Below, piece after piece: positions 1 through 64,000 of a DNA stretch of 64,000 nucleotides. Every line of letters begins with the position of its first letter. Position 1 is the first letter of the stretch. Made by a program: the position numbers and the translations under genes. A model generated the notes under the pieces. The model was given only the letters and a program-made list of their open reading frames with translations. It was not told the DNA's origin and searched no databases. The stretch is from Leptothermofonsia sichuanensis E412. GTDB lineage: Bacteria; Cyanobacteriota; Cyanobacteriia; Leptolyngbyales; Leptolyngbyaceae. The stretch covers positions 4,278,001 through 4,342,000 of the forward strand of contig NZ_CP072600.1 of the NCBI RefSeq assembly GCF_019891175.1, given 5' to 3'.

Positions 1-1675
1 GGAGGAATTCGCCCCCCCAGAGGGTGCCGTCTAAACCATAGCCAGTGCCGTCCCAGGCAATGCCTAAAACCGTCCCCGTAAGCTGATGCTCGGCCATACA
101 GGAGAGGACATGGGCATAGTGATGCTGAACCGGGATTAGCGGGATGTTGAGTTGGGCTGCCATCTGGTGGGCAAACTGGGTGGATCGGTAATCTGGATGC
201 CAGTCACAGGCAATGGCCGTCGGTTGCAGTTCATAGAACTGCTGGAAGCGGGCGATCGCCTGTTGAAACGCTGCAAATGCCGGAACGGTTTCTAAATCGC
301 CAAGGTGCTGGCTGACAAAGACGTGGTGCTTAATTGAGAAGGCGACGGTATTTTTCAAATGGGCACCAACGGCCAGAATTCTGGATGTTTGATTATGTCC
401 AGCGGGTGGAGTGATGGCAATCGGCAGTGGAGCGTAACCACGGGCACGGCGCAGGATTACAGGCTGACCCGCCAGAACCCGCACAATGGAGTCATCAATG
501 GGACGGGCGATCGCCCGATTGTGGACAAGAAACTGATCTGCAATCCCCCCCAGGCGTTGAATGGCTTCCTGTTCATCGATGCAAATTGGTTCATTGGCAA
601 GATTGCCACTGGTCGCAACGATGGGAAACCCCAGGTGATGCATCAACAGATGATGCAGGGGGGTATAGGGCAGCATAATCCCAAGACAGGGATTGTTCGG
701 AGCAACGGAGGGTGCAGGGTATGGAGTGGAGGATGGGGAGTGGGGAATGGACGAGGGTGGAGTTGCCCCACCCCCTGCATCGGAGATGATAGGCGGTTTC
801 AGGTTGAGAATGACGATTGGGGCAGCGGGCGATCGCAGCAATTGTTCTTCTAACTCAGACACCTCACAATGGGCTTTAACCAATGCCAGGGAAGGATACA
901 TCAAGGCAAACGGCCTGGCTTCCCGATGCTTTGCCCGCCGCAGGCGTTCAATGGCGTCCGGATTGCGGGCATCGACCATTAAGTGAAATCCGCCTACGCC
1001 TTTGACGGCAACAATTTTGCCCTGACGGATGGCATCGGCAGTCAGCTTCAAAGCGGTTTGAGCGGATGCCAGTGCTCTACCGGCGGTGTCCCACAACTCC
1101 AGATGGGGGCCACACTGGGGACAGGCGTTTGGCTGGGCATGGAAGCGGCGATCGCAGGGGTTGTCATACTCCCTCTGGCAACGATTGCACATGCTAAAGG
1201 GCTGCATGGTGGTGTGGGGGCGATCGTAGGGCAGCGCTTCAATGATGCTGAAGCGTGGACCACAGTTTGTGCAGTTGGTAAAGGGGTAATAATAACGACG
1301 ATTTGTGGGATCCAAAATTTCGTTGAGACAGTCCGGGCAGGTAGCCAGATCGGGTAAAACAATGGCGGTTTTTTCGCCCCCAAGGCTGGCACGAATTTCA
1401 AAAGCAGAATACCCCACAGGATCGACCCATGCGAGTTCCAGACTCTCGATCAGCGATTGCGGTGGTTTTTCCTGGTCAAGCCGAAGCAGAAAGGTGTCGA
1501 GTTGCGATCGCGGTCCTTCAATCTCAATCAAAACACCGTGGGTAGAGTTATTCACCCAACCCTTCAGTCCTAAATCCGTCGCCAGCCGATAAACAAATGG
1601 ACGAAAGCCAACCCCCTGCACAACGCCCTGAATGGCAATCGACAGGCGCTGTTGACACAGAGATTGGCTGAGCAT
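1..1675 (-). CDS. hypF: Carbamoyltransferase HypF, N-terminal part, cut by left edge
   Basis: HypF makes the cyanide ligands of the [NiFe]-hydrogenase active site by transferring a carbamoyl group from carbamoyl phosphate to HypE. About 558 codons are visible, starting at the ATG at 1673-1675. Order seen: an acylphosphatase-like domain (VQGVGFRPFVYRLA near residue 20), two zinc-finger pairs (CPDCLNE with CTNCGPRFSI, then CNRCQREY with CPQCGP), a YrdC-like domain with KGVGGFHLM and ATSGNLANEP, then the start of the Kae1-like domain (HHYAHVLSCMAEH, AWDGTGYG). The C-terminus lies outside the window. A Pro/Ser/Gly-rich stretch of about 30 residues (DNA about 700-790) interrupts the YrdC-like domain between conserved blocks and looks like an in-frame insertion. 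The gene lies on the same strand as hypA and the protease further right. Confidence 0.95.
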   Translation of the reverse strand, partial: MLSQSLCQQRLSIAIQGVVQGVGFRPFVYRLATDLGLKGWVNNSTHGVLIEIEGPRSQLDTFLLRLDQEKPPQSLIESLELAWVDPVGYSAFEIRASLGGEKTAIVLPDLATCPDCLNEILDPTNRRYYYPFTNCTNCGPRFSIIEALPYDRPHTTMQPFSMCNRCQREYDNPCDRRFHAQPNACPQCGPHLELWDTAGRALASAQTALKLTADAIRQGKIVAVKGVGGFHLMVDARNPDAIERLRRAKHREARPFALMYPSLALVKAHCEVSELEEQLLRSPAAPIVILNLKPPIISDAGGGATPPSSIPHSPSSTPYPAPSVAPNNPCLGIMLPYTPLHHLLMHHLGFPIVATSGNLANEPICIDEQEAIQRLGGIADQFLVHNRAIARPIDDSIVRVLAGQPVILRRARGYAPLPIAITPPAGHNQTSRILAVGAHLKNTVAFSIKHHVFVSQHLGDLETVPAFAAFQQAIARFQQFYELQPTAIACDWHPDYRSTQFAHQMAAQLNIPLIPVQHHYAHVLSCMAEHQLTGTVLGIAWDGTGYGLDGTLWGGEFL

Positions 1676-1704
1676 GGTTTCTATCAGTTAAGCTTTAACT
1701 CCAG

Positions 1705-2049
1705 TTACACTTTAGCAACGCCAATACCGGCAATCTTACGGTATTCCTCTGCCGCCTGCCGACAGATCACCGCACACTTTTGACAATGCTTCATCTCGTG
1801 CCGCTCGCACTCTTCAGCGCAGGCATCACAAATGTCAGCACAGGTACGGGCAAGGTGAGCAATAAAATACGAGCCTCGCACCATATAGGTGGCAGCCGTC
1901 CGACAAATTTCTGCACAGTCCAGGCAGACTCGTACACATTTCACCATGTCTGGCATTCCCATGCAGGCTCGCGCACAATATTCACAAGACACCGCACAGT
2001 GCATGGCAATATCAAAGCTGGACTGATATTCCTCATGAACTAAGAGCAT
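1705..2049 (-). CDS. Four-helix-bundle copper-storage-like (Csp/DUF326) Cys-rich protein
   Basis: This 114-residue protein is packed with regularly spaced cysteines (CAVSCEYCARAC, CVRVCLDCAEIC, CADICDACAEEC, HCQKCAVIC). That pattern fits the DUF326/Csp family, in which Cys side chains line the core of a four-helix bundle and bind many Cu(I) ions. No signal peptide is visible, so a cytosolic Csp3-like role in copper storage or buffering is likely. The start at 2047-2049 is chosen because AAGGAGGG lies 6-7 bases upstream; a longer reading from 2076 lacks such a site. It sits between hypF and a large acyltransferase gene, all on the same strand, but 29 bp from hypF, so co-transcription with hypF is possible. 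Family assignment is by motif recognition only. Confidence 0.85.
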   Translation of the reverse strand: MLLVHEEYQSSFDIAMHCAVSCEYCARACMGMPDMVKCVRVCLDCAEICRTAATYMVRGSYFIAHLARTCADICDACAEECERHEMKHCQKCAVICRQAAEEYRKIAGIGVAKV

Positions 2050-2319
2050 AATAGCCCTCCTTATGTAAGCGATCACGGAGTGCTGTTTCCATTCACTCCA
2101 GTCCGGAAAATGACTTCATAGGGCAGTTTCAGAACTCTCTTTTCCACCCGGTATCGCTGACCTGGCGCTATTCAGTAACCTGCTAACTTTGGGGATGCAA
2201 TCCAGTTGCTAAAGCAGTTAAAAAGATAGCAGAATTAGCCCCCAGGAACTCAATTGTATCCTGTGCCTGAAGCGAAGGATGCCCTTTTCCAATACGGTTT
2301 GTTACGGTACAGTGCTGGC

Positions 2320-2388
2320 GATGTTGTTGAATCGCTGTTTGAGTTGAAAGCCTTCAATTCATATATGGCAGTCCTAAATCAGTTGTGA
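2320..2388. repeat. Degenerate copy of palindromic element family D
   Basis: The stretch reads GATGTTGTTGAATCGCTGTT, then TTGAA...TTCAATTCATAT, then AAATCAGTTGTGA, which resembles the better preserved family D elements at 15029, 30702 and 47783. Ends have decayed and no clear target duplication is visible. The rest of the 2050-2472 spacer holds nothing I recognise beyond the promoter region expected for the Cys-rich protein gene. Confidence 0.45.
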
Positions 2389-2472
2389 GAGTGAGAGGCT
2401 TTGTCAGAAAAGATTCCTGGGGAATCCTTTCTCAGAATCCAGATAGGATCGCGATATAGCGTTGCTGGTTTC

Positions 2473-5355
2473 TCAGGCAGAAAGATCAATCTCTGCCCTG
2501 ACCACGGAGGCATCTGCTGCTGGTTGCAGGCGAAACCCCAGCTTTTCACAAACCCGCTGCATGGCACGGTTTTCAGCCAGAATTTCAGCACTAATGCGGA
2601 TCAGGTGCTCGTCTTGACCAGCCTGGAGTAACTGTTGCAGCAACTTTGTGCCTAATCCTTGGCACTGGTAGCGATCGCTAACCAGCAGAGCAAATTCTGC
2701 TTCGTTGGTTCCATGCAATTTACTGAGACGGGCAACCGCCAGAATTTCATGCAGTCCAGTTTCGGGGCTTTTGTAGTCAGCGACCAGTGCCATTTCGCGA
2801 TCGTAATCGATGAAACAAATGCGGGTCAGGCGATCGTGGGCTGTGCGTTGACTCAGCTTCATTAGATGAAAGTAGCGGAAATAGACACTTTGTTCAGACA
2901 GCGTTTTGTGAAACTGAATCATGAGGGGTTCATCTTCCGGTCGGATAGGACGAATCGTTACCGGGCTGTTATCCCTCAGGGTCCACCCGGACACGTACTG
3001 GGTGGGATAGGGACGAATTGCCAGTTTGGGTAGTTGCTCCTGGCGAACGTCCAGCCCGTGCAGAACAATGCGCGCATCCAGAGCCAGAAGTGGGGGCGTA
3101 GGATGGGGGGTGATGGGATGGGAAGCTTCCAGATCTGAACGGTTCGCTTCCCTGATCCATCCGTTGCTGGCTCCAGGATCCTGGCTTCTAACCAGTAGTG
3201 GATTAATGTCAATTTCTTTGATCCAGCGCTGCTCCACGACAAGTTGACTGAACCTGACCAGCAATTGCTCTAAGGCTGGCAGATCAACGGGCTGTCGTCC
3301 CCGCACGCCTTTGAGTGCCCGGTAGATGCGGGTTTGTTCCATCATCCGGCGTGCCAGCGTGGTATTTAAGGGGGGCAGGGCGATCGCCCGATCTTCATAA
3401 ACTTCTACCAGTTGGCCACCGGAGCCAAACAGCACAACGGGTCCAAACTGATGATCCAGACTGCTGCCTACGATCAGTTCATAGCCATCCAGCTTGATCA
3501 TGGGCTGGACTGTGACACCCAGAAAAGCGTTGGGGGAGGGGGAAGCAGCCTCAGCAAGCGTGGCAACTGCCGCTTCAATGCTGCGATAGGCTTTTCTGAC
3601 GGCATCCGCATCCATCAGGTTCAACTGCACACCCCCAATGTCTGATTTGTGGGTAATCGTTTGGGATAACAGTTTCAACACCACCGGATAACCAATTTCA
3701 TCGGCATAGTGGGCTGCTTCCTCTTCACTCTGGGCAACCCGGGTACAAACTACCGGGATGCCATAAGCCTCCAAAATTTGTTTGGATTCTACCTCGGTCA
3801 GCAGCGTTCGACCAGATTGACGAGCCGTTTGAAGGATTGTTTCAACGAATGCACGATCAGGGGGTTCTATCTCTGAATGGCCATCCAGGATTGGCGTTTC
3901 GTAAATACCCCGCAGGTTATAGCTATAACGCCACATGTAGCCGAATACCCGCGCGGCGGCGTCTGGATAGGGATAGGTAGGAATGCCAGCCCGGTTCAGA
4001 ATGGCTTCATCGGCAGCAATGCTACCTCCTCCCATCCAGCTTGCCAGGATGGGTTTGTGCTGGGGCAGTACGGCATGGCGTGACTCTGATGTAGTTTCGA
4101 CATAGGATTTTAATTGTTCAGCAGTTTGGGTCGGGTCAGTCATTGCCTGGGGTGTGAGAATCACCAACAACCCATCGCTATTCGGATCCTGAACGGCAAC
4201 TTCCAGGGCTTTGGCGTACCGCTGGGGGTCTGCATCCCCCAGAATATCAATCGGGTTACCATGACTCCAGTGGGGAGGCAGAAATTGATTCAATGCTGCG
4301 ATCGTGTCTTGGGACAGTTCTGCCAGTTCGCCACCCGCCGTAATCAGCGCGTCAGTTGCCAGAACACCGGGTCCACCCGCATTGGTCAAAATGGCTAAGC
4401 GCGCACCTTTGGGGCGGGGTTGTTTTGCCAGGACCTCTGCCATGTCAAATAAGTCAGAAATATCATTGACACGCAAAACTCCACAGCGATGAAAGGCGGC
4501 ATTTAGGACAGCATCACTGCCAGCCAGTGCTCCAGTATGGGAGGTTGCCGCCTTTGCTGCAGCATCTGTACGACCGGCTTTGATCACAATAATGGGTTTG
4601 GTGAGAGCTACTTCCCGCGCCGCTGATAGAAATGAACGGGCATGGGTGATCGACTCCATGTAAATCACAATGCTGTGGGTATGGGGATCGTTTCCCAAAT
4701 AGTCAATTAAGTCACCCCAGCCCACATCGAGCATGGACCCCACCGATACAAATGCGCTGAAGCCCACATTTTCACGCAGGCTCCAATCCAGGATTGCCGT
4801 ACACAGCGCTCCACTCTGACTGATAAACCCCACATTACCCGGACGTGCCATAGCCCCGGCAAAGGTGGCATTTAGCCCAGTGACTGGATTCATCACGCCC
4901 AGACAGTTGGGTCCAACCATGCGCAAATTACCCTGACGTGCCCGTTCTAAAATTTGCCGCTCAAGGGCTGCCCCGGTTTCTCCAGCTTCCTTGAATCCAG
5001 CCGAGATAATAATGGCACCTTTGACCCCTGCATCGACGCATTCACTGATTACATCAGGCACCCCCGCGGCGGGCACCACAATAATGGCTAAATCAACGGG
5101 TTCTGGAACGCTCCCTATGGTCGGGTAAGTCTTGATGCCAAGGACACTATGGCGCTTTGGGTTGACCGGAAAGACGGTTCCACCAAAGGAGTTACTCACC
5201 AGATTCCACATCACTGTTCGTCCTACGCTGCCAATTCGATCCGTAGCACCAATCACAGCGACACTTTGGGGGGCAAAAATGGCTCTCAGCGGTTGATGCT
5301 CAGTCCGTAAGACATCGTAAGCCTTGTCTGTCATTGACTTCATAGCTTCCAGCAT
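2473..5355 (-). CDS. Acyl-CoA synthetase (NDP-forming)/GNAT acetyltransferase fusion, Pat/PatZ-like
   Basis: A 960-residue protein of the Pat type, which acetylates lysines of metabolic enzymes such as acetyl-CoA synthetase. Order: CoA-binding Rossmann domain ([20 protein letters not shown], about residues 30-50), succinyl-CoA-synthetase-like domains ([10 protein letters not shown], then [11 protein letters not shown] around residue 275), an ATP-grasp domain ([25 protein letters not shown], about 500-720), a linker, and a GNAT domain ([24 protein letters not shown], about 800-955). The His in SHTGALAG corresponds to the phosphorylated His of ADP-forming acetyl-CoA synthetases, so ligase activity might survive; as I recall, Salmonella Pat lacks it. 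The linker around 3090-3195 is low-complexity ([11 protein letters not shown]) and may be an insertion. An alternative start lies a few codons downstream. Substrates are not predictable from sequence. Confidence 0.9.
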
Positions 5356-5464
5356 TACATTGCCTCATTTTTGTTTCAATTCTGGTTTGTTCCAATCAAC
5401 AACACGATGGCGATCGCCGGTACTGAAAGCTAACCCTAGAGGAATAGCACTGACGTAGGGGGGA

Positions 5465-5497
5465 AGATCTCCAACTTCCCAAAGAAGTTGAAGATCT
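5465..5497. repeat. Hairpin with 14-bp arms
   Basis: AGATCTCCAACTTC and GAAGTTGAAGATCT form arms with one mismatch around a 5-base loop, in the 230-bp spacer between hypA and the acyltransferase gene. It lies upstream of the latter on the minus strand, so it may be an intergenic repeat or a terminator for hypA. No run of T follows clearly. Confidence 0.5.
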
Positions 5498-5539
5498 GGG
5501 TGATTGTATTTGGCTTAATTTAGTGCCGTTCAACCTTAG

Positions 5540-5575
5540 AGCCTATCCGAAAAGCCACAAACAGCTAAACCAGAA
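5540..5575. repeat. Partial copy of 65-bp element A (one end)
   Basis: AGCCTATCCGAAAAGCC matches the terminal repeat of family A, seen complete at 47981, 50380 and 63563. The opposite end is missing: the sequence runs into the 3' end of hypA at 5583. Confidence 0.55.
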
Positions 5576-5582
5576 ATTTCGC

Positions 5583-5924
5583 TCACGACACATCTAGAAA
5601 AGCCAGTTCAAATTCTTTACCCTGGCGTAATTCACAATTGGGCTGGTGGCATTGCGGACATTCATACAGCAAATCGACGGGTTGAAATTCCAGGTCGCAA
5701 TTGGCACAGTAACAAACCACAGGTACAAGCTCCGTCTGGAGCCAGGCATTCTCTGCAATTGTCCCTTTTTTGGCAACTTCAAACGCAAACTCCAGGGAAT
5801 CTGGCACCACTCCAGAAGCCGCCCCCACACGCATATGCACTCCATTAATATGGTGGGCACCTTCCTGGATAGCCCGCTCTACAGCACTATCTAAAATGCT
5901 TTGCATCATCCCAACTTCGTGCAT
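5583..5924 (-). CDS. hypA: Hydrogenase maturation nickel metallochaperone HypA
   Basis: HypA delivers nickel to the large subunit of [NiFe]-hydrogenase with HypB. The 113-residue protein starts MHE, whose His-2 is the nickel ligand in the family, and has a zinc domain with C73-x2-C76 and C89-x2-C92 (CANC, CPQC). Length is typical. It overlaps the upstream protease gene by 19 bp (5906-5924), showing translational coupling. The partner hypB is not in the window. Confidence 0.95.
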   Translation of the reverse strand: MHEVGMMQSILDSAVERAIQEGAHHINGVHMRVGAASGVVPDSLEFAFEVAKKGTIAENAWLQTELVPVVCYCANCDLEFQPVDLLYECPQCHQPNCELRQGKEFELAFLDVS

Positions 5925-6409
5925 GGTTCTGTCCTCGCTGAATGCATCAAATATTTAATTTCCTGCAGGGCGGTTGCAACCCCCTGAGTTGCAACGGGCG
6001 AAAGCCCCTCTCCCAGGTCAAAATTCACTCCAGGTACCATGACCCACCACCCCTGGGGACAGTTGGCATAGAGAGCCTGGGTGATTGCCAGTAAAACCTG
6101 CGGTGCGCACCAGTGACCGGATGGAGTTCCAGATTCAGCAGGCTCCAGGGCACATACTTGAAGGTCCTGTTCCAGGGTGGCCGGATAGGCATCGATAAAA
6201 ATAACCAGGTTAACACTCGCCAGCGATTCAGCCAGTTCAGGGGTGAGCTGGTGAACGGCGATCGCCTCTACATCTGGCATCCCCCAACCTGCCACTTCCC
6301 TGGCAACCTGCGGGCCTATCCCATCGTCACTGCGGAGGGGATTCCCATAACCAATGACCAGAATCGATCGGCGCAGGCTTTTGAGGCAGGCAGCTAAGTG
6401 GCAATCCAT
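5906..6409 (-). CDS. hoxW: Hydrogenase maturation protease (HoxW/HupW type)
   Basis: A 167-residue member of the HyaD/HycI endopeptidase family, which trims the C-terminus of the hydrogenase large subunit after metal insertion. Diagnostic blocks are VIGYGNPLRSDDGIG (residues 18-32), HQLTPELAESLASVN and VIFIDAYPA; the acidic residues in the first and third blocks and a His between them are the nickel-sensing positions in this family. The WWVMVPGVNFDLGEGLSP region also fits. It is the first gene of a pair with hypA, overlapping by 19 bp. Whether it serves the bidirectional (HoxW) or uptake (HupW) enzyme cannot be settled without the large-subunit gene, so the symbol is tentative. The true start may lie a few codons downstream. 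Confidence 0.85.
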   Translation of the reverse strand: MDCHLAACLKSLRRSILVIGYGNPLRSDDGIGPQVAREVAGWGMPDVEAIAVHQLTPELAESLASVNLVIFIDAYPATLEQDLQVCALEPAESGTPSGHWCAPQVLLAITQALYANCPQGWWVMVPGVNFDLGEGLSPVATQGVATALQEIKYLMHSARTEPCTKLG

Positions 6410-6471
6410 ACTATCCTGGCGCTATACGCTCAACCTGTTGGCTTCATCTAGAGATTAGAAAAACAATTTGA

Positions 6472-6972
6472 GGAACTTGTGAGGACACGGGACGGTCTGA
6501 GATTGGTATCAAGCATTACTGCTTTGACCCCTCCCTGGCTCCGGCAGGAAAGTCTGTTCTGATTGTGACGCTAACCACAAACTATGACTACTGGCAACGC
6601 ATCTATGGGCGATCGATGTATGCTGCTGAACAGATCCAGGAAGCCAACCTGCTGATTAATCTTCTGGAGCAGTTGTTACCTGGAATTAAGGCTGATATTG
6701 AGTTTGTTGATGTGGCGACTCCCCTGACCTATGAACGGTACACAGGCAACTGGCAGGGATCCAGTTGCGGCTGGCTACTGACTAAGCAGACTCTGCCGCT
6801 GATGATTAGAGGCTTACCTAAAACTCTACCTGGACTACGAAACTTCTACATGATTGGGCAGTGGGTTGAACCAGGGGGGAGTGTTCCTGTCGTGGCAATG
6901 TCTGGACGGAATATCATCCAGCAAATTTGTCATGAAGATCGGCGATTGTTTTGCGCAAGTCCCATTTCATAA
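6472..6972 (+). pseudogene. C-terminal fragment of a phytoene-desaturase/CrtO-like FAD oxidoreductase
   Basis: The frame is open from 6472 and reads HYCFDPSLAPAGKSVLIV, then YDYWQRIYG, then NFYMIGQWVEPGGSVPVVAMSG, the C-terminal third of cyanobacterial phytoene-dehydrogenase-like flavoproteins; the last block is the FAD-contacting C-terminal motif. The N-terminal dinucleotide-binding domain (GxGxxG) is missing: a stop lies at 6469-6471 and no upstream sequence before the protease gene resembles it. Only about 165 of some 500 residues remain, so this is a remnant. A GTG at 6565 could start a shorter reading, but such a product would lack half the FAD fold. Confidence 0.8.
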
Positions 6973-7045
6973 ACCACGTCTACGGTGGACATCCCTCCAC
7001 CTATTCCAGACTCACAACTGCAACACTGACAAACCACTGGTGGAT

Positions 7046-7145
7046 TGCGGCAGAAGTTTTTCACCACGAAGACACAAAGGAACACAAAGTTTCTTAGTGC
7101 GCTTAGTGTCTTTGTGGTTCAAACAAAACTGGCGGGTTATTTTCA
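7046..7145 (-). repeat. Palindromic element B, empty copy without an inserted A
   Basis: On the minus strand it runs AAAATAACCCGCCAGTTTT, TTGAACCACAAAGACACTAAG, GCGCACTAAGAAAC, then CTTCGTGGTGAAAAACTTCTGCCGC. The two inner halves are inverted copies of a CCACAAAGACAC block. It is the same unit as at 50326 and 63510, but here the GCGCACTAAGAAAC junction is uninterrupted, so it represents the ancestral empty site. Confidence 0.8.
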
Positions 7146-7155
7146 AAAACCTGCA

Positions 7156-8310
7156 CTAGGAATTGGCAATCACCTTTGCGGCGGCAGTCACCCCAGATCC
7201 TGGGGTAAAGTTTTCGTAGCCTAATTCTTGCAGGGTAGCTTCCAGAGCTGCGATCGCAGAGAGAATATCGCGATCGCTGACAAACCCCAGGTGTCCAATC
7301 CGAAAAATCTTGCCCTTGAGATGGTCCTGTCCCCCTGCCAGGGCAATGTCAAACCGTTTTTTCATGACCGAGCGGATCTGTTCAGCCTGGACCTGCTCTG
7401 GAGCAACGGCAGTAATTGCCGTGCTGGCAGCGTCGTCAGCAGCAAACAACGGTAATCCCAGGGCTTTAATGGCAGCGCGAGTAGCCTGGGTCAGGCGTAG
7501 ATGCCGGGCAAAAATGCTCTCCAATCCCTCAGCTTTCATCATACGCAGAGCAGCTTGCAGAGCAAAAAACAGGTTGACAGGTGGGGTAAATGGTGTGGTG
7601 TTTTTGGCGGCGTCCTTTTTATACTTGCCCAGATCCAGATAGAACCGGGGCAGTTTCGCGGTTTCATAAGCCTTCCAGGCTTTGGGACTGACAGCTACAA
7701 AGCCCAGTCCTGGAGGAATCATATAGCCTTTTTGAGAGCCAGAAGCAACGACATCCAATCCCCACTCATCAACGGGTACATTGTAAGCCCCCAGACTGGT
7801 CACCGTATCAACTATAATCAGCGCTTCACCATGCGCTTTAACATATCGATTAATTGTCTCCAGGTCGTTTAAGACGCCAGTTGAAGTCTCGCTATGGGTG
7901 ACAATAACGGCTTTAATCAACTTTTCCCTATCCGCCTCCAGGCTGGTACGGAATTGTTCCGGATCGAGGGCGTGTCCCCACTCTGCCGAAATCACCTCGG
8001 TCTGAACTCCGTAGGCTTTGCAGACCTGCGCCCAGCGATCGCCAAACTTCCCGTTGCTCCCCACCAGAACGCGATCGCCAGGACTGAGAAAGTTGATGAT
8101 GCCAGCCTCCATAGCACCCGTACCACTGGCAGTCAGGATCAGTAAATCATTTTGAGTCTGGTGAAGCCATTTCAGGTCTTGGGTCACCTCTTCCATCAGA
8201 GTTGAGAAATCACCACTCCGGTGGCCTATCGGGTGCTTTGCCATTGCCAGCAAAACCTGCTCTGGTACAGGCGTTGGACCAGGAATCATCAGCATCAGCT
8301 TATCGTCCAT
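7156..8310 (-). CDS. Class V PLP-dependent aminotransferase, alanine/serine-glyoxylate type
   Basis: A 384-residue fold-type I aminotransferase likely to use glyoxylate as acceptor in photorespiratory glycine formation. It starts MLMIPGPTPVP, has VIVTHSETSTG, the PLP-binding IIVDTVTSLGAY, and the Schiff-base lysine K194 in ASGSQKGYM. Length and domain layout match the serine/alanine-glyoxylate family. Cyanobacterial homologues were historically called the small subunit of soluble hydrogenase (42 kDa), a name generally regarded as mistaken; its position near hyp genes here should not revive it. Amino-donor preference (serine or alanine) is not decidable from sequence. Transcribed alone. Confidence 0.88.
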   Translation of the reverse strand: MDDKLMLMIPGPTPVPEQVLLAMAKHPIGHRSGDFSTLMEEVTQDLKWLHQTQNDLLILTASGTGAMEAGIINFLSPGDRVLVGSNGKFGDRWAQVCKAYGVQTEVISAEWGHALDPEQFRTSLEADREKLIKAVIVTHSETSTGVLNDLETINRYVKAHGEALIIVDTVTSLGAYNVPVDEWGLDVVASGSQKGYMIPPGLGFVAVSPKAWKAYETAKLPRFYLDLGKYKKDAAKNTTPFTPPVNLFFALQAALRMMKAEGLESIFARHLRLTQATRAAIKALGLPLFAADDAASTAITAVAPEQVQAEQIRSVMKKRFDIALAGGQDHLKGKIFRIGHLGFVSDRDILSAIAALEATLQELGYENFTPGSGVTAAAKVIANS

Positions 8311-8540
8311 TTGTCAGCCCCTTGTCTTTAAGAAAATTCCCTTTCAATTGTGCACGATCCAGGATTATACCGATTTAGCCAGAGGATGAGGCAGATACCT
8401 GATTCAACCTTTTGCGCCGCAGGACTTCTACAATCTAAAATCCCAAATCTAGATTCCAAAATCGAGAATGGTACTACATAATTTCCCCAGGATCGTCGAT
8501 CAACGTAAACCGAAAAATGTAACATTCTACCCCAGAATTA

Positions 8541-8605
8541 CAGAGGCATCGCTCCGTGTTCTCTGTGCCTCTGTGGTGAAGGTTCTGGTTATAAAATCTT
8601 CATTC
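8541..8605. repeat. Palindromic repeat E
   Basis: CTCCGTGTTCTCTGTGCCTCTGTGGTGAAG followed by TTATAAAATCTTCATTCC just beyond the 3' end of the coiled-coil gene. The CACCACAGAGGCACAGAGAA core recurs at 10197, 17562, 26830, 28090, 37228, 44790 and 50293. Confidence 0.6.
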
Positions 8606-10021
8606 CTATGATCGTCTGTTCTTATAACTACGCCGCCGCATCAAGAACTCTGGTAAATCGACCCTGGCGTGGGCAGGGCTGACAGAGGTAAGGTGAGCGG
8701 GGCTGGCAGGTTCAGGAATGCCACCTGTGGATGCCTGCATGACAGCCAGTAACTCGGTAAGCTCGGCAGGGGGATTGGGCAACAGGTATTCCAGCAGTTC
8801 TTTGAGGCGCTGTACCCGGTTCTGGGTATTGACATAGCGATCTTTCCAGTGCTGAACAGCCGTTTCATATTCACTGGCCTGTTGCGCCTGCCGTAAAATC
8901 TGCTCCTGCATTTCATGGGTCTGACGTTCCAACTCACAGGCGCGAGACAACTGCCGCTCCCGGTCTTCTTCCAGTTCCTGACAGGCCTGCTGAAGCATTG
9001 CTTGAGTGGTCTGTTGTCGGGCAATTTCGGCTTCCAGTTCTTCAACCTTTGCCTGCACGATCGCCAGCGTGCCCTCCAGGGCAACTTTTCCTTTTGCCTG
9101 ACGGGAATTGTGGGTAGATTGGGGGGGATCCACAATCAGGGTGGGTTGATTTTCCAGATGCCGGCGTGCCTGGTTCAGTTCAGTGGTGAGTAGTTCCAGG
9201 CTGGACTGACGCTCCGCCAGAGTTTGGGTCAGGCTTTCTACCTGGGCCTCTGCCCGCCCTAGCTGAATTTCCAGTTCACCGACCCGCACCCTGGCCGCCA
9301 GGGCCTCTGCCTCTAACTCTAAAACGCGCTGCTGCTGAACACGGAATCCATGTTGATAGTCTGCCAGTTGTTTTTCTAAAGACTGCTGATAAATTTGTCC
9401 TTCGGCGCGATCGCGGGCCAACTGGCTGTGCAGATTTCCCAATTCTGTCTGCTGCGTCTGGGTCAGAGTTTCCATCATGATCAGCAGTTCTTGCAGGGTG
9501 CGATCGCGCTCCTGGCTATCTGTTTTCTGGGAATCCAGGGCTTCTTGCTGTTCTGCCAGTTGCCGTTTGAGGCGCACAATTGCCTGCTGCTGAATATTCG
9601 CAATTTCCTCTGTAGAAGCCAGTTGCGTCTCCAGAAATTGCTGGTCAATCATCTGATGCCGCAGTTCCTTAAGGCACGCCTGGGACTGATCCAGTGCCTG
9701 CTCCAGGTGTCGGATCCGCTCAACCTGACTGTGGGACAGGGACCGTGCCTGCACTAACTCTGCCAGCAAGTTACCCTGCTCGCTTTCCCACAACTGACGC
9801 TGGCGTTTAATTTCTCTGGCAGCCTGCTGTTTTAAGTCCTGAATGATTGCCTGCATTTCGGGATCACACCGATCCAGATTGAGTGGCAACGGAAAATCGC
9901 AGCTAAGGTCCAGTTGTTCATCCGTCTGGGGAGCGATCGCTACATCCACAGCAATCCCTTCGTCAGAGTAACTGCCATTCTCTACCGAGCGGGGATCATG
10001 AAGGATGTTCGGCTCAGACAC
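8606..10021 (-). CDS. Long coiled-coil protein of unknown function
   Basis: A 471-residue protein. Residues about 60-400 are almost wholly heptad-rich and Gln/Glu/Leu-rich (for example LKQQAAREIKRQRQLW, LARDRAEGQIYQQSLEKQL, VEELEAEIARQQ), predicting a long coiled coil. The N-terminus (about 55 residues) is acidic and probably disordered; the C-terminus is a Pro-rich linker ending in a basic tail (LMRRRSYKNRRS). No membrane segment, signal peptide or enzymatic motif is visible. A structural or scaffold role is likely, but I do not recognise the family. Ordinary codon usage; no clear operon partner. Confidence 0.75.
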   Translation of the reverse strand: MSEPNILHDPRSVENGSYSDEGIAVDVAIAPQTDEQLDLSCDFPLPLNLDRCDPEMQAIIQDLKQQAAREIKRQRQLWESEQGNLLAELVQARSLSHSQVERIRHLEQALDQSQACLKELRHQMIDQQFLETQLASTEEIANIQQQAIVRLKRQLAEQQEALDSQKTDSQERDRTLQELLIMMETLTQTQQTELGNLHSQLARDRAEGQIYQQSLEKQLADYQHGFRVQQQRVLELEAEALAARVRVGELEIQLGRAEAQVESLTQTLAERQSSLELLTTELNQARRHLENQPTLIVDPPQSTHNSRQAKGKVALEGTLAIVQAKVEELEAEIARQQTTQAMLQQACQELEEDRERQLSRACELERQTHEMQEQILRQAQQASEYETAVQHWKDRYVNTQNRVQRLKELLEYLLPNPPAELTELLAVMQASTGGIPEPASPAHLTSVSPAHARVDLPEFLMRRRSYKNRRS

Positions 10022-10185
10022 TCAGGACCTCCCGAAATGCTGGCTGGGATCTGCATTTCACTATCAGCCTCGATCTACATTAATAGACTCAGCGACGAAA
10101 TGCCGATATTGTAAATTAACTCTACCCAAAAATAGTTTTCAATTTTAGGAATGTGGAGATGAGTTAAGGAATCAGGATTTCATAA

Positions 10186-10295
10186 CCTGAACCTTCACCA
10201 CAGAGACACGGAGGGCACAGAGGAATTTCTCTACGCTGTCTGTGCCGCTGTGGTAGGATCCTAAGGTTTTCGATTTATTGAATCAACGATCCTGA
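10186..10295. repeat. Palindromic repeat E, long copy
   Basis: CACCACAGAGACACGGAGGG pairs with CTGTGCCGCTGTGGTAGG around AATTTCTCTACG; flanked by AACCTGAA on one side and TTGAATCAACGATCCTGAAG on the other. It lies between the coiled-coil gene's promoter and the 3' end of the next minus-strand gene. Confidence 0.6.
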
Positions 10296-10304
10296 AGATC
10301 TTGT

Positions 10305-10601
10305 TTAAGAAGCATTCTCTTGTGGGAAACTGGCCGCGGTTGAAGTGGGAGACTCCACTGCAACAGGCTGACCTAACTTGAGATCGTTCAAAGACCAGCG
10401 ATATTCCACCGGCAGCTTATAGCGCTGGCAGCTTTCTTCCAGATGCTTTTGCTGAGCCAGTGCCTTGCGCAGTGTAATAATGAGTTGATGCACCTGTTCC
10501 TGGACAGCAGGTGTTGAATTGGCAGTGAACATTGTCTGGCGCTCCAGCAGTTGCAGCAGCAATTCGTAATGAATGTGAGACGGGAGGGGAATGGGTTCCA
10601 T
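10305..10601 (-). CDS. Small conserved cyanobacterial protein (DUF5340-like)
   Basis: A 98-residue soluble protein starting MEPIPLPSHIHYELLLQLLE. Residues 10-65 are helical and rich in Gln/Leu; the C-terminal 30 residues are Ser/Thr/Ala-rich and probably disordered. I associate this N-terminal sequence with a small cyanobacteria-specific family (DUF5340), from memory. No function is known to me. It is followed 90 bp downstream in position by trpC on the same strand, which would be transcribed before it, so it could share the trpC transcript. Confidence 0.65.
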   Translation of the reverse strand: MEPIPLPSHIHYELLLQLLERQTMFTANSTPAVQEQVHQLIITLRKALAQQKHLEESCQRYKLPVEYRWSLNDLKLGQPVAVESPTSTAASFPQENAS

Positions 10602-10694
10602 GCAGACAACCTACCTCAAATAGATGAATCAACCAACAGAGTCAAGCAAACTCGAGATTCCCAATTATGAGAACTAAAAGCGAATCACCCAGAT

Positions 10695-11594
10695 TCAGGA
10701 AGATGGGGTGGGTGCTACAAATAGTTGAGCCAGGGCTTCGGCAGGATCGGATTGCCGCATCAGGGATTCTCCAATCAGAACAGCATTGGCTCCCGCATTT
10801 GCCACCAGGCTCAAATCAGCGGACGTGTGTAATCCTGATTCACTGACGACCAGAATATCCCGTGCTTGCAGGTGCTCTCGTCGTTGTGCCAGCAGGTCAC
10901 AGGTCGTCTGTAAGCTGACTGAAAAATCATGCAGGTTGCGGTTATTAATCCCAATCAGACGAACCTCTTCCAGGGCAAGCACTCGATCAAGCTCCTCCAG
11001 CGTATGCACTTCAATCAATGCGGTCAATCCCAACGTCCTGGCAATTTTCAGAAAATATTGCAGATCCTTATCTGGCAGAATGGCTGCGATCAGTAAGACA
11101 GCATCTGCCCCGTTTGCCCGTGCCAGGTACATCTGATAAGGGTAGAGGATAAAGTCCTTACAGAGCAGGGGTAAATCCGTGACTGAGCGAATTTTAGAGA
11201 GATTGTCAAAGCTACCTTGAAAAAATTTTTGATCGGTCAAAACGGAAAGACAGGTTGCCCCCCCTCGTTCATAGGCCTGGGCGATCGCCACCGGATCAAA
11301 ATCCGCCCGAATCACCCCTTTGCTGGGAGATGCTTTTTTCACCTCTGCAATCACCGCAGGCTGGGTTTTACCCTGTTTGAGTGCCTCTAAAAAGTTATGG
11401 GGCGGCGGGAGTTTCTGTAACTTCTTCTGAAGTTCAACCAGCGGCTGCAACTGCCGCATCCGTTCAACTTCTCCTTCCTTGTACCAGACGATTTCCTCCA
11501 AAATATGCTGGGGATCGCCACCAGGCACTTTTACCTGGTAGCGCATGTCTTCAACAGCAATCACTGGATTTGGCGGACGACGACGGATCTTCAT
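10695..11594 (-). CDS. trpC: Indole-3-glycerol-phosphate synthase
   Basis: Converts 1-(2-carboxyphenylamino)-1-deoxyribulose phosphate to indole-3-glycerol phosphate in tryptophan synthesis. The 299-residue TIM-barrel protein shows [13 protein letters not shown] (catalytic Lys), [11 protein letters not shown] (catalytic Lys), [27 protein letters not shown] and [15 protein letters not shown] (phosphate-binding). The N-terminal extension of about 40 residues before the barrel (starting [17 protein letters not shown]) is usual in cyanobacterial TrpC. It follows lpdA on the same strand after about 190 bp; other trp genes are not in the window. Confidence 0.96.
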
Positions 11595-11787
11595 GGGCCA
11601 GTTAGGTCAGGGCGTGTCAACACAGACATTCAGACGAGAAAGTATAGACTCTCTGACTGATGGTCATTGAAACTATTTGATAGCGTAACGCAATTGAGAG
11701 AATTTACAGGAGGCAAAGGTATAGGTCTATACGAAATTCCAGCTTTCTTCTGCCGTCAGTGGGTTGAGCGTTAAGCGTTGGGATGCC

Positions 11788-13221
11788 TCAATGCGCTCCA
11801 ATTGCCCGTTTATAGGCTTCATCCAGCACTTCTGAAAGGGTCGGATGGGTATGGACAAGGAATGCCAGATCGTGAACCGTCTGGCGTTGGGCGATCGCAC
11901 TGGCGGCTTCGTGGATCAGGTCAGAGGCGTGCAGCCCAAAGATATGAACACCAAGTAGTTCGCCAGTGTCCTGGCGATAAATCACCTTAGCAATGCCTTC
12001 CGTCTCTCCTTCCGCGAGCGCCTTGGCGTTGCCCTTGAAATAGGTGCGCACAGACGCCACTTCAAACCCTTCTGCTTTCCCTTTTTCCTGGGCAGTCGTT
12101 TCCGTCATACCCACAAAGCCAATTTCAGGGTGGGTAAAGGCGGCTGCCGGAATGCTGTGATAGTCCACAGTCCGGGGGCGTCCACAAATGTTTTCTACCG
12201 CGACAATCCCCTGGGCGGAGGCAGCGTGCGCCAGCATCATCTTGCCGGTGGCATCCCCAATCGCCCATAAATGGGGCACGGGTTCTCCTCCGGCCAAAAC
12301 CGCCAGATGATCATCAATGGGAATGAAGCCGCGCCGATCCACCGCTGCACCCACTGAATCCAATCCCAGATCGTTAGTGAAGGGAACTCGTCCAGTTGCA
12401 ATCAGGCAGGCATCCACTTCCAAGATTTCGACCGTTTCTTTCGTTTTCGCGTCTGCCAGTTCAATCACGACTGGAGATCCTGGGGTCACCTTCTTAGCCA
12501 GCATTCCGACCTTTGTTTCAATGTCACGGGGAGTGATCAACACCCGCTGGGCCAGCTTGGCTATATCAGGGTCGAATCCTGGCATCAGTTGGTCAAGCGC
12601 TTCAATCAAGGTAATTTCACACCCCAGTGCTGAGTAGACATCGGCAAATTCCAGCCCGATGTAACCGCTGCCAACGATCGCAATCCAGGGGGGCAGAGAT
12701 TCCAGCCGCACAGCGTCATCACTGGTAAACACTGTTTTGTGATCAATTTCTACCCCAGGGGGCACAAACGGCACGGAACCAGGAGCCAGCAGGATGTCTC
12801 TGGCGGTGATGGTCTTTTCGCCATCTGGTGTGGTAACTACAATTTTTTGAATCCCGGCAACCTTTGCCCGCCCGTGAATGGTATCAACCCCAATCCGTTT
12901 CAGACTGCCGATCAGCCCCTCCCGCTGTTTGGTGACAATCATGTTGGCATGGTCGGCGATCGCCTGTCGATCAAACATCACGCCCTCTACCTGAACACCC
13001 AACGCCTTCAGATGCCCCGCATTCTGTAACTCGCGCACCTTGCCCGAAGCTGCCAGCAGTGCTTTTGAGGGGATACAGCCACGGTTAACACAGGTGCCGC
13101 CCATCTCCGCTGCTTCCACAATGGCAGTCTTCAAGCCGCAACTAACGGCATGGAGAGCGGCTCCGTGCCCGCCCACACCAGCTCCAACAATGACCAGATC
13201 GTAATCGAATGACTGACTCAC
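11788..13221 (-). CDS. lpdA: Dihydrolipoyl dehydrogenase (E3)
   Basis: FAD/NAD-dependent oxidoreductase that reoxidises dihydrolipoyl groups of the pyruvate dehydrogenase and glycine cleavage complexes. The 477-residue protein has the FAD motif [16 protein letters not shown] (10-25), the redox-active disulfide C44/C49 in [16 protein letters not shown], the NAD motif [16 protein letters not shown], the second FAD motif [14 protein letters not shown], and the catalytic His-Glu in HTHPTLSE (His about 459). The start ATG at 13219-13221 has AGAAGTGATG-type spacing. Next to trpC, as I recall from other cyanobacteria. Confidence 0.95.
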
Positions 13222-13406
13222 ATCACTTCTCCCGTTAATTCCTTCCTATTTTCGGTTGCAGAGGGGGAATCGGACAACTATCCCAGGCAATCCCCATCTG
13301 GAGAGAGGGGGAGCAAAGTAAGATGAGGTAGGGGATAACAAACCAAAGCGTGGTTGCGCTTGTACCTGTCGTCCCCACTTGCCGTTACCTTTTTCCCTTT
13401 CTTTCT

Positions 13407-13925
13407 ATGGCCAATCTTGTCTGGCTTTACTGGGTTCTGGTGGCTGTGATGGTCTTCGGAGTGGTGGGTTCTGTGGTGCCAGCCATTCCTGGGATCAGTC
13501 TGATTGTAGGGGCGATCGCGGTCTGGGGATTGGTCAAAGGCTTTGCCAGCGTCAGCGTGGCACTGACAGTTGCGATCGTACTCCTGCTGCTGAGTGTACT
13601 GATTGATTTTCTGGCAACCTACCTGGGTGCCAGACAGGCAGGTGCCAGTAAGTGGGGCCAGATTGGTGCCATCGTTGGTCTGGTGGTGGGTCTTTTAGGA
13701 CTGCTGCCAGTTCTGCCCATTGGGGGTCCAATTCTGGGCGTTATCTTAGGTCCCCTCCTGGGGGCAATGGTGGGAGAATTGCTTTATCGCAGAAATCTGG
13801 TGCTGGCTACGAAGGCCGCCGTTGGAATTGTGGTGGGTTCCATTGTGGGAAACCTGATTCAGGGAATTTTGGCGATCGCCAGTCTGGTTGTTTTCCTGAC
13901 CACCACCTGGCCCTATTCCACCTGA
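13407..13925 (+). CDS. DUF456 family membrane protein
   Basis: About 172 residues from the ATG at 13407; an upstream GTG at 13350 in frame is less likely because the extra residues are not typical. Hydrophobic, Gly/Val-rich segments at about residues 4-24, 28-45, 50-75, 88-125 (PVLPIGGPILGVILGPLLGAM) and 145-170 predict five or more membrane spans. The pattern of two Gly-rich glycine-zipper-like stretches is characteristic of DUF456, whose function is unknown. It is divergently oriented from lpdA with 185 bp between. Confidence 0.75.
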   Translation: MANLVWLYWVLVAVMVFGVVGSVVPAIPGISLIVGAIAVWGLVKGFASVSVALTVAIVLLLLSVLIDFLATYLGARQAGASKWGQIGAIVGLVVGLLGLLPVLPIGGPILGVILGPLLGAMVGELLYRRNLVLATKAAVGIVVGSIVGNLIQGILAIASLVVFLTTTWPYST

Positions 13926-14037
13926 AAAGCTAACACCAGCTCAGGATTCCTCCAGGTTTGGCCTGAGGTAGCGCTTCACCAGGGGCATTCCCAGGCAGAG
14001 CCTGGAATTGCAGGTATTTTATTTCTGGCTAGATTCC

Positions 14038-14796
14038 TCAGCAATCTACCCCAAAGCCATAGAGGGCACGACACTGCCGGAGTTCAGGTGGAGTGCCCAG
14101 CGAAAACCCGCGGGCAATTTCATCACAGCGTTCGTTGCCTTCATCCCCTGAATGGCCGCGCACATGCACCCACCTGACGGCTGGAGAATTGAGCAAATCT
14201 AACCGTTGCCAGAGGTCTTGATTTTCAACGGGCTTTCCTTTGGAATTCTTCCATCCCTTCCGTTTCCAACCCCTGATCCATTCAGTAATTCCCTTCAAGA
14301 CGTATTCGCTGTCGGTATAAAGCTCGATTGGCTCCGGTTGCTCAGTCGCCTTGAAAAAACTGAGCGCATGGATAGCCGCCTCCATCTCCATCCGATTGTT
14401 GGTTGTCCTGGGAGCAGATCCACCCAGTTCATGCACAGAACCATCCGTACAATAGATCACAACTCCCCATCCACCGGGGCCAGGATTGCCAGAACAGGCA
14501 CCGTCTGTATAGATACGCTGAATATGAATACCCTGAATCGAGGGGGAGCTTTCCTGCATAGGTTGGGGCTGGGACGGTTGGAGGTTGGGCTTATGGCTCA
14601 CCACGTCGATTTCAGACCGGGTTGAGGGCAAAAAATCCAGCGGAATGTTTAATTCCTGTAATTTTGCCTCCATTGCCTCCGTCCGCCGCCGCTCCTGCTC
14701 CAACTGCTGAAGGGCTTCAGCCAGCCGTTTTTCTGCAAGTTCTACCCGCTCTGCTAAGGTCAGCGATTGATCTGATTCATCTGTTGGTGCTGGCAT
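14038..14796 (-). CDS. rnhA: Ribonuclease HI with N-terminal coiled-coil extension
   Basis: Cleaves the RNA strand of RNA-DNA hybrids. From the ATG at 14794-14796 the product is 252 residues; the longer reading would need TTG at 14805. Residues about 8-45 form a charged coiled coil ([20 protein letters not shown]), followed by a Ser/Pro/Gln-rich linker. The RNase H domain occupies about 92-245: [16 protein letters not shown] (first Asp), [13 protein letters not shown] (Glu), [12 protein letters not shown] (Asp), the basic handle [14 protein letters not shown], and [17 protein letters not shown] (His and Asp). The N-terminal coiled coil is unlike the hybrid-binding domain of eukaryotic RNase H1 and may mediate oligomerisation. 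Confidence 0.92.
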
Positions 14797-14830
14797 GTAA
14801 ATCAAAGGTTCTTAATTTCCGTTGAGGATA

Positions 14831-14922
14831 CACCCTTTTTCAAGGGTGTGAAGTACAGTGGGGTGCTCTGCACCCCACTGTACTTCACACTCCCGTACTT
14901 TACTCAATTGAAAAACGCTATA
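14831..14922. repeat. Palindromic element C with perfect hairpin
   Basis: Two perfectly complementary 21-base arms (14846-14866 and 14870-14890) flank a 3-base loop; the arm core is GAAGTACAGTGGGGTGC. Outside the hairpin lie CCCTTTTTCAAGG on the left and TTTACTCAATTGAAAAACGCTATA on the right. Just after it, GCTATAAATATAA is tandemly duplicated (14918-14942). Other copies: 43352, 47863 (inverted) and 54514. Confidence 0.85.
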
Positions 14923-15028
14923 AATATAACGCTATAAATATAAGGATTTGAGTCGGAGATCGTGATTCAGGACTCTCGTGGCATCTTACCTCACACCACC
15001 CCTCATGCTCCCATAGTGATTTGGGACA

Positions 15029-15105
15029 GTGTTGCTGAATAGCCCTATGAATTGAACCTTTCAATTCATACAACCTCTAAATTCATACCTGAAATCAGCA
15101 ACACC
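15029..15105. mobile_element. 77-bp MITE-like element D with 9-bp target duplication
   Basis: The element runs from GTGTTGCTGAATAG to GAAATCAGCAACACC (imperfect terminal inverted repeats) and contains internal ATGAATTGAA/TTCAATTCAT palindromes. It is flanked exactly by TTTGGGACA at 15020-15028 and 15106-15114, a 9-bp direct repeat. It is too short to code. GGTG.TGCTG ends and 8-9 bp duplications are hallmarks of the IS1 family, so it is probably a non-autonomous IS1-like derivative (inference). Confidence 0.85.
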
Positions 15106-15203
15106 TTTGGGACAGATGGAGACGGCCTCAGGTTGGGTGATTCCTCTGCTCTCCCATCCCCCTACCGTGCTAATCTTCATTTGCAAGCGATCGCCCCCCA
15201 CCC

Positions 15204-16520
15204 ATGACCAAACCGAAAATTATTGTTCTGGACGACGACCCCACCGGCTCTCAAACGGTTCACAGTTGTTTGCTGTTAATGCAATGGGATGTGGAAACGT
15301 TGCGATTGGGATTGGCAGATGCGGCACCCATTTTCTTTATATTGACCAACACCAGGGCGTTAACCCCGGAAAAAGCCGCATCGGTCACGCGAGAAGTCTG
15401 CCGCAACCTCAAGCAGGCGATCGCCCTGGAAGCCATTCACGACTTTCTGGTGGTGAGTCGTTCGGACTCGACGCTGCGGGGTCATTATCCCATTGAAACA
15501 GATGTCATTGCGGAGGAGTTGGGTCCCTTTGATGCCCACTTTCTCACCCCCGCTTTCTTTGAAGGTGGACGCATTACCCGCGAGAGCATCCATTACCTTA
15601 AGGTGAATGGGGTCGATACCCCCGTCCACGAAACCGAATTTGCCCGTGACTCCGTCTTTGGCTATCACCACAGCTACCTGCCAGCCTATGTTGAGGAGAA
15701 GACCCAGGGGCAGATCCCGGCAAGTTCCGTCGAGCGCTTTTTGCTGTCAGACATCCGTTCAGGGGTACTGGAACGGTTAATGCACCTGCACGATAACCAG
15801 TGCGGTGTTGTGGATGGCGAGACTCAGGCAGATTTGAACCAGTTTGCGGCAGATGTTTTGACGGCGGCGGCTCAGGGCAAACGCTTTTTGTTTCGCAGTG
15901 CGGCCAGTCTACTGACTGCCCTTGCCGCCCTTCCTCCCCAGGCGATCGCCCCGGAGGACATGGCAGCCTATGTTCGTAATGGTAAACCTGGTGCCGTCAT
16001 TGTTGGCTCCCATGTCCAGAAAACCACAGAACAACTGCAACAACTTCTCCAGGAACCCGATACGGTTGGAGTCGAGATAGCGGTTGCCCACCTGCTGGAG
16101 CAAACCGGCGATCCAAAAGCTGCCTTATTAACCAGGGCAGTGCAACAGGTCCATCAAATTCACGCCGCTGGAAAAACCCCCGTTGTTTACACCAGTCGCC
16201 AGGAACTGACCTTTGAAGATGCCCAGATTCGGCTGAATTTTGGGGAGTCCGTCTCTGCACTACTGATGGATATCCTGCGCCATCTCCCGGAGGACATTGG
16301 ATTTCTGATCAGCAAAGGGGGCATTACCTCAAACGACACCCTCAGCAAAGGACTGGCTCTCAGAACTGCCAGCCTTCTGGGACAGGTGTTACCTGGTGTT
16401 TCAATGGTTCGCACCCCAGCCGAACATCCTCAATTTCCCAATCTACCCGTTGTTCTCTTCCCTGGTAATGTAGGCGATGCCAGTGCACTGGCTACTGTGT
16501 ATCGGCGATTGAGACATTGA
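15204..16520 (+). CDS. Four-carbon acid sugar kinase family protein (DUF1537)
   Basis: A 438-residue kinase of the family that includes 3-oxo-tetronate and D-threonate/D-erythronate kinases. The N-terminal domain begins KIIVLDDDPTGSQTVHS (Asp-rich substrate-binding motif), followed by FVVSRSDSTLRGHYP-like sequence (VVSRSDSTLRGHY) and FLTPAFFEGGRIT; the C-terminal nucleotide-binding domain has KPGAVIVGSHVQKTT, GFLISKGGITSND and VVLFPGNVGDASAL. All conserved blocks are intact. The natural substrate is not predictable; in other bacteria neighbours are tetronate dehydrogenases or aldolases, none of which is present here. It appears monocistronic. Confidence 0.87.
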   Translation: MTKPKIIVLDDDPTGSQTVHSCLLLMQWDVETLRLGLADAAPIFFILTNTRALTPEKAASVTREVCRNLKQAIALEAIHDFLVVSRSDSTLRGHYPIETDVIAEELGPFDAHFLTPAFFEGGRITRESIHYLKVNGVDTPVHETEFARDSVFGYHHSYLPAYVEEKTQGQIPASSVERFLLSDIRSGVLERLMHLHDNQCGVVDGETQADLNQFAADVLTAAAQGKRFLFRSAASLLTALAALPPQAIAPEDMAAYVRNGKPGAVIVGSHVQKTTEQLQQLLQEPDTVGVEIAVAHLLEQTGDPKAALLTRAVQQVHQIHAAGKTPVVYTSRQELTFEDAQIRLNFGESVSALLMDILRHLPEDIGFLISKGGITSNDTLSKGLALRTASLLGQVLPGVSMVRTPAEHPQFPNLPVVLFPGNVGDASALATVYRRLRH

Positions 16521-16594
16521 ACAATGAGGCATCAACACCATCTAAAAGATAAAAACCTCTGAAATAGTCAGATTTCAGAAACTTTTACGTTGGA

Positions 16595-16665
16595 AGCGGG
16601 TAGCGAGAATCGAACTCGCAACTAAAGCTTGGGAAGCTTTCGTTTTACCACTAAACTATACCCGC
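16595..16665 (-). tRNA. tRNA-Gly(CCC)
   Basis: On the minus strand the acceptor arm GCGGGTA pairs with TACCCGC; the D arm contains TTTAGTGGTAAAAC; the anticodon stem AAAGC/GCTTT encloses the loop TTCCCAA with anticodon CCC; the T arm is CGAGTTCGATTCTCG. The discriminator is T, as expected for tRNA-Gly, and CCA is not encoded. The 71-base length is typical for glycine tRNAs. Confidence 0.95.
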
Positions 16666-17300
16666 AGACGATAGCTCGTTCGTTGGAGGTGCAGAGAAAC
16701 TCAACAAAAGGTCATCCGATCAAGAGATAGACTTCAGTTCTAGGTCTTAGACCCGGATTCTGATCCAAAACGATTATTCAAGCCCATTGCTTTAATCTGC
16801 ACCCATTGTGGTTAGCGCCTCTCTGCAAAAAAGCATTATACCGTATCCAGACTTAGGATTGCTATTTCATTTCAATTAGGATGGGTAACTGAGAATACCC
16901 CTGAACGGGTGAATTCAAGAGCGTTCAACCTGGGTTATACCAGTAATATAAAGATTCAGTGTATACCGTTCTTTACATCACATCTGCGATGTTATTCTCA
17001 TAGAACCTGGGGTACACTGCCTCTAGAGGCTATCTATCCCGATAGAATCTTTGATCGAGCGTATTCTTGTACAGGGGGGAACGCCCACTTGACGATTTTC
17101 AGTTCAGGGGGGATACTTCCCTAGAGTTTTAGAAATGTTAGAGCTTACATAGCTTTAAATTTTTGAGGTCTATTGGGATTGTGACAGGGTTTCGCTCTTG
17201 GTCTGTGTCTGCAAACTTGCTCAGGTTTGCGATCGCACAGCCTCTAACCACCGGGATGTGCAGCCATCCCTTTTGAAATTGGATTCGGCGGTTACTTACC
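16666..17300. other. 635-bp spacer without recognised gene
   Basis: Between tRNA-Gly and a small ORF I see no convincing coding region. Short stem-forming stretches occur (CCCCTGAACGGG near 16900, CCTCTAGAGG near 17020, GGGGGGATACTTCCC near 17108) and the last 200 bp are relatively A/T-rich. The region could hold a small RNA or the leader of the gene at 17301, but nothing matches an RNA family I know. Confidence 0.5.
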
Positions 17301-17534
17301 ATGCTTCAATCAGAATCACTTCACTTCGACGGTACAGGCGGTTTTTCAGTTGGAGACAGTGAACATATTCAGTTCCGACCAGGAAACCGGAGTCGATTTG
17401 CTTCAGATTCTACAAACGGCCATACTGCTTTATTAGAATCTCTGATTCCGGAAGGCGTGAGTCCAGTGAAGCGGGCTGTGATTGAAAGACTGGTAACCTT
17501 ATGGTTAGCTGACTCCAGGCTGGATGTTGCCTAG
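17301..17534 (+). CDS. Hypothetical 77-residue protein
   Basis: Starts with an ATG at 17301 and ends at 17532-17534. The N-terminal half is Ser/Gly/Asp-rich; the C-terminal half (SLIPEGVSPVKRAVIERLVTLWL) forms an amphipathic helix. No signal peptide or known domain. It may be real because it is a clean reading in a long spacer with protein-like composition, but the ribosome-binding region is weak and I do not recognise it. Confidence 0.45.
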   Translation: MLQSESLHFDGTGGFSVGDSEHIQFRPGNRSRFASDSTNGHTALLESLIPEGVSPVKRAVIERLVTLWLADSRLDVA

Positions 17535-17535
17535 G

Positions 17536-17620
17536 AATCAGGCTTTTATGACCTGAAGTTTCACCACAGAGATACAGAGGGCACAGAGGAGTTGCTCTCT
17601 ACCCCTGTGATGAGATTCTG
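17536..17620. repeat. Palindromic repeat E
   Basis: AATCAGGCTTTTATGACCTG, then TCACCACAGAGATACAGAGG and GCACAGAGGAG, closely resembling the copy at 10186. It directly follows the stop codon of the small gene before it. Confidence 0.6.
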
Positions 17621-17905
17621 GATGTTCGAGGTTAATTGAATTCGGGATAATAGTTTTATTATCGTCTATTTTTATTATCAGAAATTTATTTGATTCGGCG
17701 TTCTTCTGTGGCGGTGGCAAATGTTGGAATCGCAACCGCTGCTGTCTTTCGTTTAAAATGAGCGCAGGCAGCTTATCTTTCGACTGGAAGACCTTCCAGA
17801 AGTTAGGTTTTCTGCCCGGCTTAAGAATTGCAAACTGGTAGGGTTTGCGAAAACCTTTGGGTTGCCTCTGTAGTCAAAGCTGTGTTGCGCCCTGGGAAAA
17901 GCCCT

Positions 17906-18616
17906 ATGCTAGCTGGACAGTCTAACAAAATGATTGGTGAAAAATCTCTGCAGAGACTTCGAGAGCTGATCCAGATCATTGCAGAGGCAAATACTGAAGA
18001 CTTCTTTGAGCTGGCAAAATTAGCAGGTCTGAATCCCACTGAGGATTTCTCAACAGCCAACTTAAGTGGATTAGATTTGCGTTCTGCCCAATTGGAAGGG
18101 GCAAACTTGATCAACACCAACCTGGCTCAGGCTTGTCTGGTTAATGCCAATCTCTCTGATGCGAAGCTGATCAGCGCCAATCTGATGGCAGCTAACCTGA
18201 TTTGTGCCCAGATGGATAATGCCAATTTGATTGGTGCGGACTTAACTGGTGCAAATCTGGTCAGTGCGAAGCTCTGGAGTGCCAATATGACCGGCGCAAT
18301 CCTTTCCGGGGCTACATTAAACCATGCGGATCTACGCCGTGCGATTTTGACGGATGCCAGGCTGGATGGTGCCAGTTTGCGGGCAACAACCTTAAGTCAT
18401 ACCGACCTGCGTCGTGCCAGTCTGACCCAGGCTGATTTGAGCGGTGCCAGCTTTTATGGGGCAAATTTGAGTAACGCTGACCTGCGCTGGACAGACCTGA
18501 GTGATGCCAGTCTTGCTGGAGCAACGCTGGAAAAGACTCGTCTGGGGGGGAATCAGGGTCTATCCAGAGACGCTGTCCTGGATTTGAAACGACGGGGAGC
18601 GATTTTCGAGCGTTGA
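17906..18616 (+). CDS. Pentapeptide-repeat protein
   Basis: A 236-residue protein from the ATG at 17906 (a TTG at 17828 is the only earlier option). After a helical N-terminus (about residues 9-45) it consists of about 30 tandem A(N/D)Lxx pentapeptides (ANLSGLDLRSAQLEGANLIN, ANLICAQMDNANLIGADLTG), predicting a right-handed quadrilateral beta-helix. Such proteins in cyanobacteria are cytosolic or lumenal; no signal sequence is seen, so a cytosolic location is likely. Biochemical function is unknown for most members; resemblance to gyrase-protecting Qnr/MfpA proteins is only at repeat level. Monocistronic. Confidence 0.88.
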   Translation: MLAGQSNKMIGEKSLQRLRELIQIIAEANTEDFFELAKLAGLNPTEDFSTANLSGLDLRSAQLEGANLINTNLAQACLVNANLSDAKLISANLMAANLICAQMDNANLIGADLTGANLVSAKLWSANMTGAILSGATLNHADLRRAILTDARLDGASLRATTLSHTDLRRASLTQADLSGASFYGANLSNADLRWTDLSDASLAGATLEKTRLGGNQGLSRDAVLDLKRRGAIFER

Positions 18617-18741
18617 AAGTGTGCTCTTACCCGCATGGCTATAGCTCTAAATTTTGTTAAGGGTTGAAACGTCTGGTACATCAGTCATCTGGCTGGCAGC
18701 GGTAGAATAGATGGATTCCCAAAATCCAGGAGTCTGCCGCT

Positions 18742-21700
18742 GTGGTTGCTATTTTGCCCAATCGTTACGAAGAGAATACTCAGGCGATCGCCCGTCAGCT
18801 TTTATCTGCGACCCGCGAACAGCGCTCGTTTTTTGCTCAAATGCGGGATCAGATGCGCTGGGATGACAGGCTTCTGGGCTGGGCAATGAGTAACCCTGGT
18901 TTGCGGGTACAGCTTTTCCGGTTTATTGATTGTTTACCCTCTCTGCAAAGCAAAACTGAAATTGCGCGCCACTTGCAGGAGTATCTGGGGGATGAAACGG
19001 TGGAGCTACCGGCAGCGCTGAAGGGGATGCTCAACTTTGCCAGTCCCGACTCGATGCCAGGGCACCTGGCTGCCACGACGGTTTCCACAGCGGTTGAGAC
19101 GCTGGCACACAAGTATATCGCCGGGGAAAGCATTCAGCAGGTGATTAAAACGATTGAGCGGCTGCGGAAGGAGCGGATGACCTTCACGGTGGATTTGCTG
19201 GGGGAAGCAGTGATTACTGAAGTCGAGGCTCAATCCTATCTGGACCGCTACCTGGAACTGCTGGAACAATTGACGGATGCTGCCAAGCGCTGGTCAACGG
19301 TGGAGCAAATTGATCTGGCAGAAGGAGAGGACCTCCCTAAAGTGCAGGTATCGGTGAAGCTGACCGCGTTTTATTCCCAGTTTGACCCCCTGGATGAGAA
19401 GGGAAGTCAGGAAAAAGTGAGCGATCGCATCCGCCTGCTGCTGCGCCGTGCCAGAGACCTGGGGGCAGCCATTCACTTCGACATGGAGCAGTACTACTAT
19501 AAGGACATGACCCTCGCCATCCTGAAGCAACTGTTACTGGAAGCGGAATTTCGCGATCGGCGAGATCTGGGTGTGACGCTTCAGGCATACCTGCGCGATA
19601 GTTACCAGGATTTACAGGATCTGATCGCCTGGGCAAAAGAGCGGGGCACTCCTGTTACCGTTCGCCTGGTGAAGGGGGCGTACTGGGATCAGGAAACCAT
19701 CAAGGCGGTTCAAAAGGGCTGGCCACAGCCCGTCTTTAACGATAAGGAAGCGACCGATGCCAATTTTGAAGCGATGACCCGCCTGCTGTTAGAGAACCAT
19801 GCGTATCTCTATGGGGCGATTGGGAGTCACAATGTTCGTTCTCAGGCACATGCGATCGCGATCGCTGAAACCCTCAATATTCCCCGGCGTCGGTTTGAGC
19901 TACAAGTCCTCTATGGCATGGCAGACAGGCTGGCTAAAGCCATCACTGATCGAGGCTACCGGGTGCGGGTTTACTGCCCCTACGGCGAACTCATCCCCGG
20001 CATGTCCTACCTCATTCGACGTTTGCTGGAAAACACGGCCAACAGTTCCTTCCTGCGCCAGAACCTGGAAGATCGTCCGGTCGAAGAATTGCTGGCACCC
20101 CCGGCAATGGAAAAGCTGAAGCATGAAGGTTCAAACCTGGATCCGGCTGCTTCAGCCTACACTCTGGGAACAGTAGAGTCGTCCAGCCCCCATCCTCCCT
20201 CCTTCCAAAACGCGGCTGACACCGACTATGCCAACATTAGCCAACGAAAGAAAATCCGCTACGCCTTGCAGCGAGTGCGGCAGGAGTTAGGAAAAACCTA
20301 TCTGCCACTGATTAACGGTGAGTATGTGCAGACTGAAGTCCAGGTAGACTCCCTCAATCCTTCTAACTTCAAGGAAAAGGTGGGACAGATTGGGCTGATC
20401 AGTGTGGAACAGGCAGAGGCAGCGATCGCGGCGGCAAAAGCGGCTTTCCCGGCATGGAAGCGCACGCCGGTAAAAGAGCGGGCAGATATTCTGCGCCGGG
20501 CGGCGGATTTGATGGAGCAGCGCCGCCTGGATTTAATCGCCTGGATGGTGCTGGAAACGGGGAAAGTCGTGCAGGAGGCAGACCCGGAGGTATCAGAGGC
20601 GATCGACTTTTGTCGCTACTATGCCGATGAAATGGAACGCCTGGAGCAGGGGGTTGCCTATGACTATCCGGGCGAAACCAATCGCTATCAATACCAGCCC
20701 AGGGGAGTTTCCCTGATTATCTCACCCTGGAACTTCCCACTGGCAATTCCGACCGGAATGACGGTGGCGTCCCTGGTGGCCGGGAACTGCACCCTGTTGA
20801 AACCCGCAGAAGTCTCCTCGGTGATTGCAGCCAGGCTCACGGAAATTCTGGTTGAGGCCGGTATTCCCAAAGGAGTTTTTCAGTATGTTCCAGCGAAGGG
20901 ATCGACCGTCGGGGCACACATGGTCAAACATCCTGATGTGCATATGATTACCTTTACTGGCTCCCAGGAAGTGGGTTGTCGCATTTACGCCGATGCAGCC
21001 ATCCTGCAACCGGGGCAGAAGCATTTGAAACGGGTGGTGGCAGAAATGGGGGGTAAAAACGCCATTATCGTGGATGAAAGTGCTGACCTGGATCAGGCCG
21101 TCCAGGGAGTGGTACAGTCTGCCTTTGGCTATAGCGGTCAAAAGTGTTCTGCCTGCTCTCGGGTTGTGGTGCTGGAGCCAATTTATGATGCCTTCCTGCG
21201 GCGGCTGGTGGAAGCGGCGCGATCGCTCAACCTGGGTCCGGCGGAGCATCCCGGCACAAAGATTGGTCCTGTTATTGATAGCCATGCCCGCGATCGCATC
21301 AAAGAGTACATTGAAAAGGGGCGTATGGAATGCGAGGTGGCACTGGAGATGCCCGCTCCCGATGGCGGCTACTTCGTTGGTCCAGTCATTTTCCGGGATG
21401 TTTCCCCAGAGGCTGTCATTGCCCAGGAAGAGATCTTTGGTCCTGTTCTGGCAGTCATGCGGGCAAAAACCTTTGATGAAGCACTGGCAATTGCCAACGG
21501 TACCCGCTATGCCCTGACAGGGGGACTTTACTCCCGCACACCCTCCCACATTGAACGGGCAGCAACTGAGTTTGAAGTGGGCAACCTGTACATCAATCGG
21601 GGAATTACAGGGGCGATCGTCGCTCGTCAGCCCTTTGGCGGGTTCAAACTCTCTGGCGTTGGTTCAAAAGCGGGGGGACCCGATTACCTGCTGCAATTCC

Positions 21701-21795
21701 TGGAACCACGGGTTGTGACTGAAAATGTCCAGCGGCAGGGCTTTGCTCCCATTGCAGGGGTGGATGGACCCCATCAAGAACCCTCCGGCAGGTGA
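18742..21795 (+). CDS. putA: Bifunctional proline dehydrogenase / delta-1-pyrroline-5-carboxylate dehydrogenase
   Basis: Oxidises proline to glutamate. The 1017-residue protein begins at GTG 18742, with CCAGGAG about 9 bases upstream. Residues about 60-480 are the FAD-dependent proline dehydrogenase barrel (VSVKLTAFYSQFDP, HFDMEQYYYKDMTL, VRLVKGAYWDQET, LYGMADRLAK, YCPYGELIPGMSYLIRRLLE). Residues about 520-1000 are the aldehyde dehydrogenase (SPWNFPLAIPTG, FTGSQEVG, VVAEMGGKNAIIV with the catalytic Glu, SGQKCSACSR with the catalytic Cys). The ribbon-helix-helix DNA-binding domain of enterobacterial PutA is absent, so it should not self-repress. Between the domains a Ser/Pro-rich linker (ESSSPHPPSF) looks variable. 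Confidence 0.94.
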   Translation: MVAILPNRYEENTQAIARQLLSATREQRSFFAQMRDQMRWDDRLLGWAMSNPGLRVQLFRFIDCLPSLQSKTEIARHLQEYLGDETVELPAALKGMLNFASPDSMPGHLAATTVSTAVETLAHKYIAGESIQQVIKTIERLRKERMTFTVDLLGEAVITEVEAQSYLDRYLELLEQLTDAAKRWSTVEQIDLAEGEDLPKVQVSVKLTAFYSQFDPLDEKGSQEKVSDRIRLLLRRARDLGAAIHFDMEQYYYKDMTLAILKQLLLEAEFRDRRDLGVTLQAYLRDSYQDLQDLIAWAKERGTPVTVRLVKGAYWDQETIKAVQKGWPQPVFNDKEATDANFEAMTRLLLENHAYLYGAIGSHNVRSQAHAIAIAETLNIPRRRFELQVLYGMADRLAKAITDRGYRVRVYCPYGELIPGMSYLIRRLLENTANSSFLRQNLEDRPVEELLAPPAMEKLKHEGSNLDPAASAYTLGTVESSSPHPPSFQNAADTDYANISQRKKIRYALQRVRQELGKTYLPLINGEYVQTEVQVDSLNPSNFKEKVGQIGLISVEQAEAAIAAAKAAFPAWKRTPVKERADILRRAADLMEQRRLDLIAWMVLETGKVVQEADPEVSEAIDFCRYYADEMERLEQGVAYDYPGETNRYQYQPRGVSLIISPWNFPLAIPTGMTVASLVAGNCTLLKPAEVSSVIAARLTEILVEAGIPKGVFQYVPAKGSTVGAHMVKHPDVHMITFTGSQEVGCRIYADAAILQPGQKHLKRVVAEMGGKNAIIVDESADLDQAVQGVVQSAFGYSGQKCSACSRVVVLEPIYDAFLRRLVEAARSLNLGPAEHPGTKIGPVIDSHARDRIKEYIEKGRMECEVALEMPAPDGGYFVGPVIFRDVSPEAVIAQEEIFGPVLAVMRAKTFDEALAIANGTRYALTGGLYSRTPSHIERAATEFEVGNLYINRGITGAIVARQPFGGFKLSGVGSKAGGPDYLLQFLEPRVVTENVQRQGFAPIAGVDGPHQEPSGR

Positions 21796-21899
21796 AGAGG
21801 TTAGACAAGTACCGCGTTTCAGCATAAATCCAGCCAGGACAGCCAATTCACCAGGAGGCAGTTGTACAATAAGACGGTTGTATTCTGCGCGACGAACCC

Positions 21900-23195
21900 T
21901 TGATTGAGCGTTATACCCTGCCCGAAATGGGCGAAATTTGGACTGAGGCATACAAGTTAAAGACCTGGTTGCAAGTTGAGATTGCAGTTTGCGAAGCGCA
22001 GGCCGAACTGGGTTACATCCCAGCCACTGCCGTTGCAGAAATTAAAGCGAAGGCACAGTTTGACCCTCAGCGGGTGCTGGAGATTGAGCAGGAAGTGAAG
22101 CATGATGTGATTGCTTTTCTGACCAATGTGAACGAATATGTGGGGGAAGCTGGACGCTACATTCATCTGGGGATGACCAGTTCGGATGTGCTGGATACGG
22201 CACTGGCGCTGCAACTGGTTGCCAGTCTGGACGTGCTCACAACCCAGCTTGAGGCACTGGTACAGGCCATCCGCTATCAGGCTCAGGAACATCGAAATAC
22301 AGTGATGATTGGGCGCTCTCATGGGATTCATGCAGAGCCAATTACGTTTGGCTTTAAGCTGGCGGGATGGCTGGCTGAAGTCCTGAGGCATCGCGATCGC
22401 CTCTGCTACCAGAAACGAGCGATCGCCGTGGGCAAAATCTCCGGTGCGGTTGGCACCTATGCCCACATTGACCCCCAAATTGAAGCCCTTGCCTGCCAGA
22501 AGCTGGGGCTGGAACCCGATCCAGCCTCAACTCAGGTGGTTTCCCGCGATCGCCATGCGGACTTTCTGAATGCCCTCGCCCTCCTGGCCGCCTCGATCGA
22601 ACGCTTTGCGGTTGAGATCCGCAATCTTCAGCGCACAGATGTGCTGGAAGTTGAAGAATATTTCTCTAAGGGGCAGAAAGGCTCCTCGGCTATGCCCCAT
22701 AAACGCAACCCAATTCGCTCTGAACGGTTGACCGGGATGGCACGACTGGTGCGCAGCTACGCCGTCGCCGGGTTGGAAAATGTTGCCCTCTGGCATGAAC
22801 GGGATATTTCCCACAGTTCTGTGGAACGGGTTGCCTTTCCTGATGCCTGTATTCTCACCCATTTCATGCTGGTTGAAATGACAGACCTGGTCAAACATTT
22901 GTTGGTTTACCCCGAAAACATGAGTCGCAACATGAATGTTTATGGTGGTGTGGTCTTCAGCCAGCGGGTGTTACTTGCCCTGGTCGATAAGGGATTGAGC
23001 CGGGAAGACGCCTATGCGATTGTTCAGTCTAATGCCCATGCAGCCTGGAACAAACCGGACGGCAACTTCCAGCAATTACTCAGGCAGGATTCTCGCGTTA
23101 CCGAAAAACTTTCTCCTGAGGAACTGGATGACTGTTTTGATCCCCGCCACCATTTGAAAAATCTGGATCAGATCTATCAACGATTAGGGATTTAA
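21900..23195 (+). CDS. purB: Adenylosuccinate lyase
   Basis: Catalyses two fumarate-releasing steps of purine synthesis (SAICAR to AICAR and adenylosuccinate to AMP). The 431-residue protein starts IERYTLPEMGEIWTEAYK after a TTG start codon at 21900; cyanobacterial homologues begin at the same residue, supporting this start. Signature GSSAMPHKRNPIRSE carries the catalytic Ser loop; TSSDVLDTALALQL and GRSHGIHAEPITFG carry the substrate-binding His residues. It lies about 100 bp after putA on the same strand and could be co-transcribed. Confidence 0.96.
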   Translation: MIERYTLPEMGEIWTEAYKLKTWLQVEIAVCEAQAELGYIPATAVAEIKAKAQFDPQRVLEIEQEVKHDVIAFLTNVNEYVGEAGRYIHLGMTSSDVLDTALALQLVASLDVLTTQLEALVQAIRYQAQEHRNTVMIGRSHGIHAEPITFGFKLAGWLAEVLRHRDRLCYQKRAIAVGKISGAVGTYAHIDPQIEALACQKLGLEPDPASTQVVSRDRHADFLNALALLAASIERFAVEIRNLQRTDVLEVEEYFSKGQKGSSAMPHKRNPIRSERLTGMARLVRSYAVAGLENVALWHERDISHSSVERVAFPDACILTHFMLVEMTDLVKHLLVYPENMSRNMNVYGGVVFSQRVLLALVDKGLSREDAYAIVQSNAHAAWNKPDGNFQQLLRQDSRVTEKLSPEELDDCFDPRHHLKNLDQIYQRLGI

Positions 23196-23399
23196 GATTC
23201 AATTCTTTTCCAAGGATGCATAAATCGCAGGTTGAGGCAGAGCTTCCTATCTGGATCTAAGGCATCTGAAAGCAGAGAGGTTACGTTATTGCTTATGCGA
23301 GCGATCGTTTTGTTTGATGGGTCAAACAAATTTTGAAAATCATGGGAAATAGGCATCAGTAAGGCTACCAGGTCAATGGGTGAAATCTGTAATTCCAGT

Positions 23400-24281
23400 C
23401 TAAGGGTAGTTTTCTGTGAATGCCAGGAAGCCAGGACTGATAATCAACGCCTCTTCCATTGCATGTCGCAGATCCTCAGTGGATCCTACATGATAATAGT
23501 GATTGCAGGTAATCCATGGATATCTAGAAAAATGCTGATGCAAATGCTCATTTTCACGATATTTATTCTTTTTCCACATGGAGTATGCGAAACCACAGGA
23601 CAAGTTTTTGATGGTTTCTGCTAATTCATCAGCATCTGCATGGCTCCAATGATTGAAATAATCGGTGTGTCTGTCCACATAAGGTGGATCTAGATAGACG
23701 AAATCATCAGGCATGACCCTGGCAAGCATTTCTCGCCAGTCTTGAACAATGAAAGTCCAGTCTTTACCCTGCAAAATTTTTGAGACCCATGCCACCTGAT
23801 TACAGATTTTGGTGATGTAAGCCTGCCGGAACCGATCTACTTTTTTACAGAAAGGGACATTAAATTGACCTTTTGAGTTAAATCTGATCACACCATTAAA
23901 TGAAGCTCGATTCAGGAAAACAAAATCAAATGGATTACCAGACTCATTAAATCGTTCTCGCACTTGATAATAGTAGTCCTCACCCTGGGACTCTAACTTT
24001 TTCCCTTCCCTTTCTAAATACTGCCGCAGCGAAGCAGATGACAGTTCACCCGTCTGAATTGCTTGATAGATTCCAATGATATGCCGGTTGGTGTCTGACA
24101 GGAGTGCTCTATCCGGTTGAAGATTGAACAGAACTGACCCAGACCCCAGGAAAGGTTCAATCCACCGCCCTTTACCATCCCATTTGATACTGGCAAGGAT
24201 GAGTGGCACCAGTTTTGTTTTAATCCCCTGGGACTTAATGGGTGGAGCTTTAGGCTTTGGGCAAACTTTAGGAAGCGTCAT
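23400..24281 (-). CDS. dam: D12-class DNA adenine methyltransferase (Dam-like)
   Basis: An N6-adenine methylase of 293 residues from the ATG at 24279-24281, preceded by AAGAGGAATT. Motifs: FLGSGS (44-49, SAM binding), LSDTNRHIIGIYQ, NRASFNGVIRFNSKGQFNVP (target-recognition region as in Dam and M.EcoRV) and catalytic DPPY (198-201). No restriction gene is adjacent, so it is a solitary methylase. GATC is the likely target by similarity to Dam and to the cyanobacterial DmtA, which matters because HIP1 (GCGATCGC) contains GATC and is abundant here. It starts 13 bp after the mnmD stop, indicating one operon. A longer N-terminal reading overlaps mnmD in another frame and is rejected. Confidence 0.88.
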   Translation of the reverse strand: MTLPKVCPKPKAPPIKSQGIKTKLVPLILASIKWDGKGRWIEPFLGSGSVLFNLQPDRALLSDTNRHIIGIYQAIQTGELSSASLRQYLEREGKKLESQGEDYYYQVRERFNESGNPFDFVFLNRASFNGVIRFNSKGQFNVPFCKKVDRFRQAYITKICNQVAWVSKILQGKDWTFIVQDWREMLARVMPDDFVYLDPPYVDRHTDYFNHWSHADADELAETIKNLSCGFAYSMWKKNKYRENEHLHQHFSRYPWITCNHYYHVGSTEDLRHAMEEALIISPGFLAFTENYP

Positions 24282-24294
24282 TCTGTAATTCCTC

Positions 24295-25194
24295 TTACTG
24301 AACTCCCCATCGCCGTCGCCAGCTGGAGGTTGATTCCATTTGGGAAGCCTGTTGTTCCTCCCAATGGCGTCTAAGAATGACGGGGGCGGGGTCAGCGAGG
24401 GTGGGGTCACGGTAGGGGATGGCAGCACGGGTACAGAGGTGTTCCTGTTCCATCTGGGAGAGGGGATGAAGGGATAGGGCACTCAGGGCAGCAACAGTCC
24501 CCTGGGACCATTCATGGGGTAAGTGGGTATCACCCAGGGGAATTGTGCCAATGGATAGTCCTGCTTCCAGCATGGCCGATCGCACCGCTGCTGAGCGTGA
24601 ATAGGTGGCTAACTTGCCAGCCGGTGCCAGACAGCGAGTAACCTGGGTGATAAACTCTACGGTCCAGAGTTGGGGACAACGGCGGGGGGAAAAGGGGTCA
24701 AAGAAAATAGCATCTGCCTGAAACCCTGATTGGTGGAGTATCTGGATCGTCTGACGAGCATCGCCGATCAACAACCTGGCGTTGAGATCAGGTCGTGAGC
24801 AGGTATGGGCAAACGCAAGTTCCTGTAAAATTGCCTGAATTGGAGGTGACCAGGCACTGACCAGGGGTGGGGCGATCGCAGCTCTGGGCACAGACTCATC
24901 CAGTTCCAGCCCGTAGACCTCAACCTGGCACTCCGGGTTTGTTGCCCAGATGGTTTCCAGAGCAGCGGCTGTATTGTATCCCAGCCCATAGCATACATCC
25001 AGTAGACGCAGGTTGCCCTGCTGCGATCGCAGCACCAGATCGGTCGCTGTCGCAAACTTGAGAAACGCTTCCTCTTTCGCCCCATGACGGCTATGGAATG
25101 CCTCATCAAATTCCTCTGAGAAGAAAGTGTAAGAGCCATCTTCGGTTAACTGTGGGATCCAGTTAGTAGAACTGACCCCGGTGGAAAACAGCAT
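24295..25194 (-). CDS. mnmD: tRNA U34 5-aminomethyl methyltransferase, MnmD type (DUF752)
   Basis: A 299-residue SAM-dependent methyltransferase related to the N-terminal domain of MnmC, which completes the mnm5 modification of the wobble uridine. Seen: TEDGSYTFFSEEFDEAFHS at the start, SAM motif LLDVCYGLGYNTAAALE, QADAIFFDPFSPRRCPQLW (DPFSP with active-site Asp) and ATYSRSAAVRSAMLEAG. The FAD-dependent MnmC oxidoreductase domain is absent, so this is the stand-alone MnmD form. It is first gene of a two-gene unit with the adenine methylase. Confidence 0.85.
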   Translation of the reverse strand: MLFSTGVSSTNWIPQLTEDGSYTFFSEEFDEAFHSRHGAKEEAFLKFATATDLVLRSQQGNLRLLDVCYGLGYNTAAALETIWATNPECQVEVYGLELDESVPRAAIAPPLVSAWSPPIQAILQELAFAHTCSRPDLNARLLIGDARQTIQILHQSGFQADAIFFDPFSPRRCPQLWTVEFITQVTRCLAPAGKLATYSRSAAVRSAMLEAGLSIGTIPLGDTHLPHEWSQGTVAALSALSLHPLSQMEQEHLCTRAAIPYRDPTLADPAPVILRRHWEEQQASQMESTSSWRRRWGVQ

Positions 25195-25334
25195 AAGTAA
25201 CCCCCGATTTCTGGACCAATCATGCCATGTTCAACCTGGAAGCCAGGATCCCCGGTGTCTCATGGAGTTCAATCGAATTGGCGGGCCAGCCTTCTCAGAC
25301 ACCGGGGATCTGAAGGTTGTCGTACTTCGCGTAA

Positions 25335-26708
25335 CTAACAACTAACAACTTCTCCCATCTCCTGTCCCCTGTTCCCCAATACAAATGGCGCTCTCCGTTG
25401 CAGATGGTTTGTGGTCTGTGCCTGAATCGCTTCCAGAACTTCTGCTTCGTTGACGCGGGTACTGCGACCAGCCTGCAAAACCATTTCCCCATTAACAAAC
25501 ACCGTATGAACATTAGAACCACGGGCAGCATAAACCAGGTTCCACAGGATGTTGGTATCGTTGTCATCCCAGATCAGCGGCATCAGATTGGGCTGCCAGA
25601 GATCGACCAGTAACAGGTCTGCCTTCTTGCCAGGTGCAATTGACCCAATCTCATGGTCTAAACCAAGCAACTTTGCACCCTCAATAGTAGCCATCCGTAG
25701 TGCATCAGGAGCAGGCAGGGCAGTCGCATCATAGCGATGCACTTTTTGCAGGAGGGAGGCAAATTTCATGGCTTCAAACATATCCAGATTGTTGTTGGAG
25801 ATGTTGCCATCGGTTCCCAACCCTACGGTGATTCCTGCCTGCTTGAATTCCAGAATGGGCGCAATGCCACCAGCCAGTTTGGCATTGCTGGTGGGACAGT
25901 GGGAAACAGCCGTACCTGTATCTGCCAGGATTTGAATTTCATCCTGGTCGAGCCAGACGCAGTGAGCGATCGCCGTTTTCTCCCCCAAAATCCCATATTC
26001 CTGGAACAGGGCGATCGGTCGTTGACCAAAATGTTGAACCACAGCCTCAACTTCTTCCTTTTGCTCACTGCTATGGGTATGAATCCGCACTCCATAGTCA
26101 TCAGCATAGGCCTTGGCTTTGGCAAACGCCTCCCGGGAGCAATAGAAAAGATGTTCTAAGCCCAGCCAGACCTGGATACGTCCATTTTGAGTCTGGTGGT
26201 GGGTTTCAATTAATCGGCGATTGGTTTCTGAAGTTTCAAAAAAGTCCTTACCTGGCATATCCGCGACATAGGGCACCAGATTAACCCGAATCCCCAAAAT
26301 ACCTGCCGCATCTGCACAGCGGTGCATGTAGCGGTACATATCCATGACACAGGTTGTGCCACTCTTGAGCGCTTCTAGATAGGAGAGGAGCGCTGCATAG
26401 TAAGCATCTTCCTCATTCAGTGCCCGATGCTCCAACTGATAACGGGGCAACCAGTCTAAAAGCTGTTTATTTTCTGTAACTCCTCGTAACAGGCTGGAAT
26501 GGGAATGGGTGTCAATCAAACCGGGAATGACTGCCATCCTGCGCTGGCAATCAATCACCTGGGTTGCATTCGCTGGAATTGGTATAGTTTCACCAGAACC
26601 AACAGCAACAATCCGGTCATCCTGAAGAACAACTGTGCCATCAGGATAGATGGTGTTACTGTCATCAATGGTGAAAACAATAGCATGACGAATAACGGTA
26701 CAACCCAT
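25335..26708 (-). CDS. Metal-dependent amidohydrolase, TrzA/MtaD-like deaminase
   Basis: A 457-residue TIM-barrel hydrolase of the nucleoside/nucleobase deaminase group (5'-methylthioadenosine/S-adenosylhomocysteine or 8-oxoguanine deaminase types). Metal ligands: GLIDTHSHSSLLRG (usually HTHLP; the variant HSHS keeps both His), IHTHSSEQKEE, AHCVWLDQDE, HCPTSNAKLAGG and GLGTDGNISNNNLDMF (Asp). The C-terminal beta-sandwich has GSIAPGKKADLLLVDL. Substrate is uncertain because family members differ by few residues. The start at 26706-26708 gives MGCTVIRHAIVFTIDD, typical. Monocistronic. Confidence 0.85.
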   Translation of the reverse strand: MGCTVIRHAIVFTIDDSNTIYPDGTVVLQDDRIVAVGSGETIPIPANATQVIDCQRRMAVIPGLIDTHSHSSLLRGVTENKQLLDWLPRYQLEHRALNEEDAYYAALLSYLEALKSGTTCVMDMYRYMHRCADAAGILGIRVNLVPYVADMPGKDFFETSETNRRLIETHHQTQNGRIQVWLGLEHLFYCSREAFAKAKAYADDYGVRIHTHSSEQKEEVEAVVQHFGQRPIALFQEYGILGEKTAIAHCVWLDQDEIQILADTGTAVSHCPTSNAKLAGGIAPILEFKQAGITVGLGTDGNISNNNLDMFEAMKFASLLQKVHRYDATALPAPDALRMATIEGAKLLGLDHEIGSIAPGKKADLLLVDLWQPNLMPLIWDDNDTNILWNLVYAARGSNVHTVFVNGEMVLQAGRSTRVNEAEVLEAIQAQTTNHLQRRAPFVLGNRGQEMGEVVSC

Positions 26709-26829
26709 AGAGTTTATGCGGCTTGTGTGAGTGTTCAGAACAGTGGCATAGACATCCCTCTCCGTCAGACGTTGGGTTGTCTCAGCACGGAGGAAACGAT
26801 GGCAGAAACCACTATCCTTTTAGAGTTCT

Positions 26830-26915
26830 ATCACAGAGGCAGAGAGAACACAGAGCCATTCCTTTATACTCTCTGTGCTCTGGGGTGAAATTTCAGATTA
26901 TTAAGATCCTCATTC
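26830..26915. repeat. Palindromic repeat E
   Basis: TATCACAGAGGCAGAGAGAA and CTCTCTGTGCTCTGGGGTGA form an inverted pair around CCATTCCTTTA, in the spacer between the amidohydrolase promoter region and the 3' end of the universal stress protein gene. Confidence 0.6.
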
Positions 26916-27803
26916 CTAAGCCTGGGATCGCGGCGGCGGGAAGTAAATAATTGGATGCCAGCTTCGGTGCAGAAGTTCACGAGTGAAACTGGGGGCGGAC
27001 AACTCCTGGAACTTACCCAGGCTGCCAGATGTCACTGCGATCGCGCTGACATCTCCCATCTGCGCAGCCTCCAGAATTTCACAGATGGGGTCACCCTGGC
27101 GCACTTCCACCGGTTCCACACACAGATTGATTGACTCCAACTCCGCTTTAACACTCATCAATTCTTTAAGCGCAGGTTCAACCTGATAACCCTTAGGCAG
27201 TCCCCGCCGGGTCACATCCTCGACGACCCAACAGAGATGGCATTGCTGCAACGAGGTAGGCGGTCTTTCCGCCGCCCGCGACTTAATTTGCTGGATCAGA
27301 TATCTGGCAACGTCTGTTCCATCATAGGGAATCAGCAAGTTCCGAAACAAATGCCGACAGCGTAATTCAAGTTCTTCACGGGTATAGGTGGAAATCAACT
27401 GAGGACGAAGAACCATCAAAGGGAGTCCTGTGCGCTCACATACCCTCATAGCGGTGCTGCCAAACAGCCGTTCTGTGATGCGACTGCGAACAGGCATTCC
27501 CAGGATAATCAGATCTACCCTATGATTGGCAGCCGTCTGCAAGATCATATCGCTGGGGCGTCCCGACTCAATTTCCACTTTCACATCAACCCCAGCAGGC
27601 ACGTTCTCTAGTGCGACACTCAAACGTTCGCGGGCTTTGTCAACCGCAACCTGATCTATTTTGGGAATGGTACCGCTGTCCAAAGGAACCGCATGGAAAA
27701 AGACAATCTGATTAACACCAGTCTCTGCCAGAGAAGGGATAAAGTGTGCCAGACGATGCACACCATCTGAAAAATCAGTACAGAAAAGTAATCTCTTAAA
27801 CAT
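26916..27803 (-). CDS. Universal stress protein with two tandem UspA domains
   Basis: 295 residues from the ATG at 27801-27803, with GAGGTG 7 bases upstream. First UspA domain about residues 1-135: MFKRLLFCTDFSD at the start and LIILGMPVRSRITERLFGSTAMRV, the G-x2-G-x9-G(S/T)-like ATP-binding loop. Second domain about 155-285: NLLIPYDGTDVARYLI and ISAIAVTSGSLGKFQELSAPSFTRELL, in which the glycine loop is less canonical. Tandem Usp proteins usually act as cytosolic stress or dormancy factors that bind ATP. Monocistronic; nothing in the spacer identifies the regulator. Confidence 0.85.
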   Translation of the reverse strand: MFKRLLFCTDFSDGVHRLAHFIPSLAETGVNQIVFFHAVPLDSGTIPKIDQVAVDKARERLSVALENVPAGVDVKVEIESGRPSDMILQTAANHRVDLIILGMPVRSRITERLFGSTAMRVCERTGLPLMVLRPQLISTYTREELELRCRHLFRNLLIPYDGTDVARYLIQQIKSRAAERPPTSLQQCHLCWVVEDVTRRGLPKGYQVEPALKELMSVKAELESINLCVEPVEVRQGDPICEILEAAQMGDVSAIAVTSGSLGKFQELSAPSFTRELLHRSWHPIIYFPPPRSQA

Positions 27804-28074
27804 AAGCACACCTCGATTAATCACCTGATTATGAAAGTCAGCTACGGTAAATTAAGGCTTCTCAATAAAACCTGCCTTATTCGAGGTACTCATGGAAAAC
27901 TGAGCCGTGGAGCTTGAGCTTAAACAACGGAAAACAAAATACCCCGACCCTTTTTGACATGAGTGCAGCCACCCTTCTGAAGGAGTCAGAACGCAGAATC
28001 CAGAACTCCGGGATGGGCACCGGGTTTACGCCATATCCTACCAGGCTACAGCATAGTCTAATGAGGATGCGCTG

Positions 28075-28165
28075 TAGAAAACACACAACACTCCTCTGTG
28101 CCCTCTGTGTCTCTGCGGTAGACCTCCAGGTTCTTCAGTCTATTGAATCCACGAGCCTAAGTGGC
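28075..28165. repeat. Palindromic repeat E
   Basis: ACTCCTCTGTGCCCTCTGTG, TCTCTGCGGTAGACC, then TCTATTGAATCCACGAGCCT. It lies in the 27804-28489 spacer, where otherwise I see only a short direct repeat (AATGAATCCAC, 28170-28197) and A/T-rich sequence. Confidence 0.6.
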
Positions 28166-28489
28166 ACATCTTAATGAATCCACTTAATGAATCCACGTTA
28201 TTAATTAATCTCTGTTCGAAATTTTTCAGATTAAATAAATTTAAAGACTCAAATAAATAATATCAATAATTGAAAATCAACCTTTCATGAATGGTAGAGC
28301 GTGTCAAAACTATAGAAATAATCTTGAAACCCAGCAGAAAACAATAGAGAGAAAGCTATTTCTAGAAAACACCTTCAGCATAGGACGCAGAACATTTGCA
28401 GGAGTCGCACTGACGCCCCATCACCCCCAGCCTCTTCCCAACGATGGAACAAGACAAGAGATAGAGGTCGCCCTTGCGGCTGCTCCGTA

Positions 28490-28687
28490 TTACTGGAACT
28501 GGGGACCTGGCTCTAGACCCCACTCGTGCTTCAGGAAATGCTTGTACATGTTTTCGCGCATCACCATCTGCTCATACAGCTTGACCAGAAAGTCTTGAGC
28601 CTGTTCACGGCTCATCTTCTGAACCTGGGTTTCAAAAGAGCGAATACTGAATTGCTGCTCCAGGGTTAACTCAATCGGTGTATCCAT
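28490..28687 (-). CDS. nblA: Phycobilisome degradation protein NblA
   Basis: A 65-residue helix-loop-helix protein that directs phycobilisomes to Clp proteases during nutrient starvation. Recognisable sequence: ELTLEQQFSIRSFETQV, then MSREQAQDFLVKLYEQMVMRENMYK, ending HEWGLEPG. The start at 28685-28687 is preferred because a GGAG lies at proper distance and family members begin there; a longer reading from 28723 adds 12 unusual residues. Such genes are usually induced by nitrogen or sulfur loss via NtcA/NblR; I searched for GTA-N8-TAC upstream and found no clean NtcA site. It presence indicates phycobilisomes. Confidence 0.93.
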   Translation of the reverse strand: MDTPIELTLEQQFSIRSFETQVQKMSREQAQDFLVKLYEQMVMRENMYKHFLKHEWGLEPGPQFQ

Positions 28688-29333
28688 GATGTTTGACTCC
28701 AATATGAGAGAGTAGGCTGTCAATTCCCACCACTCCAGATCCCTGAAGCAGTGGTTTTGTTATAGCGACTGCCGGATTGCCTAATAGGGTTCCCCATTCA
28801 GGTTCTCCAAGCAACACTTGATATTACAGAATATAACAATTGTTTGACAAAATGCACACACCCCCGGTGGGTAGTTCTGTCAACTTACTCTGATAGCAGT
28901 CGCTGATTCTTTGATACTGACACGGGATTCTGGTGATCAAATCTCTCCTATGACAGGAGTTTGAGGGCGGTTCAGGCTTTTCCTTTTCTGTTCAGGGACA
29001 GAGATACTGCCCGGTTGAACCCCGGTATTAAATATTTAGTGAATCAGTGAATCATGTCGAAAACCTCCTGACTAATTAAAAGGTTTAGAAGAGTCTTGTC
29101 TGAGTTGCCCAGACTTTCAGTTACTCAGACAACAGTTTTTGCTGAACAAGGGAATTCTGCCGGGCAACAGGCGTCTTCAGAATACCCGATAAATTTTGTC
29201 GGGTATATTTGACCGGGCATTCAGCCCATGCTAGTATCGGTCACAATTGAGTATTTGACGGCACCGTTTGCTTCCATGCAGGAATGCCCCAGCCAGTTCT
29301 CGCCCACCAATTGCTTCCACAGAGACTTGACCC
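28688..29333. other. Divergent spacer nblA/thrC with hairpin
   Basis: 646 bp between divergently transcribed nblA and thrC. It holds both promoters. At 29182-29206 the arms ATACCCGA and TCGGGTAT enclose a 9-base A/T-rich loop, about 130 bp upstream of the thrC start, a possible transcript hairpin. No ORF of note. Confidence 0.5.
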
Positions 29334-30665
29334 ATGACTCAGGCAACCCAAACTCAGGCAACCCAAACCCAGGCAACCCAACAAAAATCCCAGTCAACAG
29401 CGACCTTTCGGGCGTTGAAATGTAAAGAATGCGGCGCAGAATATGAACCGAAGGCAATTCATGTCTGTGAGTTCTGCTTTGGTCCCCTTGAAGTGGCTTA
29501 CGATTACAGTGCCCTTCGGCGAATGGTCACCCGTGAAAGTATCCAGGCAGGACCCCATTCCATTTGGCGCTACCGCCCATTTTTGCCTGTAACAACCGAT
29601 CAGCCCATTGATGTTGGCACGGGTATGACTCCGCTGGTGCAGGCAAACCGGCTGGCCCGTCGTCTGGGGCTAAGCAAGCTTTACATTAAGAATGATGCAG
29701 TTAACATGCCGACCCTCAGTTTCAAGGATCGGGTGGTATCCGTTGCTCTCACCCGGGCGCGTGAGCTGGGCTTTTCAACGGTGTCCTGTGCCAGTACGGG
29801 TAATCTAGCGAACTCAACAGCAGCGATCGCTGCCCATGCGGGGTTGGACTGTTGTGTCTTTATCCCGGCGGATCTGGAAGCTGGCAAGGTCATGGGTACC
29901 TTGATTTATAGCCCCACTGTGATGGCTGTCCAGGGCAATTATGACCAGGTTAATCGTCTCTGTTCTGAAGTGGCAAATACCCACGGTTGGGGATTTGTCA
30001 ACATTAACCTGCGTCCTTATTACTCAGAAGGATCAAAAACCCTGGGCTACGAAGTGGCAGAACAACTGGGCTGGCAGTTGCCCGATCATATTGTGGCTCC
30101 CCTGGCATCTGGATCTCTGTTCACTAAAATCTATAAGGGGTTTCGTGAGTTTGTTGATATTGGGCTGGTGGAAGATAAGGCTGTCCGTTTTAGCGGTGCT
30201 CAGGCGGAAGGCTGTTCACCGATTGCCCAGGCATATCGGGAGGGACGGGATTTCATTTCTCCAGTGAAACCAAACACCATTGCCAAGTCGATCGCGATCG
30301 GCAATCCAGCCGATGGCGTGTATGCGGTTGACATTGCCCGTAAAACCAACGGCAGCATTGAATCAGTGACGGATGCTGAAATTATCGATGGGATCAAGCT
30401 GCTGGCTGAAACCGAAGGAATCTTTACTGAAACGGCTGGTGGAACGACCGTGGCTGTTCTCAAGAAGCTCGTAGAAGCCGGTAAGATTGATCCGGGTGAG
30501 ACTACGGTCATTTATATCACAGGCAATGGCTTGAAGACCCAGGAAGCCGTTCAAGGGTATATCGGGGAACCACTGACGATTGAGCCAAAGCTCGACAGCT
30601 TTGAGCGTGCGCTGGAGCGCTCTCGTACACTGGAACGTCTGGAATGGCAGCAGGTGATGGTTTAG
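29334..30665 (+). CDS. thrC: Threonine synthase
   Basis: PLP enzyme converting O-phosphohomoserine to threonine. The 443-residue protein has a short N-terminal zinc ribbon (CKECGAEY and CEFCFGP, residues 28-50), then the fold-type II core: MPTLSFKDRVV with the PLP Lys, CASTGNLANSTAAIAAHAGL, the Gly-rich loop APLASGSLFTKI and TETAGGTTVAVL. Ahead of the zinc ribbon, three 15-base direct repeats (29337-29381) encode TQATQ three times; this unstructured tail is likely expendable. The distal position in an apparent unit with a ThiS/MoaD-like gene, 150 bp downstream, is notable. Confidence 0.94.
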   Translation: MTQATQTQATQTQATQQKSQSTATFRALKCKECGAEYEPKAIHVCEFCFGPLEVAYDYSALRRMVTRESIQAGPHSIWRYRPFLPVTTDQPIDVGTGMTPLVQANRLARRLGLSKLYIKNDAVNMPTLSFKDRVVSVALTRARELGFSTVSCASTGNLANSTAAIAAHAGLDCCVFIPADLEAGKVMGTLIYSPTVMAVQGNYDQVNRLCSEVANTHGWGFVNINLRPYYSEGSKTLGYEVAEQLGWQLPDHIVAPLASGSLFTKIYKGFREFVDIGLVEDKAVRFSGAQAEGCSPIAQAYREGRDFISPVKPNTIAKSIAIGNPADGVYAVDIARKTNGSIESVTDAEIIDGIKLLAETEGIFTETAGGTTVAVLKKLVEAGKIDPGETTVIYITGNGLKTQEAVQGYIGEPLTIEPKLDSFERALERSRTLERLEWQQVMV

Positions 30666-30701
30666 ACGGTTTACCCTGGCTTCCCGTTCATCCTTTATTC
30701 T

Positions 30702-30778
30702 GGCGTTGCTGATTCCGGATATGAATTGAGCCGTGTATGAGTTGAAGACCTTCAATTCATAGGGCTATTCAGCACCAT
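30702..30778. mobile_element. 77-bp element D with exact 9-bp target duplication
   Basis: Runs from GGCGTTGCTGATTCCG to GGGCTATTCAGCACCAT. The flanks CTTTATTCT at 30693-30701 and 30779-30787 are identical. Its length equals the copy at 15029. It separates thrC from the sulfur-carrier gene. Confidence 0.85.
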
Positions 30779-30815
30779 CTTTATTCTTCATCCTTCATCT
30801 TTCATCCTTCAAACT

Positions 30816-31091
30816 ATGGCCGTCAAAGTTCTCATCCCAACTCCTCTGCAAAAACTAACCAACGATCAAGCAACGGTTGAATGTAACGGCAGTACAATCA
30901 CCGAGCTACTGGAATCCCTGGAGCAAAGTTGTCCCGGAATCAAAGCCCGTCTTTGTGATGAACAGGGGGAACTGCGGCGGTTCGTTAATTTCTATGTGAA
31001 TAGTGAAGATATCCGGTTTCTGGATGGTGCAAACACCCCTCTGAAGGATGGGGATGAAGTCAGTATTATTCCTGCGATCGCAGGCGGCTAG
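30816..31091 (+). CDS. Ubiquitin-like sulfur-carrier protein (ThiS/MoaD family)
   Basis: A 91-residue beta-grasp protein ending in PAIAGG; the terminal Gly-Gly is the site of adenylation and thiocarboxylate formation. Blocks: [52 protein letters not shown] and [16 protein letters not shown]. It resembles the CysO/MoaD-like type more than ThiS in length. Position after thrC suggests a role in sulfur transfer for methionine or cysteine synthesis rather than molybdopterin, but this is inference. An E1-like activating gene (moeB/thiF) is not in the window. Confidence 0.87.
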
Positions 31092-31110
31092 AGCATCGGT
31101 TCAGAATTCC

Positions 31111-31179
31111 AAGAAATCGGATTTCTGGTGAGAAATTTAACAAAATCTGGGTAGCCAGTAGAAGAAATCCGATTTCTGT
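31111..31179. repeat. Palindromic repeat F
   Basis: AAGAAATCGGATTTCTGG and AGAAATCCGATTTCTG are inverted relative to each other around about 35 bases. It lies between the convergent 3' ends of the sulfur-carrier gene and the Rieske oxygenase gene and could act as a bidirectional terminator. Related copies: 51072 and 53694. Confidence 0.6.
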
Positions 31180-31188
31180 ACCGGCGTT

Positions 31189-32190
31189 CTAGTAGTTGCC
31201 CTCCTGGGACTTTAATAGGGCAGCCAGTTTATGGCGCATCACAATCCCTGGTTTATCCGATGCCATGTGCTGCTCTTGACTGGCGCGGAGGGGAACATCG
31301 TAGTCAGTTCCCTCCAAGATAGTCCGGTCCTCTAAGGTTACAGTGCGGTCAAAGGTAACAACACTGTCTGCGCTCACTTCTGCTTCGGTATCGTTCCGCA
31401 AACAGAACTGGACGATCTGGGACGAGGAGTCGTTAATGGGAGTGGCCGCCGTAAAGATCAGGTGAATCAGACCATTCGGGTAGGTGATTTTGAGGGTGCG
31501 CACAAAGGGCATGTACCAGGTTCCTTCACTAATGCGCACAGTTCTGGTATCCGCCATTTGTAGATTTTGTTGTTGCAAGTCTGAGTTGAAGACCGGCAGG
31601 ATATAGGTCATGCGTAGCCCAAACTCGGTTTCCTGAAAGGAATCTGGAGTCGGGGGGACAGGTTCCTGTTCAACTCCAAAAGTATTGGCATGAACAAAGT
31701 GTGGATGGGCATTGTCAAAGGAGTTTTCCATCAGCCTCAGTCCGGCGCAGTGCCACACTTCATAAAACTCCGGAATTTGACGAAACCCAGGATCATGGGC
31801 TTCCGGGATTTCGGGAATGGGAAGCAATGGCTCATCTAAACAGACCCAGGCATAGCCATAGCGTGCTTCACATCGATAGGCATCCACCTGGTAGGTGCGG
31901 GGAATCAGATCATGGGTAAGTTGGGGCACCTTAACACAATTCCCCAGGCGATTAAAGGACCAGCCGTGATAAGGGCAGCGAATACAGCCATCTATCACTT
32001 TGCCCTGAGACAACCGGGCAGACCGGTGACAGCAGCGATCGCGCACAGCCGCAGGGTTGCCCTCTCCATCCAGCCAGAGCGCCAGTTTCTGACCTAACAA
32101 CTCAAAGGATTGGGGACCCGATTGAAGGGCTGACATTGGCATCACAGGATACCAGAAGCGTTGGAAAACGGGCTGTTGAGTGACCAGCAT
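31189..32190 (-). CDS. Rieske-type ring-hydroxylating oxygenase, PaO-like
   Basis: A 333-residue non-heme iron oxygenase. Rieske [2Fe-2S] ligands: C53-x-H55 in RCCHRSARLSQG and C72-x2-H75 in RCPYHGWSFN. Mononuclear iron site: MENSFDNAHPHFVHANTF (residues about 155-172), containing the usual D/N-x2-H-x4-H pattern. The size and the WYPV start (RFWYPVMPMS) resemble the cyanobacterial/plant PaO-CAO-Tic55 group and related sterol or choline-type enzymes. No transmembrane anchor at the C-terminus is evident, unlike plant PaO. Substrate unknown. It lies about 150 bp downstream of the saccharopine-dehydrogenase-like gene on the same strand, so they may act in sequence. Confidence 0.85.
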   Translation of the reverse strand: MLVTQQPVFQRFWYPVMPMSALQSGPQSFELLGQKLALWLDGEGNPAAVRDRCCHRSARLSQGKVIDGCIRCPYHGWSFNRLGNCVKVPQLTHDLIPRTYQVDAYRCEARYGYAWVCLDEPLLPIPEIPEAHDPGFRQIPEFYEVWHCAGLRLMENSFDNAHPHFVHANTFGVEQEPVPPTPDSFQETEFGLRMTYILPVFNSDLQQQNLQMADTRTVRISEGTWYMPFVRTLKITYPNGLIHLIFTAATPINDSSSQIVQFCLRNDTEAEVSADSVVTFDRTVTLEDRTILEGTDYDVPLRASQEQHMASDKPGIVMRHKLAALLKSQEGNY

Positions 32191-32340
32191 AGAGGAATAT
32201 ACAGCAATTTTCGGTTGAGTGAAGTATATCTCAAGCAGGCAGAAGCAGAATCTTTCAGAGGTTGTTTGAAAACGGAAGGACGGTTAAAACCGTCTTCACA
32301 AATCCAACGTTTTAGGGGTTTGTCCTGTCCCCTGACCTGG

Positions 32341-33450
32341 CTATACCTGTAGCCAGCATTGGTGAATGGAGACGCCACGAATCTGTAAGGCTTGTTCAAA
32401 CAGACTGGTTGGGTAGGCTTGCTCGACCGTCCAGACCCCCGGCTGATTTAATTCACCGGAGAGGATGTACTGGGCAATACAGCCTGTACCCATTCCGGTT
32501 GCGGTTGCAGCATCGGGATGGGTAAATGTGGCGCAATAGTGGGCAAGCTTCCCTGCTTTCTGGCCTTTAACTTCAACTCTCAAAGCAACGCCTGTGCCAC
32601 TGAAGCGATCGCTGATCCGGGTCATAACCCGGCTGACCTGGGATAGAACCTGAATTACCCCCGGCTGGCGAATGATGGCAGTTGGGAACGAGTTTGCCAC
32701 CATCCAGGTGAGGTGATTATAGAGGTCTGGCAGGGTGCCGAATTTCAGGGTCACCGTTTGAACGGGGAAAGTTTCTGCCAGAGTAAATGACTCTGGCATA
32801 TCAAACCAGTAAACCCCCACTCGACCAAAGGGGTGTGGAAATTCAACCAGTTCTCGCCCTGTATAGGGTTTAACCTCCTGCCATTGCCCCTCAAGCCAGA
32901 CTTTAAATGGATGCTGAATGGTCAGGAATGTAGTCTGCATGACGGCGTCTCCTGCTCCCCCTGATCCGGCCACCCCATAGCGCAGGTGAATTGCCTCGGG
33001 CACGTCCAACTGTTCCACACCCTGACGCGCCATGCTATTGGAGATTCCAGGGAAGACGCCGGTATTGACAATGGCTGTCACCCCGGCGGCCTGGGCAGCG
33101 TTCTGGTAGCCCAGAGCGGTGCGGGTGAAATTGCGATCGTCGCTGACATCCAGATAATGAACGCCCTGTTCAATACAGGTTTTGAGCACAAAATCATCTC
33201 GATAGCGGAAGGGTCCAGCACAGTGGATGACTAAATGGCTGGCTGCGATCGCCCTTTCTACTCCGGCTTGATCGGCTAAATCCAACACAGTAAACTGCAC
33301 CCGCTCCGTTGGGTAGCCCTTTAAGTCCCTGGCGGCTTGAGCCGTTCTGCCCGTGATGGTGATCTGAGCTGGCGTGTGAGTGATGAGGTCTGAAACCACG
33401 CCTCGACCAATGTGTCCCCGTCCCCCCAGAACCAGTACCTGATTCATCAT
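32341..33450 (-). CDS. Saccharopine dehydrogenase NADP-binding domain family protein
   Basis: A 369-residue oxidoreductase-like protein. The Rossmann nucleotide-binding loop is VLVLGGRGHIGRGVVSDL (residues 5-22), followed by ITITGRTAQAARDL, LVIHCAGPFRYRDDFVLKTC, and YLDVSDDRNFTRTAL, typical of the saccharopine-dehydrogenase/homospermidine-like superfamily. True lysine-pathway function is unlikely, since the family contains many uncharacterised reductases including those acting on lipids or quinones. Transcribed toward the Rieske gene, which could provide or use its product. Confidence 0.82.
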   Translation of the reverse strand: MMNQVLVLGGRGHIGRGVVSDLITHTPAQITITGRTAQAARDLKGYPTERVQFTVLDLADQAGVERAIAASHLVIHCAGPFRYRDDFVLKTCIEQGVHYLDVSDDRNFTRTALGYQNAAQAAGVTAIVNTGVFPGISNSMARQGVEQLDVPEAIHLRYGVAGSGGAGDAVMQTTFLTIQHPFKVWLEGQWQEVKPYTGRELVEFPHPFGRVGVYWFDMPESFTLAETFPVQTVTLKFGTLPDLYNHLTWMVANSFPTAIIRQPGVIQVLSQVSRVMTRISDRFSGTGVALRVEVKGQKAGKLAHYCATFTHPDAATATGMGTGCIAQYILSGELNQPGVWTVEQAYPTSLFEQALQIRGVSIHQCWLQV

Positions 33451-33856
33451 CGTTCTATAGTGAAATCTTTGACTCAGAGGAATCGTTCATCTTACCATTT
33501 GCCCACAAGCGATGGGTCGATCGCCCCCGGTGATAACCCCAAATCCTGGGAATCCACAAAGCTTCAGTGATGCGTCTCACACTTCTGGCTGGATGGGTGA
33601 TCTACCCTATATAGTGGTGATATGTTGCTAAGTGTTACGACATCCGACGCCCACAGGGTCGTTTTGTGCTCTTCACACATTAGCGGCTGCCAGTCTGTGG
33701 TGGAAGTCAAAAGACTTCTACGGTCATGGACTGGCATCATTTCACCGGAAACCCTGTATTGCACTTCTAGTCAAGACCTGACCCGTTTTACAGAAATCGG
33801 TAGAAACCCCGAAGCCTTATGGACCGTCAAGGGGAATTCTGGACTCAAGACCAGCA
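33451..33856. other. 406-bp divergent spacer, nothing recognised
   Basis: Lies between the saccharopine-dehydrogenase-like gene (minus) and the DUF1997 gene (plus), so it should contain both promoters. I see no RNA motif or repeat family. It contains the stretch ACACTTAGCAACATA (minus strand) without obvious structure. Confidence 0.45.
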
Positions 33857-34624
33857 ATGATCGCCGGAATGCTGACTATGCAGTTTCACTCGACTGAACC
33901 TTCTTTAACTGAGATTCCTGATGGGTTGCTTCATACAGCATCCGTCATCCCGAATCCAAACGCTCCGATGGTAGAGGAATCGAACCATACGGATATTGAA
34001 CCGACCAAATTCTACAGTCAGTACATCGACAGCATGGACATGTATGCCGATGCAGAAACCGTCGCCGCCTATTTTGACGATCACCATGCCTGGTTTCGCC
34101 GCTGTGCCAGACCCATGCAGGCAGAGCCGATTGGGCAGACGGGTTATGCGCTGACCATTGGGCGGTTTGGCTCCTACGGCTTTATCATAGAGCCAAAAAT
34201 CGGATTAGACCTGCTGCCCCAGGATCACGGCGTATACCGGATTGAAACCATCCCGGTACCCGAATATACCCCGGTGGGCTATGACGTAGACTTCCGGGCG
34301 GCGATGGAACTGGTTGAAATCAATAGCGATGAGGCTACCGGACCATTGGAACAAAATGGTCGGTCAATGGACAAAATCACTCGAGTGCAGTGGCATCTTG
34401 ATCTGACTGTGTATATTCAGTTCCCACGGTTTATTCTGCGAGCATTACCCCACTCCCTGATTCAAAATACGGGCGATCGCGTCCTCAACCAGATTGTGCG
34501 ACAGGTTTCCCACCGTCTGAACCGCAAAGTTTTGGAAGATTTTCATACCTCCCACGGAGTTCCTGTGCCTAAACGCTCAAAGCGCTGGTTCAACCGAAAG
34601 GCTGGGAGCGAGATAGAAACGTAA
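33857..34624 (+). CDS. DUF1997 family protein
   Basis: A 255-residue soluble protein typical of photosynthetic organisms. After an N-terminal variable part (about 50 residues), the conserved region begins FYSQYIDSMDMYADAETVAAYF and continues with WFRRCARPMQAEPIGQTGYALTIGRFGSYGF and IQFPRFILRALPHSLIQNTGDRVL. No catalytic motif is apparent. The fold may resemble START/SRPBCC-type lipid-binding proteins, but this is not certain. Start at the first ATG; a second at codon 5 and a third at codon 8 are alternatives. Confidence 0.82.
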   Translation: MIAGMLTMQFHSTEPSLTEIPDGLLHTASVIPNPNAPMVEESNHTDIEPTKFYSQYIDSMDMYADAETVAAYFDDHHAWFRRCARPMQAEPIGQTGYALTIGRFGSYGFIIEPKIGLDLLPQDHGVYRIETIPVPEYTPVGYDVDFRAAMELVEINSDEATGPLEQNGRSMDKITRVQWHLDLTVYIQFPRFILRALPHSLIQNTGDRVLNQIVRQVSHRLNRKVLEDFHTSHGVPVPKRSKRWFNRKAGSEIET

Positions 34625-34658
34625 GGTGAAATTGGGTGGTAGGTCTGCCAGAAGCTCC

Positions 34659-36176
34659 TCACTCATCTCTTCGGTGATCATCGTCTGCAATGATCATCTG
34701 GGGATTGGTTGTGAAAGCGGACCATTTTCTGATTAACGAAATCACGAAAAATAGTGTGGGGATGAATGCGATCGCCCAACCCATCGCCAGTGCCCAGGCT
34801 GGATACCCTTCATAAGGGGTTCTGGTATCCACTGAAAACTGGGTTGCCAGTAACGCAAACAACACTGCTGGCGTCACAAACTTAATGGAGAAATTCCACC
34901 ATTTTCCAACTGGGCGATCGCTGACTTCATTAATGTAGCGGCGCATTCGTTCAGCCCCATAGAGCCAGCCCACCAGAATCGCCTGGGAAATGCCTACAAT
35001 CATTGAGTTATAGCTGGTGACAAAGTGATCCGCAATGTCCAGGAAATACAGTCCGGCACGGGTGGTGTAAAGAATTCCACCAATCAGCCCCGCCACACAG
35101 ACCCAGAATGAAACCTTCATCGTCTGGGAATGACCGACTTTATCCAGAAAAGCCGCATTCACCGTTTCAACCAGGGAAAAAGCGCTGTCAATTCCCAGGG
35201 AAAGCAGCATTAAAAAAAACAACGCACTGAATAATCCAGGTAATGGCATTAAACTGAGCGCTTCCGGGAACACGACAAAAGCAAGGCCAGGACCAGAAGC
35301 GGCCAACTCTGTCAGCGGAGTTTGCGTTTGGGACGCCATGTAACCCAGGACTGCAAACACCACAAATCCGGCAAAGAGGCTGATCGAGACATCCAGCCAG
35401 GCGGTTGTCCAGGCACTTTGGGAGACATCATCCTGGTCAGACTTGTAACTGCCATAGGCGATCATCGTGCCAAATGCCAGAGAAAATGAGTAAAAAATTT
35501 GGGCAAAGGCCGAGTTCCAGACCGTTGGGTCCAGCAAGGCACTCCAGACCGGATTGAGATAGAGGATCCAGCCATCCAGAAAGCCCGGTAGCGTCATTGC
35601 CCGCACCAGCAGTACTGCCAGCAAAATTACTGGCAGCGGCACACTCAGGACAATTACTTTTTCAACACTTCTGGTTCCCTTCCAGACACAGAAGTAGATC
35701 GCAATCCAAACAGCAATCAACGCCGCCAGGACTGAGCCGTTAATACCTCCCAGATGGGCAACGCTATCGCTTACCTGCAAGACATTCTGGAAAAAGTGTT
35801 CCCTGGCTCCTCCGACCAACCCTGTGCCAGAAAGGGAATTGAGAAAGTACATCAGACACCATGCCATCACCACGGCATAGTACGAAACCACCACAAAGGC
35901 AGAGAGGGAAGTCAAAATACCCAGTCCGCTGAACGCAGGATGAAGTTTCCGGTAAGACCCGATCGCACTCTGCTGCATCTTTTGTCCGACAGCAATTTCC
36001 AGCATTAACAGGGGGACGCCTACCAGAAACAGCGCAATCAGGTAGGGGATCAGAAACGCACCTCCGCCATATCTGCCAGCCAGGTAGGGAAAGCGCCACA
36101 CATTGCCCAATCCAACCGCCGATCCAACCGCTGCCATCACAAACGTTGCCCGCGAAGCCCAACGCTGACGAGACAT
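34659..36176 (-). CDS. Sodium-dependent transporter, NSS/SLC6 (SNF) family
   Basis: A 505-residue integral membrane protein with about 12 helices. TM1 has the family motif FVMAAVGSAVGLGNVWRFPYLAGRYGGGAF, whose unwound centre forms the sodium and substrate site; FYSFSLAFGTMIAYGSYK is the TM6 signature, and GIDSAFSLVETVNAAFLD that of TM8. The ATG at 36174-36176 has GGGAGG 8-9 bases upstream and removes 16 residues from the longest reading. Substrate is likely an amino acid or related zwitterion; tail and TM count fit the LeuT/MhsT group. Monocistronic. Confidence 0.92.
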   Translation of the reverse strand: MSRQRWASRATFVMAAVGSAVGLGNVWRFPYLAGRYGGGAFLIPYLIALFLVGVPLLMLEIAVGQKMQQSAIGSYRKLHPAFSGLGILTSLSAFVVVSYYAVVMAWCLMYFLNSLSGTGLVGGAREHFFQNVLQVSDSVAHLGGINGSVLAALIAVWIAIYFCVWKGTRSVEKVIVLSVPLPVILLAVLLVRAMTLPGFLDGWILYLNPVWSALLDPTVWNSAFAQIFYSFSLAFGTMIAYGSYKSDQDDVSQSAWTTAWLDVSISLFAGFVVFAVLGYMASQTQTPLTELAASGPGLAFVVFPEALSLMPLPGLFSALFFLMLLSLGIDSAFSLVETVNAAFLDKVGHSQTMKVSFWVCVAGLIGGILYTTRAGLYFLDIADHFVTSYNSMIVGISQAILVGWLYGAERMRRYINEVSDRPVGKWWNFSIKFVTPAVLFALLATQFSVDTRTPYEGYPAWALAMGWAIAFIPTLFFVISLIRKWSAFTTNPQMIIADDDHRRDE

Positions 36177-36259
36177 TAGAATAAACCTCCCGCAATAAAA
36201 TGGGTATTTCCCTTTAACCGTCACTGGCGGGGAGCGATACCCGATCCCCCTTACCTACA

Positions 36260-37054
36260 CTACAACAACCGCACTGTATTTCCGGTTCTCAGCAGTCCTG
36301 GGGTGGTGGAAGGTGGAATTCGAGTGTTGACGGCTAACCGAAAGAAGTGGTTGAAGCGAGAAGTGGGCGCCCAGGCTGGGAGGTGCTTTTTTCGGTTGGT
36401 TACAAAAACCTTCTGAAAGCCGGGATCGGCCTGCCCACTGGTGGCGTCTCGCGTTACTACGACGCACCGTTGACAGGGATTAACCCCTTCAAACCTGACT
36501 TCACCCACCTGGAATGGCAGGGTGGTGTCTGCTTCGCCAAACAGTCCATCTTCCCAGAAGGGTTCTGTGCCGCCAATTTCCAGGTTGGTGCGGAATCGCC
36601 TGCGAATAGCTTCCAGGCTCAACCCTGGGAACCAGTCTGCCACTGCGCTGAGGGTAGCCGTGCTGATCACCGTTGGTCCTGGAGAGCGGGTGTCATCCGG
36701 GAAACCAACCTCAAGATTTTGGAGAAGACGGACTGAAAAGCCAAAATATTCACTCAACCAGGCTTCCAGAGCAACGCGATCGCCTTCCAGATGAAAATGG
36801 ACGGTTTCAGTAGAGCCTTCCAGTCTTAAGGCGACCATCCGGGCTTTCAGGTCAAAGGTTGAACGCAGTCGGTGAACGGCTGCATGGCGTTTGCCGTTGA
36901 CATAGTTCCCGTCCCCATCCACAATCACAAATTCGCGATCGCCCCTGAGCGCCCCACTTTCCAGCACCTTTACGGCTGGCAGCGAGACTCCATCCAGGGA
37001 TTTGATGGGAAAAACCAGGATCTGTGCCAGGTGGGGCGTGGGTGCTTGCACCAT
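36260..37054 (-). CDS. MOSC domain protein (mARC-like)
   Basis: A 264-residue molybdenum-cofactor sulfurase C-terminal-domain protein. The N-terminal beta-barrel (MOSC_N) starts ILVFPIKSLDGVSLPAV and GDREFVIVDGDGNYVNGKRH; the MOSC domain has FRTNLEIGGTEPFWEDG and VNPCQRCVVVTRD, where a conserved Cys binds molybdenum in mARC and YcbX. A C-terminal ferredoxin domain (as in YcbX) is missing, so electrons would come from a partner. Likely role: reduction of N-hydroxylated compounds, by family analogy. Confidence 0.85.
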   Translation of the reverse strand: MVQAPTPHLAQILVFPIKSLDGVSLPAVKVLESGALRGDREFVIVDGDGNYVNGKRHAAVHRLRSTFDLKARMVALRLEGSTETVHFHLEGDRVALEAWLSEYFGFSVRLLQNLEVGFPDDTRSPGPTVISTATLSAVADWFPGLSLEAIRRRFRTNLEIGGTEPFWEDGLFGEADTTLPFQVGEVRFEGVNPCQRCVVVTRDATSGQADPGFQKVFVTNRKKHLPAWAPTSRFNHFFRLAVNTRIPPSTTPGLLRTGNTVRLL

Positions 37055-37227
37055 CTATTCCTTTAGATTTATCTCTGAAATCAGTAATGCCTATTATCTA
37101 CAGTGATTTTTAAACGGGTCAACCAGGATTCTGGGTATGGGTTACCGGGTATTGAGTGTGGTCAGTTCAACTGGCAATGGCGTAATTTGTTCGAGAACGA
37201 CAATTTTATCACCGGAAACTTTACCCA

Positions 37228-37320
37228 AAAGAAGCAGAGGGCAAAGGGAACTGCTCTGGGTTCTCTGGGCCTCTGTGGTAAGACAGTAAGCTTTTCGGTT
37301 GATTGAATCCACAATCCTGA
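37228..37320. repeat. Palindromic repeat E
   Basis: AAGCAGAGGGCAAAGGGAAC, GTTCTCTGGGCCTCTGTGGT and TTGATTGAATCCACAATCCT, similar to the end of the copy at 10186. It sits between the MOSC gene promoter and the 3' end of the large surface protein. Confidence 0.55.
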
Positions 37321-37339
37321 GCAATTTGCAAAATGGCAA

Positions 37340-40300
37340 TTACCGCGATCGCCAGCTCCGATGCAGCGGAGGTAACAGGACGATCGAAGAAATTGTAAAC
37401 TGATCCATCAACCAGATGCCATTATCTCCCGTTTCATAATTGCGCCAGAGAATGTCGAGTTGCCCATTCCGGTTATAGTCAGCCAGACCTGCCACTCGCC
37501 AGCTTGGGAGAACTGTGGGCAGCATCCCAACTGAATTTAAGGAGATACCATTCATAAACCAGACGCCATTTTGTCCAGTGGCTGTGTTGCGCCAGAAGAT
37601 ATCTACGTTGCCATCACCATTAAAGTCGCCAACACCTTCAATTGCCCAGGCCAGAGGTACGGTCGGGGTCAGGACGGCGGTAGACGAGAGGGTGGTGCCA
37701 TTCAAAAACCAGAATCCGGTATCACCACTGACTGTATTGCGCCAGAGCAGATCCAGAAAACCATCCTGATTGAAGTCACCCACTCCATAGATCTGCCAGT
37801 CCTGAGGCACCGAAGGTGAAAGAACGACCACCGAACTGATGGACAGTCCGTTCATCAACCAGATGCCAGTCACTCCACCCGCTGCATTACGCCAGAGAAT
37901 ATCCACCTGGCCGTCTTGATTAAAGTCACCCGTTCCCCGAATTTCATAGTTCGGATCCTCCACCGATGGAATCAATGTAGCTGACTCAAACGTAACCCCG
38001 TTCATGAACCAGATGGCATTTTGCCCACTCATAGAGTTGCGCCAGAGAATGTCACTGAAGCCATCTCCATTGAAGTCGGAATTGACAGGGGGGGCTGTCA
38101 GGGTCGGATCAATCGTAATCGTAAAGATCTGAGCGAAGGAGGTATCCTGCCCGCCACTGGCCGTGCCACCACTATCTCGAACCCTGACTTCAAAGGTGGA
38201 CGTACCAGACGTGCCCGTTGCCGGGGTGTAGGTCAGGGTACCATTGGGGGCGATCGCGGGGCCACCGCCTGCTGCAAACAGTGCCGGGTTAGAAATATTA
38301 CTCACCAGGTAGGTTGCCGTCTGGTCAGATTCATTGGCTGCTCCCGGATTGAATGTTGCCCAGTTGGGGACGACTTGAACTCCCCGGTTGGGGGCAGGAG
38401 GAGGGTTGGTCGCTGTGAAACTGGGGCGATCGTTGACCGGATTAACCGTCAGGGTAATCGTTCGGGTTGCTGTTTGCGGCATCCCCCCCGTTGCCCCTCC
38501 ATCATTGGCAGTAATCGTCAGACTGTCGTTCCCAAAAAAGTTGGGGTTTCCCTGATAGGTCACAGCACTGGCACTGGTCAGGATCTGGTTAATCTGGGTC
38601 AGGGTACCGCTGAGGGTAACCACTGACGTGCCGTTGTTGGCAATATTGGTACTGGTCAACCCACCGGCAATGCCTGTGTTGACAGTGACCACGCCATTGG
38701 CAACTGTCAGTGTAACCGTAACGGTATTGCTTCCCGCATCAACATCTCCGACAAAGCCAATGGGAAACACGAGCGGTGTATCTTCATTCACGGTGCGGGC
38801 AGGCAGGGGGGCATTCGTTGCTATGGACACCGCATTGATCCTGACGATAGCTTCCGCCGTGGGGGTGTTGTCACCAAAGAAGACAAAATTCCTCAATTCA
38901 TAGGGATCGGGTAGGGTGACGCGGGTCTGGAAGGGACCCACTGTCAGGGTCGGTGGGATGAACGCCGTATAGTCTCGCAACTGACCACTCAGAATCGGGG
39001 TGTTGTTGCTAAACAGGGTGTATAGATCCCCCAGGACCAACAGGTCGTAATTGGTTAATACCGTTGTATTGACATTGACAACCTCTGCCTGGGTAAACAG
39101 GGTACGGAAGTTACTGGCAGGCGGGCTATCTGGTTCCAGAGCAGGATCTGCCTGTGTTGTGCCGTCATTCTGTGCCCAGATCCGGTCTTCCCAAAAGCCC
39201 AGTTCAATACCTTTCTGGTCGTTGCCAATCACAATCACACTAAAACCGGCACGATCCTCTTTGCCATCGTTATTTTTATTGGCAGACGTGAGGCGATTTT
39301 CATCAATCACCTGGGCACTAAAACTGAGGACGTAACCAGCTGTTCGATCCAGCGTCGGAAAGGTCGCTGCATTAATAGGTTCGGGGGTGAACGTAATCGT
39401 ATTTAAGCCTGTGTTTTGCGTGAATCGGTAATTGCTATACCCGGCATAAATTGGAAAACTGGTACTCAGGGTGGTGCCGCCTCCACCGGCAAACTGGGTC
39501 GCTGTACCTCCCAAAACGGCTGTATCCCGATAGGCGAACCAGGGTCCACCCGGAGCCGAACCAGCCGTGGTTGGTAACAGGTTTGTGGCACCGTTATACA
39601 GGGTGAGCCTGTTACCAATAAAGGGAGCGTCATTGACCCCTGTTACATTGACTGTTTTAGTGACAGGGGAACTGATTTCGCCAGTGCCGTCGTTCAGGAT
39701 GATGGCGATGGTGCGACTGCCACTGGCCGGTAAGGTATGGGAAACACTGTCATAGGTGAGGTTCCGCAGTAAGGCTTCAACTGCCGTGGGAGTGGCCGCA
39801 CTATTCAGGGAAATGACCAGACTCTCATGACTGATTCCCCCCATGAAAGTGCCAATCTGAATTCCGCCAAAGTTAATGATTCTGCCATCCAACCCGATCT
39901 GCCCGGCTCCATTGCCCTGATGCCGAATGGCAAGACGGTCTGAAGCCAGCCCTCCCTCGATAAAGTTAACGATCAGTGTGCCGTTATTGAAATTAGCCGG
40001 ATTGTCGGCATCGGTGACGGTAGCGTTGCTATCAAGCAAAACAGGAGGTGCATTTTCTGTATAGGCGATCGCGCCCCCTGGCAACGTAATCACGGGACTT
40101 GCCAGCACTGCCCCATACATGGACCGGGCAGCCGCACTTAAGACTAAGGAGGTCGCGATCGCTCCTGTTGCCACTTCCAATTCCCAGTTCCCGCCCATCT
40201 CCTGGTTGCCGGTCAGATCAATACTGGCCGCAATATCCGCCCCTGTCAGTTGGGCCAACTGCTGCACGAAGGTTAACCCCGCTTCTCCCAGGGCTACATT

Positions 40301-40756
40301 GCAACCATAGAGAAGGATATCAGCATCGGCAGTCAGTGCCTGTGCCCAGGACTGTAACTCACTGGCATAGGTACTCAAGTTACCCAGATTCAGCCCGGTT
40401 GTGCCCAGTTGTAAACTGCCAGAAGCTCCGTGGGAAAGGATATGCAAACTGGAAATTCCGCGGTACTGCAACAACGTTTGAGTTATTTGCTGCACGGCAT
40501 CCTGAACCGGATCAAGGACATAGACTGCCGTATCAGAGTCCAGATCGACCAGCAAACTCTGGTAATGGGTGACTTCAGGATCCACAAAAACAATCTGGGA
40601 AGGGGAAGCAGCACGATGGGTGGACAACCAGCCTCTTGTCAGGGGTGACCGATCCTCTACCAGATCAGTCAAACCGTGGAAGCCAGAACTGGCGGCTGGC
40701 GAGAAATCTGTAGACAAGGAGTCGGTTACTGAAAGTGCTAGTTGGTTAATTTTCAT
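37340..40756 (-). CDS. Large DUF4347/FG-GAP repeat surface protein
   Basis: A protein of 1138 residues. DUF4347 occupies about residues 55-220 (SQIVFVDPEVTHYQSLLVDL, LHILSHGASGSLQLG, DILLYGCNVALGEAG); the HGASG/YGCNV blocks resemble caspase-like His and Cys positions and may be a peptidase-like fold. The middle (about 220-900) has two cadherin/VCBS-type linkers marked NVTGVNDAP and TVNPVNDRP. The C-terminus has five FG-GAP/VCBS-type repeats (DFNGDGFSDILWRN, DFNQDGQVDILWRN and variants), each about 47 residues, with Asp-rich calcium-binding loops (37350-38090). No N-terminal signal peptide, suggesting type I secretion. Role: probably adhesion or surface. Confidence 0.85.
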   Translation of the reverse strand: MKINQLALSVTDSLSTDFSPAASSGFHGLTDLVEDRSPLTRGWLSTHRAASPSQIVFVDPEVTHYQSLLVDLDSDTAVYVLDPVQDAVQQITQTLLQYRGISSLHILSHGASGSLQLGTTGLNLGNLSTYASELQSWAQALTADADILLYGCNVALGEAGLTFVQQLAQLTGADIAASIDLTGNQEMGGNWELEVATGAIATSLVLSAAARSMYGAVLASPVITLPGGAIAYTENAPPVLLDSNATVTDADNPANFNNGTLIVNFIEGGLASDRLAIRHQGNGAGQIGLDGRIINFGGIQIGTFMGGISHESLVISLNSAATPTAVEALLRNLTYDSVSHTLPASGSRTIAIILNDGTGEISSPVTKTVNVTGVNDAPFIGNRLTLYNGATNLLPTTAGSAPGGPWFAYRDTAVLGGTATQFAGGGGTTLSTSFPIYAGYSNYRFTQNTGLNTITFTPEPINAATFPTLDRTAGYVLSFSAQVIDENRLTSANKNNDGKEDRAGFSVIVIGNDQKGIELGFWEDRIWAQNDGTTQADPALEPDSPPASNFRTLFTQAEVVNVNTTVLTNYDLLVLGDLYTLFSNNTPILSGQLRDYTAFIPPTLTVGPFQTRVTLPDPYELRNFVFFGDNTPTAEAIVRINAVSIATNAPLPARTVNEDTPLVFPIGFVGDVDAGSNTVTVTLTVANGVVTVNTGIAGGLTSTNIANNGTSVVTLSGTLTQINQILTSASAVTYQGNPNFFGNDSLTITANDGGATGGMPQTATRTITLTVNPVNDRPSFTATNPPPAPNRGVQVVPNWATFNPGAANESDQTATYLVSNISNPALFAAGGGPAIAPNGTLTYTPATGTSGTSTFEVRVRDSGGTASGGQDTSFAQIFTITIDPTLTAPPVNSDFNGDGFSDILWRNSMSGQNAIWFMNGVTFESATLIPSVEDPNYEIRGTGDFNQDGQVDILWRNAAGGVTGIWLMNGLSISSVVVLSPSVPQDWQIYGVGDFNQDGFLDLLWRNTVSGDTGFWFLNGTTLSSTAVLTPTVPLAWAIEGVGDFNGDGNVDIFWRNTATGQNGVWFMNGISLNSVGMLPTVLPSWRVAGLADYNRNGQLDILWRNYETGDNGIWLMDQFTISSIVLLPPLHRSWRSR

Positions 40757-41088
40757 CCCCACATCATCCCTATTCCTGGTTCCTTTCTAGGTGTATTCCT
40801 CAGTTCAGTAAAAGAGAAGCCAGTTCAGGATGTCTTGTCCGTAAATTCACGGTAATTTCATAAATTAACTGAGTAGTGATCTGAACTCCAATCTTCACCG
40901 TAGTTTTTCAAATTCAGCCCTTTCCTCATGAAGACTTTACGGTTCGGTAATTTCGGAGGCTTTAGGCTAAATATATACAGATTTAGTAAATTTTGCTTCT
41001 ACTCCAGGTAATTCTTCTACTTTAGGTAATTCCAGGGGGCGGTCACGAATTTTTTGAAGGGTTGAAACTGCTTAAAAAGCAGCCTTGA

Positions 41089-41154
41089 AGCCTGTCTGAA
41101 AAGCCCCAACGGCCAAAACCCAACCCCAGACTGAGGAAATTTTCAGATAGCCTT
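41089..41154. mobile_element. Element A, diverged copy
   Basis: AGCCTGTCTGAAAAGCCCCA at one end and GAGGAAATTTTCAGATAGCC at the other; the interior ACCCCAGACTGAGGAA matches the other A copies, with orientation as at 50380. Two positions in each arm differ from the consensus AGCCTATCCGAAAA. Confidence 0.7.
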
Positions 41155-41370
41155 TTATAGGCTGTTAACAGGTGCGATCGCATCCATCCGACTCGTTGTT
41201 TTTTTTTAGAACGTTGAGGCTTCAAAGAGTCAGCGACTGAATCAGGTTTCCTTCAAGACCAGGCAGATGGGTCGGATAGTGTTGAGTTAACCCTGTGACA
41301 GGCAAGGTTAAATACCTTCATCCACAACCTGCACCGGTCTAACTTTGAATCATTCCCATCGCTTTACCGG

Positions 41371-41448
41371 GGTGGTGCCGAATAGCCGTATGAATTGAAC
41401 GTCTTTAATTCATACAATGCTCAATTCATATCCGAAATCAGCAACGCC
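41371..41448. mobile_element. Element D, copy with imperfect target duplication
   Basis: Runs GGTGGTGCCGAATAGCCG to GAAATCAGCAACGCC. Near-identical 9-mers CGCTTTACC (41360-41368) and CGCTGTACC (41450-41458) flank it with one mismatch and a 1-2 base offset, as expected from an older insertion. Confidence 0.75.
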
Positions 41449-41875
41449 CCGCTGTACCTGGGTTAAGAGCTTGACAGTAAACTACTTTGCACATTGCTGT
41501 CAGGACAGGATACAGCCATTGTCTACTGGCGTTGCTACACCCCGTATCTGGTACCCCAATCCGAACAAAACGGGGGATTTCTGTGGCATACATCAATGAA
41601 AATTGCTGTCATGTCGAGGTATGTCGAAGTTCTGCAACGGTAGCCATCCAGGTCAGGACAAATTGGAACATCCAACACCTGATTCCGTCATCCTTCCCTC
41701 CCTGTACCCCGTCTCCGGTTCCCTGTCCCCTGCGATACCAGCCAGCATCGGTTGAAATTTCCTGGGGAAGTTCCCTGCCAATCAGGGGGTTTAGCTCCCT
41801 GCCTGCCTCAGTTATTTTCTTTAGCTCCTAATTTTCTGTAATTCCCAAATTCGTTGTCCTCATTCTGAACCTTCT

Positions 41876-43336
41876 ATGATTGTTGATAAAAGCCTGAACG
41901 TTGAATCTGATTTGCCTGCCGGTTTGCCTGCCGAAAGTGCCTTTATCAAAGAGGCATGGGAATTATTGGAGGATTCGATTGTTTACTACCGGGGGCATCC
42001 GGTGGGAACCGTGGCTGCACGGGATCCCTATGTTGAGGCATTGAACTATGACCAGTGTTTTGTCCGTGACTTTGTTTCATCCGCCCTCCTGTTTTTGATC
42101 AAAGGACAACCAGAAATTGTTCGCAACTTTCTGATTGAAACCCTGGGGTTACAGAGCAGTGACAAACAGATGGACTGTTTCAATGCAGGTCAGGGGTTAA
42201 TGCCTGCCAGCTTTAAGGTCGAAACCTGGGAAGGTCAGCAGTACTTAACGGCAGATTTTGGTGAACACGCGATCGGACGAGTCACGCCAGTAGACTCTTG
42301 CCTGTGGTGGCTCATTCTGTTGCGAGCCTATGTGAAAACAACGGGGGATCTTGACCTGGCTCATCGCCCTGATTTTCAGCAGGGAATTGTGCTGATTTTG
42401 AAGCTGTGTCTGGCAGACCGTTTTGATATGTATCCCACCATGCTGGTGCCAGATGGTGCCTTTATGATTGACCGCCGTCTGGGGGTCTACGGGCATCCGC
42501 TGGAGATTCAGGCATTGTTTTATGCCGCACTGCGATCGGCGCGGGAACTGCTATTGCCCAACCGCCGGGGTGAGGTTTATGCCCAGATCCTGAATCAACG
42601 GCTCAGCACCCTGAATTACCATATCCGTGAGTATTACTGGCTGGACTTGCAACGGTTAAATGAAATCTACCGCTATCGGGGAGAGGAGTTTGGTGAAGCT
42701 GCTGTCAATAAGTTTAATATCTACCCTGATTCCATCCCGCTCTGGTTAACGGAGTGGATGCCAGAAACGGGTGGGTACCTGGCAGGTAATCTGGGTCCGG
42801 CGCAGATGGACTTTCGATTCTTTACGCTGGGCAATTTGATGTCGATTGTGTCGTCGCTGGCAAGCGATCGCGAATCTCTCTCCATCATGGACTTAATTGA
42901 ACAGCGGTGGCAGGACCTGGTTGGCTATATGCCAATGAAAATTTGCTTTCCCGCTGTTGAAGATGTGGAATGGCGAATTTTGACTGGATGTGATCCCAAA
43001 AACGTTCCCTGGTCCTATCACAATGGGGGCAACTGGCCTGTCCTGTTATGGCCCCTGGCTGCCGCTGCCCAAAAAACAGGCAGACCGGAATTGGGCTGGC
43101 GGGCAATTGAAATGGCCGAACGTCGTCTCAGTCGAGATGAGTGGCCCGAATATTACGACGGCAGAAATGGCCGGTTAGTTGGCAAAGCTTCCCGCAAATA
43201 TCAAACCTGGACAATTGCAGGATACCTCCTGGCACGGGAGATTATGACCCATCCCCAGCATCTGGATTTATTCAGCTTCAGTGAAGATCCGGAGATGATG
43301 GAATGGATGTGTATGGTTCGTGAAATGAAAGGGTGA
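41876..43336 (+). CDS. invA: Alkaline/neutral invertase, GH100
   Basis: Hydrolyses sucrose to glucose and fructose in the cytosol. The 486-residue (alpha/alpha)6 barrel protein contains [18 protein letters not shown] (start of the catalytic domain), [19 protein letters not shown] (acidic catalytic Asp region), [19 protein letters not shown], and [19 protein letters not shown] with the catalytic Glu region; [18 protein letters not shown] is also diagnostic. No signal peptide. GH100 enzymes are characteristic of cyanobacteria and plants. Convergent with iaaA, separated by a palindromic element. Confidence 0.93.
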
Positions 43337-43351
43337 GTGATGATGGCTACC

Positions 43352-43446
43352 GCTATAGTCCTTTTCAAGGGTGTGAAGTACAGTGGGGTGCTCAGCACCC
43401 CACTGTACTTCACACTCCCGTACTTTATTCAATTGAAAAACGCTAT
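43352..43446. repeat. Palindromic element C between convergent genes
   Basis: Two perfectly complementary 21-base arms (43371-43391 and 43395-43415; core GAAGTACAGTGGGGTGC) with loop TCA. Flanks GCTATAGTCCTTTTCAAGGG and TTCAATTGAAAAACGCTATA match the other C copies. Lying between invA (+) and iaaA (-), it could act as a bidirectional terminator. Confidence 0.85.
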
Positions 43447-43456
43447 ATATCTCCGG

Positions 43457-44410
43457 TCAGGACGAAACGCCCGCTACCCGATGTTGTCCCTGCCACTCCA
43501 GGGTATCTCCTACTTTTTCTCCCGTATGATAGGCTGCCAGCAGAACCTCGCTGGTTTTGCCCCAGGCGATCGCCCCTGTTCGGTCAAGCCCAATGGCACC
43601 CAGGTCGCGCCCATTTTTGTAGGCTTCCTCAAAGGAACGCTCAAATGCTGCCTGGAGGGGCAGTCCATCGGCAACCCGAATCACAATCCTGGGTGCCAGA
43701 CATTCATCAATGATATCTTCGCCAATGCCAGTGCAACTGACCGCTGCCTGGGACATGGCATAGTTTCCGGCAGGCATCGCCGAATCGCTAACCCGCCCGA
43801 TTCGTTCAAACCCTTTGCCCCCCGTTGATGTGCCGACTGCAATTCGTCCTTCACCATCCAATGCAACCACTCCAATGGTGCCCCGTCCAGCCCGGTCTTC
43901 TACCAGCTCTCGCTCAGCAACAACACCCGCCATATCTTTTGTGAAGTTACCCGCCCGCTCCAGCATCCATTCCTGAAGCCGAATCTCAGTCAGGGGATCG
44001 TAGATGGGAAGTTGTAACTCGCGCACCAGTTCAGCAGATCCGTAATCAGAAAGGACACGGTCATTGCAGCTTTGTAACGTCAGTGCCAGTTCAATCGGGT
44101 GCCTGACGCGAGAAACATTGATCACACCACTAAACCGCTGCGTTGTCCCATCCATGAGAGAGGCACTCATCCGGATCTGCCCATCGGATTGCAGTACAGA
44201 GCCGGTCCCCGCATTAAAGCATGGATCATCCTCCAGCCGTTGGCACCCCCGCACCACTGCATCCCTGGCGGTCACTCCCGCCAGCAGCATGGCATAAACT
44301 TCCTCAATCACAGCATAAAGGGATTTGCGGACAGCACTGATCCCCCCTTTAAGAGAGCTGCCTGCTCCACCGTGAATGATCAGTTTGGGTTGCACCCGAT
44401 GTTCGGTCAT
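43457..44410 (-). CDS. iaaA: Plant-type isoaspartyl peptidase/L-asparaginase
   Basis: A 317-residue N-terminal nucleophile hydrolase precursor that cleaves itself into alpha and beta subunits and removes isoaspartyl residues from damaged peptides. Thr-178 in GRGTIGVVALDGEGR is the nucleophile; the preceding Gly-177 is the cleavage site. Other marks: IIHGGAGSS, DPCFNAGTGSVL, and GTSTGGKGFERIGRVSDSAMPAGNYA. Length typical. Alone on its strand apart from the small zinc-ribbon gene upstream (44513). Confidence 0.94.
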   Translation of the reverse strand: MTEHRVQPKLIIHGGAGSSLKGGISAVRKSLYAVIEEVYAMLLAGVTARDAVVRGCQRLEDDPCFNAGTGSVLQSDGQIRMSASLMDGTTQRFSGVINVSRVRHPIELALTLQSCNDRVLSDYGSAELVRELQLPIYDPLTEIRLQEWMLERAGNFTKDMAGVVAERELVEDRAGRGTIGVVALDGEGRIAVGTSTGGKGFERIGRVSDSAMPAGNYAMSQAAVSCTGIGEDIIDECLAPRIVIRVADGLPLQAAFERSFEEAYKNGRDLGAIGLDRTGAIAWGKTSEVLLAAYHTGEKVGDTLEWQGQHRVAGVSS

Positions 44411-44444
44411 GATCCAATTTCCTTGTAAGTGTTGCTGAGCTTAA

Positions 44445-44472
44445 AGTTGAGGGTTGAGAGTTGAGAGTTGAG
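44445..44472. repeat. Heptameric tandem repeat (about 4 units)
   Basis: The unit AGTTGAG/GGTTGAG repeats four times (44445-44472), of the short tandemly repeated type common in filamentous cyanobacteria. Confidence 0.7.
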
Positions 44473-44512
44473 GGGGTTGGAATTTGTGGGTTACTCCATC
44501 ATCCTGAGTCAA

Positions 44513-44683
44513 TTATCCATCGGATTCCTGTCCTCTTGTCTGCGATCGCCGCCGCCGGCATCGCTCTGAGCAGTATTTCACATCATCCCAGCAATCTTGC
44601 CATTTTTTGCGCCAGGTGAAGGGGCGATCGCAAACAGGACAGATTTTGGTGGGCAAATCAGATTTAGAGCGACCATGTCCCAT
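44513..44683 (-). CDS. DUF2256 zinc-ribbon-like protein
   Basis: A 56-residue basic protein starting at the ATG at 44681-44683. It reads KSDLPTKICPVCDRPFTWRK followed by KWQDCWDDVKYCSERCRRRR; this is the DUF2256 pattern of a Cys4 zinc ribbon (C15, C18, C38, C42) with Trp residues. No ribosome-binding site is obvious. Function unknown; in other bacteria it is often found near photolyase or repair genes, from memory. Such short genes are often missed in automatic calls. Confidence 0.85.
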   Translation of the reverse strand: MGHGRSKSDLPTKICPVCDRPFTWRKKWQDCWDDVKYCSERCRRRRSQTRGQESDG

Positions 44684-44789
44684 GATTAAAGAGGAGGGGG
44701 AGAGCCAGGAGTTAAGAGTTGAAAGTCAGGATCTTGGATTAATTATGATCTTGGATTAAATAGTTAAGTAAACCGAAGAACTTAGGGGT

Positions 44790-44804
44790 CTACCACAGAG
44801 GCAC
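44790..44804. repeat. Left remnant of repeat E, interrupted by element D
   Basis: TACCACAGAGGCAC stops at the GGTATTGCTG end of an element D. The repeat resumes at 44885 as ACCACAGAGTCATAGAGAAC ACAGAG, restarting from its beginning, so 13 bases are present on both sides with two mismatches. Confidence 0.65.
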
Positions 44805-44884
44805 GGTATTGCTGAAAAGCGGGATGAATTGAAACGAAGTTTCAAGCATCCAGCACTTTTTTCATCCCCAGATTCAGCAATGCC
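44805..44884. mobile_element. Element D nested in repeat E
   Basis: 80 bp from GGTATTGCTGAAAAGCG to GATTCAGCAATGCC, inserted within an E repeat. The internal inverted blocks (GAAACGAAGTTTC) are conserved. It precedes trmJ and may affect its promoter region. Confidence 0.75.
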
Positions 44885-44945
44885 ACCACAGAGTCATAGA
44901 GAACACAGAGCCACACTTCACATCATAAAACTTAACAAATCCAAA

Positions 44946-45824
44946 ATGGTTGAAACCCCGTTAGCCAATATTCGCATTGTTCTGGTAGAGCCAGCAGGCG
45001 CATTGAACGTGGGAGCGATCGCCCGTGTGATGAAAAACATGGGGTTGAGCCAACTGGTACTGGTCAGTCCCCATTGTGACCACCGGGGGGACGAAGCCCG
45101 GCAGATGGCGGTTCATGCGGGTGAAGTACTGGAAAAGGCACTGGTGGTTGCCTCACTGCCAGAAGGCTTGAGTGGTTGTCAGTGGGCGATCGCAACAACT
45201 GCCCGTTCTCGTACCCTCCCAATCACGCTGGAGCCTCCTAAAACGGCATTGCCCTGGTTGTTAGAAGTTGCCTGGCAGGGAAAGGCAGCCCTCATCTTTG
45301 GTCCTGAAGACCGGGGCTTAAACAATACTGAACTCAACTATGCTCAGCGATTTCTCTCCATTCCTTCCAGCCCTGATTATCCTTCCCTGAATCTGGCACA
45401 GGCGGTGGCAATTTGCGGCTACGAGCTGTACCAGGAAGCATTGCAGCAAAGACAGAAATCAAGCTGTGTAGATGGACCATGGGGACCGCCCACTCCCCAG
45501 GATGCTGACGAGCTGGCAGCATACCTTCCGTCTGCACCAGGGCAGTCAATCGAAACCAGCCACCAGCGTTTGACCCATCTGCCTGCCTCATTTGAAGTCC
45601 TCGAAGCCTATTACCAGCAACTGGAGACGTTGCTGCTCAAAATTGGTTATCTCTATCCCCATACTGTCAGCAGCCGGATGCAGAAATTTAGACAGCTATT
45701 TAATCGGGCGTTGCCTTCCAGCATGGAAGTAGCCATGCTGAGGGGGGTTTTAAGCCAGGTTGAGTGGGCAATTCAAAACCTGCACCAGCAAATCAGTCAG
45801 CCGCCCAATCGTGATCCACCGTAA
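44946..45824 (+). CDS. trmJ: tRNA 2'-O-methyltransferase TrmJ (SPOUT)
   Basis: Methylates the ribose at position 32 in the anticodon loop of several tRNAs. From the ATG at 44946 the product is 292 residues; 39 upstream codons in frame come from repeat sequence and are excluded. The SPOUT fold shows IRIVLVEPAGALNVGAIARVMKNMG (motif 1), ALIFGPEDRGLNNTEL (motif 2), and LSIPSSPDYPSLNLAQAVAI (motif 3, the knot). The C-terminal helical extension (about residues 200-292) is typical of bacterial TrmJ. Upstream E/D repeats are nested. Confidence 0.9.
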   Translation: MVETPLANIRIVLVEPAGALNVGAIARVMKNMGLSQLVLVSPHCDHRGDEARQMAVHAGEVLEKALVVASLPEGLSGCQWAIATTARSRTLPITLEPPKTALPWLLEVAWQGKAALIFGPEDRGLNNTELNYAQRFLSIPSSPDYPSLNLAQAVAICGYELYQEALQQRQKSSCVDGPWGPPTPQDADELAAYLPSAPGQSIETSHQRLTHLPASFEVLEAYYQQLETLLLKIGYLYPHTVSSRMQKFRQLFNRALPSSMEVAMLRGVLSQVEWAIQNLHQQISQPPNRDPP

Positions 45825-45856
45825 AAATCATTCAGCAAGTCGGCTTTTTTCTGGTA

Positions 45857-47746
45857 ATGTGTCCGTTAGCTCTGAGTCGGAGTGCCATTATGTTGGAGTC
45901 GGGCGACCAGTCGCACAAATCACGCAATAACCGTTTGTTTGAACCAGATCGAGTCTCAAAGTCAGAAGGATTGCCTCGTCGATCACCCCAGCAACAAGGG
46001 CGCGCCGATTCACAGCGGAACGGAGGGAGCCGCATGGGCAGCTCTGGCTCCAGAGATAATGCAGCCAGCCAGAATGATTCTATTCCCCTCTGGCAGCGCT
46101 GGTTTGGCAAGGGGTTCCATCGTTCCCATAAAGCCGCACCCCGGCAGGCGTCGGCAAGTGCAACCGGGTCAGGTCCGCGAGTGCTGTCAAATAGTGTCAG
46201 GGAAGAACTGGAACTATCCCGCGATCGCTTTCGGTCCCTGCGAATTGACCGGAATCGGGATGGTGATCTGACTGGCAGGCGAATGGGTTTTCCCTCCCAG
46301 GAGAATGGGCGGCAGGTTTCTACCTGGCGGGGGCGTCCAGAGTCCCCCATCTCTCGTCAAAATGGGATCACCCAGTTTCCAGTTCGCAATCGCCAGGGTA
46401 CTGACCCGGCTTATACTTCGGGAACCTGGAATGGCAATGGACAGCGCGATCGCGGCTTCCGGTTTCCATCCCAGGAATCCAATACTCGTCTTAATGTGAC
46501 TCACCCCGCCACGGTTGACCATCAGGATGCATCCAGGTTGGCGAATTTGCGAGGGCAACGGCAATCAGGAACCAGGATGCCGGTTGAGCATTCAGGCACG
46601 GCAACTCCTACACTGTCGGCAGGAGACTCTACACGAAACCGCAGAACCGGGCGATCGCGCCAGCGAACGGGTGCTTCCACGGCTCCCAAACGCCGCCCAC
46701 GGGCATTTGCAGCCATGCTATACGCCACTCGCTTACTGATCTTAAGTGTGGGTGTGGGGGTGCTGGCAGGAACCATCCTGTCTGTGTGGGATCCGGCAAG
46801 CCGGTCATTGACTTCCCAGCAACCCGTTAAGCAGGCAGGCGTAGGCTCAACCACCAGCCAGGAGCAACCCTCTGGCACCTCATCCCTGGCTCGCATGACG
46901 CAGTCCGGGCAGGAAATGCCAGCCCTGAAGACTGCCATGCAGGCATTGATTATGAAAAATACCCAGATGACCCCAGGTGTGTTTGTCCTGGATCTGGATA
47001 CCAATGGCTACGTAGATTTAAATGGGGGAGCGGTTTTTGCCTCTGCCAGTACAATCAAGGTGCCCATTCTGGTCGCCTTCTTTCAGGATGTGGATGCTGG
47101 CAAGATCCGTCTGGATGAGCAACTGGTGTTGCAGAAAGAACTGATTGGGGGCGGCTCCGGAGATATGCAGTATGCTACCCCAGGAACCAAATATTCTGCC
47201 CTGGATGTGGCAACCAAGATGATCACTATCAGTGATAATACAGCAACCAACCTGATTATCGCCCGGTTAGGGGGGTTGCGTGCGTTGAACCAGCGGTTCA
47301 AAACCTGGGGGTTGAACGCAACTACAGTCAACAATCTGTTGCCCGATCTGGAAGGAACGAATACCACCACCCCCAGGGAGCTTTCTTTCCTGATGAACCG
47401 AATCAGCCAGGGAGAACTGGTATCGATGCGATCGCGCGATCGCATTCTTGACATTATGCGGCGTACAGAAAACAATAGCCAACTGGCATCTGGTCTGGGA
47501 GCGGGTGCAACTATCGCCCATAAAACGGGGGACATTGGTAGTTTAATTGGGGACACTGGTTTGATCGATCTGCCAAATGGTAAGCGTTACCTGATGACGG
47601 TTCTGGTCAAGCGTTCCCACAATGATGACCGGGCATACGACTTTGTCAGCCAGTTTTCCCGGCTTGCCTACCTCTACTTCACCCGTCCTCCCGCCCCTGC
47701 CAAAAATCCCGCCGCCGCGTCCCCCGCGTCCCCAGATGTACAGTAA
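45857..47746 (+). CDS. Membrane-anchored beta-lactamase-fold serine hydrolase with long basic N-tail
   Basis: A 629-residue protein. Residues 1-285 are rich in Arg, Ser, Gly and Gln and probably disordered and cytosolic. One hydrophobic segment at about 287-313 (AMLYATRLLILSVGVGVLAG) anchors it, with the catalytic domain outside. That domain (about 330-605) is class A beta-lactamase-like: S398-x-x-K401 in SASTIKVPIL, S459-D-N461 in ISDNTATN, and K556-T-G in AHKTGDIG. These residues are sufficient for serine acylation, but the Glu166 region is not obvious, so true beta-lactamase activity is uncertain; a peptidoglycan-linked DD-peptidase or esterase role is equally likely. A start at 45889 is an alternative. 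Confidence 0.85.
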   Translation: MCPLALSRSAIMLESGDQSHKSRNNRLFEPDRVSKSEGLPRRSPQQQGRADSQRNGGSRMGSSGSRDNAASQNDSIPLWQRWFGKGFHRSHKAAPRQASASATGSGPRVLSNSVREELELSRDRFRSLRIDRNRDGDLTGRRMGFPSQENGRQVSTWRGRPESPISRQNGITQFPVRNRQGTDPAYTSGTWNGNGQRDRGFRFPSQESNTRLNVTHPATVDHQDASRLANLRGQRQSGTRMPVEHSGTATPTLSAGDSTRNRRTGRSRQRTGASTAPKRRPRAFAAMLYATRLLILSVGVGVLAGTILSVWDPASRSLTSQQPVKQAGVGSTTSQEQPSGTSSLARMTQSGQEMPALKTAMQALIMKNTQMTPGVFVLDLDTNGYVDLNGGAVFASASTIKVPILVAFFQDVDAGKIRLDEQLVLQKELIGGGSGDMQYATPGTKYSALDVATKMITISDNTATNLIIARLGGLRALNQRFKTWGLNATTVNNLLPDLEGTNTTTPRELSFLMNRISQGELVSMRSRDRILDIMRRTENNSQLASGLGAGATIAHKTGDIGSLIGDTGLIDLPNGKRYLMTVLVKRSHNDDRAYDFVSQFSRLAYLYFTRPPAPAKNPAAASPASPDVQ

Positions 47747-47782
47747 CTTTTTATAGCCCTATAGTGTTCCTCAATTGAGTGG

Positions 47783-47862
47783 ATGGTGCTGAATAGCAGT
47801 ATGAATTAGAATGAAGTTTCAATTCATACAACGCTCAATTCATACCCGAAATCAACAATCCC
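47783..47862. mobile_element. Element D with near-exact target duplication
   Basis: From ATGGTGCTGAATAGCAG to CGAAATCAACAATCCC. Flanks are ATTGAGTGG (47774-47782) and ATTGAGTGA (47863-47871), identical over 8 of 9 bases. Confidence 0.8.
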
Positions 47863-47945
47863 ATTGAGTGAGATACGAGAGTGGGAGGTACAGTGACGGG
47901 GCGGAGTACCCCACTGTACCTCACGCCCTTGAAAAGGGCTATAGC
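47863..47945. repeat. Palindromic element C, inverted copy
   Basis: On the plus strand: ACGAGAGTGGGAGGTACAGT, then CGGAGTACCCCACTGTACCT, then CACGCCCTTGAAAAGGGCTAT. Arms are diverged relative to copies at 14846 and 43371, and the orientation is reversed. Confidence 0.75.
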
Positions 47946-47980
47946 CGTAAGGGTAGGACAAGTTAGCAACCACAAATAAA

Positions 47981-48045
47981 AGCCTATCCGAAAACTTCCT
48001 CAGTCTGGATTTGAACTTTGTCCATTGGGGCTTTTCGGATAGGCT
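47981..48045. mobile_element. 65-bp element A, intact copy
   Basis: AGCCTATCCGAAAA and TTTTCGGATAGGCT are perfect terminal inverted repeats of 14 bases around a 37-base core reading CTTCCTCAGTCTGGATTTG. Flanks TAAA and TTAAG give only an approximate A/T-rich duplication. Third in a row of three elements (D, C, A) downstream of the serine hydrolase gene. Confidence 0.8.
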
Positions 48046-48104
48046 TTAAGGGGAGATGGCAATTCGTGAGGGCTGGAATGGGTTTTCAGGGTGAATCACC
48101 ATTG

Positions 48105-48887
48105 CTATCCTTTGGTATTGGAAATTATGCATTCTTGTACCCAGAGGCGATCGCTGTCTGACAGGGGCGGTTCTGGTGGAGGTTGTTGATAGTCAATCCG
48201 CAGGTCAAAATTGCCCTGATCATAGACGGTATGTAAAAGGGGCTGTAAATCTACCAGGATTGGGCTATCTTCCGATTGCAAGGGGAGCCAAAAACTGGGA
48301 ATAGGATCGCGTAAATTAAATCCATACAAAACTGCCTGTGGGCGCTGAGCTGCATCACTCACCAAAATCCGATAATCCCATACCCCCTGCACACCTACTA
48401 AAGGCATTGGGGAGTACGCCCGGAGCAAATCAATTTCCGCCAGATGAGTTTGACTCTCAAACAGAGCCTGCCGTTTTTTCAAGTAACTGATCCGTCCATC
48501 CCCGCGCTTATTTTTGGGAGATAGTATCTCAATCGCGACAATGACCTCATGGGTTTTTACCAGCCTCACTTCCAGAAAGCGTTGCTTCACTTCAATCGCT
48601 TCCACCAGATGCACCCGTTGGGGCTGAGGAACTTCAATGGAAGAAACCGTGGCTGTTGCAGCGGGACGCTGCAAAGTGGATGTGAATACAATGGCATCCG
48701 GGATGCCTACCAGAACCCCATCTGATTCATCTTCCAGATAAGTTCTGGTTTCAATTGCCACATAGTACTTTGGACGCAACCGTGCACCGAGATCGTTGGC
48801 AAGAGCAACAACCAGGCGGTTGTGAACTTCTCTCCAAATAGAAAAAGATTCCAAATATGGGTTCATGCCCGGAAACGGCGAAGGCAT
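48105..48887 (-). CDS. DUF4058 family protein
   Basis: A 260-residue soluble protein starting MPSPFPGMNPYLE, the exact beginning of the cyanobacterial DUF4058 family. Further blocks: IWREVHNRLVVALANDL, YYVAIETRTYLEDE, VHLVEAIEVKQRFLEVRLV, VVAIEILSPKNKRGDGR (core of a nuclease-like PD-(D/E)xK-type arrangement: E-I-L-S-P-x-N-K), and WDYRILVSDA. The EILSPKNK block resembles the ExK active site of restriction-like nucleases, as in the related Uma2 family, but activity is unproven. Many copies are usual per cyanobacterial genome. Confidence 0.88.
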   Translation of the reverse strand: MPSPFPGMNPYLESFSIWREVHNRLVVALANDLGARLRPKYYVAIETRTYLEDESDGVLVGIPDAIVFTSTLQRPAATATVSSIEVPQPQRVHLVEAIEVKQRFLEVRLVKTHEVIVAIEILSPKNKRGDGRISYLKKRQALFESQTHLAEIDLLRAYSPMPLVGVQGVWDYRILVSDAAQRPQAVLYGFNLRDPIPSFWLPLQSEDSPILVDLQPLLHTVYDQGNFDLRIDYQQPPPEPPLSDSDRLWVQECIISNTKG

Positions 48888-49062
48888 GGCGACCTCTCCT
48901 GGAAGTTTGTGTGTTTCAGTATAAAACCATTGCCTGTCCCTGGCCCCTGCTATATTACTGACCAGAGGTCTATGGAAATTTGTTGTTTTCTATACGCAAA
49001 TCCTGGGATGCTGGAGTTTAGACTGCAACGATTATATTTCTGAAGTAACTGGGACTAAGTTC

Positions 49063-49569
49063 ATGACTGATTCAATCCTGCCAGGCTCTTCCAGAACAGA
49101 TGCCAATGCCCATTTTATGCGTGAGGCGATCGCGCTTTCCCTGCACAGTGTTCGTTCTGGGCAGGGTGGGCCGTTTGGTGCTGTTATTGTCAAAGATGGG
49201 AAAATTATTGCCACCGGAAACAACCAGGTCATCTTGACTAATGATCCCACAGCCCATGCTGAGGTTGTTGCCATCCGAAATGCCTGTCGTTCTCTGAACA
49301 CATTCCAGTTGACTGGTTGTGAAATCTTCACCAGTTGTGAACCCTGTCCCATGTGCCTGGGAGCCATTTACTGGGCAAGACCGGAGCGGATTTACTATGG
49401 GAACACAAAAGCAGATGCGGCGGCCATCGGTTTTGATGATCAGTTTATTTATGACGAATTGGAAGTTCCCATCAAAGACCGTAAGTTGCCAATGATCCAA
49501 CTCCTGCCAGAAGAGGCGATCGTTGGTTTCCAGGAATGGGCTGCCAAACCGGATAAAGTTGAATATTAA
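49063..49569 (+). CDS. guaD: Guanine deaminase-like cytidine-deaminase-fold enzyme
   Basis: A 168-residue zinc deaminase. Zinc site: TAHAEVVAIRNAC (His and catalytic Glu) and SCEPCPMCLGAIYWA (two Cys). The DPTAHAEV start, TFQLTGCEIFT, and the AIGFDDQFIYDELEVP tail match bacterial GuaD (guanine to xanthine) better than the tRNA adenosine deaminase TadA. C-terminal EY end also fits GuaD, whose C-terminus closes the active site. TadA-type activity cannot be excluded. Monocistronic. Confidence 0.82.
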   Translation: MTDSILPGSSRTDANAHFMREAIALSLHSVRSGQGGPFGAVIVKDGKIIATGNNQVILTNDPTAHAEVVAIRNACRSLNTFQLTGCEIFTSCEPCPMCLGAIYWARPERIYYGNTKADAAAIGFDDQFIYDELEVPIKDRKLPMIQLLPEEAIVGFQEWAAKPDKVEY

Positions 49570-49697
49570 ACGAATAGTCAACTGGTGACCGTCACAGCGG
49601 TTTTCGGACGAGTGCCCCACAGCAAATGCCTGTGGATATCGATTGAGGTTAATTTTTGAAGTCTGGGATCCGTCAAAATTTTCCTGATGGAATACTA

Positions 49698-49943
49698 CTA
49701 TCCCGATGCGGTCTGGTCATTCAAAGAATGCCGGATGGTTTCCACCCGTTGATTAAATTCTGCCTCTGATAGCCGGTTTACATCCTGTCCAGGCTCAAAA
49801 CAGCGGGAAAGGTAGGATAGGTTGCGCTCTAATTTGCCCGTTTCCAGATTCAGGATCAGCACATCCATACCACCATCTGGCGTTGCAACTACCTTGACTG
49901 GGCGGTCATTAATGACAAAGTACCAGGGAAAGCCACTACTCAT
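49698..49943 (-). CDS. Small conserved protein of unknown function
   Basis: An 81-residue protein from the ATG at 49941-49943 (AGAGGA about 8 bases upstream); a longer start at 49970 is less likely. FPWYFVINDRPVKVVATPDG and GMDVLILNLETGKLERNLSY are predicted beta strands, followed by a helical C-terminus (LSEAEFNQRVETIRHSL). Composition suggests a real cytosolic protein. No domain recognised. Divergent from the small membrane protein at 50021. Confidence 0.7.
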   Translation of the reverse strand: MSSGFPWYFVINDRPVKVVATPDGGMDVLILNLETGKLERNLSYLSRCFEPGQDVNRLSEAEFNQRVETIRHSLNDQTASG

Positions 49944-50020
49944 GCCTGAGATCCTCTTATGGTTGATCAATGCACCACTCCCACTTGTTGTCTGCCGGTG
50001 AGTGTCTTGCCAAATTGGGT

Positions 50021-50242
50021 ATGATGAAATCTATGAATATACTACACGATCGAAAAGTTCTGATTGCGATCGCCACCAGCATCGGTTTATTAGCCTCTGG
50101 TTCTGCATTGGTCTACTGGCAACACCTCCAGCGCCAGTGGTGTGTCCAGTTTACCTCCAGTAACCGCCAGGAAGTCCGATACAGCCGGGGCTGCTATAGC
50201 CCTAAACGGTATAAGCAGTGGACGATCACAGCAATGAGATAA
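50021..50242 (+). CDS. Small single-pass membrane protein, unknown
   Basis: 73 residues from the ATG at 50021. A transmembrane segment (about residues 13-32, VLIAIATSIGLLASGSALVYW) near the N-terminus is followed by a basic, Cys-containing tail (WCVQFTSSNRQEVRYSRGCYS). It could be a small secreted or inner-membrane protein; a signal peptide cleavage is not obvious. No family recognised; start uncertain among three in-frame ATGs. Confidence 0.5.
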   Translation: MMKSMNILHDRKVLIAIATSIGLLASGSALVYWQHLQRQWCVQFTSSNRQEVRYSRGCYSPKRYKQWTITAMR

Positions 50243-50288
50243 AACGGATCAGTTTTTATCAGATTGTAGATTAATAAACCAAAACCGT

Positions 50289-50325
50289 CAGGACTCTACC
50301 ACAGCGGCACAGAGAACACAGTTGG
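50289..50325. repeat. Truncated repeat E next to element B
   Basis: CTCTACCACAGCGGCACAGA and ACACAGTTGG; only one arm is present before B begins at 50326. Confidence 0.5.
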
Positions 50326-50500
50326 CGAAAATAACCCGCCAGTTTTAGGTTGAACCACAAAGACACAAAGCGCATTAAGAGCCTATCCGAAAAGTCCCAA
50401 TGGACAAAGCTCAACTCCAGACTGAGGAAGTTTTCGGAGAGGCTTTAAGAAACGTTTTCTCCCTTCGTGCCTTTGTGGTGAAAACCTTCTGCCGCGATGC
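50326..50500 (+). repeat. Element B with an inserted element A
   Basis: B starts CGAAAATAACCCGCCAG, proceeds TTGAACCACAAAGACACAAA, and ends GTGGTGAAAACCTTCTGCCG. At the internal sequence GCGCATTAAGAAAC it is split by the 65-bp A at 50380-50444, with TTAAG on both sides, so A inserted with about a 5-bp duplication. The empty counterpart lies at 7046. Confidence 0.85.
50380..50444. mobile_element. 65-bp element A inserted in B, orientation 1
   Basis: AGCCTATCCGAAAAGTCCCA ... GAAGTTTTCGGAGAGGCT. Core reads CAATGGACAAAGC then CAGACTGAGG. Flanked by TTAAG at 50375-50379 and 50445-50449. Confidence 0.85.
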
Positions 50501-50501
50501 A

Positions 50502-50897
50502 TTAGGCACTGGCAGCGACTCTTTTCCTCATTTCCTGGTCAATTTTTTGGCGAACCATCAGTGCTGCGATGCCCGTGGGGGGTAATCCATAGGCTTTTTG
50601 AAAAGCTTTGACCGCCTGAAGCGTCAGTGGACCATAAAATTCATCCACAGGAAGCCGGGCATCTATTGTCAGGTTGAGACTGTATTGCAAATGCCGCATA
50701 ACCTTTTGGGCTTTATCATCAGTAGCAGAATCCAATCTGCCGGTGATTGGCAGTCTGTGCTGATACTGAAATTCTCGAATTGCAGACTGAGTGTAGACAT
50801 CTAAAATGTTGCCATTATTCCCATTCAGTCCATCTGGTCCCAGGTGAAAACCTAAACCATCCAACACTTCTTTAAACTGGCTGAGTGAATATGCCAT
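50502..50897 (-). CDS. Peptidoglycan-binding domain protein
   Basis: A 131-residue protein consisting of two PG_binding_1-like helical repeats: LSQFKEVLDGLGFHLG with YTQSAIREFQYQHRLPITG, and LQYSLNLTIDARLPVDEFYGPLT with LQAVKAFQKAYGLPPTG. No signal peptide and no catalytic domain, so either it is a cytosolic relative or the export signal is non-classical. Its 3' end abuts the end of element B. The pair of repeats resembles those in secreted amidases and may bind cell wall. Confidence 0.75.
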   Translation of the reverse strand: MAYSLSQFKEVLDGLGFHLGPDGLNGNNGNILDVYTQSAIREFQYQHRLPITGRLDSATDDKAQKVMRHLQYSLNLTIDARLPVDEFYGPLTLQAVKAFQKAYGLPPTGIAALMVRQKIDQEMRKRVAASA

Positions 50898-50959
50898 TGA
50901 GACTACTCCTGAGGAACAAACTGGGCAACAGAGAGAGTAGTTAAGAAACCGGAACTTAA

Positions 50960-51049
50960 GGTGTTACTGAACAGTTGAGTGAATTATCGGATGAATTAAA
51001 AGTTTTCATTCATAAAATCTGATAATTCATACCCAGCATCAGCAATACC
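50960..51049. mobile_element. Element D, long copy
   Basis: 90 bp from GGTGTTACTGAACAG to CAGCATCAGCAATACC, with long internal palindromes (GAATTATCGG... GATAATTC). Flanks GAACTTAA (50952-50959) and GAACTTAG (51050-51057) match at 7 of 8 positions. Confidence 0.75.
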
Positions 51050-51071
51050 GAACTTAGAAATTGGGATGAAA

Positions 51072-51128
51072 GAAATCGGGTTTCAGCATTGCTGCGATCA
51101 GAAATAATTGCTGATGAAACCCGATTTC
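51072..51128. repeat. Palindromic repeat F
   Basis: GAAATCGGGTTTCAGCA and TGCTGATGAAACCCGATTTC are inverted arms with a 3-base bulge around about 20 bases, just upstream of the gamma-glutamyltransferase gene. Starts immediately after element D. Confidence 0.65.
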
Positions 51129-51205
51129 CAGGTAAGTCCGGCATAAGTAATAGAGTAGAGTCAGACATGTAAACGTCACCTCATCCTGCTGGCTCACCCG
51201 ATCGC

Positions 51206-52795
51206 ATGATGTTCTCTTCTCTGACAAATTATCCCTATGCTTCAGGCCGCCGGGTGGTACTGGGTAGTCGAGGCGCTGTCGCAACCAGCCAACCCCTGGC
51301 ATCCCTGGCAGGCATGGAAATGCTGTGGAGGGGGGGGAATGCGATTGATGCTGCCCTGGCGATGGCGATCGCCCTCACGGTTGTAGAACCCTGTTCTAAC
51401 GGCATTGGGGGAGATGCCTTTGCCCTGGTCTGGGATGGCCAGTTACACGGTCTTAACGCTTCTGGCAAAAGCCCACAGGCGTTTACACGAGAGCAGTTCA
51501 ACGGCATGGAAAAGATTCCTCCCCGTGGCTGGCTGAGTGTCACAGTACCGGGAGCCGTCTCAGCATGGCAGGCGCTGTGGCAACGATGGGGCAAGCTACC
51601 GTTTGAGCAGTTGTTTGAACCGGCAATTCGCTATGCCGAACAGGGGTATCCGGTATCTCCAGAAACTGCTCTGGCATGGAAGCAGGCAGAATCCCAGTTT
51701 CTTTCCCTGACCCGGCCCGAATTTCAGGCATTCAGGGCAACCTTCTTTCCCCACGATCGCGCCCCTGTGGCGGGGGAAGTATGGCGCAGTGCGGCTCATG
51801 CCGAAACCCTGCGGGCGATCGCCCGGAGTCAGGGCGAGAGTTTCTACCGGGGTCAGTTAGCAGAGCAAATCACTGCCTTTGCCGCGGATACGGGGGGATT
51901 GCTCACGCTGACCGATCTGGCAACCCATCAGCCCGATTGGGTTGAACCCATCTCTACCGATTATCGGGGTGTGACTGTGTGGGAAATGCCCCCCAATACT
52001 CAGGGCATTGCTGCTTTAATAGCCCTGAATATTCTGGCAGAACTGGATCTGGGTCGCCATCCCCGTGAATCCGTGGAAAGCTATCACTGGCAAATTGAAG
52101 CCATGAAACTGGCGGTTGCCGATGTCCATCATTACATTGGCGATCCTGGCTGGATGGAAGTTGCCACCCACCACCTTTTGAGTCAGGAGTATGCCCGCGA
52201 TCGCCGCCGCCTGATCCGCAAAACGGCTATTCCCACCGCCAAACCAGGACTTCCCAGAGGCGGTACTGTATATCTTGCGGCGGCAGATCCAGAGCTGATG
52301 GTATCTTTCATTCAGTCCAACTATCTGGGCTTTGGCAGCGGAATTGTGATCCCGGGAACGGGTATTGCCCTGCACAATCGGGCGATCGGGTTCTCCTTAA
52401 CGGCTGGACATCCAAACGAGGTTGCCCCGGCTAAACGTCCCTTTCATACGATTATCCCTGGGTTTTTCAGTCAACAGGGGCAACCCTTAGGCCCCTTTGG
52501 CGTCATGGGCGGAGCCATGCAACCCCAGGGACACCTTCAGGTCATTGTTAATCTGGTTGACTATGGCATGAACCCCCAGTCTGCCCTGGATGCCCCCCGC
52601 TGGCAGTTTGTCCGTAACCATCTGGTGTTGCTGGAACCCACCGTAGACCCTGCCATTGCCACGGCGCTGGCACAGCGGGGGCATAAAATTCAACCGGGTA
52701 AGTTTTTTGGTAGAGGTCAAATGATTTTGCGCCAGAATGGTGTTCTGGTTGCGGCTTCAGAACCCCGTGCAGATGGAGTGGCTCTGGCGTGGTGA
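51206..52795 (+). CDS. ggt: Gamma-glutamyltransferase family protein
   Basis: A 529-residue Ntn-hydrolase precursor that transfers or hydrolyses gamma-glutamyl groups. Marks: RGAVATSQPLASLAGMEML, GGNAIDAALAMAIALTVVEP, NGIGGDAFALVWDG, GWLSVTVPGAVSAW, DTGGLLTLTDLATHQPDW and the catalytic Thr region LPRGGTVYLAAADPELM, then GFGSGIVIPGTGIALHNR. The nucleophile motif reads GGTVYLA rather than the canonical HTTHL of glutathione-type GGT, typical of a bacterial subfamily (YwrD-like) that may use other amides. No N-terminal signal peptide, so probably cytosolic. Confidence 0.88.
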   Translation: MMFSSLTNYPYASGRRVVLGSRGAVATSQPLASLAGMEMLWRGGNAIDAALAMAIALTVVEPCSNGIGGDAFALVWDGQLHGLNASGKSPQAFTREQFNGMEKIPPRGWLSVTVPGAVSAWQALWQRWGKLPFEQLFEPAIRYAEQGYPVSPETALAWKQAESQFLSLTRPEFQAFRATFFPHDRAPVAGEVWRSAAHAETLRAIARSQGESFYRGQLAEQITAFAADTGGLLTLTDLATHQPDWVEPISTDYRGVTVWEMPPNTQGIAALIALNILAELDLGRHPRESVESYHWQIEAMKLAVADVHHYIGDPGWMEVATHHLLSQEYARDRRRLIRKTAIPTAKPGLPRGGTVYLAAADPELMVSFIQSNYLGFGSGIVIPGTGIALHNRAIGFSLTAGHPNEVAPAKRPFHTIIPGFFSQQGQPLGPFGVMGGAMQPQGHLQVIVNLVDYGMNPQSALDAPRWQFVRNHLVLLEPTVDPAIATALAQRGHKIQPGKFFGRGQMILRQNGVLVAASEPRADGVALAW

Positions 52796-52896
52796 GGGAA
52801 GTCACCCGTCTGAGGGAACCCAAATGTGTGAGGTGAGGTCTTTATCTCTCGGGTAAACTATGCCAAAGGTGAGAGAGTGTTTCGAGGAGAGGAACG

Positions 52897-53064
52897 ATGT
52901 TGAACAGGCTCTTTCAAGCAACCATTATCACCCTTCTACTCAGTCTGATGGTGGGTAGTCAATCCCTTAAAATTTCCCATACTTCAACGAATGTTAAGGA
53001 CTCACCTCTAAATTTTGCCCGAAACTCCCTCATGCATGTATTTACCTGGAGTCAACAGCGGTAA
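52897..53064 (+). CDS. Small secreted or membrane peptide, unknown
   Basis: A 55-residue reading from ATG 52897 with the strong ribosome-binding sequence GAGGAGAGGAACG. Residues 4-22 (RLFQATIITLLLSLMVGSQS) make a signal peptide or membrane segment; the remainder is polar. It ends at 53064, 4 bp before the next gene, so both are probably one transcript. No homologue recognised. The good ribosome-binding site and tight linkage support it being real. Confidence 0.6.
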   Translation: MLNRLFQATIITLLLSLMVGSQSLKISHTSTNVKDSPLNFARNSLMHVFTWSQQR

Positions 53065-53068
53065 GGCA

Positions 53069-53410
53069 ATGAACTGGATTTTTCATATTACACCGCGATC
53101 GCACTGGGAGCAGGCACAGCAAGCGGGTTCTTACCGGGCAGATAGTCTGGATACGGAAGGCTTTATCCATTGTTCAACTCCGGCTCAGGTGGTCCGGGTA
53201 GCTGACTTATTTTACCGGGGGCAGTCAGGCTTGGTATTGCTGTGTATTGATCCTGAAAGACTGAATGCAGAATTAATCTACGAAGAAGTCGAAGAAAAGC
53301 AACGGTTTCCCCATCTTTATGGCGCTTTAAATCTGGATGCAGTGGTGCAGGTGGTCGATTTTCAACCCAATTCTGAAGGCAGGTTTGAATTGCCCGCGGC
53401 GATCGGGTGA
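53069..53410 (+). CDS. DUF952 family protein
   Basis: 113 residues from ATG 53069. WIFHITPRSHWEQAQQAGSY, DSLDTEGFIHCSTPAQVVRV (the conserved GFIHCS), LVLLCIDPERLNAELIYEE and RFPHLYGALNLDAVVQV are the DUF952 hallmarks. The fold is related to ADP-ribosyltransferases/RNA 2'-phosphotransferases in some analyses (from memory), but no activity is known. Runs directly after the small secreted peptide gene. Confidence 0.9.
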   Translation: MNWIFHITPRSHWEQAQQAGSYRADSLDTEGFIHCSTPAQVVRVADLFYRGQSGLVLLCIDPERLNAELIYEEVEEKQRFPHLYGALNLDAVVQVVDFQPNSEGRFELPAAIG

Positions 53411-53589
53411 ATCTCCCACAAAAGTCATTGTAAGAGGGTGTTTGAGAGTTGTATTCAGATCTGGTGTATGGCATAGAGAAAGAAAAGGCGTATCCTGCCA
53501 GAGAGAAACAAATGCACTGGCAAAGGAATACACTATGAATCACTGTAATGTGACTTCGCTATCAGTGGGTCAAGGGGCACGCCAAATTA

Positions 53590-53700
53590 TTGGATTCATC
53601 TACGCACCACCAAAAAGTGATGAGCTTCTATGCCCGTGGCACGAGTGTACGCGATATTCAAAACCAGCGGCACGACCTGTATGGGGTTGAAGTTTCAAAC
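53590..53700 (+). pseudogene. Fragment of IS256-family transposase
   Basis: A frame reads KVMSFYARGTSVRDIQNQRHDLYGVEVS, which matches the N-terminal region of Mutator-type (IS256) transposases (yARGmsvrDIq...lYGvevS). Only about 30 codons are recognisable; it breaks off into a family F repeat. Confidence 0.7.
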
Positions 53701-53775
53701 CGGGTTTCTTGCCATTCACTCAGCCTGAAAGCCCTGATTCTTTGTTTAGAAACCTGGTTTCTCAGGGCTTGTGAG
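53694..53775. repeat. Palindromic repeat F
   Basis: AAACCGGGTTTCTTG and AGAAACCTGGTTTCTCAGG are inverted around a 45-base interior containing CTGAAAGCCCTGATTCTTT. Confidence 0.55.
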
Positions 53776-53798
53776 AATGGTGCAAGATCTAAGTTACC

Positions 53799-54110
53799 TC
53801 AATCAACTGGATTCAAGTTAGTGGGAAAGTCTAGATCAAACAATTGCTCTAACGTGTAGGGACAGGTTTGCGGTAAATCCTTATAGTCCAGGGAAGTCTC
53901 TAGCCGTACCAGGTCCAGACCTGCTTGATATCCCTTAGCGATCGCCTCTAAAACGTATGGCTTTAGACTAAGGTTTTCCTCCAATAAATCATTAAGTTCT
54001 CGTCTCTGAATTTGAATCGTTACTCGCCAGCTTTTACTGCGTTTCTCGGGTTGGTAGTCCCATTTCAAAAGATGCCCAATTCCAGGTTCTTCCACTTTCC
54101 ACGCCCTGCC
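53799..54110 (-). pseudogene. C-terminal fragment of a DUF29 protein
   Basis: The reading shows LLKWDYQPEKRSKSWRVTIQ, then LKPYVLEAIAKGYQAGLDLV, and LPQTCPYTLEQLFDLDF at the end, a good match to the C-terminal part of the cyanobacterial DUF29 family. The N-terminal half is absent and replaced by helicase-derived sequence in another frame. No proper start; probably inactive. Confidence 0.75.
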
Positions 54111-54129
54111 CATTGCCAATAAGAGGGGG

Positions 54130-54350
54130 GATTTCGCGAATGATGGCACCATCTTGCAGGTTTTGTCCTTCACTCAGCACATCTGTTGCCACCAGCACCC
54201 GCAACTGCTCGGACTCTGGAATGGGTTTCTCATTACTGACTGGACTAAACCGCCAGGCCAGAACCCTCGGGTCAGCCGATGGTCCCGTTACGAAGCCTCC
54301 TTTCTGAATACCCTGGTCTTCGAGCACTCTTGCCAATACGATGAAATTCA
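54130..54350 (-). pseudogene. Fragment of a DEAD/SNF2-type helicase C-terminal domain
   Basis: One frame reads FIVLARVLEDQGIQKGGFVT followed by ESEQLRVLVATDVLSEGQNLQDGAII; ATDVLSEGQNLQ is helicase motif V of SNF2-like enzymes in restriction or defence loci. There is no motif I and motif VI is gone after QDGAII, so the gene is a remnant about 70 codons long. It adjoins the DUF29 fragment in a different frame. Confidence 0.7.
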
Positions 54351-54513
54351 AACCCTCTTCCCCGCAAAGGGACGGAAACAGTTGGATTGCTTTTGATGAA
54401 AGCTGTTTAGAAAGAAAAAGCCCCTCGATAGCAGAGGGGTTGGTCTGATGTGAGGTAAATTCTAAAGGATCAACCGGACTTACAGCCGTTTTCAGACGAA
54501 TGCCAACCGGCGA

Positions 54514-54609
54514 ATATAGCCCTTTTCGAGGGTGTAAGGTACAGTGAGGGAGCGGAGCACCCCACTGTGCCTCACATCCCCATACTTCATTCAATTGAGA
54601 AACGCTATA
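54514..54609. repeat. Palindromic element C, diverged copy
   Basis: ATATAGCCCTTTTCGAGGG, AGGTACAGTGAGGGAGCGGA, GCACCCCACTGTGCCTCAC and TTCAATTGAGAAACGCTATA. The arms have several mismatches compared with 14846. Located just downstream of the 3' end of the iron-uptake porin gene. Confidence 0.8.
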
Positions 54610-54639
54610 AGTGGTCATTCAGACGAAACAGACGATTAC

Positions 54640-56340
54640 TTAGAACGAGAATGTGGTCCGAATCAAGCCGACATAGATGGTGTCGTTGTTGCGATTGTGC
54701 TCCGGGTTAAAGATCACAATCACGCCCGGTGTGATCGAAATATTTGGGCTGACTTGATAACGGTAAAGGGCTTCCACATGGATCGAAGTATCTGTGTTCC
54801 GGCGAGTTCTGATATTGTTATCTGTCACTTTGGGAGGCATGCCAACAATAATTCCACCCAGGTTGCCCTTTTTGCCCAAATCGGGAAATGCCAGGTTAAC
54901 TGACCAGTTCCAGATAGTAGCCTCAGCGCCTCGATTCACCCCGCTTTCAGCGGTTGCCTGGGTCAGTCCAGCCCAACCACCCAGGTTAAATTGAGGACTG
55001 ATCAGCCAACTGGCAGTCAAGCCGTAGGAATTGGTTGAAGTTGCCACCTGATTAAATGGGCGTTGGGCAAAAGCGCTACCAGTACTGCTGGTCGCATTCA
55101 CATCAAAGCCAGCAAAATAGTTGCGAACATAGGTTGCTCCTACACTGAAGGTTTTGCTGGGCGAGAACACCAGTTGAGCCAGGGCGCTGTGATTGCCATC
55201 AAACAGTCCTCTCTTTTCGGCTGGATTACTGGCATTCTTTGCCCGGTAAGCCAGGGCCAGCGTCAGGAAATCCCCAAATTTGTGTTCCAATGCAATGCCA
55301 GGACCTTCGGCAATGCGATACAGGGGACTAAACCGCCCGAACCGGGAAATTGAGCCAGAACCATCACTCTGTAAGTAGGGATTCAGGGGATTTGCAATAT
55401 TTTCTGAACCATAGGCATTTGCAATTAACCAGACCCGGGTTTTATCCCCCAGGGGAAAACGATAGAACAAGTCATCTACATTGACCTGATTTCCCTCATT
55501 GCCATCAAAAGAGAGGCGGGTCATGTTGGTTCCGGTCACATTACCGCTAAAGGGCGTGACATTTCTTCCCTGGATGCGCACTCTCAGTTGGTCTTTGCCC
55601 GTAAAGCTCGTATCAAAGTTTAGCCGTGCCCGGTTTGCCAGGATGGGATTGCCCTGCAAATCTCCTCCACCTGCCGCTTCATCCCCAAAGACGCCCGCCA
55701 GCGCAAAAATGACTTCTCCTCGCAGCTTGGTGGTGGTGGAAAATTGCTGCTTTTCCAGCGTAGCGGTGCGGACTTCCAGCGCATCGACACGCCCGCGTAG
55801 GGTTGCCAGTTCGGCGGCAAACTCTTCCTGCATCCGCTGGACTGCCAGCAGATCTTCTTTCCGTACCAGATCGGCTGTGCCAGCGGCAATCAGTTCGCTG
55901 ATTCGATCCATGCAGGCGTTGAGTCCGGCAGCAAACTCATACCGGGACAGTGCCCGATTGCCCCGGTAGGTGCGGTCGGGATAGCCCACAATACAGCCAT
56001 AGCGCTCTACCAGAGATTGCAATGCCTGAAATGCCCAGTCTGTCGGACGAACATCTGATAGCTGGGAAACAGACGTGACTTGAGATAAAGCTGACTCTCC
56101 CAGGTAGGGAGAAGGCTCATCCCCAGGCAGGAGGGCGACCTTGCTCTGCCCGATCGCCCCCCTACTGCCCGCCTGATTTAAGGGGCGATCGCTGACTGAC
56201 GATACAATTTCTGCCTGACCTGCCTGAGGAGACAAAGCTTGCTCCGCCCTTGTTTGAGCCGAACTTGTTTGAGCTGAAATGGTTAATCCCAGGGCGATCG
56301 GAGTCCCTAGAAGCACACTATGCAGCAATAATCGGTTCAT
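54640..56340 (-). CDS. Iron-uptake porin (SLH domain, OprB-like barrel)
   Basis: A 566-residue outer-membrane protein. The N-terminal signal peptide (about 1-29, LLLHSVLLGTPIALGLTISAQ) precedes a variable linker, an SLH domain at about 90-150 (SQLSDVRPTDWAFQALQSLVERYG, GYPDRTYRGNRALSRYEFAAG) that tethers it to peptidoglycan, a short coiled coil (about 165-195) and an OprB-type beta-barrel (about 205-566) ending in ...RTTFSF with a C-terminal Phe. Homologues carry iron or other small solutes across the cyanobacterial outer membrane. It is divergent from futA (56980), so both may be iron-regulated from the 640-bp spacer. Confidence 0.92.
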   Translation of the reverse strand: MNRLLLHSVLLGTPIALGLTISAQTSSAQTRAEQALSPQAGQAEIVSSVSDRPLNQAGSRGAIGQSKVALLPGDEPSPYLGESALSQVTSVSQLSDVRPTDWAFQALQSLVERYGCIVGYPDRTYRGNRALSRYEFAAGLNACMDRISELIAAGTADLVRKEDLLAVQRMQEEFAAELATLRGRVDALEVRTATLEKQQFSTTTKLRGEVIFALAGVFGDEAAGGGDLQGNPILANRARLNFDTSFTGKDQLRVRIQGRNVTPFSGNVTGTNMTRLSFDGNEGNQVNVDDLFYRFPLGDKTRVWLIANAYGSENIANPLNPYLQSDGSGSISRFGRFSPLYRIAEGPGIALEHKFGDFLTLALAYRAKNASNPAEKRGLFDGNHSALAQLVFSPSKTFSVGATYVRNYFAGFDVNATSSTGSAFAQRPFNQVATSTNSYGLTASWLISPQFNLGGWAGLTQATAESGVNRGAEATIWNWSVNLAFPDLGKKGNLGGIIVGMPPKVTDNNIRTRRNTDTSIHVEALYRYQVSPNISITPGVIVIFNPEHNRNNDTIYVGLIRTTFSF

Positions 56341-56979
56341 TAGTTCTGTTCACTCTCCCACCATTACAGAATTATGCAATTGAAACTAAACTCAACTAAT
56401 CCACACTAATCCACGGCGTCTCTATGTCCAACGGAAACGAGTCCCAGAGGCTGTCAACCCTGGATAAGCATTGAAAATACTGGCCAGAAGCACCTTTCCC
56501 CAACTTGAGCCGATGTAAAATTTCGGCGGAATCAAGTGGATGTGCGTTCTGGAAGGCAAATATGGAGCGATAGAGCGCTGAGTTTATTGAATTAGATTCT
56601 CAAGAAAATAACTGGTTGAGAGTTACCCTGTCAATAGCAATTGAAAATAAATTGCAATATTGTAGAGGCCACTTACCCGGCATAATTCTAGAATGCCCTG
56701 TCTCACCTCCAAAAATTCTGGAAGATCCTGATTCCAATGGATTTTCTAATGTCTGAAACCCAGTCTTGAAAGGAGTTTTAAAGAACAGGCTCGCTCGATA
56801 ATGGATGGTGATGGCGCAGATAGTAGGGAATAAAAAAAGGGAATAAAAATCCCTCCCGGGACTTACTTGACAGTGTCCTGAATTTATCCTACTTTTCTTA
56901 TTAGTAATCAATTTCAATAGTCCAAAAACATCATTGGGAGAGCGATTCAGACGCTCTTCCAGAATTGACATGGGAATCA
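56341..56979. other. Divergent spacer between porin and futA
   Basis: 639 bp with A/T-rich tracts. At 56636-56658 GCAATT and AATTGC face each other across GAAAATA, a possible operator. CATAATTCTAGAATGCC at 56682 is another small palindrome. I find no clean Fur box. Iron-responsive control of both genes is expected from function but not demonstrated in sequence. Confidence 0.5.
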
Positions 56980-58044
56980 ATGGAAAAAATGGGAATTACT
57001 AGGCGTGTTTTCATCGCTTCTGGCGCTGCCGCTGTCGCCGTAGCGGTTAATCACCTGGGTGGGTTCGGAAGCTTTGCCCAATCCAACCGGGTACTGAATC
57101 TCTATTCAGCGCGGCATTACGATACGGATACTGCCATCTACGAAAGCTTTACCCAGAAAACCGGAATTAAAGTGAATCTAGTTGAGGCAGATGCCGATAA
57201 GCTGATTGAGCGGATTAAGAGTGAAGGCGCAAACAGTCCAGCCGATGTGCTGATTACTGTCGATGCGGGGCGTCTCTGGCGGGCGCAGAAAGCGGGGCTG
57301 CTGCAACCTGTGACATCCTCTGTTTTGAAAAAGGCTGTGCCTGCAAACCTGGCAGAACCTGCCGGACACTGGTATGGGTTTACTAAACGGGCGCGGGTGA
57401 TTGTTTACAACAAAGATAAGGTGAAACCCGCTGATCTTTCGACCTATGAGGATCTGGCCAATCCGAAATGGAAAGGGCGTGTGATTTCGCGGACATCCAG
57501 TCATGTGTATAACCAGTCCCTGACTGGCTCAATTCTGGCCGCGCATGGACCCCAGAAAACAGAAGCATGGGCAAGGGGTCTGGTTGCCAACTTTGCGCGT
57601 CCGCCAGAAGGGAATGATACAGCTCAGATCAGGGCAGTTGCATCGGGGGTGGCTGATGTGACGTTTGTCAATCAATACTATGTGGTGCGGCTAATGAAGT
57701 CAGACAAGCCAGAAGATAAGGCAGTGGCTTCCAAAATTGGGGTGTTTTTCCCAAATCAGGGGAATGGCGATCGCGGCACTCACATTAACATCAGTGGGGC
57801 TGGCGTGGTGAAGACATCCAAAAATCGGCAAGCCGCCATCCAATTCCTGGAACATCTGGCGAGTCCTCAGGTGCAGGAAATTTTTGCTAAAGGAAACAAC
57901 GAATATCCAATCCTGGCGGGGGTTGCTAAGGATCCCGTCCTTGCCAGTCTGGGTACCTTCAAAGAGGATAAGCTGAATGCCGCAATCTATGGCAAGAACA
58001 ATGGCGAGGCCCTGAAGATTATGGATCGTGCTGGCTGGAAATAA
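56980..58044 (+). CDS. futA: Iron(III) ABC transporter substrate-binding protein
   Basis: A periplasmic Fe3+-binding protein of the FutA/FbpA family; 354 residues from the ATG at 56980. The twin-arginine signal MGITRRVFIASGAAAVAVAV (about residues 4-25) marks Tat export. The mature protein begins SNRVLNLYSARHYDTDTAIYESF, where YSARHY carries the first metal-binding Tyr, and the second set is NQYYVVRLM. Other blocks: VEADADKLIERIKSEG, DVLITVDAGRLWRAQ, YGFTKRARVIVYNKDKV, and GTHINISGAGVV. No Cys for a lipid anchor. It ends 8 bp before the convergent SLATT gene. Permease genes are not in view. Confidence 0.94.
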   Translation: MEKMGITRRVFIASGAAAVAVAVNHLGGFGSFAQSNRVLNLYSARHYDTDTAIYESFTQKTGIKVNLVEADADKLIERIKSEGANSPADVLITVDAGRLWRAQKAGLLQPVTSSVLKKAVPANLAEPAGHWYGFTKRARVIVYNKDKVKPADLSTYEDLANPKWKGRVISRTSSHVYNQSLTGSILAAHGPQKTEAWARGLVANFARPPEGNDTAQIRAVASGVADVTFVNQYYVVRLMKSDKPEDKAVASKIGVFFPNQGNGDRGTHINISGAGVVKTSKNRQAAIQFLEHLASPQVQEIFAKGNNEYPILAGVAKDPVLASLGTFKEDKLNAAIYGKNNGEALKIMDRAGWK

Positions 58045-58052
58045 GCACCACT

Positions 58053-59393
58053 CTAAGCCGCTGGTTCTGATTCGGGTGATGGTTCAGCGATCGCAGCCAT
58101 ATCTGGCAAGGGTTCAATCAACGCCTCTGGGGCGGGCATATCCTCTCCGGCTGAGAACTCAGCGTCGGGTTCAGCCATTGTTCCCGGATCAGAATCTGCC
58201 ATTGGCTCATCTGCAACGGGGTCTGTTTGATTGGCTGGAGTTGGAGCAGCTTCGGAAGTTGTGGTTTCCCTGAGGAAATGGGGTTGGAATTCTGGGTGGG
58301 ATGGCAGTTTCTCACCCGCAACGGCTGGTGCCAGCTCATCCTTGGCGGTTGCAGGTTTAATCTCTTTTTTGTCCTTATAAATCTCTGACAGTGCCTCACG
58401 CATCTCCTGGAGCCAGCCTGCATTTTCGGTTTGTAACACTGCCTCAGTGCCACTCACCAGGGTTTCCACACTTGCCCGCTGTCTCCGGGTTTCTGGAGAC
58501 AGCGCATGCCACCAGATGCGGATATCGTAAAGGTCAGCGGCCGATAAATTACAGGCAACAATCGTTGCCTCAATTCGCTTAAACTCCAGGTAACTGGCAA
58601 ATGCAACCGCCAGGGCATTGCTGACCGCCAGCCAGACATTGAGGTTAACGGCTGCCAGCAGAGCACCCACACCACCCAATAAAATAATCAATGCCTGAAA
58701 TCGGCGCAGTTCTTTGCCCAGTCGGGCCACTTTCTTCTGATAATAGTTGAACTGGTTTTCCAGCCGCCATTTCAAATATTGTTCAGCCGTCATATCGTCA
58801 AAGCCATTGTCCTCCTCTGGGGTACCGGAACGGGGAGGCAGATCTCCTTTGTAGGCTTGCAGGTCCGTCTGGTTCACTGATGTCTCCATCAGGCGTCTGC
58901 TAATGACTTTCAGTTTCTTGGCCAATCGGACATCTCGTGTTTCCGTGGAGCGTGTCTCTGAGGGGTTGTATTCATCCACCTGCATCCGATACCGATAAAT
59001 CTCTTTTTTGATGGCCTCAGCACTGCTTCTCAGCATGACCCAGCTAATGCCCATTTTGAACTTTTCAGAAAAGGCAACCAGCACGGTCACGATAATCGGG
59101 ACGGCAATGACCAGGACATGGAAACCATCTAAAAATTGTTGCTTACTCAACCAACTGCCCAGCCAACCAGGAAATACGATGGTATCCGGCTTAAGATACT
59201 GCTCCAGCGTTGAGTACAAAATTGCCAGGGTGGTGGCGGCAACTCCCAAAATTAAAATCCACTTACGTTGCTGGACAAAGCGTCGTTGGGCAATGACCGC
59301 ATTTTTGTCATAGGTGGCAAATCGCAACCAGGCATCTTCCAGAATCTGGTTGCGGAGAGGAGAGGTGACAGCAATCAATTCGTTAGTAGACAT
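58053..59393 (-). CDS. Membrane protein with two SLATT/DUF4231-like modules
   Basis: A 446-residue protein from the ATG at 59391-59393, preceded by GGGAG. Hydrophobic segments: about 45-61, 91-109, 233-249 and 252-268, forming two 2TM hairpins; each is preceded by a helical region with a basic YY/RR stretch (IAQRRFVQQRKWIL; NYYQKKVARLGKELRR), as in the DUF4231/SLATT fold. The middle (110-230) is a charged coiled coil and the C-terminal 100 residues are Pro/Glu/Ala-rich, disordered. SLATT proteins are proposed pore-forming effectors or channels coupled to SLOG or SMODS sensors (Burroughs and colleagues, from memory). It is third gene of an operon; 13 bp separate it from the SLOG gene. Confidence 0.85.
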   Translation of the reverse strand: MSTNELIAVTSPLRNQILEDAWLRFATYDKNAVIAQRRFVQQRKWILILGVAATTLAILYSTLEQYLKPDTIVFPGWLGSWLSKQQFLDGFHVLVIAVPIIVTVLVAFSEKFKMGISWVMLRSSAEAIKKEIYRYRMQVDEYNPSETRSTETRDVRLAKKLKVISRRLMETSVNQTDLQAYKGDLPPRSGTPEEDNGFDDMTAEQYLKWRLENQFNYYQKKVARLGKELRRFQALIILLGGVGALLAAVNLNVWLAVSNALAVAFASYLEFKRIEATIVACNLSAADLYDIRIWWHALSPETRRQRASVETLVSGTEAVLQTENAGWLQEMREALSEIYKDKKEIKPATAKDELAPAVAGEKLPSHPEFQPHFLRETTTSEAAPTPANQTDPVADEPMADSDPGTMAEPDAEFSAGEDMPAPEALIEPLPDMAAIAEPSPESEPAA

Positions 59394-59406
59394 TCCAGGC
59401 TCCCAA

Positions 59407-60150
59407 TTATGGTTCACGTGCAAAGATTTCTTCAATCATCTGAGTCAGGGTTTTGGATCCGGTTTCCAGATCGATCGCCCTGACCAGTCCAGAGGCAACA
59501 ATCGCTTTTGCCCGCTCGTCAGTAGTTTCTCCTTGCAGTGCAGTTGCCAGCACATCGGCTGTGCGACCGCTTCCGGCAACCACAATCAGCGATCGCTCCG
59601 ACTGCACACTTTGGGAGGCATCCAGCCAGGAAACCTCACCGCCATTAATCAGGATGGTGACAGAGTCATCGGCATCAGTCAGAGTACTGGCAAAATCGGC
59701 AATCCAGCTTGATTCATCGCCCCAGGTAGAACCGGGAACCAGAATGAAATGACTGTGGTTTGGTTCCAGAGCAGCCGCATCAGCAGAGGGAGCGGTCTGT
59801 TCTGGCAGGATAGCTAATCCGACGGGAATGACCCCTACCAGTGGAAAACTGCCGCTGACTTCCAGACGCGCCTGTCCCATGAGCCGCATCACCCCAGCAT
59901 CCGTTCCACCATCAATGACCGTTGCCTGCCATTTTTGCGCCAGGGGAGCCAGAACCTCAATAAACAAGCGGCGAACCCGGTTAAAATCTTCCTGACTCAG
60001 TTTGCTGGCACCGCCAATTACCACCAGAACTGGCCGCTGACGAGCAAGCCCCATGTCTTGCATCAACTGCTCCAGGTCAACGGAGGGGTCAACGTAAACG
60101 ACCGTTGCGCTCGCCCCGCTGGGAAAGGTGATGGTAAAGGGTTTTTCCAT
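59407..60150 (-). CDS. TRPM-like SLOG (LSDAT) nucleotide-sensor protein
   Basis: 247 residues from the ATG at 60148-60150. The sequence resembles the N-terminal homology region of animal TRPM channels: PVLVVIGGASKLS (40-52), ATVIDGGTDAGVMRLMGQA (77-95, the Gly-rich SLOG loop), LVGVIPVGL, then LEPNHSHFILVPGSTWGDES (128-146), and VTILINGGE with SLIVVAGSGRTADVLA (187-202, cf. VVxGSGRaAD in TRPM). SLOG domains bind nucleotides or nucleotide derivatives such as ADP-ribose; TRPM2 does so. No membrane segment of its own. It lies between the NAD(P)HX-repair gene (43 bp upstream) and the SLATT gene (13 bp downstream), implying a sensor-effector pair. Ligand unknown. Confidence 0.85.
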   Translation of the reverse strand: MEKPFTITFPSGASATVVYVDPSVDLEQLMQDMGLARQRPVLVVIGGASKLSQEDFNRVRRLFIEVLAPLAQKWQATVIDGGTDAGVMRLMGQARLEVSGSFPLVGVIPVGLAILPEQTAPSADAAALEPNHSHFILVPGSTWGDESSWIADFASTLTDADDSVTILINGGEVSWLDASQSVQSERSLIVVAGSGRTADVLATALQGETTDERAKAIVASGLVRAIDLETGSKTLTQMIEEIFAREP

Positions 60151-60193
60151 GAAAAGAATCTTACTGGCGGGATAGCGGAGCAGCAACAAAAAC

Positions 60194-61756
60194 TTAACGG
60201 GAGGCAATAATTTTTCGCAGCGTTGGAACCAGGTAATGGGTCAGGGTGAAGGCATCCACTCCCAGGGTAGTTCTGTCCTCTGCGGCCTGAATGCCTGCCA
60301 GAGAATGCCACCAGGCTGCCGCAGCAACCACTTCAAGCAACGGGCTGTCAGGGGATGCCTGTGCCAGCAACCCACCCAGTAACCCGGTCAAGACATCTCC
60401 ACTGCCGCCGCGAGCCAGAGCTGGCGTGCTGTGGGGGTTAATCCGGGTCGCCCCACCGGGAGCGGAGATCGCGATGCGTGCCCCCTTTAATAGAACAATT
60501 GCCCCACTCTGGGATGCTGCCCTTTGAGTGGCCGTGACCCGGCAGGTCATCGCTGCTCCCAGGTCTGGAAACAGCCGCCTGAACTCACCCAGATGGGGAG
60601 TCAAAACCGTTGGGGCCTGGCGTGCATGCAACGTGGGCATTGTTCCCTGCGCCGCCAGAAGATTCAGACCATCTGCATCCAGCACCAGGGGGCGATCGCC
60701 TGCCAGCACTGCCATCACCGCGGCGGTGGCTTCCATTGTCAAACCGGGACCACAGGCAATCGCCTGGTATGCATCAAAATCGAGGCCATGGGGTAACCGG
60801 GCGATCGCCCCTGTCTCTGTCTCTGGGCAGTCCAGTATCAGGGCTTCAGGAATTTGTGCGGTCATAATTGGCTTCAGCGAGGCGGGGACAGCCATTGACA
60901 GCATTCCCACCCCACTGGCGCGGGCACCCAGCCCGGTCAACAGCGCTCCACCAGCGTAACGCCGGGAGCCACAAATCACCAGTAAATGCCCCATTTTGTA
61001 TTTATGGGTTGCAGGGGGACGGTGCAGTGGCAGATGGGCGATCGCGGCTTCAGGAGTGATTCGCTGCCAGTCAGGGGCTTCCCCCACCACGGCCTGAATG
61101 TCTGCCAGCGGTAGACCAAAATCAATCAATTCGGCCCTGCCCACATAGTCCAGTGCGGGGTCCTGCAATAATCCCAGCTTCCATAACCCCAGGCAGAGGG
61201 TATGGGTAGCGCAGATCGCTGTTCCCAGAACCGTGCCAGTATCCGTGTGTAACCCTGACGGCACATCAATGCTGACTACTGGCGACGACCATTGATTGAC
61301 CTGATTGATGGCATCGGCAATGGCATCGGACAGCGATCGCTCCAGCCCAAACCCAAATAGCCCATCAATCAGCCAGTCACAACCCCGCAAATTCTCTACT
61401 GTTTCAACAAAAGGAATTCCCAGGCTGCCACAGAACTGCCGATGCTGCCCGGTCAACTCCTTCAGGCGCGAAAATGGGCAGTAAGCCAATACCTCATACC
61501 CACTGAGATGCAGTTCCCGTGCAACAACCAGCGCATCTCCGCCATTGTGCCCTGGTCCAACCAGTACCCCTACCCGCCGTCCCGTGGTGTCGGGATACAG
61601 GGTCTTCACCCGCTGAAAAATCAGACCTGCCACCTTCTCCATCAAGGCAGCCACAGGCATCCCGGCGGCAAATACCCGTTCTTCAATCTGCCGCATCTGG
61701 TCAGCAGTAACAACAAACTGCTGAATCCGGTCACTGCCCTGGTCAGTCACACTCAC
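60194..61756 (-). CDS. nnr: Bifunctional NAD(P)H-hydrate epimerase/dehydratase
   Basis: Repairs hydrated NAD(P)H (NAD(P)HX) formed by heat or GAPDH side reaction. 520 residues. N-terminal YjeF_N epimerase (about 1-215): VGVLVGPGHNGGDALVVARE, CDWLIDGLFGFGLERS and VVSIDVPSGLHTDTGTV. C-terminal ADP-dependent dehydratase (ribokinase-like, about 230-510): GHLLVICGSRRYAGGALLTG, LDADGLNLL, TVLTPHLGEFRRLFPD, KGARIAISAPGG and ALARGGSGDVLTGLLGGLLA (nucleotide loop). Start is GTG at 61756; GTG at 61750 or a later ATG are alternatives. First gene of the operon with SLOG and SLATT genes. Confidence 0.94.
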   Translation of the reverse strand: MSVTDQGSDRIQQFVVTADQMRQIEERVFAAGMPVAALMEKVAGLIFQRVKTLYPDTTGRRVGVLVGPGHNGGDALVVARELHLSGYEVLAYCPFSRLKELTGQHRQFCGSLGIPFVETVENLRGCDWLIDGLFGFGLERSLSDAIADAINQVNQWSSPVVSIDVPSGLHTDTGTVLGTAICATHTLCLGLWKLGLLQDPALDYVGRAELIDFGLPLADIQAVVGEAPDWQRITPEAAIAHLPLHRPPATHKYKMGHLLVICGSRRYAGGALLTGLGARASGVGMLSMAVPASLKPIMTAQIPEALILDCPETETGAIARLPHGLDFDAYQAIACGPGLTMEATAAVMAVLAGDRPLVLDADGLNLLAAQGTMPTLHARQAPTVLTPHLGEFRRLFPDLGAAMTCRVTATQRAASQSGAIVLLKGARIAISAPGGATRINPHSTPALARGGSGDVLTGLLGGLLAQASPDSPLLEVVAAAAWWHSLAGIQAAEDRTTLGVDAFTLTHYLVPTLRKIIASR

Positions 61757-61973
61757 TGTTGCTGCAAGCCATCAATGATATTGAAATCATATTGAAACCA
61801 CAGGCGACGAACCCTGAAGATGAAAACGCAGTAGGCGAAAGTCACATTCTCCAACTTCCGCCTATGCGTATGTTCTGTAGGAAACCGGACAAAGCTGATG
61901 ATGAGAGGTGAGAAAGAGAAAGCTTGCAACTCTCTTCTTTCTCAGAAAGCTCCTAAAACCCGAAAACCTTTTC

Positions 61974-62001
61974 TCCTCACTCCTCACTCCTCACTCCTCA
62001 C
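61974..62001. repeat. Heptameric tandem repeat TCCTCAC x4
   Basis: Four exact copies of TCCTCAC, just downstream of the SPOR protein's stop codon, followed by diverged TCCTCCT. Typical cyanobacterial short tandem repeat. Confidence 0.8.
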
Positions 62002-62013
62002 TCCTCCTACTCC

Positions 62014-62754
62014 TCATCGACTATAAAACACACGCGAGTCCATCCCTCCCCGACGGAGATACTGGTCAACTTCCTTAGCTTCGTTATAGTCCTTAAAGGG
62101 ACCGATTTCCAGATGCCAGCCACGGGGAGCATCTTTCATCTGCATCGCTTCCTGGCGAATACCCAGGCGCATTGCCTGTTGTAACAGGTTAGGCAGTTCC
62201 GCCTGGGCACCTGGAATAACAATGAGATAAGGGCTGGACTGGCTGGCAGTGGGCGGGTAGGACACATTATTGTAACCAAGCTCTGCCGTAATTCCTTGCA
62301 TCCGTAGAGCCTCAATCCGCTGCCGGGCACTGGCTTCATCGCTATAGGTTCCGACCTGAATCACCGATCGCCCCTGGTATTGCTGGACAAAAGCCCCAGA
62401 TTCTATGGTTTGCACCTGTTGCAGCAGATAGGGGCTGTCTCCATTCACGTAGACCACATAGCTGGCGGCACTCCGCTGGGAATCAACTGGAGCCTGGAAA
62501 ATTGCCTCTCGCGGCAGGGACGGAGAAGCGGAGGGGGCTTGAGGAACTGGAACAGGCGGTGGGGGCGGGATCATGGACGGTTGATCCCAAAGGTCCTGGG
62601 TATACCCGCCTGTAGTAGTCAAAACGAGTGTTGCGATCGCCAGCCCGACGGCAAGCCCGACCCGCCTGACACTCGCCTGATTTTTCCCCTGGAACCCGAT
62701 GCTGGCAGGCAATCCCATCTCTGGATCACCTTGATGCTGCCGATGAACCGTCAT
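62014..62754 (-). CDS. SPOR domain protein
   Basis: A 246-residue protein from the ATG at 62752-62754 with GGGAGGGG upstream. A membrane or signal segment (VGLAVGLAIATLVLTTTGG, about 30-50), a Pro-rich linker (PPPPPVPVPQ), then two SPOR-like halves: FVQQYQGRSVIQVGTYSDEASARQRIEALR and WHLEIGPFKDYNEAKEVDQYL. SPOR domains bind denuded glycan strands at septa in other bacteria, suggesting a cell-wall or septal role. Confidence 0.82.
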   Translation of the reverse strand: MTVHRQHQGDPEMGLPASIGFQGKNQASVRRVGLAVGLAIATLVLTTTGGYTQDLWDQPSMIPPPPPVPVPQAPSASPSLPREAIFQAPVDSQRSAASYVVYVNGDSPYLLQQVQTIESGAFVQQYQGRSVIQVGTYSDEASARQRIEALRMQGITAELGYNNVSYPPTASQSSPYLIVIPGAQAELPNLLQQAMRLGIRQEAMQMKDAPRGWHLEIGPFKDYNEAKEVDQYLRRGGMDSRVFYSR

Positions 62755-62848
62755 GATGAAAACCCCTCCCGGTTTCACTTTGCTGCAAGCCATGTTACAC
62801 GCGGAATTGGCGATGGCACGTCAATTTTTTGGAGAGAGGAGTAGAAAC

Positions 62849-63355
62849 TTAAGGAGGCTGGCTATCGAACAGTCGCCTGTTTAGAATACCAGTCATAAGG
62901 CCCACTAATCCGCCTGTAGTTGCTACAGTAATGAGATCCAGGGGAGCCAGGCTGTTTTTTGCTATGACGGGCAGATGCCACACCAGAACGCCAACAACCA
63001 GACCAACCATCATCCGAGGTATAGGGAAATGGATTTCTTGCTGCAATACACCCTGACGCAGAGGATCAAAGAGCCGTTTCAGGAGGTAAATTACTCCAAT
63101 AGCAACTCCCAGATTCAAAAGTACGAAAATTGGCAAGCCATCTGTTGGAATACCTAAGCTCTGTAAAACAGTCAAAACGGCGAATGATGGCAAGATTATC
63201 AGAATCAATAGGGAGGAGGGTAAAGTTATAAACAGGAGGATTATCCCATTCATGCCAAACCAGAACCACCGGGATCTGAGACTTACTGGCATCAAACTGG
63301 TTTGGACAATCGCAAAGGCGACAGCATAGAGCAATGCTGATGGCGCAGTGGCCAT
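62849..63355 (-). CDS. Polytopic membrane protein of unknown function
   Basis: 168 residues with about five predicted helices (residues about 8-24, 33-60, 72-90, 112-128, 136-158). LITVATTGGLVGLMTGIL near the end is Gly-rich. No family recognised. The gene starts near a position with AGT ATT AGT upstream and no obvious ribosome-binding site, so the start is uncertain. Adjacent to the SPOR gene on the same strand but about 95 bp away. Confidence 0.65.
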   Translation of the reverse strand: MATAPSALLYAVAFAIVQTSLMPVSLRSRWFWFGMNGIILLFITLPSSLLILIILPSFAVLTVLQSLGIPTDGLPIFVLLNLGVAIGVIYLLKRLFDPLRQGVLQQEIHFPIPRMMVGLVVGVLVWHLPVIAKNSLAPLDLITVATTGGLVGLMTGILNRRLFDSQPP

Positions 63356-63509
63356 AAACTAATACTAAAGTTGACCACAGATACTTTGCTCCCAACTCTA
63401 TTTAATCGTCATTGAAGAAAATAAAAGCTGAAAATACCTTGCCACCCCAGTGCTGTTTGCCTTGTTCTCGCTCGTGTGTGTGTTTGATGGTTGACCAACT
63501 CCATTGGTC

Positions 63510-63680
63510 AAAAATAACCCGCCAGTTTTGGCTTCAACCAGAAAGACACAGGCACACTAAAAGCATATCCGAAAACTTCCTCAGTCTGGATTTGAACTTT
63601 GTCCATTGGAGCTTTTCGGATAGGCTTCAAGAACTTCCTGTCCCTTCGCGCCTTTGTGGTGAAAAACTTCTGTCGCAATG
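63510..63680 (+). repeat. Element B with inserted element A (opposite orientation)
   Basis: AAAATAACCCGCCAGTTTT, then AGAAAGACACAGGCACAC, the 65-bp A (63563-63627), then AAGAACTTCCTGTCCCTTCG and GTGGTGAAAAACTTCTGTCG. The insertion point is the same as in the copy at 50326, but A faces the other way. Lies downstream of the ABC binding-protein gene end (63710). Confidence 0.85.
63563..63627. mobile_element. 65-bp element A inserted in B, orientation 2
   Basis: AGCATATCCGAAAACTTCCT ... GGAGCTTTTCGGATAGGCT, core CAGTCTGGATTTGAAC then TGTCCATTGG; this is the reverse of the core at 50380. Flanks CTAAA and TCAAG are imperfect duplications. Confidence 0.8.
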
Positions 63681-63709
63681 CATCAGGGCGCTCTCTGCCC
63701 ATTTTTACT

Positions 63710-64000
63710 CTATTGGGGGCTAACCTTGCCAATAACCTCCAGCTTTCCATCATCCGTCACTTGCCAGACATCATAGCTGCCAACCACATCGCCATTTTCA
63801 TCAATATCGACATTGCCACTGGCCCCCTGATAGTTGATCTCCTGTCCACTCCGGATCAGCTTTAAGGCTTCGCAAACATCCGTCACCTCGGTTCCAGGCG
63901 CATTAGCCACATCCCGAATTTTGCTGCTGATCCCCTCTCCTGTATTGACTTTTGCAGCTTCCGCTGCCAGTACCAGTAAAGCTGCTGCATCCCAGGAATG
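63710..64000 (-). CDS. ABC transporter substrate-binding protein, LivK-type, C-terminal part
   Basis: Only the last 96 codons are visible; the gene continues beyond 64000. HSWDAAALLVLAAEAAKVN, IRDVANAPGTEVTDVCEALK, INYQGASGNVDIDENGDVVG and SYDVWQV are typical of the C-terminal lobe of branched-chain amino acid/urea-type type I periplasmic binding proteins. Substrate cannot be told from this fragment. It lacks the signal and N-terminal domain because of the window edge. Confidence 0.85.
   Translation of the reverse strand, partial: HSWDAAALLVLAAEAAKVNTGEGISSKIRDVANAPGTEVTDVCEALKLIRSGQEINYQGASGNVDIDENGDVVGSYDVWQVTDDGKLEVIGKVSPQ

Follow-up and report, generated by a model that had tools for sequence, protein, structure and literature searches.

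A MITE family in Leptothermofonsia sichuanensis E412 with the ends of a cyanobacterial IS1 clade, now probably orphaned

What is the short repeat at 15028-15105 of the window (the whole stretch of 64,000 nucleotides of the Leptothermofonsia sichuanensis E412 genome analysed here), and which transposase, if any, has moved it? A preliminary description proposed an IS1-like MITE present in six or more copies, none coding for a protein. The element is a MITE: it is multi-copy and carries no gene, and it has inverted ends and target duplications. It was very probably made from the ends of an IS1 clade found in related cyanobacteria, mobilised in trans until recently, and is now probably orphaned.

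Searching the 64-kb window with a sequence model (R1) built from 33 copies recovered six full copies of 78-90 bp and one fragment, in agreement with the earlier count. The first, at 15028-15105 (forward strand, 78 bp, model match and alignment), begins with A, where most copies have G. The others, all model matches, lie at 30702-30779 (reverse strand, 78 bp), 41371-41448 (forward, 78 bp), 44805-44884 (forward, 80 bp), 47782-47862 (forward, 81 bp), and 50960-51049 (forward, 90 bp, divergent), and inspection of the flanks also bears on those at 30702, 44805, 47782, and 50960. The fragment, at 2321-2368 on the forward strand, covers model positions 2-52 (E 2.8e-6). Boundaries had previously been placed at 15029-15105 and 30702-30778, giving 77 bp; two of these four ends stand, but the first element begins one base earlier, at 15028, and the second ends one base later, at 30779, and this difference accounts for the earlier ambiguity between duplications of 8 and 9 bp. 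Throughout the 6.43-Mb single-contig genome, the model finds at least 151 matches, mostly 78-81 bp long, and a 26-base pattern of the ends occurs 210 times on the forward and 208 times on the reverse strand, against none for a reversed-pattern control.

Family members begin GG or RG, and alignment gives imperfect terminal inverted repeats of about 27 bp, approximately GGYGNTGCTGAWTNNNNRTATGAATTR; each end consists of about GGYGNTGCTGAWT, a few variable bases, and then TATGAATT. The core carries a third, inverted copy of the subterminal TATGAATTG, and a single strand therefore folds strongly, with z-scores of -6.3, -6.2, and -8.4 for three copies. Protein-coding capacity is absent from every copy, and all six full window copies are located between the main ORFs. 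Seven copies of a young 81-bp subfamily are identical, which shows that the MITE moved recently.

Insertion is recorded in the flanks. Exact, flush duplications of at least 8 bp border 29 of the 51 copies examined with flanks. When the flanks were permuted 500 times, such duplications numbered 0.036 on average and never more than one. They had been described as precise and 8-9 bp long; that is indeed the mode (8 bp in 14 copies, 9 bp in seven), but the range extends through 10 bp (one), 11 bp (two), 12 bp (one), 13 bp (two), and 14 bp (one) to 17 bp (one), and 8 of the 29 exact duplications exceed 9 bp. Copy 15028 is flanked by TTTGGGAC at 15020-15027 and, identically, at 15106-15113, the following base, A, also matching position 15028; copy 30702 is flanked exactly by TTTATTCT at 30694-30701 and 30780-30787. 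For three other copies, a match at 7-8 of 8-9 positions had been claimed: that at 47782 in fact has an exact duplication, ATTGAGTG, at 47774-47781 and 47863-47870; that at 50960 has one of 7 bp, GAACTTA, with a one-base slip; and that at 41371 is degenerate.

Copy 44805 lies within a dispersed repeat, seen at 8562, 10198, 17564, 26831, 28104, 37264, 44793, and 50299, whose core is CCACAGAGGCACAGAG or its complement and which also served as insertion target at two further genomic copies, L058 and L060. Because of this location, a 13-bp duplication can be recognised there despite three mismatches (10 of 13 positions agree between ACCACAGAGGCAC at 44792-44804 and ACCACAGAGTCAT at 44885-44897); uninterrupted relatives of the host repeat lie at about 50299 and 26831. 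A paralogous empty site is available for L060: GTGTTCTCTGTGCCTCTGTGGT, which corresponds to the sequence minus the element and minus one copy of its 17-bp duplication, runs uninterrupted at window position 8562. The upstream neighbourhood of site 15028 is not syntenic in the same-genus genome, which therefore offers no usable orthologous empty site there. Longer duplications have occasionally been reported for IS1 too, and in this MITE those exceeding 10 bp amount to a small peculiarity.

The assignment of the ends to IS1 had been argued from ten letters shared with Escherichia coli IS1 and from the length of the duplications. This argument is weak: over 27 bp, the E. coli IS1 end matches at only 12 and 9 positions. 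The assignment itself is borne out by a different route, through related cyanobacteria, in which the end pattern was found in 34 of the 58 genomes searched. In one of these, G024, two contigs are interrupted 127 bp into an element bearing a MITE-type end, and the reverse strand reads as the C terminus of an IS1 InsB by its likeness to E. coli InsB, an identification that was then tested. IS1 loci in relatives were then inspected at their ends. Locus L098, in genome G032, is 757 bp long, has AAATTCCA on either side, and contains an open transposase of 230 amino acids matching PF03400 at residues 98-215 (E 6.5e-26). Exact duplications of 8-10 bp are found at L098 and at eight further copies, L122, L123, L124, L130, L157, L158, L159, and L160. 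These eight include plasmid-borne copies, annotated 'IS1 family transposase', from Microcystis aeruginosa NIES-2481, Nostoc sp. C057, Calothrix sp. 336/3, and Cylindrospermopsis curvispora. Members of the clade are 754-757 bp long. An A7C run, the IS1-type frameshift site, is conserved in them, and in several genomes the protein matches fall in separate, overlapping pieces; InsA and InsB' are presumably joined by -1 frameshifting at this run. In L098, the A-run is longer and the frame is single and open.

The right end of this clade agrees with one MITE end at 20 and with the other at 21 of 27 positions, leaving 6-7 differences, and the left end at 19 and 17, respectively, whereas other elements tested reached 7-13 and 20,000 shuffles gave a mean of 7.8 and a maximum of 18. 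As in the MITE, the 27-bp ends of the 755-bp clade (e.g., on NIES-2481 plasmid p1, WP_103672714.1) include GGCGTTGCTGAAT and ATGAAT, and its target duplications of 8-10 bp are alike; the MITE differs in having no transposase gene. Both MITE ends resemble the right end of the parents (CTGAAT), the left end of most of which reads GCATAAT. The MITE core was not recognised in the parent interior when the two were compared by eye.

Several other candidates for a full-length element were set aside. An end pair 1,759 bp apart surrounds a seryl-tRNA-synthetase-like ORF and contains no transposase. Seemingly unpaired ends in genomes G040 and G014 (L073-L086) proved to belong to longer MITEs (139-247 bp) that share these IS1-type ends and of which several have duplicated flanks. 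The MITE had no match in the plasmid collection, and a literature search with its end sequences returned unrelated matches only.

A full-length IS1-family element with the same ends is thus present in relatives, and the host itself retains relics only. A search with the parent protein found no intact transposase of this clade in the genome, the best match being a different, 858-bp IS1 at 36% identity. One relic, starting at genome position 4571445, comprises the right end and the InsB C terminus (AVRLLLHYLKFSDVPVP), with 77-84 bp at 77-80% identity; the other, running leftward from 4219158, comprises the left end and the InsA N terminus, with 135-163 bp at about 69-72%. As these two relics remain, the parent was once resident in this genome, and as no intact copy remains, the family is probably orphaned now. 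The same-genus genome (G001) contains the MITE (26 of its 29 hits) along with a decayed parent copy.

From these comparisons, the MITE is composed of two inverted ends of about 27 bp, both closer to the right than to the left end of the parent, around a short core whose inverted TATGAATTG permits hairpin formation. The InsAB' protein of the parent clade, acting in trans, would bind and cut these ends and insert the MITE at staggered target cuts, mostly of 8-9 bp and sometimes of up to 17 bp. Mobilisation in trans by this enzyme is the most likely mode on the sequence evidence, with the MITE now probably lacking an enzyme and its activity lost. Four points stand against this explanation: the genome showed no intact parent transposase, and the enzyme behind the young copies thus escapes view; the MITE ends still depart from the parent ends at 6-7 of 27 positions; comparison by eye revealed no counterpart of the MITE core in a parent interior; and 8 of the 29 exact duplications are longer than 9 bp, while parent copies show 8-10 bp.

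The first of these points gives some purchase to the idea that the resident 858-bp IS1, rather than a lost parent clade, mobilises the MITE, since young copies require a recent enzyme and this IS1 has about 33 copies in the genome without stops in the catalytic domain. Like the parent clade, it encodes an IS1 family transposase (PF03400) and makes duplications of 8-9 bp. Its ends, GGTAATGTTCTAGG and GGTCGTGTTCTAGA, are unrelated to those of the MITE, however, with just 8-13 matches in 27 positions, close to what shuffled sequence gives, and its transposase is only 36% identical to that of the parent clade; we therefore regard the idea as improbable. It was rejected as the MITE's parent on account of these ends, as was an 854-bp IS1-type element present in two copies, with the ends CGGTAGTCCTTTTT. 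Slightly less probable again is that the MITE is still active, moved by the 858-bp IS1 despite barely similar ends. Were that so, IS1 would recognise ends far less strictly than is believed, perhaps with the help of the MITE hairpin, and duplications of up to 17 bp would reflect this loose recognition.

Derivation from an element of the IS903 group (IS5 family) is very unlikely. Ends of this group, GGCTTTGTTGAATAA, resemble those of the MITE and its duplications are of 9 bp, and the genome contains a decayed IS903-type element plus two fragments, with the ends GGCGTTGTTGCAT and GGCTTTGTTGCAT. Agreement of these with the MITE is limited to 11-12 of 27 positions, and the subterminal TATGAATT is absent from them, whereas the ends of the IS1 clade match at 20-21 with TATGAATT included, and an IS903-type origin was rejected because the ends are not shared. 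A 206-bp repeat of the host genome, 91% identical between L071:1494-1699 (near 5473582) and L072:1521-1726 (near 4204649), has a MITE-like right end directly abutting an IS903-type transposase remnant, at the same point in both cases; the remnant ends in ATGCAACAAAGCC. The repeat is possibly chimeric, or one element nested in another. Retention of the repeats as regulatory hairpins (REP-like or terminator-like) rather than as transposons, to which the folding z-scores of about -6 to -8 and the intergenic position of all window copies might point, is scarcely credible given that 29 of 51 copies have clean target duplications, which show transpositional insertion, and given that selection against gene disruption would equally be expected to leave copies between genes.

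The IS1-derived MITE favoured here may be set beside Nezha of Anabaena and the MITEs of Anabaena sp. 90, which by their descriptions are likewise short, non-coding elements with inverted ends and many intergenic copies. The latter were termed type II, since their ends were not found in any IS of the genome concerned (PMC3542288). The same parentless situation arises in L. sichuanensis, but here it is resolved through relatives and relics, making a clean case in which a MITE family whose own genome lacks an intact parent is traced to its source through relatives; seemingly parentless MITEs thus require no mechanism of their own. The presence of the pattern in 34 of 58 related genomes means that such ends are common, and mostly unlabelled, in cyanobacterial intergenic DNA, and should be useful for annotation. 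Understanding of transposition is unchanged, and the family illustrates, clearly but unremarkably, a known kind of parasitic DNA. The preliminary description was largely right in both observation and interpretation, with corrections to the boundaries, to the range of duplications, and to the parent, which is not the abundant IS1 of this genome.

Other repeats share the window. At 41083-41158, 47976-48051, 50376-50449, and 63557-63632 lie copies, 81-96% alike, of a second MITE-like family, about 74 bp long and with the inverted ends AAAGCCTATCCGAAAA...TTTTCGGATAGGCTTT; the flanks inspected show no evident target duplication. A third repeat, containing a long near-perfect palindrome (GTGTGAAGTACAGTGGGGTGC...GCACCCCACTGTACTTCACAC), occurs at 14819-14905, 43348-43430, 47876-47953, and 54515-54600, two of its copies lying within about 130 bp of the MITE copies at 15028 and 47782. 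Finally, five direct repeats with a spacing of about 150 bp extend over 37384-38078 inside a reverse-strand ORF of 1140 amino acids, which on this account encodes a repeat-domain protein.

Follow-up and report, generated by a model that had tools for sequence, protein, structure and literature searches.

Does a cyanobacterial sensor-effector pair, set directly behind a gene for NAD(P)HX repair, respond to a nucleotide derived from NAD(P)? The question is raised by three genes on the minus strand of a 64,000-nt window (the whole stretch of DNA analysed) of Leptothermofonsia sichuanensis E412 (NZ_CP072600.1, GCF_019891175.1, positions 4,278,001-4,342,000). Between window positions 58053 and 61756, a bifunctional nnr gene is followed by an LSDAT/SLOG gene and by a gene for a two-module SLATT protein. 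LSDAT domains are prokaryotic relatives of the TRPM sensor; no report of a ligand of bacterial LSDAT domains was found in the literature searched. We propose that LSDAT and SLATT form a sensor of NAD(P)-derived nucleotides that controls a membrane effector, with nnr setting the ligand or protecting the cofactors, a reading whose merits and difficulties we find evenly balanced.

Gene order and transcription

The initial annotation had described three minus-strand genes with gaps of 43 and 13 bp, and these distances (nnr to LSDAT and LSDAT to SLATT, respectively) are borne out with the likely starts ATG 60150 and ATG 59393. The open reading frames span 60194-61756, 59407-60207 and 58053-59435, that of LSDAT being also readable from TTG 60207. 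The products are Nnr (60194..61756, 520 aa), an LSDAT_prok protein of the TRPM-type SLOG kind (59407..60150, 247 aa from ATG) and a double-SLATT membrane protein (58053..59393, 446 aa from ATG). Nnr carries both expected Pfam domains, Carb_kinase (1.3e-56) for the dehydratase and YjeF_N (1.6e-40) for the epimerase, scores above the NCBIfam cut-off for TIGR00196 and TIGR00197 and contains GGSGD and GPGHNGGD stretches; it is assigned by these matches as a bifunctional NAD(P)H-hydrate epimerase/dehydratase.

We infer shared transcription of the three genes, which probably form one transcription unit. A promoter and terminator scan found no terminator-like sites between them, and overall such promoter- and terminator-like sites were not in excess compared with shuffled sequence. 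A weak promoter-like match (59435-59406) lies immediately 5' of the SLATT start and could indicate separate transcription of SLATT. On the other side of the trio, 5' of nnr, a minus-strand gene for a SPOR-domain protein (62014..62793, SPOR 1.4e-05) belongs to the nnr neighbourhood and stands outside the sensor-effector pair. It likewise precedes nnr in two loci of family f5 (L158 and L167), and the SPOR label is found in 6 of 20 nnr loci that have no adjacent LSDAT.

Recurrence of the pair and of nnr in cyanobacteria

SLATT had been put forward as the partner of the SLOG protein, and the genomic neighbourhoods agree with this. A SLATT-family gene lies within 700 bp on the same strand at 81 of the 155 full-length cyanobacterial LSDAT genes, although in the host genome DUF4231 and SLATT_1 each score above the cut-off only once, both times in the present SLATT protein (a second SLATT_1 match falls under it). 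The remaining 74 genes have no recognised SLATT at this distance, some of them on contigs that end nearby. The count leaves out eight ORFs that were too short or too long (L070, L071 twice, L072, L216 twice, L218 and L219), and two loci (L220 and L221) have no LSDAT ORF. Both parts are furthermore joined in single-chain LSDAT-DUF4231-SLATT_1 proteins on plasmids of two other phyla, from Hymenobacter tibetensis and Ca. Chlorohelix; these are the two examined out of four plasmid records with LSDAT, the other two being from Embleya. LSDAT-SLATT pairing is widespread and a known kind of sensor-effector pair.

The link to nnr is rarer. The gene is present in 16 of the 162 fetched loci, upstream and codirectional in all 16, and lies within 700 bp upstream on the same strand of 15 of the 155 LSDAT genes; the other 140 lack it there (some contigs end nearby). 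We interpret this as one recurrent context of LSDAT genes and not as a defining part. The earlier proposal of an nnr link is borne out in that the link recurs in three cyanobacterial families and is no one-off; a general feature of LSDAT genes it is not. Three of the 15 nnr-linked LSDATs (L073, L161 and L183) have no SLATT neighbour.

Among 140 LSDATs (duplicates L003, L161 and L184 omitted, and 23 later-fetched loci absent), nnr is the commonest upstream family, with 15 of 84 codirectional upstream neighbours in 41 families. The nnr-linked LSDATs of this set are not a single clade (AU p 9e-56), and nnr sequences cluster by host family in a tree whose unlinked members included none from f5 or f11. 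These two patterns together indicate that the same gene, nnr, precedes different LSDATs in the three families. A single mobile nnr-LSDAT cassette is thought unlikely, as linked nnr genes of family f1 cluster with unlinked f1 nnr genes and the linked LSDATs form no clade. Alternatively, an old nnr-LSDAT linkage may have been followed by many losses and by replacement of the LSDAT. What is new here is the repeated placement of LSDAT-SLATT behind nnr in separate cyanobacterial lineages, as a clue to the ligand; no report of an nnr-LSDAT link was found among the literature matches listed, as far as their accessible text goes.

The pair is accessory, given that most LSDATs have no nnr link and that in two close relatives (G034 and G037) it is absent at the nnr site while nnr retains the same distal neighbour. 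Such presence or absence beside a retained nnr, and the use of the same place by different LSDAT clades, would also fit a genuine sensor-effector for which nnr, as a housekeeping gene with steady expression, is merely a handy upstream promoter that serves accessory cassettes, with a ligand possibly not related to NAD. We regard this as a possible but doubtful alternative. It is favoured by a locus in which two further genes intervene between nnr and LSDAT (L051) and by two in which an alpha-amylase or alpha/beta-hydrolase gene follows LSDAT (L183 and L004). However, other steadily expressed genes would then be expected upstream equally often, whereas nnr tops the 41 families, and no other recurrent cassette is obvious downstream of nnr in the 20 loci of the order without adjacent LSDAT, where the downstream genes look varied (by inspection, with no formal count).

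The LSDAT protein and the TRPM sensor

The assignment of the sensor proposed here is supported by sequence and fold. In Pfam the protein matches LSDAT_prok (3.3e-67, 226 bits against a cut-off of 25.4) and LSDAT_euk (1.1e-14, 54.9 against 25.7), and profile comparison with TRPM gives 1.2e-19. The two TRPM-type motif blocks reported initially, NHSHFILV and a second one, are both present. The TRPM-type SLOG fold claimed at the same time is supported by the AlphaFold model (pLDDT 88.2): its best 50 structural matches, with Z 19.4-22.4 across 230-245 residues, are almost all TRPM chains. The highest-ranked match, a ciliary chain, goes by the name cation channel family protein; Nematostella TRPM2 reaches Z 22.1, and human TRPM2 with ADPR (6pur) aligns over the entire model (244 residues, Z 19.6, rmsd 3.0). 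The predicted fold is accordingly MHR1/2-like.

In TRPM2 the ADPR site is contacted by R358, Y295 and R302, according to the accessible text of PMC6759353. The R358 position is Arg in 62 of 62 aligned LSDATs and the Y295 position is Trp in 61, so that an aromatic is kept; this conservation would fit a sensor of NAD(P)-derived nucleotides. The R302 position differs, being I, L or M in 61 of 62, and its Arg is not conserved.

The residue D177, acidic (D/E) in 61 of the 62, may point to LSDAT as an enzyme. Together with the GGTxxG loop of the protein it is located at what we take to be the catalytic positions of LOG by motif comparison. LSDAT would on this view be a nucleotide N-glycosidase of the LOG type, producing or removing the signal to which SLATT responds. 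This seems to us improbable, since the second LOG motif, presumably PGGxGT, reads NGGEVSW, and TRPM, a ligand-binding domain, is nearest by sequence and fold, even though the SLOG clades comprise enzymes as well as sensors in the accessible portion of PMC9503650.

The likeness to TRPM2 as a sensor does not make the locus a TRPM channel. The three proteins have no Pfam match to a TRP pore or ion channel and none to ankyrin (MHR3/4) or Nudix (NUDT9-H) at E up to 1; the six-helix TRP pore is absent, and the four hydrophobic segments sit in the SLATT protein, a two-module effector on a separate chain. The statement that TRPM joins the same elements in one chain is not supported in that form, as TRPM fuses MHR1/2 to the TRP pore and not to SLATT. 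As one-chain counterparts, the bacterial LSDAT-DUF4231-SLATT_1 proteins come closer.

The predicted SLATT effector and the proposed mechanism

The SLATT protein matches DUF4231 at 41-162 (6.4e-10, 39.8 against a cut-off of 24.7) and SLATT_1 at 220-341 (9.6e-22, 77.7 against 26.3) in Pfam, numbered on the 460-aa TTG reading, and NCBIfam NF033634 SLATT_1 (3.3e-27); SLATT_3 scores 23.4, under its cut-off of 26.3, and the module at 41-162 is classed as DUF4231/SLATT_3-like. Two 2TM hairpins and an acidic tail had been described. Hydropathy of the 446-aa ATG reading agrees with a hairpin per module, with hydrophobic segments at 45-63, 90-108, 235-253 and 253-271, and the tail (340-446) is mildly acidic and proline/alanine-rich (24 D/E, 7 K/R, 18 P, 20 A). 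AlphaFold modelling, with two sequences, was unsuccessful (pLDDT 39.5).

In Thoeris, the SLOG domain of ThsA, presumably of another SLOG clade than LSDAT, senses an NAD-derived cADPR isomer and acts on an effector. This tie of SLOG sensing to an effector (compare PMC10022894) would be shared by the present locus; the TIR signal generator is missing from the three locus proteins and from ten further window proteins (both direct neighbours included). In DRT10, on the accessible text of PMC12632851, phage defence needs a SLATT protein proposed as membrane effector, which argues for such a role here, but in DRT10 it is a reverse transcriptase and an ncRNA, and not an LSDAT sensor, that SLATT is paired with. 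Also among the closest known systems are the LSDAT (PF18171) and SLATT families of Burroughs et al. 2015 (as described in PMC13143021 and PMC7159879), with sensor and effector families identical to the pair. That work predicted SLATT to be an effector that responds to nucleotides and forms pores, so the effector role is already in print as a prediction; an nnr link, which distinguishes this locus, was not seen among the literature matches listed.

A role of the locus in abortive infection against phages, comparable to Thoeris or DRT10 and unconnected with the neighbouring nnr, is very improbable. In its favour are the requirement for SLATT in DRT10, another LSDAT locus (L124) whose SLATT_1 protein bears a TPR-S sensor domain, and the differing presence of the pair between close relatives; against it, PADLOC had no match for the three locus proteins and the ten others, a domain scan found the latter to be mostly housekeeping types without TIR or other signal maker, and LSDAT had no match in phage and viral collections. 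A search for SLATT in the viral collection likewise yielded nothing.

For the ligand, a direct LSDAT-SLATT contact, pore activity and a role of Nnr, this is what we infer. The LSDAT and SLATT genes would encode a two-part signalling device, in which the soluble LSDAT, with the clamshell architecture of TRPM2 MHR1/2, binds a diphosphate-bridged nucleotide. The ligand would most likely derive from NAD(P), for instance ADP-ribose or a related compound, or NAD(P)H in damaged form. Its binding would be relayed to the double-SLATT protein and alter membrane permeability, while Nnr, by repairing NAD(P)HX, would set the ligand level or guard cofactor pools during the action of the device. This device is suggested by the match of LSDAT to TRPM in profile and fold, by SLATT neighbours and one-chain proteins, and, for nnr, by its first rank upstream of LSDATs that are not a single clade while nnr follows the host family. 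We count against it the LSDATs without nnr or SLATT, those with nnr and no SLATT, the R302 position, D177, the promoter-like match and the poor SLATT model. A more specific version, a cofactor-damage alarm in which LSDAT reads NAD(P)HX or a closely similar NAD(P) breakdown product, SLATT alters the membrane upon its accumulation and Nnr clears it, with TRPM-type sensors wired to the NAD-repair gene by cyanobacteria several times and partly independently, we consider rather unlikely.

The recurrence of nnr ahead of various LSDATs suggests a short list of candidate ligands, NAD(P)HX, ADP-ribose and their kin, and renders the ligand question of bacterial LSDATs directly testable. If the proposed reading is true, cofactor damage would be tied to membrane control, and bacteria would possess two-chain and one-chain counterparts of the TRPM sensor part.

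Three-gene locus and predicted fold of the sensor

The single 6.43 Mb contig of the Leptothermofonsia sichuanensis E412 genome carries on the minus strand, in this order, nnr (60194-61756), LSDAT (59407-60150) and SLATT (58053-59393), with intergenic gaps of 43 and 13 bp, and from this spacing we infer shared transcription. Coordinates, gaps and domain matches bear out the arrangement proposed in the initial annotation: both repair domains were matched in nnr, LSDAT_prok (3.3e-67) and the eukaryotic TRPM family (1.1e-14) in LSDAT, and a DUF4231/SLATT_3-like plus a SLATT_1 module in SLATT, whose product has four hydrophobic segments and a mildly acidic tail rich in P and A. Among the named relatives found, the closest, a Leptolyngbyaceae MAG (L003), possesses the same three genes. 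Promoter- and terminator-like sites at the locus are in no excess over shuffles; one weak promoter-like match lies immediately before SLATT. A 7-base tandem repeat of about six copies (61973-62016) separates nnr from a SPOR gene. Ten further proteins of the window include SPOR, solute-binding, porin and metabolic types and one without match, and none of the ten gave a defence match.

TRPM chains were the first matches of a profile of 62 LSDATs (1.2e-19). The AlphaFold model of LSDAT (7 sequences, pLDDT 88.2) aligns along its length with the TRPM ligand domain MHR1/2, with Z 22.1 and rmsd 2.8 over 233 residues for Nematostella TRPM2, and Z 19.6 and rmsd 3.0 over 244 residues for human TRPM2 with ADP-ribose. 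The SLOG fold claimed at the outset is thus predicted here as well, and the comparison with TRPM holds for the sensor, by MHR1/2 fold and profile, but not beyond it.

According to an excerpt of PMC6759353, R358 and the start of helix 7 of TRPM2 contact the ADP-ribose phosphates, Y295 clamps the ligand and R302 contacts the ribose. The profile alignment places R358, Y295 and R302 at LSDAT R196, W143 and I150, where the 62 LSDATs have R (62/62), W (61/62) and I, L or M (61/62). Because character is kept at two of the three contacts and lost at one, a diphosphate nucleotide is a plausible ligand, and ADP-ribose itself a candidate. Position D177 is acidic in 61 of 62 LSDATs, so LSDAT may have an enzymatic role.

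LSDAT and its SLATT partners

LSDAT occurs in 28 of 42 genomes of the window organism's order, 102 of 388 drawn from the class, 25 of 339 drawn from the phylum, 49 of 291 in the order of genome G169 and 19 of 36 in family f5; outside cyanobacteria, matches were found in Thermotoga maritima and Anaerolineales. From cyanobacterial genomes 161 other LSDAT places were fetched, giving 162 loci with the window, in which 155 full-length genes were examined.

The proposed partnership with SLATT is supported, as 81 of the 155 genes have a codirectional SLATT or DUF4231 neighbour no more than 700 bp away (69 downstream, 15 upstream, three LSDATs being flanked on both sides). SLATT is the commonest downstream family (66/110 among 140 non-redundant LSDATs), and the only DUF4231 and SLATT_1 matches over cut-off in the window's genome, one each, both lie inside the SLATT gene at 58053-59393. 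Plasmids of Hymenobacter tibetensis (669 aa) and Ca. Chlorohelix (625 aa) encode LSDAT, DUF4231 and SLATT_1 in one chain, and in genome G015 a double SLATT shares its reading frame with the C-terminal half of an LSDAT whose N-terminal part lies in a different frame. The LSDAT sensor and its predicted SLATT effector belong together.

Other contexts were also observed. In L044 (genome G032, 5947-10255) nnr precedes LSDAT, and a DUF4231 gene separates this LSDAT from a second one of a different clade, so that two sensors surround one effector. A double-SLATT-profile protein of 1,053-1,088 aa lies upstream of LSDAT in L124 (1453-4680) and similarly in L120, L127 and L128; that of L124, the one scanned against Pfam, combines SLATT_1 with a TPR-S sensor domain. 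A DUF4231 protein encoded downstream of LSDAT in L068 (1577-3892) additionally has C39-like peptidase and chitinase-like domains. The second LSDAT of the window's genome (G000:C1:1982703-1983278; L053, 5944-6771) belongs to another clade, lacks a SLATT neighbour and adjoins a divergent PNP_UDP_1 nucleoside phosphorylase gene (scanned in L053, assigned by gene cluster in L057 and L064). In L041, L058, L059, L060 and L061 a gene of cluster c5, of GAF-histidine-kinase type as scanned in L041, precedes LSDAT by 8-28 bp, possibly another sensory context.

Recurrence and origin of the nnr link

The adjacency of nnr, from which a link to NAD metabolites had been proposed, recurs in relatives, upstream and codirectional within 700 bp in 15 of 155 LSDAT genes, the linked ones belonging to families f1, f5 and f11, but is absent from most. 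Chance would yield about 0.03 such neighbours among 155, given an estimated ~6,000 genes per genome and with related loci not independent. A sixteenth locus, L051, has two opposite-strand genes between nnr and LSDAT. Wherever nnr is present (16 of the 162 loci) it is upstream and codirectional, and it was found nowhere else around LSDAT in the ~3-14 kb examined per locus. Among the 140 non-redundant LSDATs it is the commonest upstream codirectional family (15 of 84 neighbours, 41 families), and its state changes nine times on the tree. The link is present in 8 of 42 genomes of f1, 7 of 36 of f5 and in G169 of f11 (G529, also f11, has an unlinked LSDAT), hence in at least two orders, since f1 is alone in its order.

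Constraining all 16 linked LSDATs to one clade on a quick tree lowers the log-likelihood by 215.8 units (AU p 8.9e-56), the group having been chosen after an earlier tree was viewed. A careful tree of 62 rows, built before the quick one, likewise scatters linked LSDATs over four positions. By contrast of markers, nnr genes cluster by family, with moderate support (92/84 for f5, 92/92 for its split from f1), linked f1 copies being interspersed with unlinked ones. Together the trees show nnr genes tracking their hosts, with different LSDATs behind them; either LSDATs were recruited repeatedly, or an ancient linkage was followed by losses and replacement. Within genus g18, nnr of G037 is directly followed by a TPR-kinase gene that elsewhere comes after SLATT, and the nnr site of G034 holds two extra genes, neither LSDAT nor SLATT, which marks the LSDAT-SLATT pair as accessory. 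Of the order's nnr loci, 20 that lack an adjacent LSDAT were inspected by eye, and their downstream genes look varied.

Place among known systems

The kinship of bacterial LSDAT with TRPM MHR1/2, and the prediction that SLATT forms a nucleotide-responsive pore, reportedly date from Burroughs et al. (2015). Their predictions are followed here through excerpts of PMC13143021, PMC7159879 and PMC9503650, and DRT10 phage defence requires SLATT according to part of PMC12632851. Among the matches listed, in a literature partially covered, no paper on the nnr-LSDAT link was found. In the best reading LSDAT would sense an NAD(P)-derived nucleotide and control the predicted SLATT membrane effector, with nnr acting as a recurrent partner of the pair. 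The sensor and effector families are already known.
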